46,030 nucleotides of DNA. It comes from Thermodesulfobacteriota bacterium (lineage in GTDB: Bacteria; Desulfobacterota_D; UBA1144; Nemesobacterales; CSP1-2). The notes beneath the pieces are model-generated. The model had not been told where the DNA came from and ran no database searches. It was given only the letters and a program-made list of their open reading frames with translations. Location: the NCBI GenBank assembly GCA_036397855.1, contig DASWID010000012.1, positions 1-46,030 of the forward strand, written 5' to 3'. This document shows, in pieces, positions 1 to 46,030 of the stretch. Within the stretch, counting starts at the first letter, position 1, and the number at the start of each line of letters is the position of its first letter. The position numbers and the translations under genes are program-made.

Positions 1-2742
<2,742 letters not shown>

Positions 2743-2806
2743 CTGCAAGGCATGAAAAACCTTACATTCTAAAACGCGCCTTGATCTACTCAGCACAATA
2801 TTCAAT

Positions 2807-2819
2807 TGTCAAAGAACAT
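2807..2819 (-). promoter_or_regulatory. boxA-like antitermination element in tRNA-Ala/23S spacer
   Basis: The reverse complement contains TGTTCTTTGACAAT, close to the TGYTCTTTGA boxA sequence bound by NusB/NusE in rRNA transcripts. It lies about 65 nt upstream of the 23S 5' end, the usual place for the spacer boxA. A second boxA is in the 16S leader at 4961-4971. Confidence 0.7.
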
Positions 2820-2853
2820 TTGCGGCTCTATTGCCGCACAACAAATTTAATTT

Positions 2854-2920
2854 GCCACGAATAAACACGAATAAATTCAAAGTAAAGTATTCGTGAAAAA
2901 TTTGTGTTAATTCGTGGTGC
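2854..2920. repeat. CCACGAAT inverted repeat in tRNA-Ala/23S spacer
   Basis: Arms GCCACGAATAAACACGAAT (2854-2872) and TTTGTGTTAATTCGTGG (2901-2917) are an imperfect inverted repeat around an AT-rich loop. The unit 'TTCGTGTTAATTCGTGG' resembles a repeat seen between genes in many environmental genomes (from memory). It would form a stem in the precursor rRNA between the boxA and tRNA-Ala. Confidence 0.65.
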
Positions 2921-2926
2921 CTTAAA

Positions 2927-3000
2927 TGGAGGTGAGCGGAATTGAACCGCCGACCTCCTGCTTGCAAAGCAGGCGCTCTCCCAAACTGAGCTACACCCCC
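2927..3000 (-). tRNA. tRNA-Ala (anticodon UGC)
   Basis: The reverse complement folds as a 74-nt cloverleaf: acceptor GGGGGTG/CACCTCC, D stem GCTC/GAGC, anticodon loop TTTGCAA with anticodon TGC, five-base variable loop, T arm with TTCAATT loop and discriminator A. The 3' CCA is not encoded (TTTA follows), unlike the neighbouring tRNA-Ile. Its position in the 16S-23S spacer is canonical. Confidence 0.97.
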
Positions 3001-3011
3001 AATTCTATGAA

Positions 3012-3068
3012 TTCCAAATCACAAATCCAAAATCCCAATCTTGAAATTTGGTGCTTGAAATTTGGTAC
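3012..3068. repeat. short-period repeats in tRNA-Ile/tRNA-Ala spacer
   Basis: The roughly 75-bp spacer is almost entirely repetitive. 3014-3036 is a run of degenerate 7-mers (CCAAATC, ACAAATC, CAAAATC), and 3041-3068 is a tandem pair of a 14-mer TTGAAATTTGGTGC / TTGAAATTTGGTAC. Both are low-complexity units typical of intergenic DNA rather than of a mature RNA. Confidence 0.7.
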
Positions 3069-3075
3069 TTAATAA

Positions 3076-3152
3076 TGGTGGGCCTAGGTGGAGTCGAACC
3101 ACCGACCTCACCCTTATCAGGGGTACGCTCTAGCCTGCTGAGCTATAGGCCC
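3076..3152 (-). tRNA. tRNA-Ile (anticodon GAU)
   Basis: The reverse complement is a 77-nt cloverleaf: acceptor GGGCCTA/TAGGCCC, D stem GCTC/GAGC, anticodon loop CTGATAA with anticodon GAT, T loop TTCGACT, discriminator A and a genome-encoded CCA. The Ile-Ala pair in the 16S-23S spacer is the common bacterial arrangement. Confidence 0.97.
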
Positions 3153-3168
3153 AGAATTAAACTATGCC

Positions 3169-3233
3169 GGATACAGGATACACGATGCATGCTTTATCTT
3201 TATCCTATATCATGCATCTTGCGTCCTGCATCC
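3169..3233. repeat. heptameric repeat forming a hairpin in 16S/tRNA-Ile spacer
   Basis: Left arm 3169-3191 (units GGATACA GGATACA CGATGCA TG) and right arm 3211-3233 (CATGCAT CTTGCGT CCTGCAT CC) are 23-nt inverted repeats with about four mismatches and a 19-nt loop. Each arm has 7-bp periodicity. It is the same family as 22893-22947, 36093-36129, 38934-38994 and 39964-39994. Confidence 0.75.
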
Positions 3234-3317
3234 ATTATATCAAGGTCTGGCTTAAGAGCACCATATATATAGCAGACACAGCAGAACTGAATAAACACTA
3301 GCAAGGTAACTCCGTGT

Positions 3318-4907
<1,590 letters not shown>

Positions 4908-4960
4908 CTCATTAATCTACTGCTAGCGTATATTCGCCCGCATGTGTCTGCTATTAAATT

Positions 4961-4971
4961 TTCAAAGAACT
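4961..4971 (-). promoter_or_regulatory. boxA of the 16S leader
   Basis: The reverse complement reads AGTTCTTTGAAAATT, matching the rRNA antitermination boxA core. It lies about 55 nt upstream of the 16S 5' end and about 50 nt downstream of the proposed promoter, where a leader boxA is expected. Confidence 0.75.
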
Positions 4972-5011
4972 AATCAATTTATCAATAATTATTAATTGAT
5001 TTAAGTCAAGA

Positions 5012-5046
5012 GATATGTATTATACAAAATGAAAACTACTTGTCAA
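5012..5046 (-). promoter_or_regulatory. sigma70-type rRNA promoter
   Basis: On the minus strand a perfect -35 TTGACA (5041-5046) is followed by a 16-bp spacer and a perfect -10 TATAAT (5019-5024), which puts the transcription start near 5012, about 105 nt upstream of mature 16S. A second TTGACT at 5004-5009 could be the -35 of a tandem promoter, but its -10 is weak. Confidence 0.8.
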
Positions 5047-5292
5047 TAAAGAAATACTAAATGAAAAATATTTTGAATCAACTGGTCTCAAGTCGCCAAA
5101 GATCAGCCAGAAAATTTACGTATTTTTGATCAAAATATTCATCTATATTAATATAAGCATAAAGTGAGTGAATAAAACTACGATTTATCATGATACGATG
5201 AGAGACATCATTAAACTTTATTTTATTACCACTTATCCAAAACCAATTATACCCATGCTTAGGGACATCCTAGAGAGTAATTTTTAGTACAA
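5047..5292. other. AT-rich divergent intergenic region
   Basis: This stretch lies between the rRNA promoter (reading left) and the glycosyltransferase gene (reading right). It is AT-rich with no convincing ORF, RNA gene or strong stem-loop. It presumably holds the promoter of the rightward gene, but I see no clear -35/-10 pair. Confidence 0.5.
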
Positions 5293-6471
5293 ATGAAGGT
5301 CCTGATATATACACATGAGTTCCCCCCATTTCTTGGAGGTCTAGCTAAAACAAGTTTTAAGCTAGCAAGCGGTTTTTCTGAGGGAGGTTTAGAAGTAACT
5401 GTCTTAGCCCCACGTTATTCAGATATGGATAATGAGGTTGACATTGAATGTAAATTCCAGATAAAAAGAATGACAGGTCTATCCAGAAACCATGGTATAC
5501 CTTCGCCTTTGCCAGAAGCGGCCGGCATTTATTCACTATACACCGCGATGAGAAAGTATCGGCCAGATGCTCTGTTGGTTATCACCAGGGAGGGACAAAC
5601 TTCAGGAGGACTTCTACGTGATTATCCCTTGAAGGTAATTGTGAGAGTCGCGGGCTATGAAGCATATCGATATCTTCTTGGTAAAAAATTTTATAACAGA
5701 CTGCTCGGAAAACCTATAAAAAGACTTTATATGAAAGCATCGACAATCGTTAGCCCTAGCCAATCTACCAGAGAACTATTGGAATTAGCGGGAATACCCA
5801 GGGATAAGATCGAGGTGATCTATAATGGTGTCAGCGACGATATGTTATCTCACAAACCAGACACTGATGCCCTGAAGAAGCTGAGAGCCAAGTTTAATTT
5901 GAAAAATGAGGATAAATTAATCCTAACCGTTTCGAGGCTGGTCCCCTCAAAAGGACATAAAGAAGTTATAAGAATCCTACCTCGGTTACTCAAGGAATTT
6001 GAAAACTTAAAATACCTGATTGTGGGAGAAGGGGGATACGAAACAGAGTTAAGAAATTTAGCATCTGAGGAAGGTGTTATCTCGAGTGTAATTTTTGCAG
6101 GTCCCGTGACATATAATGATGTCAAAGATTATCTTGATCTCTGTTACTTATTTGCAATGCCAAACACCTCTAATGAAGAAAAAGAAAGTATCGAAGGATT
6201 GCCTAACGTGATCTTTGAAGCTATGGCAAGGGGAAGGCCAGTAATTACAGGAACTGAGGGAGGGGCAAAAGAAATAGTTGAGCATGGCGTAAATGGATTC
6301 GTGGAAGATGGTAATAATATAGACGCAATTTATGAGCATATTTTAGACCTCCTCAAGAACGAAAAAAAGGCGAAAGATTTTGGTGAAAACTCACGAAGGA
6401 AAATAGCAGAGGGTTATACTGAAGCCAAAATGATTCAGAACTACTTAAAAATCATTTATGATCAACGATAA
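5293..6471 (+). CDS. GT4-family glycosyltransferase
   Basis: A 392-residue GT-B fold glycosyltransferase, probably transferring a sugar from a nucleotide-sugar donor onto a lipid- or glycan-linked acceptor on the cytoplasmic face. The N-terminal Rossmann domain starts MKVLIYTHEFPPFLGGLAK with the glycine-rich acceptor loop typical of GT4. The C-terminal donor domain has SRLVPSKGHKEVI (about residue 215), GEGGYE, and the FEAMARGRPVI...EGGAKEIVEHGVNGF signature (about 310-340) that places the catalytic Glu and sugar-nucleotide contacts. Length is normal. The gene is divergent from the rRNA operon and convergent with the asparagine synthase, so it is transcribed alone. Specific donor and acceptor cannot be read from sequence. 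No clear Shine-Dalgarno precedes the ATG. Confidence 0.9.
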   Translation: MKVLIYTHEFPPFLGGLAKTSFKLASGFSEGGLEVTVLAPRYSDMDNEVDIECKFQIKRMTGLSRNHGIPSPLPEAAGIYSLYTAMRKYRPDALLVITREGQTSGGLLRDYPLKVIVRVAGYEAYRYLLGKKFYNRLLGKPIKRLYMKASTIVSPSQSTRELLELAGIPRDKIEVIYNGVSDDMLSHKPDTDALKKLRAKFNLKNEDKLILTVSRLVPSKGHKEVIRILPRLLKEFENLKYLIVGEGGYETELRNLASEEGVISSVIFAGPVTYNDVKDYLDLCYLFAMPNTSNEEKESIEGLPNVIFEAMARGRPVITGTEGGAKEIVEHGVNGFVEDGNNIDAIYEHILDLLKNEKKAKDFGENSRRKIAEGYTEAKMIQNYLKIIYDQR

Positions 6472-6588
6472 ATCTACTGAAAATCAACTGTGCTGCTGAT
6501 CTACGCTAAAAGAATGCCAGAAATTAAACCAATCTTAGGGCTAGCACTATTTCTAGAAGTAATTTGACCAATCTACTTCGATACTTGC

Positions 6589-8520
6589 CTATGTCCATTT
6601 TTCCTTCCACATTTGAAAAACTAGCAAGAACCATATTTTATTGACATTTATAGAAACACCGCTATAGAAATCCTTAATATAGGATGAAACCACCTCCGAG
6701 TTAAATATCCCCTCTCTTCGTAACCTGTCCTCATTCAAATACTCCTTTACAACCTGATGTAGTTCACCCTTTAGCCACCTTGATAAAGGTGCCACAAAAC
6801 CCTGTTTAGGCCTTTCTATTAATTCTCTTGGAATGTGTTTATATAGAACTTTCCTCAAAATATACTTGCTTGTACCTTCATGATACTTGAATTTCAATGG
6901 TACACGTGCTACAAACTCTAGCAACCTATGATCCAAGAATGGCTCCCTTCCCTCAAGGCTTACACTCATCGTGGCCCTATCAACCTTTGTCAGGATATCG
7001 TCTGGGAGATACGTCTTGAAGTCTAATGCCATTACCTTATTTAATAATTCATTGTTAGGCATTGATTCGATTGTGTCAACATAAGCTGCGTCGTATGAGT
7101 AGTTATATTTATAGTCAATAATGCCTCCTAGTTCCTCCGTGGTCCATTTACTTAGGTTGCACTTGTACATCTCGATAAGATTTCCATTGTTGGACTCGAT
7201 TAGCATATCTCTCCATTTTATATACTTATCCTTTATCTCTTTAACCTCTGGCATAACTGCCTGAAAAGTTCTATAAAAATCGTCAACCCTGGAGGGATTT
7301 AGGCTTGTCATTGATTTAATGACGGAATTAGTCAAGAATTTGGGCAGTCTTAAAAACTTTTCGTATAATCGCACATAGGCCTTATATCTCGAATATCCAC
7401 AAAAAAGCTCATCTCCACCATCTGCTGATAGAGCAACAGTTACATCTTTTCTCGCGAGTTGAGATACTAAGTATGTAGGAATTACAGAATGGTCACCAAG
7501 GGGTTCGTCATATATCTCGGGAATCTTGTAAATTATATTTGCAGCTTCCTCGACCGATAAATAGTACTCAGTATGATCGGTCCCAAGATAGCTTGCGATA
7601 CTTTTCGACCAATCAGCTTCGTTCAGACCGCTTTCATCAAAACCTATGGTAAAGGTCTTTAATTTACTTCCAATGTTATGTTGCAGTAATGCTGTTACTA
7701 TACTAGAGTCTAAACCACCGCTTAGAAAAACCCCAACGGGAACATCAGAAATGAGTCTATACTTGAAAGAATTCACTAAAAGATTTTCCAGCTCCAAGGT
7801 AATTTCCTCTTCAGTGCCCTCGATAGGATCCGCATTATAAAAATCAACTATATCCCAGTATTTTTTCTCAACTAATTTATTCTTATATAGACAAAGATAA
7901 TGGCCTGGCTTCAATTTAAACGTATCGTGAAAAATTGTATAGGGTGATTGAATAAAACCGAATCTCAGATAATGAGGCAGTATACTCAGATTGATTTCTT
8001 TCCTGAAATTCGGGTGTTTAATTAAAGCCTTTAATTCCGAAGCAAATAATAATATGCCATCTTTAAAAAAGTAATATAAAGGTTTGACCCCTACCCGGTC
8101 TCTAACCAGATATAGTTTTTGTTGATTCCGATCCCAGATTGCGAATGCAAACATTCCAATGAATTTATGCACACAATCTATTCCCCATTCCTCATATGCC
8201 TTAACTAAAACCTCCGTGTCGGTGTTGCTCTTGAAGGCATATCTTTTTTTCTCAAGCTCTTCCCTGATCTCCTTAAAGTTATAGACCTCTCCATTATATG
8301 TTATCCATACCGAACCGTTATCGTTCGACATTGGCTGATGGCCGAGCGAGGAAAGATCAAGAATCGACAACCTCGTGTGTGCCAAGCCGACATTATGCTC
8401 TTGATCAATGTATAAACCCGAATCGTCAGGTCCTCTATGAGCTAAGGTATCTCTCATCGATCTCAGTATCGACTCATCAGTACATTTATTTATACTACAA
8501 AATCCTACTATTCCGCACAC
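6589..8520 (-). CDS. asnB: Asparagine synthase (glutamine-hydrolysing), AsnB family
   Basis: A 643-residue two-domain amidotransferase. The N-terminal class II glutaminase has the nucleophile Cys2 right after the initiator (MCGIVGF), HRGPD at 28-32, R50, and the oxyanion NGE at 76-78. The C-terminal synthetase has the PPi-loop SGGLDSS at 267-273 and SADGGDELFCGY further on. The start is GTG at 8520, fixed by the need for Cys2 and preceded by AGGA. The family makes asparagine from Asp, ATP and Gln, but paralogues in polysaccharide clusters amidate other carboxylates, such as uronic acids. With glycosyltransferases on both sides, a role in amidating a sugar or peptide of a surface glycan is plausible, though plain asparagine synthesis cannot be excluded. 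Confidence 0.92.
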   Translation of the reverse strand: MCGIVGFCSINKCTDESILRSMRDTLAHRGPDDSGLYIDQEHNVGLAHTRLSILDLSSLGHQPMSNDNGSVWITYNGEVYNFKEIREELEKKRYAFKSNTDTEVLVKAYEEWGIDCVHKFIGMFAFAIWDRNQQKLYLVRDRVGVKPLYYFFKDGILLFASELKALIKHPNFRKEINLSILPHYLRFGFIQSPYTIFHDTFKLKPGHYLCLYKNKLVEKKYWDIVDFYNADPIEGTEEEITLELENLLVNSFKYRLISDVPVGVFLSGGLDSSIVTALLQHNIGSKLKTFTIGFDESGLNEADWSKSIASYLGTDHTEYYLSVEEAANIIYKIPEIYDEPLGDHSVIPTYLVSQLARKDVTVALSADGGDELFCGYSRYKAYVRLYEKFLRLPKFLTNSVIKSMTSLNPSRVDDFYRTFQAVMPEVKEIKDKYIKWRDMLIESNNGNLIEMYKCNLSKWTTEELGGIIDYKYNYSYDAAYVDTIESMPNNELLNKVMALDFKTYLPDDILTKVDRATMSVSLEGREPFLDHRLLEFVARVPLKFKYHEGTSKYILRKVLYKHIPRELIERPKQGFVAPLSRWLKGELHQVVKEYLNEDRLRREGIFNSEVVSSYIKDFYSGVSINVNKIWFLLVFQMWKEKWT

Positions 8521-8654
8521 GTTTATTTCCTAAAATTACATTTTTACCAAAAGAAACAATTCTGATGGTTAAATGAGACCAATAGATTTTAAGTTTTAAT
8601 TCTTAATTAGCAATCATGAATTCTCCAGATATGTTGTAGTAGAATAACGCAGAT

Positions 8655-9809
8655 TTAGAATCCATCTAAACCATTTAGTATTTTTTTTACCCTTTCCTCC
8701 CATGTGTAATTCTTTACGTCGGAAGCGGATTGGAGGGATATTTTTTCAGCAAGAGCTTCATCTTCTAACACCCTCTTAATACCTTCAAATAAAGAATCAG
8801 CACTATCGGGACCGACTAATAAGGCATTTATTTTATCACTAAGTATTTCAGAGATAGCGGGGAGATTTGTCGCAACTATTGGGCGGCATGATGCCATAAA
8901 CTCAAACAGTTTTAAGGGAGAAGTAAACCCAATAGCGTTCGTTCCATCCTGGATTGTCATGTCAGATGTATAGGGTATCACCAGTGCGTCAGCAGAGAAA
9001 AGGTACAGAGGTACAATATTGTGTGGAACAAAACCAACAAACTTAAAGTTCTCTAACTTCTTTTCATTAGCTATGTCTCTATAGATATTAATATCACTCT
9101 CAAGTCCTCCGACTATCAAAAAAAGCACATCTTGAAGCCTGCTTGAAACCCTGATCAGCAGATCGATACCCCGTCCCCTATACATGTTTCCAGAGTAGCA
9201 AACAATTTTTTTATTTACGGGAAGATTAAGTTTCTTGCGAGCTTCCGACTTTGAGGGAATATTTTGGAATTGTTCTAAATCTACGCCATTATGGGCAACA
9301 ACCAGCTTTTCGTCCGGGAGACCCAACTGAGAGTATATTTTCCCTAAGCCCCTAGAGTTTGTTGAGAATCTTACTAAATATTCCGATTTCTTGAACATGT
9401 TAAATGCGAATCTTGCAGGTCCATTCACCAGTGGATGATGGGCATCATAAATTGTTGGTATTCTAAAGAATTGGGTGGAAAGATAAGTAAAAATGATATT
9501 CCTAGTAAGTACTAAATTGTACTTCTGTTTATTGAGCCATACATAAAATGAACTATAGGTACCGTGTATAAAATGCCTTAAAGAGCCGTTAGTAGAGGGG
9601 ATTGTAGTTATTACATTGAAAATTGGTTCAACACCATAACACTTAAAAATATCAAATTTTGAATCATAAGACTGAAGTATAAGATCGACATTAATTCCCA
9701 GCCGAGCAATAGCCTGGCACATTTTCATCACATGTATAGGACTTGCTCCCCTTAGAAAAAGCTCAGGACTACCGACATATGCAACTCTTAACCGCGTTTT
9801 ATCTTTCAA
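8655..9809 (-). CDS. GT4-family glycosyltransferase
   Basis: A 384-residue GT-B glycosyltransferase. Near the N-terminus RVAYVGSPELFLRGASPIH matches the acceptor-side Rossmann start. The donor half shows VCYSGNMYRGRGIDLLI (about 208) and FTSPLKLFEFMASCRPIVATNLP, the GT4 EFMA...P signature. It lies 134 bp upstream of asnB in the same direction, so the two may be cotranscribed. The open frame begins with TTG (9809) and no good ribosome site is visible, so the start is uncertain by a few codons. It is distinct from the 5293-6471 enzyme, so the cluster could add at least two sugars. Substrates are unknown. Confidence 0.88.
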   Translation of the reverse strand: MKDKTRLRVAYVGSPELFLRGASPIHVMKMCQAIARLGINVDLILQSYDSKFDIFKCYGVEPIFNVITTIPSTNGSLRHFIHGTYSSFYVWLNKQKYNLVLTRNIIFTYLSTQFFRIPTIYDAHHPLVNGPARFAFNMFKKSEYLVRFSTNSRGLGKIYSQLGLPDEKLVVAHNGVDLEQFQNIPSKSEARKKLNLPVNKKIVCYSGNMYRGRGIDLLIRVSSRLQDVLFLIVGGLESDINIYRDIANEKKLENFKFVGFVPHNIVPLYLFSADALVIPYTSDMTIQDGTNAIGFTSPLKLFEFMASCRPIVATNLPAISEILSDKINALLVGPDSADSLFEGIKRVLEDEALAEKISLQSASDVKNYTWEERVKKILNGLDGF

Positions 9810-10093
9810 CTTTGCAGTAAATACTCGAAGAATAAACTATATATCAAACCAGTATAAGCTTTTAATTAATGACAAACATTTAATATACTATTAGGGGATT
9901 TATTATAACTGAAGAATATGATTTATTTTAAGTTCTGGCATAGGACTTTCCGATAAAAATTACACCGGTGGATTTGTATAATGATAAAGACATGTCCTTT
10001 TTATATGAATTGTAAGCATGTATTGAAATCGTTGCTCAACTCAGTCGAAAAAAACAACTATAGATCATACATATAGGGCATGAAGAATGGTGG
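9810..10093. other. AT-rich intergenic region
   Basis: This 284-bp AT-rich stretch lies between the permease gene and the downstream glycosyltransferase, both on the minus strand. I see no ORF with coding character, no RNA gene and no strong terminator hairpin. It probably holds the promoter of the glycosyltransferase. Confidence 0.4.
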
Positions 10094-11308
10094 TTATCCA
10101 TACCTAAGTGATTCGATCGGATCCAACTGAGAGGCTTTTCTTGCCGGGTATATACCAAAAAATATCCCCACTATTGCAGCAAAACAAAAAGATAAGATAA
10201 TTGAAGTTGCTGAAACAACCGATGGCCAATTTGTGAATGATGATGAAATTATTGATCCCAATATCCCTAAAATTATCCCTATGAACCCACCAACTACCGA
10301 TAGTAATACAGCCTCAATCATAAACTGGATCAGTATATCCCACTGCTTAGCTCCAACAGCCATTCTAATCCCAATCTCCCTTGTCCTTTCTTTCACAGAT
10401 ACAAGCATGATGTTCATTATTCCAATTCCACCTACTACGAGAGATATTGAAGCAATGCTCCCAAGAAGGATTGTCATTATCTTTGAAACGGTAAAGATTC
10501 TTTCTATATGAACGAGTTGGGTATTTACGTAGAAATCATCTTCCAAATCATCTGCAATCTTTCGTCGATCCCTTAAAATTTGCGTTATCTGCTCCTGTGC
10601 TATGGGAACATCTTCAGTTGAGTTCACTGAAACTGATATATTTTCTATATAAGAAATGCCCATTATTCTTTTCTGAACGGTTGTATAAGGGATAATTACC
10701 AGATCATCCTGATCCTCACCACTAGGGGTCTGCCCGATAGGGCTCATCACTCCAATTACTCTATAAGAGAAGCCCCCTAATCTTATTATCTTTCCTGTAG
10801 GATCCTGATTACCAAATAACTTTGATGCGACTGTAGTGCCTATGACACACACTAATTCAGCATTTTTTACGTCTTCATCATTAAAAAAACTCCCCCTTTC
10901 GGGGAACCAGTCGTTGATATAGGTAAATTCCTGGGATACACCTACTATTGTAGTGAACCAGTTCATGTTACCGGAGGCTATTTGTTCCGCTGTATCAATT
11001 ATCTCCGACACGTGTTTGACAATGCTCAGACCTCTAATTGCATCGGCGTCACTGGCCATTAATGGCTTTTCCTTGTTTAGATTCAGCGTGGTACCACTCC
11101 TTGCTCTTTTCCCCGCATTAACAATTAGCGAATTGCCACCTAGACCTGTTAAATTTTCCTCTATCATGAGTTTTGCACCTTGCGTAAGAGCCATCATAGT
11201 TATTACAGCAGCAACCCCTATGATGATACCTATAGTAGTAAGGATTGAGCGAACTTTGTAACTTCTTAATGCCTTGTAAGCAATTTTAGATGCAACCCAT
11301 AGACTCAT
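10094..11308 (-). CDS. MacB/FtsX-type ABC transporter permease without adjacent ATPase
   Basis: A 404-residue integral membrane protein. It has an N-terminal segment followed by TM1 (about 20-42, ILTTIGIIIGVAAVITMM), a large MacB periplasmic core domain (about 45-270), and three C-terminal TM helices within the FtsX domain (SKIMTILLGSIASISLVVGGIGIMNIMLVSVKERTREIGIRMAVGA). Type VII ABC transporters of this kind do not move substrate through the membrane. They transmit ATP-driven motion to the periplasm, exporting lipoproteins, peptides or glycolipids with an outer-membrane partner or activating hydrolases. The matching ATPase, normally next door, and a MacA-like adaptor are both absent here. 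The gene sits between two asparagine-synthase-like genes in the same orientation, so it may serve the same surface product. Full length, with an ATG start. Confidence 0.9.
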   Translation of the reverse strand: MSLWVASKIAYKALRSYKVRSILTTIGIIIGVAAVITMMALTQGAKLMIEENLTGLGGNSLIVNAGKRARSGTTLNLNKEKPLMASDADAIRGLSIVKHVSEIIDTAEQIASGNMNWFTTIVGVSQEFTYINDWFPERGSFFNDEDVKNAELVCVIGTTVASKLFGNQDPTGKIIRLGGFSYRVIGVMSPIGQTPSGEDQDDLVIIPYTTVQKRIMGISYIENISVSVNSTEDVPIAQEQITQILRDRRKIADDLEDDFYVNTQLVHIERIFTVSKIMTILLGSIASISLVVGGIGIMNIMLVSVKERTREIGIRMAVGAKQWDILIQFMIEAVLLSVVGGFIGIILGILGSIISSSFTNWPSVVSATSIILSFCFAAIVGIFFGIYPARKASQLDPIESLRYG

Positions 11309-11432
11309 AACAATTCTTTATCAATTAAAGTATATCGATTCTTTCTAACTCTAACCCAGCACCGATTCAATCAATTGAATATCGATAATCCAGTCCTTGC
11401 AATCTATTTAAGGATTTTTATCCATCACAATC

Positions 11433-13157
11433 TCAATTACCATTACTCAAATATCTCTTCTCCCAAATCTTGAACACAAGAAGGGAAAATAATTTTCTGT
11501 CCTGATTTAACAAATGACTTGAATGAAGACGCAGAAGTTTTTTTATATAACTCCTCTTAAAAAATTTTTCCTCGCCACCGAGCAGTATATCCGTTACGTG
11601 TTCTCCCCATTCATTTCTAATCCACTTAGCTAAGGGTGGATTAAGGCCTCGCTTCCTGTTTAAAGGAAATTCAGGGGGGAGAAACTTGGCCGCAAGTTTC
11701 TTTAAAAGATATTTTGTTACCCCCCCTCTAATCTTCATATTCCCTGGTACCTCGGTAAAAGCAAACTCTATAAGTTTCGTGTCCAGAAATGGAGCTCGCA
11801 CGCTGATCGAAAAATTCCTACAAATCTTTTCGATCTTTGGGAGAGAATCATTAGCGGTGTCAATGAGTTCTAGATATGTCAGGATGCCAGTCAGTGAATC
11901 TGTGTTTGGTAGATCTTGCCTATCGGGATCATATAATTTGTTTCCAAGCTCATCCAATACCCAATCTTGGAATAACCTTTCTCTCAGCGGGGTACTAAAA
12001 ACTGTCTCCCTCTTTGAATAGAAATCAATCGGTGATAAATTCTCCAGAAAGATTCGCCACTTAGCTTCTTCGGGTATAAGTTTGACGATATTTCTCAAAA
12101 CCATATCGAAAGGCGGCACGACAAACTTGTTAATCCTCATATTTCTAATAACCTGGGAATGGGTCCTCATTCCAGTAAAAAGGCTGTCTGCCCCATCGCC
12201 TGTCATAACTGCATCAACGCTTTCTCCGGCAATCTTACAGCCATAATATGTTGGGATGATAGATGGATCACCAATTGGTTCATCGAAAAGAAAGACAGAC
12301 GCAAGAAAATCATCAAAATTTGGCCCGACGAGAACTTCTTTATGGTCTGTATTAAAATAATTCGCAATCAGTCGAGAATAAGGCAACTCGCTATATTTAT
12401 CTTCATTGAACCCGACACTAAAGGTCTTCACGCGGATTGGGGAAATCCTGTTCATTAAGGCCACGATCAAGCTAGAATCGACTCCACCACTAAGGAATGT
12501 ACCCAAAGAATTTTCGCCTTTCATTCTTAATTTTAAGCTATCGATCAGTATTTCCTCGAGCCTCTCTAGAAGTTTAGCTTCGTTCCCTTTTTCAGGTTCA
12601 AAAGTAGGAGGCTCCCAATATCTTCTTGTTTCAAGCATTCCAGACTTTAAATCGAACCTGAGTACCGCACCCGGAAGAAGCTTCTTTATATTTTTGAAGA
12701 TGCAAAGTTCATCGGGAATATTACGTGAAGCAATAAAGTGGTTTAATGCTGTTAAATCAATCTCTCTATGAAACTGCGGTGTTTCAATTATTGAATCAAC
12801 TTGCGATGAAAAAATAAATTTTCCATCATGATTTGTATAATAAAGGAATTTCTCACCCACCGGGTCTCTTGCTATAAATAAAATTCCTTTCTCTTTATCA
12901 TAGATACAAAAGGAAAAAGCACCGTTAAATTTCCTCACACACTCTTCTCCCCATTCCGTGTAAGCACAAGCAACGAGCTCTGAATCAGTTCCACTCTTAA
13001 ATCTACAGCCCCTTTTTTCTAAGGTAACGACAAGTTCTTTATAATTATAAATTTCACCCTGGTATGTAACACTTATAGAATCTTTTCGCCCCGCCAATAA
13101 TTCCTCGTCATTTAGAATTACGTTTTCCCCATCGTAAATGCCAAATATCTTACTCAT
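11433..13157 (-). CDS. Asparagine-synthase-like protein with inactivated glutaminase domain
   Basis: A 574-residue AsnB homologue counted from the ATG at 13157; a TTG two codons earlier is possible. The N-terminus reads MSKIFGI where active enzymes read MCGIVGI, so the Ntn nucleophile Cys2 is Ser. About 43 residues that normally hold the HRGPD motif are missing, and the oxyanion NGE is QGE (33-35). The synthetase half looks intact: GTFLSGGVDSS (PPi loop, 223-229) and MTGDGADSLFTG. So ATP-dependent acyl-adenylate chemistry is probably kept, while glutamine hydrolysis is lost. Beta-lactam synthetase is a known AsnB relative with this pattern, using an internal amine instead of ammonia. The enzyme may use free ammonia, an amine acceptor, or ammonia from a partner such as the 6589-8520 enzyme. 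It lies 124 bp upstream of the permease gene. Confidence 0.85.
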   Translation of the reverse strand: MSKIFGIYDGENVILNDEELLAGRKDSISVTYQGEIYNYKELVVTLEKRGCRFKSGTDSELVACAYTEWGEECVRKFNGAFSFCIYDKEKGILFIARDPVGEKFLYYTNHDGKFIFSSQVDSIIETPQFHREIDLTALNHFIASRNIPDELCIFKNIKKLLPGAVLRFDLKSGMLETRRYWEPPTFEPEKGNEAKLLERLEEILIDSLKLRMKGENSLGTFLSGGVDSSLIVALMNRISPIRVKTFSVGFNEDKYSELPYSRLIANYFNTDHKEVLVGPNFDDFLASVFLFDEPIGDPSIIPTYYGCKIAGESVDAVMTGDGADSLFTGMRTHSQVIRNMRINKFVVPPFDMVLRNIVKLIPEEAKWRIFLENLSPIDFYSKRETVFSTPLRERLFQDWVLDELGNKLYDPDRQDLPNTDSLTGILTYLELIDTANDSLPKIEKICRNFSISVRAPFLDTKLIEFAFTEVPGNMKIRGGVTKYLLKKLAAKFLPPEFPLNRKRGLNPPLAKWIRNEWGEHVTDILLGGEEKFFKRSYIKKLLRLHSSHLLNQDRKLFSLLVFKIWEKRYLSNGN

Positions 13158-13163
13158 GAGCAA

Positions 13164-13629
13164 GTATTATGAATCAATCAGTCGCATTTACAACCTCATT
13201 ATTGTCGTATGACTGGAATAATCGTTGGTGAGAAACCACCAGTTAATGGTCAGCGATGTTACCATTCATTCTGTTAATTCTTGAGGGACGGGGTTAAAAG
13301 ACCGTCTAATGTTTATGGAATTTGGAAAAAGTGAACTTATCTGGATGAACGTAATAATCAAATAAGCAAAGCCTGACCCGAGTCCCTCACTTTATTTTAC
13401 GGAATTCTCTAAGTCCAGCTGACATAGAAAATACGATGTTTGTCTTTAAAAAAAACAGGCTCACGCCTTTTTCCACGTTGAGTGATATGGTGTGGTAAGT
13501 CAGCAAATACGGTTCTTGCAACCCTGGGCATATACATAAAGTCTAGCATCATATACATCCTTAAAGGGTAGCGTCCCCTTTAATTCCGCGTAAAAAATGG
13601 CTTTGTATTTCCTATAGATATAAAGCGGG
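13164..13629. other. intergenic region with weak inverted repeat
   Basis: No ORF with coding character is visible in this 466-bp stretch. The imperfect inverted repeat GAGGGACGGGGT (13283-13294) / ACCCGAGTCCCTC (13376-13388) spans 106 bp and could be a small non-autonomous element. The remainder is AT-rich and unremarkable. Confidence 0.35.
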
Positions 13630-14906
13630 CTATGGGCTCCGCGGAGGAGGTTGGTTCACCTGCACCTGACCCTGCACATTGACGATCCGCTGGCTCACCC
13701 AACCGCGAAGGCCAGTGAAGAGGGCGGCAGCCGCCTCCTCGCTGTCGAACCCCGCATACGGATCTTCCACGAGTGCCGACGTGACCGCCGCCTCCACGCC
13801 GTTCAGGAAGTTGTGAAGTGCCGTCTCGGAGAGCGGGCCGGTCATCGGATCGAGGAGACCCATCATGATTGCATTATACTGCGTGCGAAACGTCGGATGG
13901 CTGAGGATCACGCGCTGGTATTCCGTCTGACTGAACCCCTTCCGCACCTGCTTTGCGTAGATGTTCGCCCCGACGTCGGTGATCGCACCGTCAAGGTCCC
14001 ACATCAAATACAGCCGTCTGCGCTCGGGGAACAGGTCCGTGTTGAAGTCGATGTGCCGGAAGTTCTTGCCGTGGGTGAACAGCGCGTCGCCGTTCGAGGA
14101 GAAGGCATCAACGGTCCCCTGCGTAGCATGATCTGCATGTCGATGAGATCGGGCAGCTCCGTCCCCAGCGTGACGTCGTCCGGCGTGGGGCATGGCGGGT
14201 TCTTCTTGGTGCCGACGGTGAAGGGCGCGTAGCAGAGCGCCGTCCATGCTGGGCTGTGGGGGAGGTCGCCGTCCTCGAGTTCGAAGGACCCGGCGCCGAG
14301 ATCGTCGATCTCGTAGAGCCACGAACGTCTCACTCCCTCCGAAGTAGTCCCCCTGGGAAGAGCGCGGTTGCGAAGGAACTGGCTGTCCCGCTCCTCCACA
14401 TTGATGTACACGCCGACGTACTGGCCGTTGATGACGAGACGCACCCAGGCCGCAAGACCAGCGTGGTAGTCGCTCGGGTAGAAGCCCGGTCCGGTTGCCA
14501 TTTCGTGCAGATTCCAGGCGAGGCCCTCGGAGACTGGATCGGTGTCAGCGCCGTTCTCGAGGCTCAGCTTAGTCAGGCTACGCCACCGCTGCCCGCTGAC
14601 GAACTCGTTGATGTCCACCTTGTACCCCACCTTGATCGGGTCAGCCTCGGACGGCAGGGCACGGCTCGACTTGCGGCGCACAGAGACGAGGAGCTTGGCA
14701 TCTTCCTCTCCATTTGCCCAGAAGAGCGCAGGCACCTCGATTTCGTTCGTGGTGTCATGGCGGATGGTGTCCCAGTCGGTCTGCTCCATCTCTAGATTGA
14801 GCGTGAGGACCTGAAACGGGTTGAAGACATCCACCCAGGTCTGAGCCCAGGCGGGCACAGGAGCGATAAGACTGAGCGCGATGAGCAGAATCGCTAGATA
14901 GCGCAT
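13630..14906 (-). pseudogene. CotH-kinase-like secreted protein, frameshifted and GC-rich
   Basis: Two overlapping frames together make one CotH-type protein of about 425 residues. The first begins MRYLAILLIALSLIAPVPA, a clear Sec signal peptide, and continues through VYINVEERDSQFL. The second continues FRHIDFNTDLF and LYLMWDLDGAI, the 'WDLD' region of CotH-like atypical kinases, to the stop at 13630. The frames join if one G is added to the GGGG run at 14116-14119 (CCCC on the plus strand), so it is either a one-base deletion or a sequencing error. GC is about 60 % in sampled lines against 35-40 % around it, which points to recent transfer. GGAGG precedes the ATG. CotH phosphorylates spore-coat proteins in Bacillus and phosphorylates or decorates secreted proteins elsewhere; the target here is unknown. 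Confidence 0.8.
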
Positions 14907-14936
14907 AACTTGTCCTCCCTCTCAAAAAATAAGTAG

Positions 14937-14952
14937 ACTGCAAAAATGCAGT
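14937..14952. promoter_or_regulatory. ACTGCA-AAAA-TGCAGT palindrome upstream of cotH-like gene
   Basis: A perfect 6-bp-arm inverted repeat lies about 30 bp upstream of the start codon, and a further TACTGCAAA half-site is at about 14977-14985. Spaced copies of the same half-site next to a start codon could be an operator. The position is seen directly; a regulatory role is inference. Confidence 0.35.
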
Positions 14953-15145
14953 ATAATCAACTGCTAAGGGTATTGTACTGCAAATATTTTAATATCCGTA
15001 CTATAACAAATCTGATTTTATGTCAAGGGAACGAGTTAGATCATAATTAGAATTCCTCGAAATTGGGCTTCGTATCTCCTGATTATTTTAGGTTCAGGCG
15101 ATCGGAGGTACTAGTATCATATGAGTTGATATGAATAATGAATAA

Positions 15146-15398
15146 GGGGTCAAACTTTATGGCACGTCCACCCTACAAAACAGTGGCTATCTACTACAAA
15201 CCGAGCCGCTACCTCATTTAATGTGGGATCGCATAGCCTCTCCAATACATACATTCCGAACAGGGCAATATTTTCTGTTGAGTGAACCCATTGTTCATGA
15301 CATGATAATAAGCTCCTGGACATTGAATTCTTCGCGGGCGAGACATTTAATAGAAGTTTAGATAAAGATGATAATTAGTCAACAAAAGATTTGACCCC
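15146..15398. mobile_element. possible remnant of a REP-associated (Y1) transposon
   Basis: A perfect 9-bp inverted repeat GGGGTCAAA (15146-15154) / TTTGACCCC (15390-15398) bounds 253 bp. Just inside the left end the sequence reads ATGGCACGTCC, which resembles the start (MARP-) of IS200/RAYT-type TnpA genes, elements often bordered by GGGGTCA...TGACCCC. No transposase frame survives, so at most this is a decayed or internally deleted copy. Confidence 0.4.
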
Positions 15399-15426
15399 TG
15401 ACTTTTTTTAAGTAGTTTAAATTATT

Positions 15427-15546
15427 TTATTTTTGTTCTTCTACCCTTCTATTTTTTAAATCAACATTGATACTTTTCTCATCAAGATCTTCCTCTTTCT
15501 TGCCATCTTTCTTTTTTTCATTATCAATTAAAAGATAACTGGAGGA
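15427..15546 (-). pseudogene. 39-codon 3' fragment of a lost gene
   Basis: A minus-strand frame ends at TAA 15427-15429 and encodes a strongly charged tail (…DNEKKKDGKKEEDLDEK…NRRVEEQK). It has no ATG, and its 5' end coincides with the palindrome at 15541-15558, which brings an in-frame TAG. It looks like the C-terminus of a gene whose 5' part was lost or replaced at a repeat. It could also be chance in AT-rich DNA. Confidence 0.35.
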
Positions 15547-15558
15547 CTAAAGTCCTCC
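15541..15558. repeat. GGAGGACTAAAGTCCTCC stem-loop
   Basis: A perfect inverted repeat followed by GCTACA. Read on the minus strand it is TGTAGC + GGAGGACTTTAGTCCTCC, a TGTAG-headed stem-loop like those at 24071, 30932, 31123 and 41553. Confidence 0.7.
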
Positions 15559-15683
15559 GCTACATGTGTATTCACTGCTGGAAACCGATCCTACGATCAA
15601 TCCGTCTGCCTCCCCTTTACCAAAGGAGAGAAGCAAATGACACCTCGTGGGAATTGCTTTGCGGGAGCGTAATTGGTGGAAGG

Positions 15684-15865
15684 AGGAGATTGCTTCGTCC
15701 CAGATCCTGAATCTAATTCAGGACTGGTTTCTCGCAATGACACTTTCGTGGATTCGCGATTACGCTTGTGCCCGAATCCTTCAATTCGGTATTCTTCGCG
15801 AATGACAGGCCGTGAGATTGCTTCGCAGGAGCCTGTACTGAGTGAGTCGAAGTGCTCAAATGACA
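15684..15865. repeat. composite dispersed repeat (GGAGATTGCTTCG...CGCAATGAC type)
   Basis: The left unit starts GGAGATTGCTTCG and ends CGCAATGAC (15684-15741), enclosing CCTGAAT-CTA-ATTCAGG. A second unit holds GGATTCGCG...TTCGCGAATGAC around CCGAAT-CCTTCA-ATTCGG (15772-15789). It is followed by another GAGATTGCTTCG (about 15812) and a degenerate ACTGAGTGAGTCGAAGT. A related element is at 18922-18961. The block lies immediately 5' of hisS, where an upstream in-frame extension of the hisS reading frame is repeat-derived rather than protein. Confidence 0.65.
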
Positions 15866-15916
15866 AGTTTTATAAATTTGAGCACTCTTATTCAGTGTGA
15901 TAGAATCCAAGCAATC

Positions 15917-17194
15917 ATGAAGGTCAGATCGATAAGGGGCTTTAATGACATACTGCCTGAGACGACGAAGAGATGGCATTTCATAGAGGAAGCGGCTAGA
16001 AAAACATTTGAGCTATATGGCTTTTCCGAAATAAGGACTCCTGTAGTTGAATTTACGGAAATATTTGCAAGGAGTATAGGAACAACAACTGATATAGTCG
16101 AAAAGGAGATGTATACATTTAAAGATAGAGATGGTTCATCTATCACACTTCGCCCAGAATGTACTGCCGGTGTCGTCAGGGCATTCATAGAGAATTCCGT
16201 ATATGCCAAGTCACCGATCGCAAAGTTCTACTACCTGGGCATGATGTTTAGACACGAAAGGCCCCAGAAGGGACGGTACAGAGGGTTTAATCAGATTGGT
16301 GCAGAATTATTTGGGACAAAGAACCCGTATGCAGATGCCGAAATAATTAATATGCTATGGGAGTTTCTCAAAACAATTGGAGTAATCGGCTTGCTCAGGC
16401 TTGAGATAAGCTCTCTGGGGGATGAAAATTGCCGGCCATTGTATATAAAAAAGCTAGTCGATTTCTTCAAACCACTGAGGAATGTCCTCTGTGAGAATTG
16501 TCAGAGGAGGCTTGAACTGAATCCACTGAGAATACTTGATTGCAAAGAAAAAAGATGCAAGGAAATTTCACGAGACGCTCCTTCAATGCTTGATAGTCTC
16601 TGCACCGAATGTACGGATCACTTTGAGCGAGTTAAAAGCTCTTTGGACGGCTTCGGTATTAATTTTGTAATAAACTCGAGGATCGTAAGGGGCCTCGACT
16701 ACTACACTCGCACCGTTTTCGAAATTACAACAGAAAAACTTGGCGCCCAAAATGCAGTAGCAGCAGGAGGTAGATATGACGGTCTTGTAGAAGAATTGGG
16801 CGGACCGCCAACACCTGCAATCGGGTTCTCGATAGGAATGGAAAGATTAGTATCGCTACACGAGCTGATAGCTCCAGAAGGGTTTCAAAAAGAAGTGGAT
16901 GTCTTCATTGCCTTCATAGGCGAGAAAACAAAAAACCCGGCGTTTCAATTAGCATATAACCTGAGGAAGCAAGGTGTATCGGTAGAAATGGACTATGAAA
17001 ACAAAAGCCTCAAGGGCCAGCTCAAGAGGGCAGATAAACTTGGTGCTAAATTCACGGTAATTGTAGGAGAAGAAGAGCTAGGAAGGGGCAAAGTAAAGTT
17101 AAGAAATATGAAAGTAAGCCTCGAGGAGGAAATCGATATAGGGGATGTGACAGAATTGGAAACAAAGATTAAAACACAATTCAATCATCAATAA
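15917..17194 (+). CDS. hisS: Histidyl-tRNA synthetase
   Basis: A 425-residue class II aminoacyl-tRNA synthetase that charges tRNA-His. The start is taken at ATG 15917 (MKVRSIRGFNDILPETTKRW), the standard HisRS N-terminus; 25 further upstream codons are open but derive from a repeat. Motif 2 is seen as FRHERPQKGRYRGFNQIGAE, the HisA motif as RGLDYYTRTVFE, and AAGGRYDGL precedes motif 3 GFSIGMERL. The C-terminal anticodon-binding domain (about 330-425) is present. Length is normal. An insertion with several Cys (CENCQRR...CKEKRC...CTEC, about 198-238) could bind a metal, as in some HisRS subfamilies. The 3' end overlaps the convergent sixA gene by 7 bp. No clear Shine-Dalgarno. Confidence 0.97.
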   Translation: MKVRSIRGFNDILPETTKRWHFIEEAARKTFELYGFSEIRTPVVEFTEIFARSIGTTTDIVEKEMYTFKDRDGSSITLRPECTAGVVRAFIENSVYAKSPIAKFYYLGMMFRHERPQKGRYRGFNQIGAELFGTKNPYADAEIINMLWEFLKTIGVIGLLRLEISSLGDENCRPLYIKKLVDFFKPLRNVLCENCQRRLELNPLRILDCKEKRCKEISRDAPSMLDSLCTECTDHFERVKSSLDGFGINFVINSRIVRGLDYYTRTVFEITTEKLGAQNAVAAGGRYDGLVEELGGPPTPAIGFSIGMERLVSLHELIAPEGFQKEVDVFIAFIGEKTKNPAFQLAYNLRKQGVSVEMDYENKSLKGQLKRADKLGAKFTVIVGEEELGRGKVKLRNMKVSLEEEIDIGDVTELETKIKTQFNHQ

Positions 17195-17673
17195 AGGTCT
17201 CCTGGAGACAGAACCCACTTAACTATCCATCCATTACCCGGACTGGGAAATTTAAGTGAGTCATCCCGGGTCAAACAAACGACAGTTCCTGGCTGAAAGC
17301 TTACTACTGGACGCTCAGGATCGGAAATAACTAAAAGACTTAAAAGTCTCGAAAGAAATGGTAGATGTCCTACAAGCATCAGTGATTTCTCTTCCGAGCA
17401 AAGCAAATCTGCGATTGGATCGACAGCGTCATTTGGAGCAAGTCCTTCAATAGTCTTAACTTTATCGAATATGGACAAACCTGTTGCTATTATCTCAGCG
17501 GTTTCTATTGCTCTTAATTTTTCACTACAGTTAATCTCTTCGGGTCGAATCCCCAGTTTACTTAAAAAGGTAGCCACTCGTTCTACGCTCTGTTTCCCCT
17601 CCACTGATAGTGGCCTTAGGGGATCCTCTAATTCGCCTTTTGCTTCGCCATGCCTTACCAGATAAAAGTACAT
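17188..17673 (-). CDS. sixA: SixA-like phosphohistidine phosphatase
   Basis: A 161-residue histidine phosphatase-superfamily protein. The catalytic RHG is at residues 7-9 (MYFYLVRHGEAKGE), a second core His at 103 (LVGHLPFL), and the SEKLRAIETAEII segment carries the conserved Arg. Length and the absence of a signal peptide match SixA, which dephosphorylates phosphohistidine on HPr/NPr or HPt domains. It is last in a minus-strand run (zinc-ribbon protein, sodC, sixA) with 22-bp gaps and overlaps hisS tail to tail. The physiological substrate here is unknown. Confidence 0.88.
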   Translation of the reverse strand: MYFYLVRHGEAKGELEDPLRPLSVEGKQSVERVATFLSKLGIRPEEINCSEKLRAIETAEIIATGLSIFDKVKTIEGLAPNDAVDPIADLLCSEEKSLMLVGHLPFLSRLLSLLVISDPERPVVSFQPGTVVCLTRDDSLKFPSPGNGWIVKWVLSPGDLY

Positions 17674-17695
17674 GGAATTATCAAAGAAAATAAAA

Positions 17696-18226
17696 TCACT
17701 TCACTCTCTTAATTACGCCGCATGCTATCCGGGCTCCAGCATCGCCGGCAGGATCGGTGATTTGGTCGTCTTTCCCAGCATGAATCACAAGTGCAGCACC
17801 ATCAGGATTGAAAAGAGAGTTTTTGCCAGATCCCAAGGAGGCGAGGGGTGCGAGTACAACCTTTGAAGCGGTGCCATCAGGTCCCACAAGCAAATTAGGC
17901 ATGTCTCCAACGTGTGCTCCTTCGCGGTTTTTTAAGCCATGTTTCCTTTCAAAGGGGTTGAAGTGTCCGCCTGCAGATTTGAAATCATGCGTTTCACATT
18001 TTCCGACGGCATGAATATGAATACCATGAAGTCCCGGCGGCATATCATGTACTTGAACAGATATTTCAACACCGTCAGGCCCCTCTATAAAGGTTGCATA
18101 CCCAACGGTTTTTCCTTGATTATTTATTAGCCTGGTAGCAGCCATTTTTGATTCTGCCCGTAAGTCGGTGAGACCAGCCATAAGAAATAAGAGGATTGTA
18201 AAAATTAAAGAAAAGAATTTTACCAT
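17696..18226 (-). CDS. sodC: Cu/Zn superoxide dismutase, periplasmic
   Basis: A 176-residue secreted SodC that dismutates superoxide outside the cytoplasm. It has a signal peptide (about 1-24, MVKFFSLIFTILLFLMAG), copper/zinc ligands H70 and H72 (GIHIHAVGKCE), H88 (GGHFNP), H96, H105, D108 and H149, and the Cys pair 77/169 for the conserved disulfide. The active-site set is complete and the length normal. It lies 22 bp upstream of sixA and 22 bp downstream of the zinc-ribbon gene, so it is probably part of one transcript. A GGAGG-like site precedes the ATG. It indicates exposure to oxygen. Confidence 0.95.
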   Translation of the reverse strand: MVKFFSLIFTILLFLMAGLTDLRAESKMAATRLINNQGKTVGYATFIEGPDGVEISVQVHDMPPGLHGIHIHAVGKCETHDFKSAGGHFNPFERKHGLKNREGAHVGDMPNLLVGPDGTASKVVLAPLASLGSGKNSLFNPDGAALVIHAGKDDQITDPAGDAGARIACGVIKRVK

Positions 18227-18248
18227 TATATACCTCCTAGTTTAGTTA

Positions 18249-18686
18249 CTAACTGAACTCTATTTTTCTAAAACATTTACCACAAAACTTTATTCCTTTA
18301 TAAAGATCTGCTCCACACTCACACCTCCCTACGACGATTGGCTTCGCAAGCTGTTTTAAGCTGCCGAGCTCTTTTTGAGCGTTTAAATGCACGACCCGCA
18401 ACTCTTGTTGCCTTTCTTCAATTTCATCCTCGAGACTAGAGATATCCATACATTTCGATCTTAAGCTTTCCTCGTTGAATTTATTATTGTGCTTGTACAT
18501 CCTGTACACCGCATTGCCCACATCCTCTATATTTCTCCTCCTCTTCGTCCTGAGTTTCTTGATTTGATTCTTGATCTTCAATGTTTCATAGGCTTCTTTA
18601 GACCAAATATTTACGATTCTCAGGCCTTTGTTTAATCCCTCTCTCAATTTGGTAAGAAGATCGGAAGTTTCATTTGTCTCAGCCAT
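18249..18686 (-). CDS. Coiled-coil protein with C-terminal zinc ribbon
   Basis: A 145-residue protein of unknown function. The N-terminal and central parts are highly charged and helical (NQIKKLRTKRRRNIEDVGNA; LEDEIEERQQELRVVHLNAQKE), likely a coiled coil. The last 30 residues hold CECGADLYKGIKFCGKC, a CxC...CxxC zinc ribbon of the kind found at the ends of many small bacterial proteins. No signal peptide or TM segment. It heads the sodC-sixA run and has a good AAGGAG-type site before the ATG. Nothing in the sequence gives a specific role. Confidence 0.75.
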   Translation of the reverse strand: MAETNETSDLLTKLREGLNKGLRIVNIWSKEAYETLKIKNQIKKLRTKRRRNIEDVGNAVYRMYKHNNKFNEESLRSKCMDISSLEDEIEERQQELRVVHLNAQKELGSLKQLAKPIVVGRCECGADLYKGIKFCGKCFRKIEFS

Positions 18687-18921
18687 AGATATCTCCTTAC
18701 GATTTATTGAATCTTTGATGATTACTGATTTCGTCCAGAAAGACTACTATATTACCTTACCACACACTTCTTACTTAATTAATAACGATGCGGCAAGCTG
18801 CAGGGTATCAGCACATAAACAAACACTCTCTTCAGTCAACGTGAGGAGCCCTGAGTCCTTTGACAACTCAGGAAAAACCCCGTCGAAGGAGACGAACCAA
18901 TCTAAAACAGAAAACAAAAGA

Positions 18922-18961
18922 GGAGATTGCTTCAATTTGCTTTGCAAATTTCGCAAATGAC
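18922..18961. repeat. GGAGATTGCTTC...CGCAAATGAC dispersed repeat
   Basis: The ends match the unit at 15684-15741, but the core is a different palindrome, AATTTGC-TTT-GCAAATT. Conserved borders with swapped palindromic cores are a hallmark of this type of element. Confidence 0.6.
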
Positions 18962-19019
18962 TCCGTGACCTACCCGAAGGGGGAAGTTGTCTAAAATCTC
19001 ATAGGGTAAGCCCGGCAGT

Positions 19020-19038
19020 CCCTTCGACAAACTCAGGG
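19020..19038. repeat. CCCTTCGACAAACTCAGGG hairpin
   Basis: An imperfect 19-bp inverted repeat. It differs by one base from the core of the hairpin at the tip of 16S helix 44 (3406-3426), in the same plus-strand orientation. It is embedded in a further inverted arrangement GCCCGGCAG...GGCAGGCTTGCCGGC. Confidence 0.7.
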
Positions 19039-19227
19039 CAGGCTTGCCGGCGGATTCGCGAAAAATTGATATCTAATAATATACATTATTACGCATAAAC
19101 ATTAAGGCATATTTCCAGGTATGATTAAGTCCCTTGAGCCTAAAACTCGAGAATATTTCATATTACCTAGATGTGCAAAATTACTTCCATTTTGGTAGCA
19201 ACTTAGCAAAAATTACAGAGAGTTATA

Positions 19228-20487
19228 GTGTTAAGAAAGAAAATCTTCTATGGTTGGTACATCGTCGGAGCATCCCTGATTTTAATCATCATGGATGGAC
19301 TTCTTCTCTATTCCTTTGGCGTATTCCTGCCTTTCTTAAATGAAGAGTTCGGTTTTTCCAGAGCAATGGGTTCCTCGATATTCTCATTAAGATCCTTTGT
19401 GCTCGCCTTCTCCTTGACTCTGGCTGGAAAACTCGTGGATAAGTATGACCCTCGAAAGGTAGTGCTAGCAGGGGGTATAATCGCTGCTCTCGGAGTATTT
19501 TCATCAGGACTCGCAACGAAGGGCTGGCAGCTCTATTTGACATACGGTCTGCTGATTGGACTCGGAGACGGAGTTTTATACATAACCTGTGTTGCCGTAG
19601 TAAGCAGATGGTTTGTAAAGAAAAGAGCGCTTGCGATAGGAATCATAACAACTGGGATCCCACTTAGTGGACTCATTACGAACCCTCTCACCGCATGGCT
19701 AATCTCAAGCTTCGGAGTAAGAGATGCATTCTTCTCGCTTGCCGGAATTATCATGATCTCCATTCTCTCGGCATTGCTGTTAAGGGGTTATCCAGCAGAT
19801 AAGAACCTAAAGCCTTACGGTGAGGAGAATGGAGATAGGTCAAAAACTCAGCCAATTCAGAGCAAAATTAAAAATAATGATGACTGGAAGGCGCTGGAGG
19901 CAATTTCTACACCTACCTTCTGGTTTATGTATTCCATGTACTTTCTAAGTTTTACTACATTTCTAATCGTAGTCATACATCTATTTAACTTCGCAATTGA
20001 TTTAGGAATCCCTCCTCTTGTAGCTTCCGGTGCTCCCGCAGCTATTGGGATTGGAAGTTTAGTCGGGAGAATTGTTCTTTCGGCACTACTGACAGAAGTG
20101 ATACACACCACTAAGGTTCTACTCATATGCTTCCTGTTTCAGGGAAGCTCTATTCTACTGATACTCGGATTTGGAGAAATCTGGTCATTCTATTTATTCG
20201 GACTACTGTTTGGATTTTTCTATAGCGGCACTGTCCCTATCTTCCCGACACTGCTAGGAAGATTCTTTGGGCTAAGCGCACTCGGAACTATTTACGGATT
20301 CTTTGGCACCTCGTATTCGGTGGCTGCAATAGGAGGACCTCTAATTGCAGGGTACATACACGATGTGACAGGCACATACCTTTACTCATTTATTCTTGCC
20401 GTAGTCTTTTGCTATATGGCAGCATCATTGAGTTTCTTCATAAAGAAGCCTAGGAAGCTTAGGGGAGAAGTAGCTACAGTCGCTTAA
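19228..20487 (+). CDS. MFS transporter, monocarboxylate/oxalate-formate antiporter type
   Basis: A 419-residue protein with about 12 TM helices in two halves, separated by a hydrophilic loop (about 190-220, ADKNLKPYGEENGDRSKTQ). The N-terminal FYGWYIVGASLILIIMDG and the loop-2 segment GKLVDKYDPRKVVLAGG resemble the MCT/OxlT-like branch of the major facilitator superfamily, which carries small organic anions. The start is GTG at 19228 with GAGAG a few bases upstream. It is the first of three co-oriented genes (MFS, pseudopeptidase, HDAC-like), separated by 70 and 14 bp. The substrate cannot be assigned. Confidence 0.88.
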   Translation: MLRKKIFYGWYIVGASLILIIMDGLLLYSFGVFLPFLNEEFGFSRAMGSSIFSLRSFVLAFSLTLAGKLVDKYDPRKVVLAGGIIAALGVFSSGLATKGWQLYLTYGLLIGLGDGVLYITCVAVVSRWFVKKRALAIGIITTGIPLSGLITNPLTAWLISSFGVRDAFFSLAGIIMISILSALLLRGYPADKNLKPYGEENGDRSKTQPIQSKIKNNDDWKALEAISTPTFWFMYSMYFLSFTTFLIVVIHLFNFAIDLGIPPLVASGAPAAIGIGSLVGRIVLSALLTEVIHTTKVLLICFLFQGSSILLILGFGEIWSFYLFGLLFGFFYSGTVPIFPTLLGRFFGLSALGTIYGFFGTSYSVAAIGGPLIAGYIHDVTGTYLYSFILAVVFCYMAASLSFFIKKPRKLRGEVATVA

Positions 20488-20557
20488 TACTTGCAAGACC
20501 TCCAAACTAGGTTATGAGGAATTCAATCAGGTTTGAAGTAAAATTATTTTGTAAACT

Positions 20558-22042
20558 ATGTACCAGAATACGACTACAGACATTTGCGAAGCCGCCGAGA
20601 AATTTCTCAAGGCATTGAATCTCGAAAAATATAACATTCTTTCGGGCTTGAAATCAGAAAGTAATCTAGACTATATATTCAGAAATTATTCTGACTTCCT
20701 GGACCCCGGACCTTTTTTGTCAATTAAAGCAATACACGCTCACAATGAAAAAGAAGAGAAAGGATTGAGGTTAATGCTATCCTTTTTGGCAAGAACCTTT
20801 ATCGAGGGCAGGTCAGCAAAGTTAAGAGACCAAATTCTAAATACCGAAAGTAGGGCATCAATCATTTATAACAAAAGATCTATTCACTATAGATCTATTA
20901 TGTACGAGATAAAAAACGAACCGAAGAGATCAAATAGGGAAGAACTAAATAGGAAGAGACAGGAAATCGTCTTAAGTCTCAATCCACTGTATCTCAAATT
21001 ATTAGAAACTTTTAATAAAGATTCAGAGGAGCTAGGCTTTCCAACATATATTAGACTGCGCGATGACTCAGAGGGCATAGGGCTCAGTAAATTAAGGGAA
21101 GAAGCAAAGCTTTTTTTGAGTGATACAGAGTATATTTATAGGGATCTGCTCAAGTGGTTTCTCCTGAGGCGTATGGAACTGAAACTGGAAGACGTGAATT
21201 TGAACGATCTTCATTACTTATTTAGCTCATTCGAATTGAGATCCAATTTCCCTAAATCGCTATTAGAAATAATCGCAAAAAGTCTGCTCTCGGAAATGAA
21301 TATACAGTTTGCCAGCAGCATAAAAACAGATTCTGAGAAGAGAAATGGGAAAGTTCCAGGATCATTTTGCCTTCCAATAGAAGTCCCAAACAAGATTCTG
21401 TGTTCAATAAACCCGATTGGAGGGGTCGAGGATTATGAATCCTTCTTTCAAACACTGGGAAAAGCATTATGTTATGCTTACACCGAACCAGACGAATCCT
21501 TCGAATTCAGAATGCTCAGGGAATCGACGTATTTAGCGATCTTTTCTCATTTATTTAAAAATCTGATATATCAACCCAAGTGGATAAAAAAATACTTAAA
21601 ACTTGACCCGGGTAGCGACTTTTTGGAATTCATGCATTTAAGACAGCTAATGACCCTGAGATATTACTGCGGGAAACTTATCTATGAGTTTTTAATTCAT
21701 GAAAACGATGAACATCAAAATAGGTCGGAATATTACTCACAAATCCTGAAGGAAGCTATATTGGCTAAACATGATGAAGCGGATTACCTAATCGATACTG
21801 AACCATTCTTCGATTCGGCTGTTTATCTTAGATCGAGCTTCATTGAGGCTAGTTTTAGACCTTTCTTAAGAGAGGCTTTTGATGAGGAGTGGTGGAGGAA
21901 AAAAGAGGCTGGAAATTTATTTCTTAACTTGTGGAAAGATGGAGGCAGGATGACATCAAAAGATATCGCCGAGAAATGTGGAATAAAAGAAATAGATTCA
22001 ACCCAACTGTTAACTAATTTTCAACAAATTTTTGGGTCATAA
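20558..22042 (+). CDS. Uncharacterised protein resembling an M3-type peptidase with lost zinc site
   Basis: A 494-residue, largely helical cytosolic protein with no signal peptide or TM segment. The region 268-340 follows the pattern of M3/oligoendopeptidase-like families: SFCLPIEVP, GGVEDYESFF, then a glycine-centred helix, then FEFRMLREST...HLFKNLIYQPKWI. Where active relatives have HExGH this one has QTLGK (298-302), so both His ligands and the catalytic Glu are replaced. The downstream third-ligand Glu also appears to be absent (RESTYLAIFSHLF, 321-333). The assignment is from pattern memory, not an alignment. If right, it is a pseudopeptidase, perhaps a peptide-binding or scaffold protein. 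It ends 14 bp before the HDAC-like gene, so the pair is probably cotranslated. Confidence 0.55.
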   Translation: MYQNTTTDICEAAEKFLKALNLEKYNILSGLKSESNLDYIFRNYSDFLDPGPFLSIKAIHAHNEKEEKGLRLMLSFLARTFIEGRSAKLRDQILNTESRASIIYNKRSIHYRSIMYEIKNEPKRSNREELNRKRQEIVLSLNPLYLKLLETFNKDSEELGFPTYIRLRDDSEGIGLSKLREEAKLFLSDTEYIYRDLLKWFLLRRMELKLEDVNLNDLHYLFSSFELRSNFPKSLLEIIAKSLLSEMNIQFASSIKTDSEKRNGKVPGSFCLPIEVPNKILCSINPIGGVEDYESFFQTLGKALCYAYTEPDESFEFRMLRESTYLAIFSHLFKNLIYQPKWIKKYLKLDPGSDFLEFMHLRQLMTLRYYCGKLIYEFLIHENDEHQNRSEYYSQILKEAILAKHDEADYLIDTEPFFDSAVYLRSSFIEASFRPFLREAFDEEWWRKKEAGNLFLNLWKDGGRMTSKDIAEKCGIKEIDSTQLLTNFQQIFGS

Positions 22043-22056
22043 TTTAGTAGTTCTAA

Positions 22057-22887
22057 ATGAGCACTGGTATCTTCTATAGCCACATATTTAAGACAAGCCC
22101 GGGCCCTGTGGTCGGGCCGAAATTCATCAATTTCCCCGAATTGCTCGATGGAGTTCTACGATTACCGAACGTAAGACTATTTGAGCATGAACCTGTGACA
22201 GAGGATTTGCTTCTAAAATTTCACACCAGGGAAATGATCGAGAATCTCAGAAAAAGATCGTATGGGAAAAATGCATTCCTCTCAGTGGGAGCCTGTATTG
22301 CGGCTACGAAAATGATTATGGGTGGAGAATTAAAGAACGGTCTGCTATTCAACAGTGCCTCTGGACACCATGCTGGACGAACATCGGCATGGGGAGGGAC
22401 TTACATAAACTGCGTTGCACCAGCCGTATATACAGCAAGAAAGACACCTGGTATTGAGAAATTTGTCCTTCTTGATACCGACTGTCATCATGGAGACGGC
22501 GATAGGGATATGTTTGAAAATGACGATTCATTTTTTCATATCTGTTTCTGTGACTCGGATTTTGAGAGCGAAACAAATAAATGTGTTGGTGTGGGTTGGA
22601 GTTCAACCGATGAAAATTATCTTAGTCTGATAAAGACTGAATTCATGCCTCGAGCTAGAAGCTTTAAGCCCGAGATGATATTTCACTTTCTGGGCCATGA
22701 TACTTGCCGGGGTGACTATGGAGATATTGGATTAACTGAGGGATTTTTTATTGAACTCGTAAGAGTAGTAAAAGAGTTCTCGGAAGAGGTTTGTAAAGGC
22801 AGGTATTTAATAATTACGGGCGGGGGCTCACGTCGAGATGTCGCGGAATACATATTTCCAAAGATTGCCGAAATTCTGGCAAGTTAA
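22057..22887 (+). CDS. Histone-deacetylase-family protein with altered catalytic Tyr
   Basis: A 276-residue arginase-fold HDAC/acetylpolyamine amidohydrolase family protein. Visible family marks: tandem active-site His (SGHHAG, H104-H105), the zinc-site block LLDTDCHHGDG (D142, H144), and the third ligand Asp in LGHDTCRGDYG (D215). The usual C-terminal GGGY, whose Tyr stabilises the oxyanion, reads TGGGSRRD here, with Ser258 in its place. In class IIa HDACs a Tyr-to-His change greatly lowers acetyl-lysine activity. This protein may therefore act on another amide or be weakly active. It is shorter than typical family members (about 300-370). Start at ATG 22057, 14 bp after the putative pseudopeptidase. 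Confidence 0.8.
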   Translation: MSTGIFYSHIFKTSPGPVVGPKFINFPELLDGVLRLPNVRLFEHEPVTEDLLLKFHTREMIENLRKRSYGKNAFLSVGACIAATKMIMGGELKNGLLFNSASGHHAGRTSAWGGTYINCVAPAVYTARKTPGIEKFVLLDTDCHHGDGDRDMFENDDSFFHICFCDSDFESETNKCVGVGWSSTDENYLSLIKTEFMPRARSFKPEMIFHFLGHDTCRGDYGDIGLTEGFFIELVRVVKEFSEEVCKGRYLIITGGGSRRDVAEYIFPKIAEILAS

Positions 22888-22892
22888 AATAA

Positions 22893-22947
22893 AGATGCAG
22901 GATGCAAGATTCAGGATGCAGGATGCAGGATGCATCGTGCATCATGG
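22893..22947. repeat. (GATGCAN)n heptameric repeat
   Basis: Eight successive 7-mers are readable (GATGCAG, GATGCAA, GATTCAG, GATGCAG, GATGCAG, GATGCAT, CGTGCAT, CATGGAT), starting about 6 bp after the HDAC-like stop codon. The phase flips to the complementary unit (GCATCNT) near the end, so the run can fold back. The last bases overlap the 3' end of the convergent oxidoreductase gene. Confidence 0.8.
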
Positions 22948-23937
22948 ATTCAAAATCACCTTTCCAAACTGACTCCTCTCCTCCAAGAGCTTTTGCGCGA
23001 TAGCCGCCTCTTTTAAAGGAAAAGTCCTATCTATCACAGGGCGAATAGTTTTCTGAGAAACCAAATTCATAACACTGATCAAATTATTCCTTGGCGCATT
23101 AAACACTGTCACTCCAAAAATGGAAACGTCTTTCATAATTATCGGCCCGAAATTTATTGTAGCTGAACCCCCACCAACAACTCCCACCAACAGAAGCCTC
23201 CCTTTTGGAGAAAGAGCTTGTATATTTTTTTCCCATACCGAGGCCCCAATTTGGTCGAATATAACGTCAACACCCTTATTATTGGTTATTTTCTTCACTT
23301 CTTCCGAAAAGTCTAACCTATTGTAATTTACGGTTTCATCCGCCCCAAGTTCCTTAGCCTTTGAAAGCTTCTCGTCAGTGCCCGCCGTAGCAATTACCTC
23401 CGCGCCTGAGAGTTTTGCAAGCTGCACTGCTGCGCTTCCAGTACCGCTCCCTGCTGCATGAACAAGTACAATTTCACCCCGTTTTAACCCTGCCCGTTCA
23501 AATAGACCATACCAGGCAGTGACGTAACATATCGGAAGGGTTGAAGCATCATCATATGACAGGTCATCGGGTATGGGAACAACATTCGATGCAGGTACTT
23601 TCACGTACTCCGCAAACCCGCCATAAAGATTTACACCTATTACCTTAGGGGGGCCGCCTGACTTCAGCGTCGGATCTATGACAACTCTTGTCCCTATCTT
23701 CAAGTCTTTAACATTCATCCCAACCTCTGCCACATCTCCGGCAATATCCACACCCCCGATATGGGGGAGGTCAACTGGCCTCGGAGATTTACCCGATCTC
23801 AATCGCAAATCCAATTGGTTTAAAGAAGAAGCCTTCACTCTCACGACTACTTCATCACCTCCTGCTTTAGGATCAGGCACATCCTCGTATCTCAGGACTT
23901 CAACGCCTCCAAACTCATGATATCTAATTGCCTTCAT
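22942..23937 (-). CDS. Zinc-independent quinone oxidoreductase (MDR superfamily)
   Basis: A 331-residue medium-chain dehydrogenase/reductase of the NAD(P)H:quinone reductase group. The GroES-like domain begins MKAIRYHEFGGVEVLRYEDV. The catalytic-zinc Cys of alcohol dehydrogenases is replaced (SSLNQLDLRLRSG), and the structural-zinc Cys cluster is absent. The Rossmann domain shows VLVHAAGSGTGSAAVQLAK (about 143-161), the AAxGxxG-type nucleotide motif of QOR proteins. It probably reduces quinones or activated double bonds with NADPH. GGAGGG precedes the ATG, and the gene stands alone. Confidence 0.88.
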   Translation of the reverse strand: MKAIRYHEFGGVEVLRYEDVPDPKAGGDEVVVRVKASSLNQLDLRLRSGKSPRPVDLPHIGGVDIAGDVAEVGMNVKDLKIGTRVVIDPTLKSGGPPKVIGVNLYGGFAEYVKVPASNVVPIPDDLSYDDASTLPICYVTAWYGLFERAGLKRGEIVLVHAAGSGTGSAAVQLAKLSGAEVIATAGTDEKLSKAKELGADETVNYNRLDFSEEVKKITNNKGVDVIFDQIGASVWEKNIQALSPKGRLLLVGVVGGGSATINFGPIIMKDVSIFGVTVFNAPRNNLISVMNLVSQKTIRPVIDRTFPLKEAAIAQKLLEERSQFGKVILNP

Positions 23938-24070
23938 ACAAGGCCCTCCTTATTTGCTACTCAGTATTTTTATTTCAAAAATATTGAATGGCTAAGATAT
24001 TACATGCAGCGCAATAATATATCTGATTTTTATAGATCACTTAATTTTTTTAAAAAACCGGACAAAGAAT

Positions 24071-24090
24071 GGGGGAGTAAAGTCCTCCCC
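24071..24090. repeat. GGGGGAGTAAAGTCCTCCCC stem-loop
   Basis: An inverted repeat with one bulge. Its ...TAAAGTCCTCC half matches 15541-15558 and the AGTCCT half at about 33412, placing it in the TAAAG-loop branch of the TGTAG-headed stem-loops. Confidence 0.6.
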
Positions 24091-24164
24091 TAAACACCCT
24101 CCAACTTTCACCCTCCCCTCCTTCGCTTTTTCTCAGGACATGCACAAGCGGGGGAGACAATATT

Positions 24165-24226
24165 CTCTTCCCCCTTGAGGGGGGAAGATTGAGATGAGGG
24201 CTGGGGTTGGAAAACCCCGCCCATCT
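24165..24226. repeat. CTTCCCCC/GGGGGAAG dispersed repeat
   Basis: CTTCCCCCTTGAGGGGGGAAG (24167-24187) is followed by ATTGAGATGAGGG and the small hairpin GGGGTTGGAAAACCCC (24203-24218). The same order of parts is found at 33193-33279. Confidence 0.75.
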
Positions 24227-24359
24227 GACACGAATGACAGAATAAAACGAAGAAGACATTCCCCTAAGATCAGAATCATTGAATAAGATGGATTAATGTG
24301 CTACTTTTTTGATTAGGAGAAAATCAATCACTCACACAATCGATTGATATAATAGTCCA

Positions 24360-24605
24360 ATGTTCGGTATAGGAACAGGTGAAATTCTAATAATACTTTT
24401 AATTGCCCTTCTTGTCCTTGGGCCGAATGAAATACCTAAGGTTGCCAGAACTATTGGAAAGACGATGAGAGACCTACAGAGGACCAAAGATGAAATAAGA
24501 CAGTCAATCGACAAGGAGTTTGAAGACATTGATGAGAACAAGAAGACACCTGAAAAAAGTGCAGAAGAGAATAAGGGAGTAAAACAGCAGGATAGATTGG
24601 TTTGA
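24360..24605 (+). CDS. tatA: Twin-arginine translocase subunit TatA/TatB family
   Basis: An 81-residue protein with one N-terminal TM helix (about 7-21, GEILIILLIALLVLG) followed by the hinge GPNEIPK, an amphipathic helix (VARTIGKTMRDLQRTKDEI) and a charged tail. This is the standard TatA/B architecture; TatA oligomers form the pore of the folded-protein export system. The LGPNEIPK hinge is somewhat TatB-like, and in small genomes one protein can do both jobs. No tatC is present in the window. It is monocistronic, with 115 bp to the next gene. Confidence 0.9.
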   Translation: MFGIGTGEILIILLIALLVLGPNEIPKVARTIGKTMRDLQRTKDEIRQSIDKEFEDIDENKKTPEKSAEENKGVKQQDRLV

Positions 24606-24720
24606 AACCAATGAGTTTGCGAAAAGACTATCCTCTTTACTATTGCACACCTTAGAAATTGACATCTCCAAGTTTAAGGCTCAATCCTTAAACAAATAAT
24701 CAAGACGCAATCAGACCTAG

Positions 24721-25323
24721 ATGACCAAAAAACAGAGCAGAGTCCCATTATACGAATTACACCCTCGAACTTCATTGTATCCCTTGTTACTCCCGAACGG
24801 ACACGAAAAAACGATCGAGATAAGCCCAGGAATGGCCTTCGGCACAGGGAATCACACTACAACCATCCTTTGCATAAAGATGTTGGAACATATGCTCAAA
24901 GAAACAAAAATAGAAAAGGTCTTAGACGTGGGATGTGGAAGCGGAATTCTCGCAATCTGCGCAGTTGCTCTCGGAGCAAAGACTGCTCAGGGTTTTGATA
25001 TAAAGATATCGGTGGTGAATGAAGCCAGAGAAAACATCGCCAAAAACGGACTTTCTTCAAGAATAGAAGTTCATCGGGGAACTATAGAGACCATTAATGA
25101 TAAGTTTGATCTCATCACAGCTAACATATTAATAGATTTAATTAACTTAATCAGTGATGACCTTGCTTCCAGGATGAAACAAGATGGATTTCTTATAATC
25201 TCCGGTTTTAAGAATGAACATAGGAATGATGTAATTAAGAAGTTTACCGATAAAGCCTTAATACCAATAAAACAGTTAGCCGATGACGAGTGGAGCGCAC
25301 TATTGCTTAGGAAGTTAGAATAA
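24721..25323 (+). CDS. PrmA-like methyltransferase lacking the N-terminal substrate domain
   Basis: A 200-residue SAM-dependent methyltransferase matching the catalytic half of ribosomal protein L11 methyltransferase PrmA: ISPGMAFGTGNHTTT (about 35-49), motif I VLDVGCGSGILAI (about 67-79), and the active-site NI in LITANILIDL. Full PrmA is about 290 residues with an N-terminal domain that grips L11. Here only about 20 residues precede the catalytic core, and a stop codon lies directly before the ATG, so no hidden extension exists in this frame. It may still methylate L11 or act on another protein. It lies upstream of nuoG with a 110-bp gap. Confidence 0.8.
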   Translation: MTKKQSRVPLYELHPRTSLYPLLLPNGHEKTIEISPGMAFGTGNHTTTILCIKMLEHMLKETKIEKVLDVGCGSGILAICAVALGAKTAQGFDIKISVVNEARENIAKNGLSSRIEVHRGTIETINDKFDLITANILIDLINLISDDLASRMKQDGFLIISGFKNEHRNDVIKKFTDKALIPIKQLADDEWSALLLRKLE

Positions 25324-25433
25324 TTAATGTTATGTTTAGCAGTAAAACAAGCTAGCCTCATACTCTTACTTACAACTTGCTTATAAAATATAGTCGGATA
25401 CAATTTTTGTCTACACTCAATTAAGGAAATCCA

Positions 25434-27026
25434 GTGCCAAAGCTCACAATAGATGGAAAAGAAGTTGAGGTCGAAGACGGTTTAAACCTCATTCAGGCTG
25501 CATCACGCATTGGTGTTGAAGTTCCACACTTCTGCTACCATCCAGCCTTAAGTATTGTAGCACAGTGCAGGCAGTGTCTTGTCGAAGTCGAAGGTGTGCC
25601 GAAGGTAATGCCTGCCTGCAACACCTTTGTTAGAGATGGTCTCATCGTTAAAACAAATTCTGAAAAGGCAATCAACGCAAGAAAGGCAACTGTCGAATTT
25701 ACCCTGATTAACCATCCTCTAGACTGCCCGATATGTGATAAGGGTGGAGAGTGTCCATTACAACTTACCGCATTCACTCACGGGCCGGGGTACAGCAGAT
25801 TCGACGGACCGGAAGAGAAAAGGGTGAGGAAAAAGTATTACCTAAGCGAAAAAATATTATATGATCCAAACCGCTGCATAATGTGCACAAGATGTGTGAG
25901 ATTTACAGACGAGATCACTAAGACAGGAGAGTTAGGATTCGAAGGGCGTGCATTCAGAAAGAGGATCGTTGTCTTTCCTGGAAAAAATCTAGACAATGAA
26001 TTAGCAGGCAATGTTATCGACCTCTGCCCGGTTGGTGCGCTACTCAACAAAGAAACCCTCCACGAAGAAAGGGTTTGGTACTGGAAGTTTACCGATACGG
26101 TTTGCCCCCTATGCAGTAACGGTTGCAATATAACGGTTGGGGTTGATCCACGGATGGGTCGGGTTTCAAGGGTTCGTCCGAGGACTAATCTTGAAGTGAA
26201 TAACTACTGGATTTGTGATAGAGGCAGATACAATTTTAAAGCTATACAAACTGGAAGGCGTCTTAAAGATCCAATTATCAGAACAGGTGAAGGCTTTGAG
26301 ATCACAACATGGGAAAAGGCTATCGGTTTTATTACATCTGAGATTAAACGGATCAAGAATTCCAATGAGGAAATAACATTTGTCTGCTCCCCGCTTCTTA
26401 CAAATGAAGAACTCTATATGCTTAAAAAGCTTGCAGGAATCTTGGGGATTAGAAACATTTCTTCAAACATAGTTAAGTCTGAAGGTGAGAAGCAATTTGG
26501 ACTAATAAGCACCGACCCTTTCCCAAATAGCACCGGTGTTAGAGACATTATTTTATCTGAGAATAATGAAGATATAAAAGGTACGATAGAAGCTATCATG
26601 GAAAGGAAAATAAAGGCTGTATATATGATAGGGGAGGACCTAGTCAACTTTATTCCTGATGAGACTAAAACGAATTTCACAGAAGCCTTGGCCAGTCTTT
26701 CACTGCTGATTGTTCAAGATTTTAAACTGAGTGGTACTGCACAGATGGCTCATGTAATTCTTCCTGGTTCTACCCCATATGAAAAGGACGGAACATTTAC
26801 GAATGACAATGGCCGGGTGCAAAGGATTAAACAAGTTATCCCTCCACCCGGGAATGCAAAGCCTGATTGGGAGATTATTAAACTCATAGGAAATTCCTTT
26901 CAGGATGGAAGTTTCAATTACTCAAATCCGTCTCAAATCATGCTTGAGATATCCGAGAAAATTCCTTCTTACAAAGGAATAAGCTACGATAAAATCAGCT
27001 CATTCGGGATTAACAAGAACAGTTAA
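25434..27026 (+). CDS. nuoG: NADH-quinone oxidoreductase subunit G (short form)
   Basis: A 530-residue iron-sulfur subunit of complex I that relays electrons in the peripheral arm. Cluster ligands are all visible: [2Fe-2S] C34, C45, C48, C62; the HCCC set H94, C98, C101, C107; [4Fe-4S] C148, C151, C154, C198; and a further C224, C227, C231, C261 at the start of the molybdopterin-like domain. That last domain is shortened; many NuoG proteins have 700-900 residues. The start is GTG at 25434 with AAGGAA upstream. nuoH follows after 27 bp, so the two are cotranscribed. The other nuo genes are not in the window. Confidence 0.95.
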   Translation: MPKLTIDGKEVEVEDGLNLIQAASRIGVEVPHFCYHPALSIVAQCRQCLVEVEGVPKVMPACNTFVRDGLIVKTNSEKAINARKATVEFTLINHPLDCPICDKGGECPLQLTAFTHGPGYSRFDGPEEKRVRKKYYLSEKILYDPNRCIMCTRCVRFTDEITKTGELGFEGRAFRKRIVVFPGKNLDNELAGNVIDLCPVGALLNKETLHEERVWYWKFTDTVCPLCSNGCNITVGVDPRMGRVSRVRPRTNLEVNNYWICDRGRYNFKAIQTGRRLKDPIIRTGEGFEITTWEKAIGFITSEIKRIKNSNEEITFVCSPLLTNEELYMLKKLAGILGIRNISSNIVKSEGEKQFGLISTDPFPNSTGVRDIILSENNEDIKGTIEAIMERKIKAVYMIGEDLVNFIPDETKTNFTEALASLSLLIVQDFKLSGTAQMAHVILPGSTPYEKDGTFTNDNGRVQRIKQVIPPPGNAKPDWEIIKLIGNSFQDGSFNYSNPSQIMLEISEKIPSYKGISYDKISSFGINKNS

Positions 27027-27053
27027 TATTGGTATTCAAAGAAAGGAGAATCA

Positions 27054-28100
27054 ATGCTCTGGATTGATATAGGCATATCCTTTGTAAAAGTGGCCTTGTT
27101 GTTATTTGCAGTATTAACACTAGTTGCCTATTTAACCTTTGCCGAGAGGAGAGTCAGCGCATTTATTCAAGACAGGTTGGGTCCGAACCGAGTAGGTCCA
27201 TTTGGACTACTTCAACCCCTTGCCGATGGTCTAAAGTTTATATTTAAAGAAGATATAATCCCTCAACAAGCGTATAAGCCGTTATATATTCTTGCCCCTG
27301 CATTCGCTTTTATTACGGCAATCATAGCCCTTGCAGTGATTCCTATAGGGGAAGGTTTTAACACAACAATCTTCGGTCTATTAGAGGAACCGACCTATGT
27401 AAGATTCCAAATCGCTGATATTAATGTCGGTCTTATATATGTGTTCGCTATAGGATCTTTAGGGGTATACGGTATAGTGATTGGAGGATGGGCTTCAAAC
27501 AGCAAATACTCACTGCTGGGAGCGCTCCGATCCGCTGCGCAGATGATCAGTTATGAGGTCCCTCTCACCCTGTCAGTTTTAGGTGTCATAATTCTTGCAG
27601 GATCATTCAAACTAACCGAAATAATACATGCACAGTCTAATCTTTGGTATGTTGTGCCACAGGCTTTGGGTTTTCTCGTCTTTCTGGTTTCATCCTTCGC
27701 AGAAACAAACCGGCTACCGTTTGACATGCCGGAAGCGGAGCCAGAAATCGTTGCGGGTTATCATACAGAATACAGCAGCATGAAATTTGCGATGTTCTTC
27801 ATGGCCGAATATGCACATATGATAGTCGTCTCATCCCTTATGGTTTGCCTATTTTTAGGCGGGTGGTATCCACTACCGTTAGGAGGATGGTGGGGAATAG
27901 ACATCGAAAGATACTGGTTTTTACCTCCAATTGTGTTTGTGGGAAAGGTCTTTTTCTTTTTGTTCCTTTTTATATGGGTGAGGTGGACCATTCCCAGATT
28001 CCGCTACGATCAGGTTATGGGACTCGGCTGGAAAGTCCTCTTTCCCCTTGCGGTCCTAAACATAATAGGCACAAGCGCAGTTGTCGTTTATTTACAGTAG
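27054..28100 (+). CDS. nuoH: NADH-quinone oxidoreductase subunit H
   Basis: A 348-residue membrane subunit with about 8 TM helices that forms the quinone chamber at the junction of the two arms of complex I. The signature FAERRVSAFIQDRLGPNRVGPFGLLQPLADGLKFIFKE near the N-terminus (about 29-65) and the loop SFAETNRLPFDMPEAEPEIVAGYHTEYSS (about 215-243) are classic NuoH. AAAGGAGA precedes the ATG. The gene ends within a 28-bp palindrome. The usual next gene, nuoI, is missing; a thiolase in opposite orientation follows. Confidence 0.97.
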   Translation: MLWIDIGISFVKVALLLFAVLTLVAYLTFAERRVSAFIQDRLGPNRVGPFGLLQPLADGLKFIFKEDIIPQQAYKPLYILAPAFAFITAIIALAVIPIGEGFNTTIFGLLEEPTYVRFQIADINVGLIYVFAIGSLGVYGIVIGGWASNSKYSLLGALRSAAQMISYEVPLTLSVLGVIILAGSFKLTEIIHAQSNLWYVVPQALGFLVFLVSSFAETNRLPFDMPEAEPEIVAGYHTEYSSMKFAMFFMAEYAHMIVVSSLMVCLFLGGWYPLPLGGWWGIDIERYWFLPPIVFVGKVFFFLFLFIWVRWTIPRFRYDQVMGLGWKVLFPLAVLNIIGTSAVVVYLQ

Positions 28101-28124
28101 TGGCACGTTGCAACGTGCCACTAC
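28097..28124. terminator. 28-bp perfect palindrome over the nuoH stop codon
   Basis: Half-site GTAGTGGCACGTTG followed directly by its exact complement. The nuoH TAG (28098-28100) is part of the left arm. It could act as a bidirectional terminator between nuoH and the convergent thiolase, though no long T-run follows. The GTAG head links it to the TGTAG-headed stem-loops. Confidence 0.55.
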
Positions 28125-28201
28125 CGATTTTAGGATTGGCCTTAATGATAAAAAAATATGACCCCCCGAAGGTTCATACCTCCAGGAGGTTTGGTTTTCG
28201 A

Positions 28202-29395
28202 TTATTTTACCTTTTCTACAATCATAGCAATCCCCATTCCACCACCTATACAAAGGGAAGCAAGGCCTACTTTTGCCTTTTTCCTCTTGTGTAACTCATG
28301 TATTAATTTTGTTAGAAGTACCGATCCTGACGCACCGATTGGATGTCCAAGTGCTATTGCTCCACCGTTTACATTGAGCTTTTCTTCCGGAATCGGGAAA
28401 TCGCTCAAGACTGCTAGAGACTGAGCGGCAAACGCTTCGTTTAATTCAACCAGATCTATATCGTCAATAGAAAGGCCAGCCTTATCCAATACCTTTTGCA
28501 TGGCTGGTACTGGACCAATCCCCATGATCGAGGGTTCGACTCCAGCCACTGCATAGGCTCTGATCGAAACCAGAGGCTTAAGCCCAAGTTCTTGAGCCTT
28601 TTTCTCGGATGCAACTAGCATTGCTGCAGCTCCGTCATTTATACCGGAAGCATTCCCTGCAGTAACTGTTCCCCCAACCTTAAACACAGGGCGCAAACCT
28701 CCGAGAGCCTCGAGGGTCGTATCAGCCCTAGCGTGCTCATCCTTGACGAATGAAACTGGATCCCCTCTTCTCTGAGGGATCATTATGGGAACTATTTCAT
28801 CATTAAATTTTCCTTCCTCCATAGCAGCCTTGCATTTCATCTGGCTCTTGTAAGAGAACTCGTCTTGTGCCTCCCTTGAAATGTTATACGACTCGGCGAG
28901 GTTCTCTGCCGTTACTCCCATGTGATAGTCATTAAAAATATCCCAGAGACCATCATAGACCATTCCATCCGTTATCTCTTCCTTTGGCATGCCCATCCTG
29001 TATCCATAGCGAGCCTTCATAAGATAAAATGGAGCCGCGCTCATGTTCTCGATTCCACCCGCTAAAATTAAGTCTGAATCCTCCGCCTTTATTGCCTGTG
29101 CCGCCAGAGCAACCGTTTGCAGGCCAGATCCACAAACCCTGTTCAGTGTGAATGCAGGTGTCTCAATACTGAGCCCTGAATTAAGTGCAACCTGACGGGA
29201 AGGGTTCATCCCCTGACCGGCGCTCAATATATTACCCATTATACAGTCATCAATTTCTTTAGGATCGATATCCGCCCTGCTTAAAATCTCCTTTACAACA
29301 GTTGAACCTAAAACTGTCGCAGGTATATCCTTTAAAGACCCACCAAACGCTCCTATAGCCGTTCTTAGAGGTTCACATATTACTGCCTTCTGCAT
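28202..29395 (-). CDS. Acetyl-CoA C-acetyltransferase (thiolase)
   Basis: A 397-residue thiolase-family enzyme that condenses two acetyl-CoA or cleaves 3-ketoacyl-CoA. The nucleophilic Cys88 is in [10 protein letters not shown]. The His and second Cys are in [10 protein letters not shown] (about 348) and [11 protein letters not shown] (about 383). Length and motifs fit biosynthetic AtoB/PhaA-type or FadA-type thiolases; sequence alone does not separate them. GGAGGG lies before the ATG. It is convergent with nuoH and has no beta-oxidation partners in the window. Confidence 0.94.
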
Positions 29396-29782
29396 GTTAA
29401 ATCCCTCCTAAATTTTTGTGAATAGCTGGGATTCTACCTAAGAAAAAGGTCATTTGCAAAAAGCTGTTATATCAAAATACATAATCGTAGCAGCAACGTT
29501 CGCCCAGCCAAAAAAACAAATTCCAACGTAGGGCCCGTTCCCCGAACGGGCCTTATAAACCGGACTGATGAGGCATCAGTCCCTACATTTGTCTATATTG
29601 CCGGCGCAGTGCCACGCGGTTGCTGGGAGATTATTTTTTTAATGTAGCGGCGACCTTCAGGTCGCCACCTGTGGGAGGCTAAAGCGCTGCGCTCCATTAG
29701 ATGTTAATAAATAATCCCAAAATATCTTGACATTAAAAGCTCATTAAGGTAACTCATTAAAAACCCACACAAAGGAATAATC
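29396..29782. other. intergenic region filled by composite repeat
   Basis: This 387-bp divergent gap between the thiolase and ddl is mostly palindromic repeats (29531-29666 and flanks). Short AT-rich segments next to each start codon are the likely promoter sites. No gene. Confidence 0.6.
29531..29666. repeat. composite palindromic repeat, copy 1 (5' of ddl)
   Basis: Three stem-loops in order: GGCCCGTT-CCCCG-AACGGGCC (29532-29552), GGACTGATG-AGG-CATCAGTCC (29562-29582) and GGCGACC-TTCA-GGTCGCC (29649-29666), each next to a GTAG or CTACA head. From 29544 to 29666 it aligns with 30977-31100 on the other side of ddl, same orientation. Confidence 0.8.
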
Positions 29783-30892
29783 TTGTCCAGAAGAGTAGTT
29801 GGAATAGTTTTCGGTGGCAGGTCTGTTGAGCACGAAATCTCTCTTCTATCTGCCAGGTCAATCATACAAAATATTGACTCACGCAAATTTGATATCTTCC
29901 CGATTTTTATAATGAAAGACGGTAGTTGGAGAAAGGCCTCGATAGAGGACTGGGTAGTCGGGGGTGAAATTATTATTTCTGACCTCACCTTTCTTACCCC
30001 TTCCTTAGACCCTCAGAAGCCCGTTTTTTATGAAATTGAAAATAAAAAGGTAAAACAGGAACACAAACTCGATGTCCTATTCCCAATTCTGCATGGAACA
30101 TATGGAGAGGACGGAACCGTTCAAGGAATGTTTGAGCTAATGGGAATACCCTTTGTTGGATCCTCCGTGCTCGGTTCATCGGTTGGAATGGATAAGATAG
30201 CCATGAAAACAATATTTAGAGACTCCGGTATACCAGTTGTTCAATTCATTGGATTCAATAAGTCAGATTGGACAAAACAAAAAGGAATAGTTAAAAAAAG
30301 AATTCAGGGCGAAATTGGCATTCCCTGTTTTGTTAAGTCAGCAAATTTGGGCTCAAGCGTAGGCATTACGAAGGTTAAATCAGAAAATGAGCTAGACAAA
30401 GCAGTAGATTTCGCCTGTGAATTTTCAAACAAAATAATAGTGGAAAAAGCTGTTTTAAATCCTAGAGAAATTGAAGTAAGCGTCTTAGGAAACGAAGAAC
30501 CAATTGCCTCATTGCCCGGAGAAATAATTCCACATAGGGAATTTTATGACTATAAAGCAAAATACACTGAGAAAGGAACAGAACTAGTCGCTCCAGCGAA
30601 ACTTAATGAAGAAACAACTGAGAATATTCAAAAACTCGCAATTAAGGGATTCAAAGCAACAGATTGTTTTGGCATGGCCAGAGTAGATTTTCTCATGGAA
30701 AAAGGCACAGGAGATATTTTCGTAAGTGAGTTGAACACAATTCCCGGATTCACGCAAATAAGCATGTATCCAAAACTCTGGGAAGTCACTGGTATTAGCT
30801 ATAAGGAGCTTATTTCCAGGTTAATAAATCTAGCCTTTGAAAGACATGAAAACATTAAGAAGTTGAGGACGGCTTTTAAAGATTTGTATTAA
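29783..30892 (+). CDS. ddl: D-alanine--D-alanine ligase
   Basis: A 369-residue ATP-grasp ligase making D-Ala-D-Ala for peptidoglycan. The N-terminal GIVFGGRSVEHEISLLSAR, the central GSSVGMDKIAMK, KSANLGSSVGI (ATP-grasp), EVSVLG and the C-terminal FVSELNTIPGFT (Mg/ATP and D-Ala site) are all present, and length is normal. The start is TTG at 29783, with AAAGGAA 7-8 bases upstream and no better codon near the conserved N-terminus. It is monocistronic, lying between two copies of a composite repeat, and away from the mur/fts cluster where ddl often sits. Confidence 0.96.
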   Translation: MSRRVVGIVFGGRSVEHEISLLSARSIIQNIDSRKFDIFPIFIMKDGSWRKASIEDWVVGGEIIISDLTFLTPSLDPQKPVFYEIENKKVKQEHKLDVLFPILHGTYGEDGTVQGMFELMGIPFVGSSVLGSSVGMDKIAMKTIFRDSGIPVVQFIGFNKSDWTKQKGIVKKRIQGEIGIPCFVKSANLGSSVGITKVKSENELDKAVDFACEFSNKIIVEKAVLNPREIEVSVLGNEEPIASLPGEIIPHREFYDYKAKYTEKGTELVAPAKLNEETTENIQKLAIKGFKATDCFGMARVDFLMEKGTGDIFVSELNTIPGFTQISMYPKLWEVTGISYKELISRLINLAFERHENIKKLRTAFKDLY

Positions 30893-30931
30893 ACCATAAT
30901 TAGACTATCTAACAAATAAAAATAGGTATAT

Positions 30932-31136
30932 GGAGGGCTAAAGCCCTCAGCTACTAAAATATTCGTAGCACCACACGAATGGGCCTTATAGATCGGACTG
31001 ATGGGGGCGTCAGTCCCTACATTTATTGATATTGATGGCATAGTGCGCCAGGGTCGTTAAAACATCATTTTTTTTAATGTACCGGCGACCCTCGGGTCGC
31101 AATAAATCATAAATGAGAATACAAGACTAAAGTCTT
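30932..31136. repeat. composite palindromic repeat, copy 2 (3' of ddl)
   Basis: Stem-loops GAGGGCTAAAGCCCTC (30933-30948), GGACTGATG-GGGG-CGTCAGTCC (30995-31016), GGCGACCC-TC-GGGTCGC (31084-31100) and AAGACTAAAGTCTT (31123-31136). The middle part matches copy 1, including the non-palindromic links GGGCCTTATA and TTTTTTTAATGTA. The first hairpin lies about 40 bp after the ddl stop and could also help terminate transcription. Confidence 0.8.
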
Positions 31137-31175
31137 CCACTACATTGAATAGTAAGTACAGTGAATCCGATATCA

Positions 31176-32081
31176 TTATTCATGCTCAAGGACATCAGCC
31201 TTCTCCCCCCTGAAAATAACCAGGAAAACAACTCCAGTTACTATACACACTCCACCTGCAAGTTTTAGGAAAGAGGGCAAGTCGCCAAAAAAGAGATATG
31301 AAAAAAGGACGACGAAAAGCGACTCCAATGGCATTACTGCGGTAGATCGAGATACATCAAGCAACTTTATGGATTGGAACTGACTTGTTTTTGCGACAAA
31401 TGCGCCAGATATACCTCCTAAAGTCATGAACAAGACATCCAGTAGACCAGGCATCTTAAATGTATTTGTGACTGTCAGGTAAATAAATACGACTACTGAA
31501 ACACCGAGAGCTCTGAGGCTTGCAACCGTGAGCATATTTAAATCCTGTGCAATCTTCTTTATTAAAAAAGATAATATCGAGTAGAAAAAAGCCGAAATAA
31601 GAGCCAACAACGTCCCCATTAACAGATATCCTTCTTTTTGGTAAGAAACGATTACTGCTCCCAATATGGTTATAATGATCCCAAGAAATTCCCATCTATT
31701 TAATCTCTCACCCAAGAAGATAAAACCAAGCATCAAAGTAAACAATGTCTGCGATTTCATTAGAAACGATGTGAGAGGAGGACCAATTATCCATATCGAG
31801 GAAATCCACAAAGCAGCACCGACCGCAGTCAGAATTGAACTGTAAACAAATATCGGGAAATACCTACGGACTCCCCTGATCTCCAATCTTTGGGAAGGCA
31901 GCAAAATAACAACAAAAGAAGAACACAAAAATGCGCCAAAAAACCAGAAAAAAACAGTCGTTTCGGGACCAAATTCATCATTAATCGCTTTCCCGAATAT
32001 ATAGGAAAGGGACGTAAAGAACGCCGAACATATCAGGAACAAATATCCCTTTATTGGAAAACCTTTATCATTTATTCGCAA
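31176..32081 (-). CDS. EamA/DMT-family transporter
   Basis: A 301-residue protein with about 10 TM helices in two EamA repeats (about 14-145 and 155-290), the fold of drug/metabolite transporters that move amino acids, nucleobases or other small molecules. Marks are the end-of-repeat helix pattern LGERLNRWEFLGIIITILGAVIV (about 124-146) and FFGDLPSFLKLAGGVCIVTGVVFLV (about 265-289). The reading frame begins at TTG (32081) and no ATG is near, so the start is uncertain. It lies 29 bp downstream of the BASS transporter gene and is probably cotranscribed with it. Substrate unknown. Confidence 0.85.
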   Translation of the reverse strand: MRINDKGFPIKGYLFLICSAFFTSLSYIFGKAINDEFGPETTVFFWFFGAFLCSSFVVILLPSQRLEIRGVRRYFPIFVYSSILTAVGAALWISSIWIIGPPLTSFLMKSQTLFTLMLGFIFLGERLNRWEFLGIIITILGAVIVSYQKEGYLLMGTLLALISAFFYSILSFLIKKIAQDLNMLTVASLRALGVSVVVFIYLTVTNTFKMPGLLDVLFMTLGGISGAFVAKTSQFQSIKLLDVSRSTAVMPLESLFVVLFSYLFFGDLPSFLKLAGGVCIVTGVVFLVIFRGEKADVLEHE

Positions 32082-32110
32082 TATTATGATTTTTATCCTT
32101 TGAGACCAGC

Positions 32111-33046
32111 TTATGAAATCTTTTCTTCTTGCCTACTCCACCACCATGCAAGTGCGGAACCAGATATATTATGCCAGACGCTGAAGATCGCAGCAGGGAG
32201 CGCTGCCAGAGCCCCGAAATATGCTCCCGCCAACGCAACCCCTAACCCTGAATTCTGCATACCTACCTCTATTGATACCGCTTTCGCCTTTTTCATGTTC
32301 ATACCTGCAAGCCTAGCTAAGCCAAAACCAACAGCCAGTCCCAGGACATTATGAATTATTACAACAAGACCTGTTCTAAGTCCAACCCCAGAAATGGATT
32401 CTGCATTGGCCGCTACTATAACTCCGACAATGAAAATTATTGCAACAGAGGACAACAGGGGAAGAAATTCAACAGCGAACATGACCTTTTCTCTGTACAA
32501 GGTCTTGATTCCAAGACCAAGTGCTATTGGTAGAATAATTATTTTGATAGTAGTAATGAAGAGTTTATAAGCAGGTACGTCTATCCACTGTCCTGCATAA
32601 ATGTATGTGAATAGTGGAGTCAAGACAGGGGACATGATAGTCGAAACCGAGGTCAACGTAACTGAGAGAGCGACATCTCCTCTAGCCAGAAAGGTGATTA
32701 CGTTCGAAGCCGTCCCACCAGGGCACGATCCAACAAGCACCACTCCTGCTGCAAGTAAGGGTTTGAGACCGAATATATTGGAAAGAACAAATCCTGCTAA
32801 AGGCATGAATCCGTACTGGAGACAAAATCCAACGGCAACATCCAGAGGTCTGAGCAGTACTCTCTTGAAATCTTGACCACTAAGGGTGATACCCATGCCA
32901 AACATAATTACACCCAAGGCAGGCGTGATCAGATATATGAGCTTTCTGAAAGGATCAGGATAGAGGTATGTAGAGATCGAGAATCCAATTATCCAGAATG
33001 TAAAATAATTCGTGATGAGGATATTGAGAAATCTGAGGATTATCAC
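32111..33046 (-). CDS. BASS-family (bile acid:sodium symporter-like) transporter
   Basis: A 311-residue protein with about 9-10 TM helices. It carries the BASS hallmarks VGSCPGGTASNVITFLARGDVALSV (about 98-122), part of the sodium-binding crossover, and EVGMQNSGLGVALA (about 254-267), the second crossover. Bacterial relatives import sodium-coupled organic anions such as pantoate, pyruvate or bile-acid-like compounds. The frame opens with GTG at 33046 and has no clear ribosome site. Together with the downstream EamA gene it forms a two-transporter unit. Confidence 0.9.
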   Translation of the reverse strand: MIILRFLNILITNYFTFWIIGFSISTYLYPDPFRKLIYLITPALGVIMFGMGITLSGQDFKRVLLRPLDVAVGFCLQYGFMPLAGFVLSNIFGLKPLLAAGVVLVGSCPGGTASNVITFLARGDVALSVTLTSVSTIMSPVLTPLFTYIYAGQWIDVPAYKLFITTIKIIILPIALGLGIKTLYREKVMFAVEFLPLLSSVAIIFIVGVIVAANAESISGVGLRTGLVVIIHNVLGLAVGFGLARLAGMNMKKAKAVSIEVGMQNSGLGVALAGAYFGALAALPAAIFSVWHNISGSALAWWWSRQEEKIS

Positions 33047-33428
33047 GGCGTTATTTAAAAGGAAGCGTTTTCAATGGACGCGAAAAACTACATAAGATAA
33101 TAAATGCTGTCAAACAATGTGAATCTATGCCCCCCAACCTTAATCCCCGCTCAAACGGGTGAGGAGACTGACCCATGTCCCCGTTCGCACATCTCTTCCC
33201 CCTCGAGGGGGAAGATTAAGATGGGGGGTATTAATTGTCTGGTAAATCTTCACGTTTTAATGCGGGGTTCGAAAACCCCTTCTATCCGTATCGGGAAATA
33301 ATTTCACATTTAATCAATAGGGGGCGCTTTCCAGTCCCGATGAAATCCCGACTGTAAGCCGCTCCTGCGAATATAATTAATTGTTTCACTCTTAGGTCAC
33401 AGATCCTGTGGACTAAAGTCCTGGCAAT
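33047..33428. other. intergenic region with CTTCCCCC repeat
   Basis: A 382-bp gap between exbD (3' end) and the BASS gene (5' end). It contains the repeat at 33193-33279 and the partial stem GTGGACTAAAGTCCTGG near 33408-33425. No gene or convincing riboswitch. Confidence 0.5.
33193..33279. repeat. CTTCCCCC/GGGGGAAG dispersed repeat, second copy
   Basis: The perfect 20-bp palindrome CTTCCCCCTCGAGGGGGAAG (33195-33214) is followed by ATTAAGATGGGGGG and a GGGGTTCGAAAACCCC hairpin (33264-33279), the same architecture and orientation as 24165-24226. Confidence 0.75.
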
Positions 33429-33851
33429 TCACTTCTTCTCAAATGGGGGTTGATCCACAGCTATTGCGAGCCTTGAAAAGCCGTTAGTCCTTACAGTGTC
33501 CATGGCCTCAACAACCCTGCCGTGAGTCACTAAACTATCTGCTCTTATGATTACCAGAGAATCCTTATCCTTCTTCTCTTTCAATCTCTGTGAAAGTTTC
33601 TCCAGTGTAATGACCTTATCATTCAGGTAGATTTTACCATCGGCGGTGAGATTTACTGTAAGTTCTTCAGCTTTTATGGGCTCCGCAGATGAGGCCTTCG
33701 GCAGTTTGACATTAATTCCGCCTGAGGTAACGGCAAAATTAAGAGAAAGCGCAAAGAATATGAGCAGATTAAAAACCACATCCACTATAGGGGTAAGATC
33801 AAGTGTACTGGCTAAACCCTTTTTTGGATCATCGTCTTTTCTAAATCTCAT
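33429..33851 (-). CDS. exbD: ExbD/TolR-family biopolymer transport protein
   Basis: A 140-residue protein with one N-terminal TM helix (about 19-40, DLTPIVDVVFNLLIFFALSLNF) whose Asp24 is the proton-carrying residue of ExbD/TolR, then a periplasmic domain. It works with ExbB to couple the proton gradient to outer-membrane processes through TonB or TolA. Its first 4 bases overlap the end of exbB, which indicates translational coupling. No tonB, tolA, tolB or pal-order genes are adjacent, so TonB versus Tol use cannot be decided. Confidence 0.92.
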   Translation of the reverse strand: MRFRKDDDPKKGLASTLDLTPIVDVVFNLLIFFALSLNFAVTSGGINVKLPKASSAEPIKAEELTVNLTADGKIYLNDKVITLEKLSQRLKEKKDKDSLVIIRADSLVTHGRVVEAMDTVRTNGFSRLAIAVDQPPFEKK

Positions 33852-34504
33852 CTGACAATCTCTCGGGCCTTCTCCTTTCTGTCATTTGCAATAACAATTT
33901 CTTCCATAATGCTCATCCCTTCCTCTTCCATTTCCGCCGTGATCTCTCCAGCTTTTCCAGAAGTGTATTTGTAAGCTATAAAAGCTGGTATAGCAACCAA
34001 AAGCCCAAGGGCAGTCGTGTAAAGCGCCTCCGAAATGCCCCCTGCCAGGCTTGGAGGATTTACAATTGGTTGTTCGGCAATAACCCTAAATATCTTTATC
34101 ATTCCGGATATCGTTCCCAGTAGACCCAATAGTGTGCTGACATTACTAATAGCACCGAGACCCTCGATATATCTGTAGAGATCAGTCGCCTCTTTTCTAC
34201 CAGACTCCTCGATTTTTTCCTTCAGTTCATCTTTGGGTCTATCAAAATACTCAAGTGCGGTGGAAGCTATTCTTGCAATGGGCGAATCATTTGCCCTTGA
34301 TAACACCCTAGCATCACCAAATTTGGCCTGGGAGATTAACTCATAAAGGGTGCTCAAAAACTGTTCGGGAATTATTTTTTTTGGTCTTAGAACCCAAATC
34401 TTTTGAAGTAAAATCGCCAGGCCCACTACTGAGCAAAGCATTATGGGATACATAAAGAATCCGCCCTTTCTAATAAACTCAAAAAAACTACTCTCCCATA
34501 TCAT
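33848..34504 (-). CDS. exbB: ExbB/TolQ-family proton channel protein
   Basis: A 218-residue MotA/TolQ/ExbB proton channel protein with three TM helices: about 18-38 (GGFFMYPIMLCSVVGLAILLQ), then two near the C-terminus. SNVSTLLGLLGTISGMIKIF and ISEALYTTALGLLVAIPAFIAYKYT are the family core. I start it at ATG 34504 because GGAGG (34510-34514) sits 5 bases upstream; ten further upstream codons are open but lack a ribosome site. It pairs with exbD by a 4-bp overlap. Confidence 0.92.
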   Translation of the reverse strand: MIWESSFFEFIRKGGFFMYPIMLCSVVGLAILLQKIWVLRPKKIIPEQFLSTLYELISQAKFGDARVLSRANDSPIARIASTALEYFDRPKDELKEKIEESGRKEATDLYRYIEGLGAISNVSTLLGLLGTISGMIKIFRVIAEQPIVNPPSLAGGISEALYTTALGLLVAIPAFIAYKYTSGKAGEITAEMEEEGMSIMEEIVIANDRKEKAREIVR

Positions 34505-34746
34505 AACAACCTCCGTATATTGACGAATAATCACAAAAATATAAGATCGACATCACTTAAAACGCACTAAAAGGATATACATTGGCTAATTCTAGGTCAA
34601 TTTTGATTTACTGTTTAAATTTATCCACGACGTAATCTATCAGGAAAAAAAGTGTAATACCATCCATACCCTTTACAATATAACTCAAATCCGAGAGATT
34701 TTGGTTAACACCTAGACCTTAGAAGACTGTCTTTAAAACTTATTCT
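34505..34746. other. intergenic region between lysA and exbB
   Basis: A 242-bp AT-rich gap that holds the exbB ribosome site and probably its promoter. No strong hairpin or ORF is seen. Confidence 0.4.
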
Positions 34747-36009
34747 TCACTTGATAAACCCTGGAATACTCTCACCTCGCATTAAATCCTCAATTTTTTC
34801 CCTTTCTCTTACCAAAAAAAATTCCACACCATTGACCAATACTTCAGGTATGCGTGGACGAGAATTGTAATTTGATGACATTACAAACCCGTATGCTCCA
34901 GCGCTGAGTATTGCAAGAAGATCACCCTTTTTTACCCTTGGAAGTTCTCTATCTTTTGCAAAAAAATCTCCGGATTCACAAACCGGTCCCACTATATCCA
35001 CCCTTTCTTCGTGGCTGTTACCTTGATTTACATTCAGAATTTCGTGATAGGAGTCATAGAAAGCCGGCCTAATCAAATCATTCATAGCCGCATCTACGAT
35101 CACGAATTTCTTGGTTTCTCCTTCTTTTAAATAGATAACCTTTGTTACGAGTATCCCGGCATTGCCGACCAAAGACCGTCCAGGCTCTAAAACCAGCCTA
35201 TATGGCTTGTCTCTCAGCTCTCTCACTATTACTTCCGCATAATCTCGTGGTTTAGGTGATACTTCACCTAATTCATAACTAATGGCTAACCCCCCTCCTA
35301 TATCTATATACTGAATATTAATTCCTTCATCCCTCAATAAATCTGAAAGCTCTATAAGTTTTCTTAATGAATCCGCAAACGGAGTGAGGTCAAAAATCTG
35401 TGATCCAATATGTGCATCTATACCAACAATCTCTACACCATCCATCGCTGCAGCTTGCCCGTACACATATACCGCCTTATCAATATCGATTCCGAATTTA
35501 CTTTCTTTGAGCCCGGTAGTTATATACGGATGTGTTTTTGGATCAATATCGGGATTAACACGAATCGCAACCCTCGCCTTCTTCTTCAAATCCTTCGCGA
35601 CAGTGTTTAACGCTTCAAGTTCCTCAGTGGATTCGACATTGAAAAATAATATCTCTGAACTAATTGCTTCCCTCATCTCCTCAAGCGTCTTCCCAACACC
35701 AGAAAAGACAATCTTTTGTGGGTCGCCACCCGCAATTAAAACCCTGCGGAGTTCTCCCAGCGAAACGATATCAAATCCTGCTCCGAAGTTCGCGTATGCC
35801 TTAAGAATCGCTAGATTAGAATTTGCCTTTACTGAATAGCAAATAAGAGGACCTACGGATGAAAATGCATTATTATAAAGGGTGAAGCCATGCTTTAACG
35901 CCGAAAAACTATATATGTAGCAAGGGGTCCCGAAAGATTCAACAATTCTTCTCACAGGAACTTCCTCGACATGAAATTCATTATCTCTATATCCAAATCC
36001 GTGGTGCAT
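34747..36009 (-). CDS. lysA: Diaminopimelate decarboxylase
   Basis: A 420-residue PLP enzyme converting meso-diaminopimelate to lysine. The PLP-lysine is K61 in CYSVKANSN. HIGSQIF, IDIGGGLAISY and EPGRSLVGNAG bind the cofactor phosphate. The C-terminal barrel has GPVCESGDFFAKDRELP and GAYGFVMSSNYNSRPRIPEVLV, typical LysA. Length is normal. It lies downstream of the HCCA-isomerase-like gene, with a 130-bp gap holding a heptameric repeat, so it is probably transcribed separately. dapF, often next to lysA, is absent. Confidence 0.96.
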   Translation of the reverse strand: MHHGFGYRDNEFHVEEVPVRRIVESFGTPCYIYSFSALKHGFTLYNNAFSSVGPLICYSVKANSNLAILKAYANFGAGFDIVSLGELRRVLIAGGDPQKIVFSGVGKTLEEMREAISSEILFFNVESTEELEALNTVAKDLKKKARVAIRVNPDIDPKTHPYITTGLKESKFGIDIDKAVYVYGQAAAMDGVEIVGIDAHIGSQIFDLTPFADSLRKLIELSDLLRDEGINIQYIDIGGGLAISYELGEVSPKPRDYAEVIVRELRDKPYRLVLEPGRSLVGNAGILVTKVIYLKEGETKKFVIVDAAMNDLIRPAFYDSYHEILNVNQGNSHEERVDIVGPVCESGDFFAKDRELPRVKKGDLLAILSAGAYGFVMSSNYNSRPRIPEVLVNGVEFFLVREREKIEDLMRGESIPGFIK

Positions 36010-36092
36010 CTTACTTGCTCCCTTTCATTACTAGTACACGTAATTAGCCGAAAATCTCATATTTCTACACATCGAGGCTCATTCAATTCACA

Positions 36093-36129
36093 TGTCATGT
36101 ATCATGTATCATCTATCTTGCAACTTGAA
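36093..36129. repeat. heptameric repeat, GTATCAT form
   Basis: Degenerate 7-mers TGTCAT, GTATCAT, GTATCAT, CTATCTT, GCAACTT between lysA and the isomerase-like gene, ending just before the latter's stop codon. Same periodicity as 22893-22947 and 38934-38994. Confidence 0.7.
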
Positions 36130-36138
36130 ACGCTGGAT

Positions 36139-36732
36139 CTACAATTTACTCTTCAAATAAGATTCTACAAAAAGCAATCTATCATTTCCCCAGAACATCT
36201 TGTCCCCCAGAAAAATTGTTGGCGCACCGAAAGCACCTCTTCTAACGGCTTCGGCAGTTTCTATTCTGAGTTGATCCTTTATTTCCTGGTCATTAATTCT
36301 CTTTATAAATAGTTCATAGTCCATATCGAGCTCGGTTAAAGCTAGTTGCAATATCTCATCCTGGCTTATATCGTCATTCTGAATCCAGTAAAACTTGAAA
36401 AGTTTGTGCGTGTAATCCCGAACCCTTCCCTGTTCCTTCGCAACGAAAGCGCCTCGCATGGATTTCACGCTATTCACCGGGAACAGATCCGGGAAATTGA
36501 GCTCTACTCCATAATGGTTAGCCCAATCTTTTACATCTTGAATCATGTACCTCTTTTTGCTCGGCACCTCCAAAGGGGCACGGTTGCCGGTCTCCTTATA
36601 TACACCTCCTACCAAAAATGGCCTCCAATCGAGCTCGGCTCCATGTCTTGTGCATATCCCTTCAATTTTCGTTGAAGCAAGATAGCTATACGGACTTGAA
36701 AAATCATAATAAAATTCGACTTTCTTGCTCAT
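36139..36732 (-). CDS. HCCA isomerase / DsbA-fold family protein
   Basis: A 197-residue thioredoxin-fold protein of the 2-hydroxychromene-2-carboxylate isomerase (kappa-class GST-like) family. The N-terminal YYDFSSPYSYLAS places Ser13 where these glutathione-dependent isomerases have their catalytic Ser, and there is no CxxC, so it is not a disulfide oxidase. The C-terminal RRGAFGAPTIFLGDKMFWGNDRLLFVESYL is the family's cis-Pro region. I start it at ATG 36732 because GGAGG (36738-36742) precedes it; 20 upstream codons are open but unsupported. The actual substrate in a genome without visible naphthalene genes is unknown. Confidence 0.87.
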   Translation of the reverse strand: MSKKVEFYYDFSSPYSYLASTKIEGICTRHGAELDWRPFLVGGVYKETGNRAPLEVPSKKRYMIQDVKDWANHYGVELNFPDLFPVNSVKSMRGAFVAKEQGRVRDYTHKLFKFYWIQNDDISQDEILQLALTELDMDYELFIKRINDQEIKDQLRIETAEAVRRGAFGAPTIFLGDKMFWGNDRLLFVESYLKSKL

Positions 36733-36985
36733 CTTTTCCTCCGAAACAATGAATAAAGACAATCGAATAATTTTCCAGAAATTTTCATACATCCAAACTT
36801 TAGACTCAACGACCTAAACCTTGACCCTCTATGCAAGTGTGCTAAAATCAAAATACAATCATCAGATAAAATTGTAGCAAATCAAAATAAGCTAAAGAAG
36901 TATGACTTGCCAAATTCGCCTCTCTCTCATCGTCCAAACGCATTAAAGATAAAAGTTTTTTATGAAGATTCAAGGAAGATAAAAA

Positions 36986-38935
36986 ATGACAAAGGGATTC
37001 AATGGCCTTCGAGTTACCGCTTTTGAGAGCCGCAGGGCAAAAGAGATGGAAAAACTGATCCTATACCACGGAGGCATACCAGTTCTGGCACCCTCTATGA
37101 GGGAGGTTCCGTTATCTGAAGCAACGGAGGCATTAGAGTTTGCAAAGGGTCTATTTGAAGGGCAATTTGATATCATAATTTTCATGACCGGCGTTGGTAC
37201 TAGCACTCTATTCAAGGCTGTATCAGCAAAATATCAACAAAACAAACTTCTAGATGCACTCCGGAAAGTAAAAAAGGTGGCTCGTGGCCCCAAACCAGTT
37301 GCCGCATTACGCGAATTGGGACTTAGACCAGACCTTCTTGTACCCGAACCAAACACATGGCGCGATATTTTAATCACATTAGATAACGAGCTTCCCGTAA
37401 ATGGCAAAAGAGTAGCTGTCCAGGAATATGGTTTACCGAATACCGCGTTGTTATCAAGCTTGCAAGAGAGAGGCGCAATTGTTACTCCTGTACCTGTCTA
37501 TCGCTGGGCCCTGCCCGAAGACCTAACCCCTCTTCGCACAGCAATTCGTTCGATTGCGGATCAAGAAACTGATATATCCCTCTTTACAAGTTCTCAGCAG
37601 GTACACCATTTGATCAAGGTGGCGTCCGATGAAGGACTGGAAGAGCAGCTGAGAGAAGGTTTCAAAAACCTGGTCACAGGATCGATCGGACCTACGACAA
37701 CTCAGACTCTACATGAGGCAGGCTTGTCAGCGGACTATGAACCCAATAGTCCCAAGATGGGTAATCTAGTCCGAGAGATGGCAAGACGCGGTGGAGCCCT
37801 TTTGCGAAAGAAAAGGATTGCGCATTCAAACGATGTTAACACAAACAAATGGCACAGAATTGATATGATCTGGAATAAGGACAAGAGTTTCAACTCAAAG
37901 GAAGTTGCCAAAAACTCACCCTTTTTGAAAGCATGTCGGCTCGAGCACACGGATTATACGCCAATTTGGTTAATGAGACAGGCCGGGAGGTTTCTACGCG
38001 AATATAGGGAGCTCCGCGAGAAGGTTTCGTTTCTCGAACTTTGCAAGAAACCTGAATTAGCGGCAGAAGTAACTCTGATGGCCGTAGATCGTCTAGCTGT
38101 TGATGCCGCAATTATTTTTGCCGATATACTGCTCATCTTGGAACCGTTAGGGATAGAGCTAGAATTCTCCAGGGGAGATGGGCCACGAATTAGAAGACCC
38201 CTGAGATCAAGGAGGGCAGTCACTACGCTTAGGGAATTTAATGGCGACGAACTTAATTTTGTTTATGACGCTATCCGGATCACACGAAGTGCGCTCGATC
38301 CTGAGGTGCCATTGATAGGCTTTGCCGGTGCTCCTTTTACCGTCGCTTCATACATAATCGAGGGAGGTGGCTCGAGAAACTACGAAAACACCAAGGCAAT
38401 TATGCACGGTGATTCTTCCGCTTGGCATACTTTTATGAATAGATTAACCGATGCTACGGTTTCCTACCTCAATCATCAAATCTCAGCAGGGGCGGACGCA
38501 ATACAGATTTTTGATAGCTGGGTTGGTTGCCTTTCACCAGACGACTATAGAGAATATGTTCTACCTCATATGAATAGGTTGTTTCAAAATATTGCAAAAA
38601 ACACCCCAGTCATACATTTTGGTACAAATACAGCCGGACTTTTGGAACTGATGAAGGAGGCCGGTGGGAATGTCATTGGGCTCGACTGGCGAGTGAATCT
38701 TAAAGATGCCTGGGCACGAGTTGGCTATGATGTTGGAGTGCAAGGAAACCTAGACCCTGCAATCCTATTGACAAAGCCTGCGGAAATTCGGAGAAAAGCA
38801 TCAATGGTAATGGAGAAAGCCGAGAGAAGACCAGGACATATCTTCAACCTCGGACATGGTGTATTACCTAACACCCCTGTCGATAACGTCCTTGCACTAA
38901 TAGATTATGTGCATGATTTTGGGAGTAAAAGTTGA
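36986..38935 (+). CDS. hemDE: Fused uroporphyrinogen-III synthase / uroporphyrinogen decarboxylase
   Basis: A 649-residue bifunctional haem-pathway protein. Residues about 1-270 match HemD, which closes hydroxymethylbilane to uroporphyrinogen III: GLRVTAFESRRAKEMEKLI, FMTGVGTSTLF, FTSSQQVHHLI, GSIGPTTTQTL. After a hydrophilic linker (about 275-310), residues about 311-649 are HemE, which decarboxylates uroporphyrinogen III to coproporphyrinogen III: PIWLMRQAGRFLREYRELR with R331 and R335, and FADIL with catalytic-type D380, then GFAGAPFTVASYIIEGGGS. Both halves look complete. Fusion would channel the intermediate. hemH and hemY follow in the same direction, separated by repeat-containing spacers. 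Confidence 0.94.
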   Translation: MTKGFNGLRVTAFESRRAKEMEKLILYHGGIPVLAPSMREVPLSEATEALEFAKGLFEGQFDIIIFMTGVGTSTLFKAVSAKYQQNKLLDALRKVKKVARGPKPVAALRELGLRPDLLVPEPNTWRDILITLDNELPVNGKRVAVQEYGLPNTALLSSLQERGAIVTPVPVYRWALPEDLTPLRTAIRSIADQETDISLFTSSQQVHHLIKVASDEGLEEQLREGFKNLVTGSIGPTTTQTLHEAGLSADYEPNSPKMGNLVREMARRGGALLRKKRIAHSNDVNTNKWHRIDMIWNKDKSFNSKEVAKNSPFLKACRLEHTDYTPIWLMRQAGRFLREYRELREKVSFLELCKKPELAAEVTLMAVDRLAVDAAIIFADILLILEPLGIELEFSRGDGPRIRRPLRSRRAVTTLREFNGDELNFVYDAIRITRSALDPEVPLIGFAGAPFTVASYIIEGGGSRNYENTKAIMHGDSSAWHTFMNRLTDATVSYLNHQISAGADAIQIFDSWVGCLSPDDYREYVLPHMNRLFQNIAKNTPVIHFGTNTAGLLELMKEAGGNVIGLDWRVNLKDAWARVGYDVGVQGNLDPAILLTKPAEIRRKASMVMEKAERRPGHIFNLGHGVLPNTPVDNVLALIDYVHDFGSKS

Positions 38936-38994
38936 TGCGCCATCCTGCATCTTGCATCGTGCATCATGTATCTTGTATCGTACATCATGTATCA
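38934..38994. repeat. heptameric repeat, GCATCNT form
   Basis: Eight 7-mers follow the hemDE stop codon directly: GCATCCT, GCATCTT, GCATCGT, GCATCAT, GTATCTT, GTATCGT, ACATCAT, GTATC. The unit is the complement of GATGCAN. It occupies most of the 101-bp hemDE-hemH spacer. Confidence 0.8.
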
Positions 38995-39036
38995 AATTTA
39001 CGTCCTCAGTTGCCGATTAAAAAGCAGTGTCGATAA

Positions 39037-39969
39037 ATGTCAAACAGATATGATGCAATATTAATGATAGCGTTTGGCGGACCCGAAAAGACCGGCGACA
39101 TAAGACCATTCCTGTCTAAGGTCTCAAGCGGTCGACCTATTCCACCCGAGCGTTTAGACGAGGTAGCTCATCATTATGAGCTTATAGGGGGCAGATCGCC
39201 CCTGAATGAAATTACGTACCGGCAAGCCAGGGGGCTGGAAGCTCAGCTGAAAATTAACGGATATCCCTTACCGGTCTATGTTGGCATGAGAAACTGGTAT
39301 CCATTTTTGTCAGATACAGTCATCGAAATGTCAAAAGAAGGAATAAACAATGCTCTGGCCATAATAATGGCAGCCCATCAATCCGATGCGAGCTGGGAAA
39401 GGTATCAGCGAGATGTGGAGGAGGCCATTTCTACGACAGGTGTTGAATTGTCCGTAGATTACACAGAACCATTTTATGATCATCCTCTATTTATTGAAGA
39501 CTCAGCCGAGCGGATAGCCGAATGCCTTGAACAGATACCGTCCACTGACCGCGACGATACCGTTTTGATTTTTACAGCACACAGCATACCGACTCCCATG
39601 GCCGAAGCATCCCCATACGTAGAGCAACTTACCATTTCATGTCGACTGATATCGGAGAGGCTCGGTCATGAAAACTGGTTGCTTGCATATCAAAGCAGGA
39701 GCGGTCGTCCTACAGACCCCTGGCTCGAGCCCGATGTGTGTGATCTAATCAGAGCGCTTTCCAAAAAATCCACCGCTCATGTAATAATTCAACCAATCGG
39801 ATTTATATGTGATCACGTCGAAGTTCTCTATGATATCGGTATTGAAGCAGCAGAGGTTGCTGAGGAGGTCGGAATAAAAATGTTGAGGGCTAAAACGGTA
39901 AATGATGATCAGAAGTTTATTGAAGCATTAGCAGACGTTGTTAAAAGTCACATAAGACAGGAAGCATGA
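39037..39969 (+). CDS. hemH: Ferrochelatase (probably coproporphyrin type)
   Basis: A 310-residue chelatase inserting Fe into a porphyrin. LMIAFGGPEKTGDIRPFL is the N-terminal signature. The metal-site His182 (TAHSIP) and Glu262 (CDHVEVLYD) fall almost exactly where Bacillus CpfC has H183 and E264. There is no C-terminal [2Fe-2S] extension or TM tail, and the length is that of CpfC. Together with a downstream hemY and an upstream hemE, this fits the coproporphyrin-dependent pathway, where iron enters coproporphyrin III and HemQ finishes haem b. HemQ is not in the window, so the protoporphyrin route is not excluded. The stop codon lies inside a heptameric repeat. Confidence 0.93.
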   Translation: MSNRYDAILMIAFGGPEKTGDIRPFLSKVSSGRPIPPERLDEVAHHYELIGGRSPLNEITYRQARGLEAQLKINGYPLPVYVGMRNWYPFLSDTVIEMSKEGINNALAIIMAAHQSDASWERYQRDVEEAISTTGVELSVDYTEPFYDHPLFIEDSAERIAECLEQIPSTDRDDTVLIFTAHSIPTPMAEASPYVEQLTISCRLISERLGHENWLLAYQSRSGRPTDPWLEPDVCDLIRALSKKSTAHVIIQPIGFICDHVEVLYDIGIEAAEVAEEVGIKMLRAKTVNDDQKFIEALADVVKSHIRQEA

Positions 39970-39994
39970 TGCAGGATCCAGGATGCATGATCCG
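39964..39994. repeat. heptameric repeat over the hemH stop codon
   Basis: Units GCATGAT, GCAGGAT, CCAGGAT, GCATGAT. The hemH TGA (39967-39969) is inside the first unit, so the repeat supplies the end of the reading frame. Confidence 0.7.
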
Positions 39995-40075
39995 CCATGA
40001 ATCGTAGATCTTTTACTCGTATCGGTTTATTTCTAACAATATCTATTCATCTGTGGTTATATAACTTAACAAATA

Positions 40076-41497
40076 ATGCGAATAGTTATCATAGGTGGTG
40101 GTATAACAGGTCTGAGTGCCGCACATCGGCTAATGGAGTTGAGCTCTGAGAGTGAAACTCAGCTCGAAGTTCTTCTATTTGAAGGACGTAATAAGCTCGG
40201 CGGGGTTATATCTACCAAACACGCATATGATTTTTTAATCGAAGAAGGACCTGATTCATTCATAACTACTAAGCCATGGGCGTTGAACCTATGCAGGCGA
40301 TTGGGTTTAGGTCCAGAACTAATCCCTACAAATGAAGAAAACCGTCGTACATACGTTGTCAAACGGGGAAGACTTATATACGTGCCTGATGGATTTCTTA
40401 TGCTTGCTCCGACTCGCCTTTTATCGTTCTTAACATCTCCGTTATTTACATGGCGCGGGAAGCTACGAACAGCATTAGAGACAGTGCTGCCAAGTAGATC
40501 CAGCCAAAGTGATGAAAGCCTTGCATCGTTCGTTACCCGACGATTTGGGCGAGAGGTGCTCGATCTTGTTGCGCAACCATTAATAAGTGGGATTTACACC
40601 GCCGACCCCCAATCCCTGAGCCTTAAGGCCACTTTCCCGCAATTTCTTGAATTGGAACAGAAGCACGGAAGTGTAATAAGGGCTTTGATCAGAGAGAAAA
40701 ACAAAAGAAATACCTCTAAATCTGGTGAGAGCGGGGCCCGTTATAGTCTATTCTTATCGCTGAAAGATGGAATGGAATCTCTGATAGAAAAGTTGGGTTC
40801 CAGTCTGCCCGGGAAATCTTTAAAACTCGGGAAAACTGTTAAACGTTTAGAACTTTCAAACAGCGTGTGGACCCTAATGACTGAAGATGGCACTATGATA
40901 GATGCCGATGGTGTAATAATCGCGTTAGCCTCAAATAAGGCATACCATTTACTGGAAGGATTTGACAGTCGTCTTGCTAAGGAATTATCACAAATAAAAT
41001 ACGAATCCTCTGTCGTTATCAACCTCGCTTACAATCTTGACGACATATCCCATAATCTAAACGGTTTCGGATTTGTTGTGCCGACAGTTGAAAAGCGCCC
41101 TATTTTAGCATGCTCTTTTACCAGTTTAAAATTCACGGGAAGAGCACCAAGAGGCAAGGTTTTACTACGCTGTTTCATGGGAGGTGCAACTAATCCCGAA
41201 ATTTATGAAAGAGATGATAACTGGCTGATGAAAACAGCACATGAAGAGATGTGCGAATTACTCGGAGTAAGTGATAAACCCATCTTGAAGATGGTAAGTA
41301 GGTACTATCAATCAATGCCTCAATACTTTGTTGGGCATCTTGACCTCGTTTCCAAGATAAAAGAGCGAGTAAGCAAATATAAGTCCCTTGAGCTTGCCGG
41401 AAATGCGTACAGCGGGGTTGGCATACCGGACTGTATAAATTCCGGTGAAATGGCGGCGGAAAAAATATTTAACAATCTAAAAAATAAACACAGTTGA
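40076..41497 (+). CDS. hemY: Protoporphyrinogen/coproporphyrinogen oxidase (HemY/CgoX type)
   Basis: A 473-residue FAD flavoprotein oxidising porphyrinogen to porphyrin with oxygen. The N-terminal dinucleotide fold is RIVIIGGGITGLSAAHRL. FLIEEGPDSFITTKPWALNLCRRLGL is the conserved substrate-side segment, and the C-terminal LELAGNAYSGVGIPDCINSGEMAAEKI closes the FAD site. Length is normal. Being third in hemDE-hemH-hemY favours a coproporphyrinogen oxidase role as in Gram-positive bacteria, but activity on protoporphyrinogen is possible. No Shine-Dalgarno is seen before ATG 40076. Confidence 0.94.
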   Translation: MRIVIIGGGITGLSAAHRLMELSSESETQLEVLLFEGRNKLGGVISTKHAYDFLIEEGPDSFITTKPWALNLCRRLGLGPELIPTNEENRRTYVVKRGRLIYVPDGFLMLAPTRLLSFLTSPLFTWRGKLRTALETVLPSRSSQSDESLASFVTRRFGREVLDLVAQPLISGIYTADPQSLSLKATFPQFLELEQKHGSVIRALIREKNKRNTSKSGESGARYSLFLSLKDGMESLIEKLGSSLPGKSLKLGKTVKRLELSNSVWTLMTEDGTMIDADGVIIALASNKAYHLLEGFDSRLAKELSQIKYESSVVINLAYNLDDISHNLNGFGFVVPTVEKRPILACSFTSLKFTGRAPRGKVLLRCFMGGATNPEIYERDDNWLMKTAHEEMCELLGVSDKPILKMVSRYYQSMPQYFVGHLDLVSKIKERVSKYKSLELAGNAYSGVGIPDCINSGEMAAEKIFNNLKNKHS

Positions 41498-41552
41498 GCG
41501 TAGGCCATTCGAAAAAATCAGTAATCCATTACTAGTTGCAGAGTTCAAGATT

Positions 41553-41585
41553 TGTAGGAGAGACGCAAAATTTTGCGTCTCTACA
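41553..41585. terminator. TGTAG-headed perfect palindrome between convergent genes
   Basis: TGTAG/CTACA borders a 22-bp perfect inverted repeat, half-site GAGACGCAAAA (41560-41581). It lies between the ends of hemY and the DUF4126 gene, where a bidirectional terminator would act. It is also a member of the TGTAG stem-loop family, so terminator use is inferred from position. Confidence 0.55.
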
Positions 41586-41631
41586 TATTTGCTGATGTCA
41601 ACGATACATAATCGAAAGATTTTAAATATGA

Positions 41632-42204
41632 CTATGTATTAAACGCCTTTTCTCTGAACAGCCTTCTATACAATTTGACGAACGCAAACCATATTATTCC
41701 GATTACTGAAATAAACGCCACCACAGGCAAAGAAATTGCTATAACCGACATGGCTACCGATCCGCCAGCTTCAGCAGTTGAAACGATAGGATTAGCAAAT
41801 CCGCCTGTTGCAGCGGTTGAAGCCAGTCTAGTTATGCTAGTCAAACCCTGAACCATACCGGCAATTCCTCCACCAACTATAACTGCAAGAGACCATCTGA
41901 GTAACGGGCTCATTTCCGAAACTGCCGAGGCCATCACGATCGTACCCGCGATTGTTGCCGCAGGAACCGCAAGCGTATCAAGGAGGTTATCGATGATAGG
42001 AATATGATATGAAAATATTTCAACCATCGAAGCAATCCCAAATGCTGCAAGAGCCGGATAAGTGCCAATCCATTCAAGGCCAGGGGCCAAGATTAGATGC
42101 CCAGAAAGTGAAGCAACACTTACTATCATCAGTGGAATGAAGACTCTAAACCCACATGCAGCGCTGAGACCAATACCTAAAAAAATGCTAAGTAATGTTT
42201 CCAT
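41632..42204 (-). CDS. DUF4126 family membrane protein
   Basis: A 190-residue protein with about five hydrophobic segments rich in Gly/Ala: LGIGLSAACGFRVFIPLMIVSVASL at the start, then AFGIASMVEIFSYHIPIIDNLLDTLAVPAATIAGTIV, which is the recognisable DUF4126 core. No enzymatic motif. The family is widespread in bacteria with no established function. It ends convergently with hemY and is not clearly linked to neighbours. ATG with AGGAGG upstream. Confidence 0.85.
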   Translation of the reverse strand: METLLSIFLGIGLSAACGFRVFIPLMIVSVASLSGHLILAPGLEWIGTYPALAAFGIASMVEIFSYHIPIIDNLLDTLAVPAATIAGTIVMASAVSEMSPLLRWSLAVIVGGGIAGMVQGLTSITRLASTAATGGFANPIVSTAEAGGSVAMSVIAISLPVVAFISVIGIIWFAFVKLYRRLFREKAFNT

Positions 42205-42492
42205 GGCTTTAGCCCTCCTGCTATAGTAATTATATAAACAGTGTTTTCGAGATCAAGAAAGAACTAGATTTAGCATGCTAGATTGCCAGACCAAATAAAA
42301 CTCTTCATTGATACTTACTAGGCTTAAGTAAATGCTTATTTGAAAAGATTTGATACTAATAAATGTTTGGATATTATATTAGAAACTCCAATATTCAAAG
42401 TCAGAAATTAAACAATAAGGATGCGAATAAAAATATCTTCAAATAAAACGTTTGGTTATAATTCAAAACATTCCAACGGAGGTAAGTAATCA
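42205..42492. other. divergent intergenic region
   Basis: A 288-bp AT-rich gap between the DUF4126 gene and the SDR gene, which read apart. It presumably carries both promoters, but no sure elements are visible except the GGAGGT ribosome site (42479-42484) of the SDR gene. Confidence 0.45.
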
Positions 42493-43266
42493 ATGAAGCA
42501 TAAGGACAAGGTAGCACTTATCACAGGTGGAAGCCTGGGATTGGGGAAGGCAGCGGCAATTCTGTTCGCGAGAGAGGGAGCAAAAGTTGTAATTACGGGT
42601 CGCACTGAAAAAACCTTAAAAGAAGCCGTAGGAGAAGCGAAAAAAGAAGGGTTGGAAATTGATTATTTTGTTAGCGATGTATCTAAAGAAAAGGACTGCA
42701 AGGCCGCAGTCGATTATACTTTAGAAAAACACAAGCGCATAGATATTCTATTCAACAATGCAGGCGTCCTGTATATTTACAACACCCATGAAACACCGAC
42801 AGACAAATGGGAAGAGACTTTTGATGTCAACGTAAAAGGCACTTATTTTATGTCAAAATATGTGATTCCCAGGATGTTAGAAAATGGTGGTGGTTGCATA
42901 GTCAACAACTCTTCTATACTAGGATTGAAAGCTATTCCTGGTGCGGCCGCGTACAACGCCAGCAAAGGAGCCATAACGCAGCTCACAAGGAGCATGGCTC
43001 TAGAGTACGCGGAAAAAGGAATCCGTGTCAATTGTATATGTCCCGGCACAATATGGACTCCGATGGTCGAAGGATTTTTCGCTGCCGTGCCCGATCAAAA
43101 CGCGCTTAAGGGGTATTTGGAATCACTCCAACCCCTTGCCAAACATTTAGGGCGCTTTGGCACACCCGAAGAAATTGCTCATGCTGTTTCATTTCTCTGT
43201 GACGACAATGTTAAGTATATGACTGGCTCTATGCTTTCAGTTGACGCTGGATGGATCGCTGGTTAA
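42493..43266 (+). CDS. Short-chain dehydrogenase/reductase
   Basis: A 257-residue classical SDR oxidoreductase. The cofactor motif TGGSLGLGKA is at 11-20, NNAG at 88-91, catalytic Ser at 140/141 (VNNSSILG), Tyr154 and Lys158 (YNASKGA), and the C-terminal CDDNVKYMTGSMLSVDAGW is typical of FabG-like and sugar/steroid dehydrogenases. Arg37 after the second strand (VVITGRTEK) suggests NADPH preference. GGAGGT precedes the ATG. Substrate cannot be inferred; no neighbours of related pathway. Confidence 0.93.
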   Translation: MKHKDKVALITGGSLGLGKAAAILFAREGAKVVITGRTEKTLKEAVGEAKKEGLEIDYFVSDVSKEKDCKAAVDYTLEKHKRIDILFNNAGVLYIYNTHETPTDKWEETFDVNVKGTYFMSKYVIPRMLENGGGCIVNNSSILGLKAIPGAAAYNASKGAITQLTRSMALEYAEKGIRVNCICPGTIWTPMVEGFFAAVPDQNALKGYLESLQPLAKHLGRFGTPEEIAHAVSFLCDDNVKYMTGSMLSVDAGWIAG

Positions 43267-43399
43267 CCGCTCTAATCCGGGATGAAAATTTTACATCGCA
43301 GTGAATTATCGCTGAAATAAGTGTAGAATTTGATTTAAATTGATGGTATAAATATGTCTGACATTTTTAAAGTCTAAATCATCTTAAAGGAGGGTGAGG

Positions 43400-43738
43400 A
43401 TGAAAATTAGGTTAACCATCGTTTCCGCCTTGATTTTCGCAATCGGCTTCTACGGTCTTAGCTCCTTTGGAATGGAATACAGTCAAACGGCATCACAAAA
43501 GCACTTCACTTCAATTATAATGAGTCTTCCCGGTGTTATTAGCGCAGACTGGGATTCTCCAATATCATTATGGGTGAAAACTTCCTCAAAGGCGGTTGGG
43601 TCGCCGCCAAACCCGCAAAAGGCAAAACAGTTAGCTGACATACTCGCTGACAGGGGAAGAACGGCACTCAGGCAACCATTTTGCGTTCACATTTACCAGA
43701 AAAAAGAAAGCGAACTGGCCAGCTCTTGCGTTTATTAA
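43400..43738 (+). CDS. Small secreted protein of unknown function
   Basis: A 112-residue protein. I start at ATG 43400 (MKIRLTIVSALIF) because AAGGAGGG lies 6 bases upstream; a GTG two codons earlier is open. The first 22-25 residues are a Sec-type signal peptide. The mature part has a conserved-looking MSLPGVISADWDSPISLWVKTSS segment and ends in two Cys (CVHIYQKKE...SSCVY), possibly a disulfide. No known domain recognised. It lies 19 bp upstream of the OmpA-like gene and is probably cotranscribed, so an envelope function is likely. Confidence 0.7.
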   Translation: MKIRLTIVSALIFAIGFYGLSSFGMEYSQTASQKHFTSIIMSLPGVISADWDSPISLWVKTSSKAVGSPPNPQKAKQLADILADRGRTALRQPFCVHIYQKKESELASSCVY

Positions 43739-43757
43739 ACTACTATAATCATAGAGA

Positions 43758-44777
43758 ATGAGTTTAATAATAAAAGAAAAGACAAGATTTCTACTTTATA
43801 TATTCGCTCCGGTCCTTTTTCTATCATGCGTAGGTGAAACACCCGTAGGACCTGCGCCGGAGGCTGGATATTATGAAAATGAACCAATCGTTTTCAATGG
43901 CAGCTATGATGAAGTATGGTCTGCGACTATTGCCGCTCTAGAAGCGCTCGATTGGCGAATTCAAAATCAAGATAAGCTCAATGGGAATATACAATTTGAG
44001 ACATCATATGTTTATAGTCCCAAATTCGGTGAAAGGGATAGAATATATCTTGAACCCGCCAATGACCAGATTAAAGATTCCAAGGTCATGTCTTATCTAA
44101 GACAAATATCATACTTCGAAAAAATAACCCCTCCGCCAGCCCCACCCAATCCAAAATTCGTAAAGGAAAAATTGCGTGTTGATGTCAAAAGCATTTCCCC
44201 CTCGGAGACTGAGGTAAAGGTAAATTATAAAATCATGCCATACTTTGATTATAAGATCGGATACCTTGGTACTGTTAGATCTAGGGGCTACCTGGAAAAA
44301 ATGGTATTGAATGATATAAATGAAACTCTGATGAAAAAACAGATGCTCGCTCAGGAAATGCCTGAAGCTCCTCCACCTCCATCTTCACTCGAAATAGGAT
44401 TGGAATTAAGGGACATATTCTTCGATTTTGACAAATCTGATATTAGACCAGACGCCACACCAGTTCTTGAAGAAAATGCCAAGGCACTCAGGGAGAACCC
44501 AGGTTTCACCTTACTGATTGAGGGGTATGCTGACATAAGAGGTACGGCTCAATACAACCTTGCACTAGCATTGAGGAGAGCTAATGCAGCAAAAAATTTT
44601 CTGATTGGGCTGGGTATAGATCCGGTTAGAATTGTAGCGGTGAGCAAGGGTGCCACAGCGAGATTTGCTCCGGGGACTACTGAGGAAGCATATCAGTTGA
44701 ATAGAAGAGATCAATTCATATCAATAAAACCGGGTACTGGCACGGGGGCATTGACTACTTATCGCACAAATGAATGA
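43758..44777 (+). CDS. OmpA-family protein, putative lipoprotein with BamC-like N-terminal domain
   Basis: A 339-residue envelope protein. The signal sequence ends in a lipobox-like FLSC (Cys24), suggesting a lipid anchor, although Phe at -3 is unusual. Residues about 45-195 (YDEVWSATIAALEALDWRIQNQD...) resemble the BamC/NlpB-type fold that starts with 'vW..l..al...g' motifs. A Pro-rich linker APPPPSS leads to the OmpA C-terminal domain (about 215-325): IFFDFDKSDIRPDATPVLEENAKAL and GYADIRGTAQYNLALALRRANAAK, with the Asp/Arg pair that binds diaminopimelate of peptidoglycan. So it probably bridges outer membrane and wall, like Pal. The BamC-like call is tentative. Confidence 0.82.
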   Translation: MSLIIKEKTRFLLYIFAPVLFLSCVGETPVGPAPEAGYYENEPIVFNGSYDEVWSATIAALEALDWRIQNQDKLNGNIQFETSYVYSPKFGERDRIYLEPANDQIKDSKVMSYLRQISYFEKITPPPAPPNPKFVKEKLRVDVKSISPSETEVKVNYKIMPYFDYKIGYLGTVRSRGYLEKMVLNDINETLMKKQMLAQEMPEAPPPPSSLEIGLELRDIFFDFDKSDIRPDATPVLEENAKALRENPGFTLLIEGYADIRGTAQYNLALALRRANAAKNFLIGLGIDPVRIVAVSKGATARFAPGTTEEAYQLNRRDQFISIKPGTGTGALTTYRTNE

Positions 44778-45009
44778 GAGTAAATCCTTATCAAGTTAAA
44801 TCTTATTGTTCTTATAGAGTTATACACTTCTTCACCACTTGCACTTAAACTAGGTGTGCTAAAGTGAAAACATTGCTTCCAGTCCTTCAATTCCGTTATT
44901 CACCCTTTACTATCTTATATTCAAGTTAGCGCCATCAAAACAAAAGTTTGCCAATACCAGAAATTCTAAACATGTACTACAACATCTCGGTTTATCGGAG
45001 CGAATAGAA
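44778..45009. other. intergenic region
   Basis: A 232-bp AT-rich gap between the OmpA-like gene and the last gene. No RNA gene, hairpin with T-run or ORF is evident. Confidence 0.4.
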
Positions 45010-45837
45010 GTGCAGGATTCAAGATTCGACATTAACAAAATAAAAAAAACCTATAAAGACATGAGAAACTATTTCAACGATATTAGGGAATTATCCAAAT
45101 CTGAAGAGGAAAGCACCCACGCTCAATTTGTGATCGATATGCTCCTGAAATGGGAAAGTACACAATTTAAGGCAAAGCAGAAGATCCCGATAAGCTTCAA
45201 TGAATATCTCGTATTCACCATATTGCTGCCAAACGAGACTAACAACAATGATCCAAGCATTGTCGATGGATTGTGGGCTTATCAATATTTCCTGATAAAC
45301 ATAGGCGAAAAAAAAGAAGCGGACACACTTGAGTATATAATGCGGAATAAAGTAGGCAGAGAAGAATGGAATGAAACCAAGAAGCGGAATGTCATGGCGG
45401 CGAATCTCCTCAGATCCGCATACGAAAAAATTAAGAGATCTGATCACGAGGCTTCAATAGAAGAAGAAGACAAAATACCAAATCAGCTCGACTTCGATTT
45501 TATGAAAGATGATAAAGATGAAAAACGAAAACTCGATCAACAAGAAGAGCAAAATAGTCAGGAAAGTGAAAAAGAAGATAAATTTGATATGATCAAGTAC
45601 CTTGAAAAAGAAAGGAGACAAAAGATCCTAAAACCTTATTTATGGATCATGATTTTCATCATATTAACTAGCTTCATATCCTATATACTCTATGGGGTGA
45701 GGTTAGGGAGATTAAATGAAAAACTTTTAATAATATTGATTGGGGCAGTCATAGTTATGGTTTTAGGATTCATCGTTATCACTTTCGTCATCAAAAAGTT
45801 CTCGAAAGATGGTGGAAGGGGACAAAAAGACCCTTGA
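45010..45837 (+). CDS. Uncharacterised protein with two C-terminal TM helices
   Basis: A 275-residue protein that I do not recognise. Residues 1-145 are hydrophilic and helical. Residues about 145-205 are very acidic and Lys/Gln-rich with coiled-coil character (EEEDKIPNQLDFD, QQEEQNSQESEKEDK). Two TM helices follow (about 210-232 and 240-262), with a short loop GVRLGRLNEK and a positive C-terminal tail. Topology is therefore a large N-terminal domain, probably cytoplasmic, on a hairpin anchor. The start is GTG at 45010; an AUG start would require loss of 15 or more residues. No neighbours give a role. Confidence 0.65.
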   Translation: MQDSRFDINKIKKTYKDMRNYFNDIRELSKSEEESTHAQFVIDMLLKWESTQFKAKQKIPISFNEYLVFTILLPNETNNNDPSIVDGLWAYQYFLINIGEKKEADTLEYIMRNKVGREEWNETKKRNVMAANLLRSAYEKIKRSDHEASIEEEDKIPNQLDFDFMKDDKDEKRKLDQQEEQNSQESEKEDKFDMIKYLEKERRQKILKPYLWIMIFIILTSFISYILYGVRLGRLNEKLLIILIGAVIVMVLGFIVITFVIKKFSKDGGRGQKDP

Positions 45838-46030
45838 AATAAGTGTTTCTTTCATTACAATCCGTATCATAACCATAATTTGACTGGTGAATGCCGAAGT
45901 AGCCAGATTACATGTAAAAATCCTTGATTATTTAACTTCCCAAAGACGTTTTGTCAACGTTTTGCTGAATCACCAGATTAATTAAGTGCGTGATATAAAA
46001 GCCCCTATGAGATGATATAGAAGAGTCAAC
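45838..46030. other. terminal non-coding stretch
   Basis: The last 193 bp holds no ORF or RNA that I can support. It is AT-rich, and the neighbouring gene beyond the window edge is unknown. Confidence 0.4.

Follow-up and report, generated by a model that had tools for sequence, protein, structure and literature searches.

Results and discussion

A truncated AsnB-family gene without a glutaminase site

What can an enzyme built on the asparagine synthetase B (AsnB) scaffold do once it can no longer draw ammonia from glutamine? This question is raised by a gene at positions 11433-13157 of the stretch of DNA analyzed here (46,030 nucleotides; hereafter, the window), which is the complete contig C12 of a 3.1-Mb genome (95.65% complete). 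The gene lies on the minus strand, as do the other window features below unless stated otherwise, and sequence reading, Pfam, and an AlphaFold2 model identify its 574-aa product as a truncated AsnB-family protein (TRUNC). The Pfam scan returned a full Asn_synthase domain (219.9 bits) and a GATase_7 domain (106.3 bits) that begins at profile position 21. An earlier note on this DNA had described a lost Cys2, a deletion of about 43 residues that removes the HRGPD block, NGE changed to QGE, and an intact PPi-loop, and all four can be read directly. From the ATG at 13157, residue 2 is Ser and not Cys; the HRGPD segment of the complete AsnB paralogue at 6589-8520 has no counterpart, and the RLSI segment is also missing; QGE stands at residues 33-35 (13053-13061), where the complete paralogue has NGE at residues 76-78, i.e., 43 residues further along; and the PPi-loop SGGVDSS is present at residues 223-229 (12471-12491). 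Among the glutamine-binding residues, the equivalents of Cys1, Arg49, and Asn74 are missing and the window copy keeps Asp58 only. In the other half of the protein, EPIGD replaces VTTIR of E. coli AsnB, a segment with a role in aspartate binding.

An upstream frame that might restore Cys2 and HRGPD, considered in the earlier note, was looked for and rejected. The reading frame cannot extend in the 5' direction, with a stop two codons before a TTG at 13163, and when N-terminal sequences of complete AsnBs served as tblastn queries for the DNA upstream of the gene at five related loci, no HRGPD remnant came up at any of them, while the control recovered the complete paralogue at 3e-44. The weak upstream matches (best E 0.002) fell either within the truncated gene or on the other strand of a GC-rich region. 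Judged by its sequence, TRUNC retains the part of the enzyme that uses ATP and is without the part for releasing ammonia from glutamine.

A conserved family, likely restricted to one phylum

A search for relatives found four further truncated proteins at 41-52% identity, so that truncated copies occur in 5 of 57 genomes of the phylum (that of the window, G022, G006, G003, and G007) and in three families. The G022 copy is intact (573 aa) and the G006 copy is split across two contigs; in G003, one inserted T causes a frameshift, and in G007 there is a frameshift near the N-terminus, the other frame reading MNVFFG...DGEIYN. Cys2 and the HRGPD segment are missing from all five, and the NGE site reads QGE in the window, EGE in G022, G006, and G003, and DGE in G007. 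When a profile of the five copies was run over the 57 genomes, which represent 57 species of one class and include an order whose genomes are about 1 Mb in size, the truncated copies scored 740-1030 bits and other matches 406 bits at most. The truncated copies formed one clade (SH-aLRT 100, long stem of 1.07) that did not fall among the complete AsnBs encoded in these genomes, in a quick tree search in which the placement of other degenerate paralogues, on long branches, is unsure; L027 and L177 (no loop motif found) and a 611-aa protein of contig C93 were left out of this tree.

Comparison of the G006 and G003 copies gave a dN/dS of 0.17 over the first 436 codons (dN 0.029, dS 0.172) and about 0.66 over the last 181 codons (dN 0.067, dS 0.101), compared with 0.11 for the neighboring sulfotransferase gene and 0.073 for the neighboring MFP gene. 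Most of the protein is clearly constrained, and the rest weakly so. Overall, the truncated protein is a conserved family and not a one-off case of decay.

This family is likely restricted to the phylum. A scan of 84,980 genomes with one protein returned five relatives, which were ordinary AsnBs wherever an N-terminus was available (L033 stops short of it), and viral contigs scanned with the truncated profile gave 32 pattern matches and no relatives. In a sample of another phylum, 1 of 396 genomes had a match at E up to 1e-135, which was a complete AsnB, and in two further phyla none of 395 and none of 398 genomes matched at E up to 1e-125; because scoring in these samples was limited to three candidates per genome, and the last two phyla had no positive control, we grade the restriction as likely rather than proven. 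The literature on degenerate-glutaminase AsnB proteins and on AsnB genes in glycan loci, mostly open access, did not reveal the truncated family in titles or abstract openings.

Residues kept and lost in the synthetase half

Having established the family, we compared its residues with those of competent enzymes in an alignment of 58 proteins, of which 51 rows carry the glutaminase residues and 43 pass a strict filter. All columns at least 96% conserved in the 43 strictly competent rows were scanned, and the eight complete rows omitted by the filter were included when invariance was counted at three key positions (human Glu368, Tyr373, and Glu414). Conservation of the glutaminase site in the viral rows follows from their having been collected by HRGPD and NGE patterns, a selection from which the synthetase positions are free. 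Human residue numbers come from phmmer alignments and an offset of 16 to E. coli, with 373 and 409 placed by the offset alone.

The synthetase half has 16 conserved positions, 10 of which are unchanged in all truncated copies that extend over them: S223, G224, G225, D227, S228, G322, D324, R454, P456, and K502. These include the PPi-loop, the Asp of position 351 (Asp324), and Lys502 (11652-11654), the equivalent of the catalytic Lys449 of E. coli or Lys466 of human asparagine synthetase (ASNS). Three of the lost positions are invariant in all 51 competent rows, namely Glu352 (human Glu368; S, G, G, G, G in the truncated copies), Tyr357 (human Tyr373; M, F, F, F, F), and Glu398 (human Glu414; S, R, cut, E, N), the last being altered in three of the four copies with coverage there and still Glu in G007. 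Further changes affect a Val at 316 (A, S, S, S, T), the equivalent of human Asp405 (E, H, cut, D, D), position 409, where competent rows have Met (R, R, cut, S, R in the truncated copies), and, in the N-terminal domain, the tunnel position of human Val119 (Met in competent rows), which is Ala in four of four covering copies. In the window, the first of the three key losses falls within TGDGADS (residues 319-325; 12183-12203), and the Glu414 equivalent is Ser452 within residues 441-454 (KIEKICRNFSISVR; 11796-11837), where Arg454 preserves human Arg416. The earlier note had asked for the aspartate-binding residues to be checked and had allowed that synthetase residues might prove lost on alignment, and the outcome is mixed on both counts: Asp321 (position 348, Asp or Glu in all truncated copies) and Asp324 are present and the PPi-loop and catalytic Lys are kept, but the Glu368 position is Ser or Gly in all five copies and the Tyr373 and Glu414 equivalents are also affected.

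The roles of these positions are known from the human enzyme. PMC6748925 calls Glu414 absolutely conserved and places it within 5 Å of the glutamine pocket, and it describes Glu364, Asp367, and Glu368 as binding the protonated amino group; in the window this cluster reads Asp321, Asp324, and Ser325 and is incomplete. PMC11615228 describes Asp405, Glu414, Asn74, and Glu76 as a network around the tunnel gate Arg142, with Val119 pointing into the tunnel. Given these roles, the parts that feed ammonia and one part that recognizes an amino acid substrate are gone, while the acyl-adenylate core is kept; on the synthetase side, the residues associated with the glutamine pocket and the tunnel are lost in concert. 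Two proteins of one genome (G000) with broken glutaminase sites are altered at the same three positions, reading S, M, and R (contig C24; L057:5211-6989) and G, T, and I (the 611-aa protein of contig C93; L056:4940-6775). Both lie in glycan loci.

Comparison with known enzymes on the AsnB scaffold

The AlphaFold2 model (58 alignment rows; pLDDT 93.7, pTM 0.92) is confident over nearly all 574 residues. Its best structural match was the hydroxyamidotransferase TsnB9 (7YLZ, named by its entry title; Z 32.4, rmsd 2.8, 502 aligned residues), followed by E. coli AsnB (1CT9; Z 29.9), human ASNS (6GQ3; 28.8-29.1), beta-lactam synthetase (28.4), and carbapenam synthetase (27.1). With Z differences below 1 counted as ties, the scores are so close that fold hardly separates AsnB from beta-lactam synthetase. 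TRUNC has the whole fold, the PPi-loop, and the catalytic Lys in common with the E. coli and human enzymes, but not their Cys1, HRGPD block, or tunnel and gate residues.

Beta-lactam synthetase (1JGT) and carbapenam synthetase (1Q15) have retained the Ntn domain and lost the glutaminase site, as has TRUNC. The former has Ile352, Met357, and Trp394 at the Glu368, Tyr373, and Glu414 positions, so that all three are changed in both proteins, and both keep the position-351 Asp and the Lys. However, Tyr348 of beta-lactam synthetase, which belongs to a Tyr-Glu dyad, corresponds to Asp in the window copy, identity with 1JGT and 1Q15 is only ~18-20%, and TRUNC is encoded in a glycan locus. Since Asp or Glu replaces this Tyr, TRUNC was rejected as a beta-lactam synthetase proper.

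Lasso peptide cyclases offer another comparison. A lasso-cyclase-like protein of G012 also has a degenerate glutaminase site and has Q, E, and D at the Glu368, Tyr373, and Glu414 positions lost in TRUNC, but TRUNC scores 164.8 bits against a cut-off of 525 with the lasso cyclase model NF033535. PqqD and Transglut_core3 are the usual lasso B1/B2 domains; neither was found among the seven window proteins scanned (5.3-14.9 kb), and genes for both lie within a few kb of the G012 gene. The G012 locus itself (L206, G012:C1:26000-34015, positions 655-7872) resembles a lasso peptide cluster, with Transglut_core3, PqqD, an AsnB-like cyclase without Cys2, and an NTP_transf_5 protein.

The best NCBIfam match of TRUNC was the WbpS type (eps_aminotran_1, TIGR03108; 347.9 bits), whose cut-off of 816.9 was not reached; the complete paralogue, at 589.2 bits, also falls below it. 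TRUNC and this WbpS-like paralogue have a DEPxxDxSxxPTY stretch in common, and, as for the WbpS type, the truncated gene is found in surface-glycan loci with a Wzx-type gene. Unlike WbpS-type enzymes, TRUNC is without a glutaminase site and has lost the Glu368, Tyr373, and Glu414 equivalents. WbpS, a complete relative, makes a uronamide in Porphyromonas gingivalis (PMC7468200).

Genome context

The surface-glycan setting suggested by the earlier note was borne out by the Wzx-type, GT4, and sulfotransferase neighbors of truncated genes, though its account of the genes needs amending, as only one of the two GT4 genes is co-oriented. The glycosyltransferase gene GT4b (8655-9809), which 51 of the phylum's 57 genomes have, is co-oriented with TRUNC and with the complete AsnB (6589-8520; Cys2, HRGPD, and NGE present; WbpS/eps_aminotran-like by Pfam, NCBIfam, and sequence), but GT4a (5293-6471) is on the plus strand, and a MacB_PCD/FtsX permease gene without an ATPase domain (10094-11308), absent from the note, lies between GT4b and TRUNC. 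Such a permease gene is also near GT4b in several genomes of family f6. On the other side, hisS (15842-17194, plus strand) follows. GT4b is within 0.7 kb of hisS in 9 of the 20 GT4b loci examined, so the 6 kb between them in the window (9810-15841), which hold the permease gene, the TRUNC gene, and broken remnants, look like inserted cargo.

In one genus of family f6, the contents of a slot between GT4b/MacB and a Wzx-type gene vary by genome: a complete AsnB with GT4a in G015, other GT4 and methyltransferase genes in G024, one GT4 with unassigned genes in G011, and only the truncated gene in G022. Elsewhere, the truncated gene adjoins a sulfotransferase gene in G003 and G006 and a Wzx-type gene in G007 (with an FkbM methyltransferase gene nearby), and Wzx-type flippase genes are present at the truncated-gene loci of G007, G022, and G006. 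The truncated gene looks like cargo of variable surface-glycan loci, and its variable placement is the behavior of a glycan-decoration gene. A UDP-sugar dehydrogenase is encoded in all five genomes with truncated copies but discriminates nothing, since 54 of 57 genomes have one, and no dedicated amine-making gene beside the truncated gene was common to all loci examined. In G003, contig C29 carries GT4b, GT4a, and a Wzx-type gene as well as the C-terminal end of an AsnB-like frame (34196-34486) at the contig end, with 27% identity and one TGA.

A putative amide ligase of surface glycans

Our preferred reading, held at somewhat less than even confidence, is that TRUNC is a conserved, lineage-restricted, WbpS-like amide ligase of the AsnB family that would join a carboxylate to an amine instead of using glutamine nitrogen. 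TRUNC would bind ATP-Mg and activate a carboxylate as its adenylate, the most likely substrate being a uronic acid from a surface glycan or from its precursor; the acyl-AMP would then be attacked by an amine that enters directly (an amino acid, an amino sugar, or another), as in beta-lactam synthetase, and the substituted amide would be made before a Wzx-type protein flips the glycan. With the ammonia-freeing half lost and the ATP-using half kept, TRUNC probably joins something else to the sugar acid. The loss of the glutaminase site and the coupling residues, the retention of the core adenylation site, and the glycan context are read from the sequences themselves; the amine is suggested by analogy, and we consider it nearly, but not quite, an even call. 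The proposal of the earlier note, adenylation followed by a nucleophile other than glutamine-derived ammonia as in beta-lactam synthetase, holds up in its adenylation machinery, in the loss of the glutaminase in a conserved clade, and in the same three synthetase-side losses, but not in the Tyr348 residue, which is Asp here. Counting against our reading are this missing Tyr, the frameshifts in G003 and G007, the weak constraint on the last 181 codons, the Glu that G007 retains at the Glu414 position, and the want of an amine-making neighbor common to all loci. A more specific version is doubtful: TRUNC might be a glycan-dedicated, beta-lactam-synthetase-like uronic acid-amine ligase that represents an independent escape from glutamine on the AsnB scaffold, recognizable by the glutaminase site and residues 368, 373, and 414 having been lost together.

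In two other readings TRUNC would use ammonia. As an ammonia-dependent uronamide synthase it would carry out the same adenylation and take free NH3 from solution, giving a primary amide as WbpS does. Free ammonia is accepted by AsnB-type enzymes, as PMC13060819 states for PesC and the canonical ones; position 348 is acidic, like that of AsnB, and not the Tyr of beta-lactam synthetase; and the nearest characterized relatives make uronamides (PMC7468200). On the other hand, the loss of Glu368, Tyr373, and the tunnel position parallels enzymes with amine nucleophiles, and the window and G003 loci already hold a complete AsnB that could make a primary amide, so we judge free ammonia unlikely, and less likely than an amine. 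The paired step proposed in the earlier note, in which TRUNC would be a subunit receiving ammonia from the adjacent complete AsnB, draws on that same gene in the window locus and, two genes from the truncated gene, in G003. This pairing fared poorly and seems to us very improbable: three of the four copies that span the coupling residue facing the glutamine pocket have lost it, a complete AsnB is missing from the regions examined in G022 (18.0 kb) and G007 (12.0 kb), and the 57-genome survey gave neither of these genomes a further Asn_synthase match (E up to 1e-20).

Two further readings were weighed. TRUNC might be a decaying or non-catalytic paralogue (a pseudogene or a regulatory subunit), as the two frameshifted copies of five, the ratio of about 0.66 at the end of one pair, and the patchy occurrence in the phylum would allow; against this stand the PPi-loop, Asp324, and Lys502, kept in all covering copies across three families at 41-52% identity, the ratio of 0.17 over 436 codons, the intact frame of the window copy, and the confident model. 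We consider decay improbable, and because two copies are frameshifted we do not put it lower. That TRUNC is an ordinary asparagine synthetase, as automatic annotation would say given a TIGR01536 score of 294.5 bits in the window (cut-off 267.1), is scarcely credible to us: the Cys1, Arg49, and Asn74 equivalents are missing, VTTIR is replaced by EPIGD, and one of the three acidic residues described as binding the amino group (PMC6748925) is Ser or Gly. Model-based annotation would thus call TRUNC glutamine-hydrolyzing, which its sequence rules out.

If the joint loss of residues 368, 373, and 414 marks the end of tunnel ammonia use, amine-using relatives could be recognized by a simple sequence test in glycan loci and natural-product loci alike, and the loss would point to amide-linked substituents on bacterial surface glycans that have gone unrecognized. 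Such a signature could also find amine-using AsnB relatives that are misnamed as glutamine-hydrolyzing.

Other features of the window

Upstream of the TRUNC gene, a 40-aa frame (13412-13531) has no Pfam match and resembles the start of a REP-type transposase. Next to it, a CotH-type gene at 13630-14906 is divided between two overlapping frames of the minus strand, lies where GC reaches ~59% (~39-40% around it), and looks like a broken acquired gene. At the other end, positions 1-4905 hold a minus-strand rRNA operon with the 16S gene at 3319-4905, two tRNAs, and a 23S gene cut by the contig end.

Follow-up and report, generated by a model that had tools for sequence, protein, structure and literature searches.

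Pseudopeptidases described so far are mostly eukaryotic. In C. elegans, ACN-1 is an inactive homologue of the M2 family whose zinc ligands are absent and whose knockout is lethal (PMC9518657), so a pseudopeptidase of the M2/M3 fold is a kind already known. A review on inactive metallopeptidases from 2024 gives an M16B pair as its prokaryotic example, and the terms 'M2 family', 'M3 family', 'ACN-1' and 'oligopeptidase' do not occur in its main text (PMC11266112). In a limited literature search we did not find a bacterial, lineage-wide and repeatedly arising inactive form. The gene studied here lies in a stretch of DNA of 46,030 nucleotides, hereafter the window, from the Candidatus Dadabacteria group, which is the phylum meant below, and its immediate surroundings are as follows.

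19228..20487, + strand: MFS transporter of monocarboxylate/oxalate-formate (MCT/OFA) type, constant upstream neighbour, 70 bp away
20558..22042, + strand: pseudopeptidase gene, 494 aa, with an M2/M3-type gluzincin fold and the zinc site gone (ORF, alignment, AlphaFold, Foldseek)
22057..22887, + strand: HDAC-like gene (PF00850, E 2e-31), neighbour in family f1 only
22942..23937, - strand: quinone oxidoreductase/ADH-type gene; at loci that lack the HDAC gene, it is usually the convergent neighbour downstream

Searched alone, the window protein had no match in Pfam, in NCBIfam or in single-sequence searches of the PDB. Its AlphaFold model, built together with 21 relatives, reached a pLDDT of 93.3 and a pTM of 0.93, and the 50 PDB matches listed by Foldseek were solely M2/M3 gluzincins; the comparison with neurolysin (5luz) gave E 7.5e-11, and TM scores were 0.71 with Pz peptidase (3ahm), 0.70 with PepF (3sks) and 0.80-0.81 with ACE domains. 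On this model the protein is a gluzincin of the M2/M3 fold, as near M2 (ACE) as M3, so that the structure search suggested in a preliminary description of the locus bears out the gluzincin part of its proposal, while the M3-type scaffold named there was too narrow. The window protein has the fold of the M3 family (PF01432) and does not reach the Pfam gathering score for it, nor does any of the 21 clade members scanned (best E 0.0064). With hhalign, the subfamily profile including intact relatives matched canonical M3 at 97% (E 1.4e-11), whereas the inactive clade on its own matched weakly (probability 7%, E 0.005). A search of the PDB with that clade's profile found no related sequence. The M2 (ACE) fold is likewise present, an M2 sequence match and HExxH...E are not, and profile matches to ACE2 were weak even with intact relatives added.

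Compared with the M3 enzymes (neurolysin, thimet oligopeptidase, PepF and Pz peptidase), the pseudopeptidase thus has the fold and the helix register of HExGH in common, but lacks the zinc ligands and the catalytic Glu. ACE and ACE2 of M2 have a like fold at about 11% identity, and differ from the pseudopeptidase in that the latter is cytosolic and bacterial; ACN-1 resembles it in the M2 fold with missing zinc ligands, and would represent a separate loss, in animals. Closer at hand is an intact bacterial subfamily, represented by L047 of genome G154 (34% identity by BLAST), the model of which has its secondary-structure elements in the same order as the window protein and PDB neighbours of like kind; unlike the window gene, L047 keeps HELGH and the Glu, and MFS and HDAC genes do not adjoin it.

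Homologues with 29-54% identity, most of them full length, were found in 23 of 58 genomes of the window's phylum, among them the named Candidatus Dadabacteria CSP1-2 and MAGs labelled Desulfobacterota and Deltaproteobacteria. Nearly all carrier genomes have an ORF of about 490 aa free of internal stops, and a second subfamily member, looked for in the same genomes, was not found. Outside the phylum, a search with the clade profile found relatives in 32 genomes at E <= 0.01, the sampling of the subfamily comprising several hundred genomes. The window protein is full length and, by hydrophobicity, soluble, with no signal peptide and no transmembrane segment. Several distant members (L067, L069, L070, L071, L075, L079, L080 and L081) have an N-terminal hydrophobic segment, which suggests that exported or lipoprotein forms exist in the subfamily besides cytosolic ones.

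The residues on which the loss of the zinc site and the later comparison depend are the following.

21431..21442, + strand: DYES, residues 292-295; intact relatives vary at E294, the inactive clade does not
21449..21463, + strand: QTLGK, residues 298-302, where intact relatives have HExGH (alignment)
21536..21538, + strand: A327, in the column of the third zinc ligand, which is Glu in 96% of intact relatives (alignment)
21812..21826, + strand: D419...Y423, in the columns of two conserved Tyr of intact relatives (88% and 96%; alignment)

Column for column, QTLGK aligns with the HExGH of 26 relatives classed as intact by the HE.GH sequence motif only, and both His and the catalytic Glu are replaced (Q298, T299 and K302), as the preliminary description had read from the sequence. 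Its further remark that the later Glu ligand seems absent agrees with the Ala at 327, and the Tyr at 419 is lost while Y423 is retained. A complete zinc site is absent from 22 of 22 phylum homologues that cover the motif, all of which lack at least the second His, and for this reason chance resemblance and sequencing error are ruled out. Two clade members keep the first half of the motif, HELGT in L008 and HETGA in L021, so that loss of the second His, the sole loss common to the whole clade, was probably the earliest; a Glu or Asp at the third-ligand position survives in about half of the clade. A replacement His/Cys metal site was sought and not found, as conservation of His or Cys stays below 90% in every column. 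Homologous to peptidases with intact sites and deprived of its own catalytic residues, the window protein is predicted to be catalytically inactive, and the catalytically dead M3-like peptidase proposed earlier is upheld by the fold, by the alignment with intact relatives and by the conservation across the lineage.

Phylogenetic analysis placed the inactive members of the window's phylum in one monophyletic clade (support 100/99), and other inactive members (L068/L074, L072/L073, L081 and L086) were separate on the tree. The intact and inactive labels need 5 changes, of which the supported branches force at least 3. In the small G289 phylum (5 genomes) the motif is absent in all 4 carriers, and 4 genomes of family f81 in the G130 phylum each have a best match without it. 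These members belong to the same subfamily, carry SALGR, GALGR, HLLGM, HILGM and other motifs, and have neighbouring genes different from those of the window clade (NAPRTase and DUF92; PpiD-like). As read from motifs and tree, subfamily members of at least two further bacterial groups have lost the site independently, separately from the loss in the window clade.

Estimates of selection gave dN/dS of 0.16-0.25 for close pairs of the inactive clade, in which synonymous sites are not saturated, and 0.12 for the pair L014-L017 (dS 1.3), so the pseudopeptidase genes are maintained by selection. The losses fall precisely on the catalytic positions. These six former catalytic positions had a mean entropy of 2.55 bits in the inactive clade versus 1.73 overall (P = 0.006, random draws), and in the 26 intact relatives the same six are nearly fixed (entropy 0 to 0.6). 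New invariants of the clade include Y192, W200, S224, E226, E294 and R447. Judged from these substitution patterns, the protein is kept, yet not for its old active site. Because the dead form has been kept under selection across the lineage, the protein probably does something other than cutting, and we favour as the probable explanation a cytosolic non-catalytic gluzincin that works as a binding or scaffold protein. Since the old active-site positions vary freely, its function would most likely reside elsewhere than in peptide capture by the dead site, on the surfaces that bear new invariants (helix 189-200, 223-227, 292-295, 354-355 and 442-447).

A decaying pseudogene, to which the lost catalytic residues might point, can be practically dismissed, as it is contradicted both by the stop-free ORFs in nearly all genomes and by the dN/dS values. 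The intact overall fold would also suit a cleft that holds peptides without cleaving them, and such substrate sequestration has been suggested for ACN-1 (PMC9518657); however, most inactive members no longer have the Tyr at 419 and 423, and the old site varies, and a peptide trap is accordingly rather unlikely. The scaffold might also serve some other chemistry not yet recognised, such as a carboxylate-based one drawing on D292, E294 and E316, all invariant in the inactive clade, but D292 and E316 are also found in 77% of intact relatives and are thus likely structural, and with the old-site positions varying freely and no conserved His or Cys column, we regard new chemistry as very unlikely. 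The combination of a variable old site with invariants elsewhere speaks against alternative catalysis at that site, and likewise against plain trapping of peptides in it. It might further be supposed that the protein, itself inactive, partners or regulates another peptidase, such as the canonical M3 of the same genomes, in the way of the inactive alpha subunit of the mitochondrial processing peptidase (MPP; PMC11266112). A canonical PF01432 peptidase is indeed present in 61 of 61 genomes searched, but it is equally present in genomes without the pseudopeptidase, and these genomes contain no active member of the pseudopeptidase's own subfamily, which makes this relationship improbable.

The preliminary description had proposed that the pseudopeptidase and the HDAC-like protein act together, on the ground of a distance of 14 bp, and the distance is as given there (the ORF ends at 22042 and the HDAC-like gene starts at 22057, on the same strand). 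While each of the 7 genomes of family f1 has an HDAC orthologue, it is absent from all 16 pseudopeptidase genomes of three other families, and is thus found in 7 of 23 carriers; even in f1 the two genes lie anywhere from 14 bp to 5.8 kb apart, with unrelated genes intervening, and the HDAC-like proteins are 67-79% identical where the pseudopeptidases are 44-54% identical. The survey of adjacency therefore found homologues with no HDAC linkage, which is part of what the preliminary description itself had said would speak against its idea, and a joint action of the two proteins appears highly improbable. The HDAC-like orthologues (n=7) keep the HH pair and the Asp/His/Asp zinc ligands, and have an invariant GGG, not GGY, the usual catalytic-tyrosine motif of HDACs; this GGG subfamily is small and was confined to family f1 among the genomes searched.

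For the cytosolic binding or scaffold protein that we favour, the MFS transporter is the first candidate partner, tentatively, and might be stabilised or regulated from the cytosolic side. At 19 of 19 loci where the contig allows the test, it is the gene immediately upstream, on the same strand and 26-290 bp away. The transporter resembles lactate and oxalate/formate transporters, with scores below curated cut-offs. It is, however, a core gene that 53 of 61 genomes carry; genomes that lack the pseudopeptidase are among them, and there it usually stands beside hisS and/or nuoG, so that inherited gene order, with slow change, could by itself explain the pairing. Adjacency of the ADH-type gene to the pseudopeptidase is nearly as constant, the MFS and the pseudopeptidase have very different evolutionary rates, and a diverged pseudopeptidase copy beside the MFS was sought and not found in genomes without the pseudopeptidase. 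Promoter and terminator scans did no better than on shuffled sequences.

Farther upstream of the MFS, positions 17188-18686 hold sixA and a Cu-Zn sodC, along with a small conserved protein of no known family, a second block that is partly conserved in relatives. Positions 1-5300 contain only one ORF of at least 120 aa and adjoining tRNA-Ala and tRNA-Ile genes, and look like an rRNA operon spacer. The nearest intact relative, L055 of genome G154, lies in divergent orientation beside nuoJ/nuoL-like genes; the window pseudopeptidase gene is a few genes from nuoG/nuoH, and this parallel is maybe a coincidence. An SDR gene as the neighbour of some intact loci was rejected, SDRs being abundant and the loci unrelated.

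ACE2 is known as a partner of amino-acid transporters. It is conceivable, although we put this forward as a speculative proposal, that a bacterial subfamily of ACE/neurolysin type repeatedly dropped catalysis in separate phyla and was kept in non-catalytic form, which would point to a second function, so far unrecognised and already present in the active enzymes, that the fold serves, such as that of a membrane-transporter partner. With a single-copy inactive gluzincin carried by much of one bacterial order, relatives elsewhere that keep the site, and intermediates in which it is partly degraded, such as HELGT and HETGA, the family offers a tractable case for what this fold does without catalysis and for how often catalysis is dispensable.
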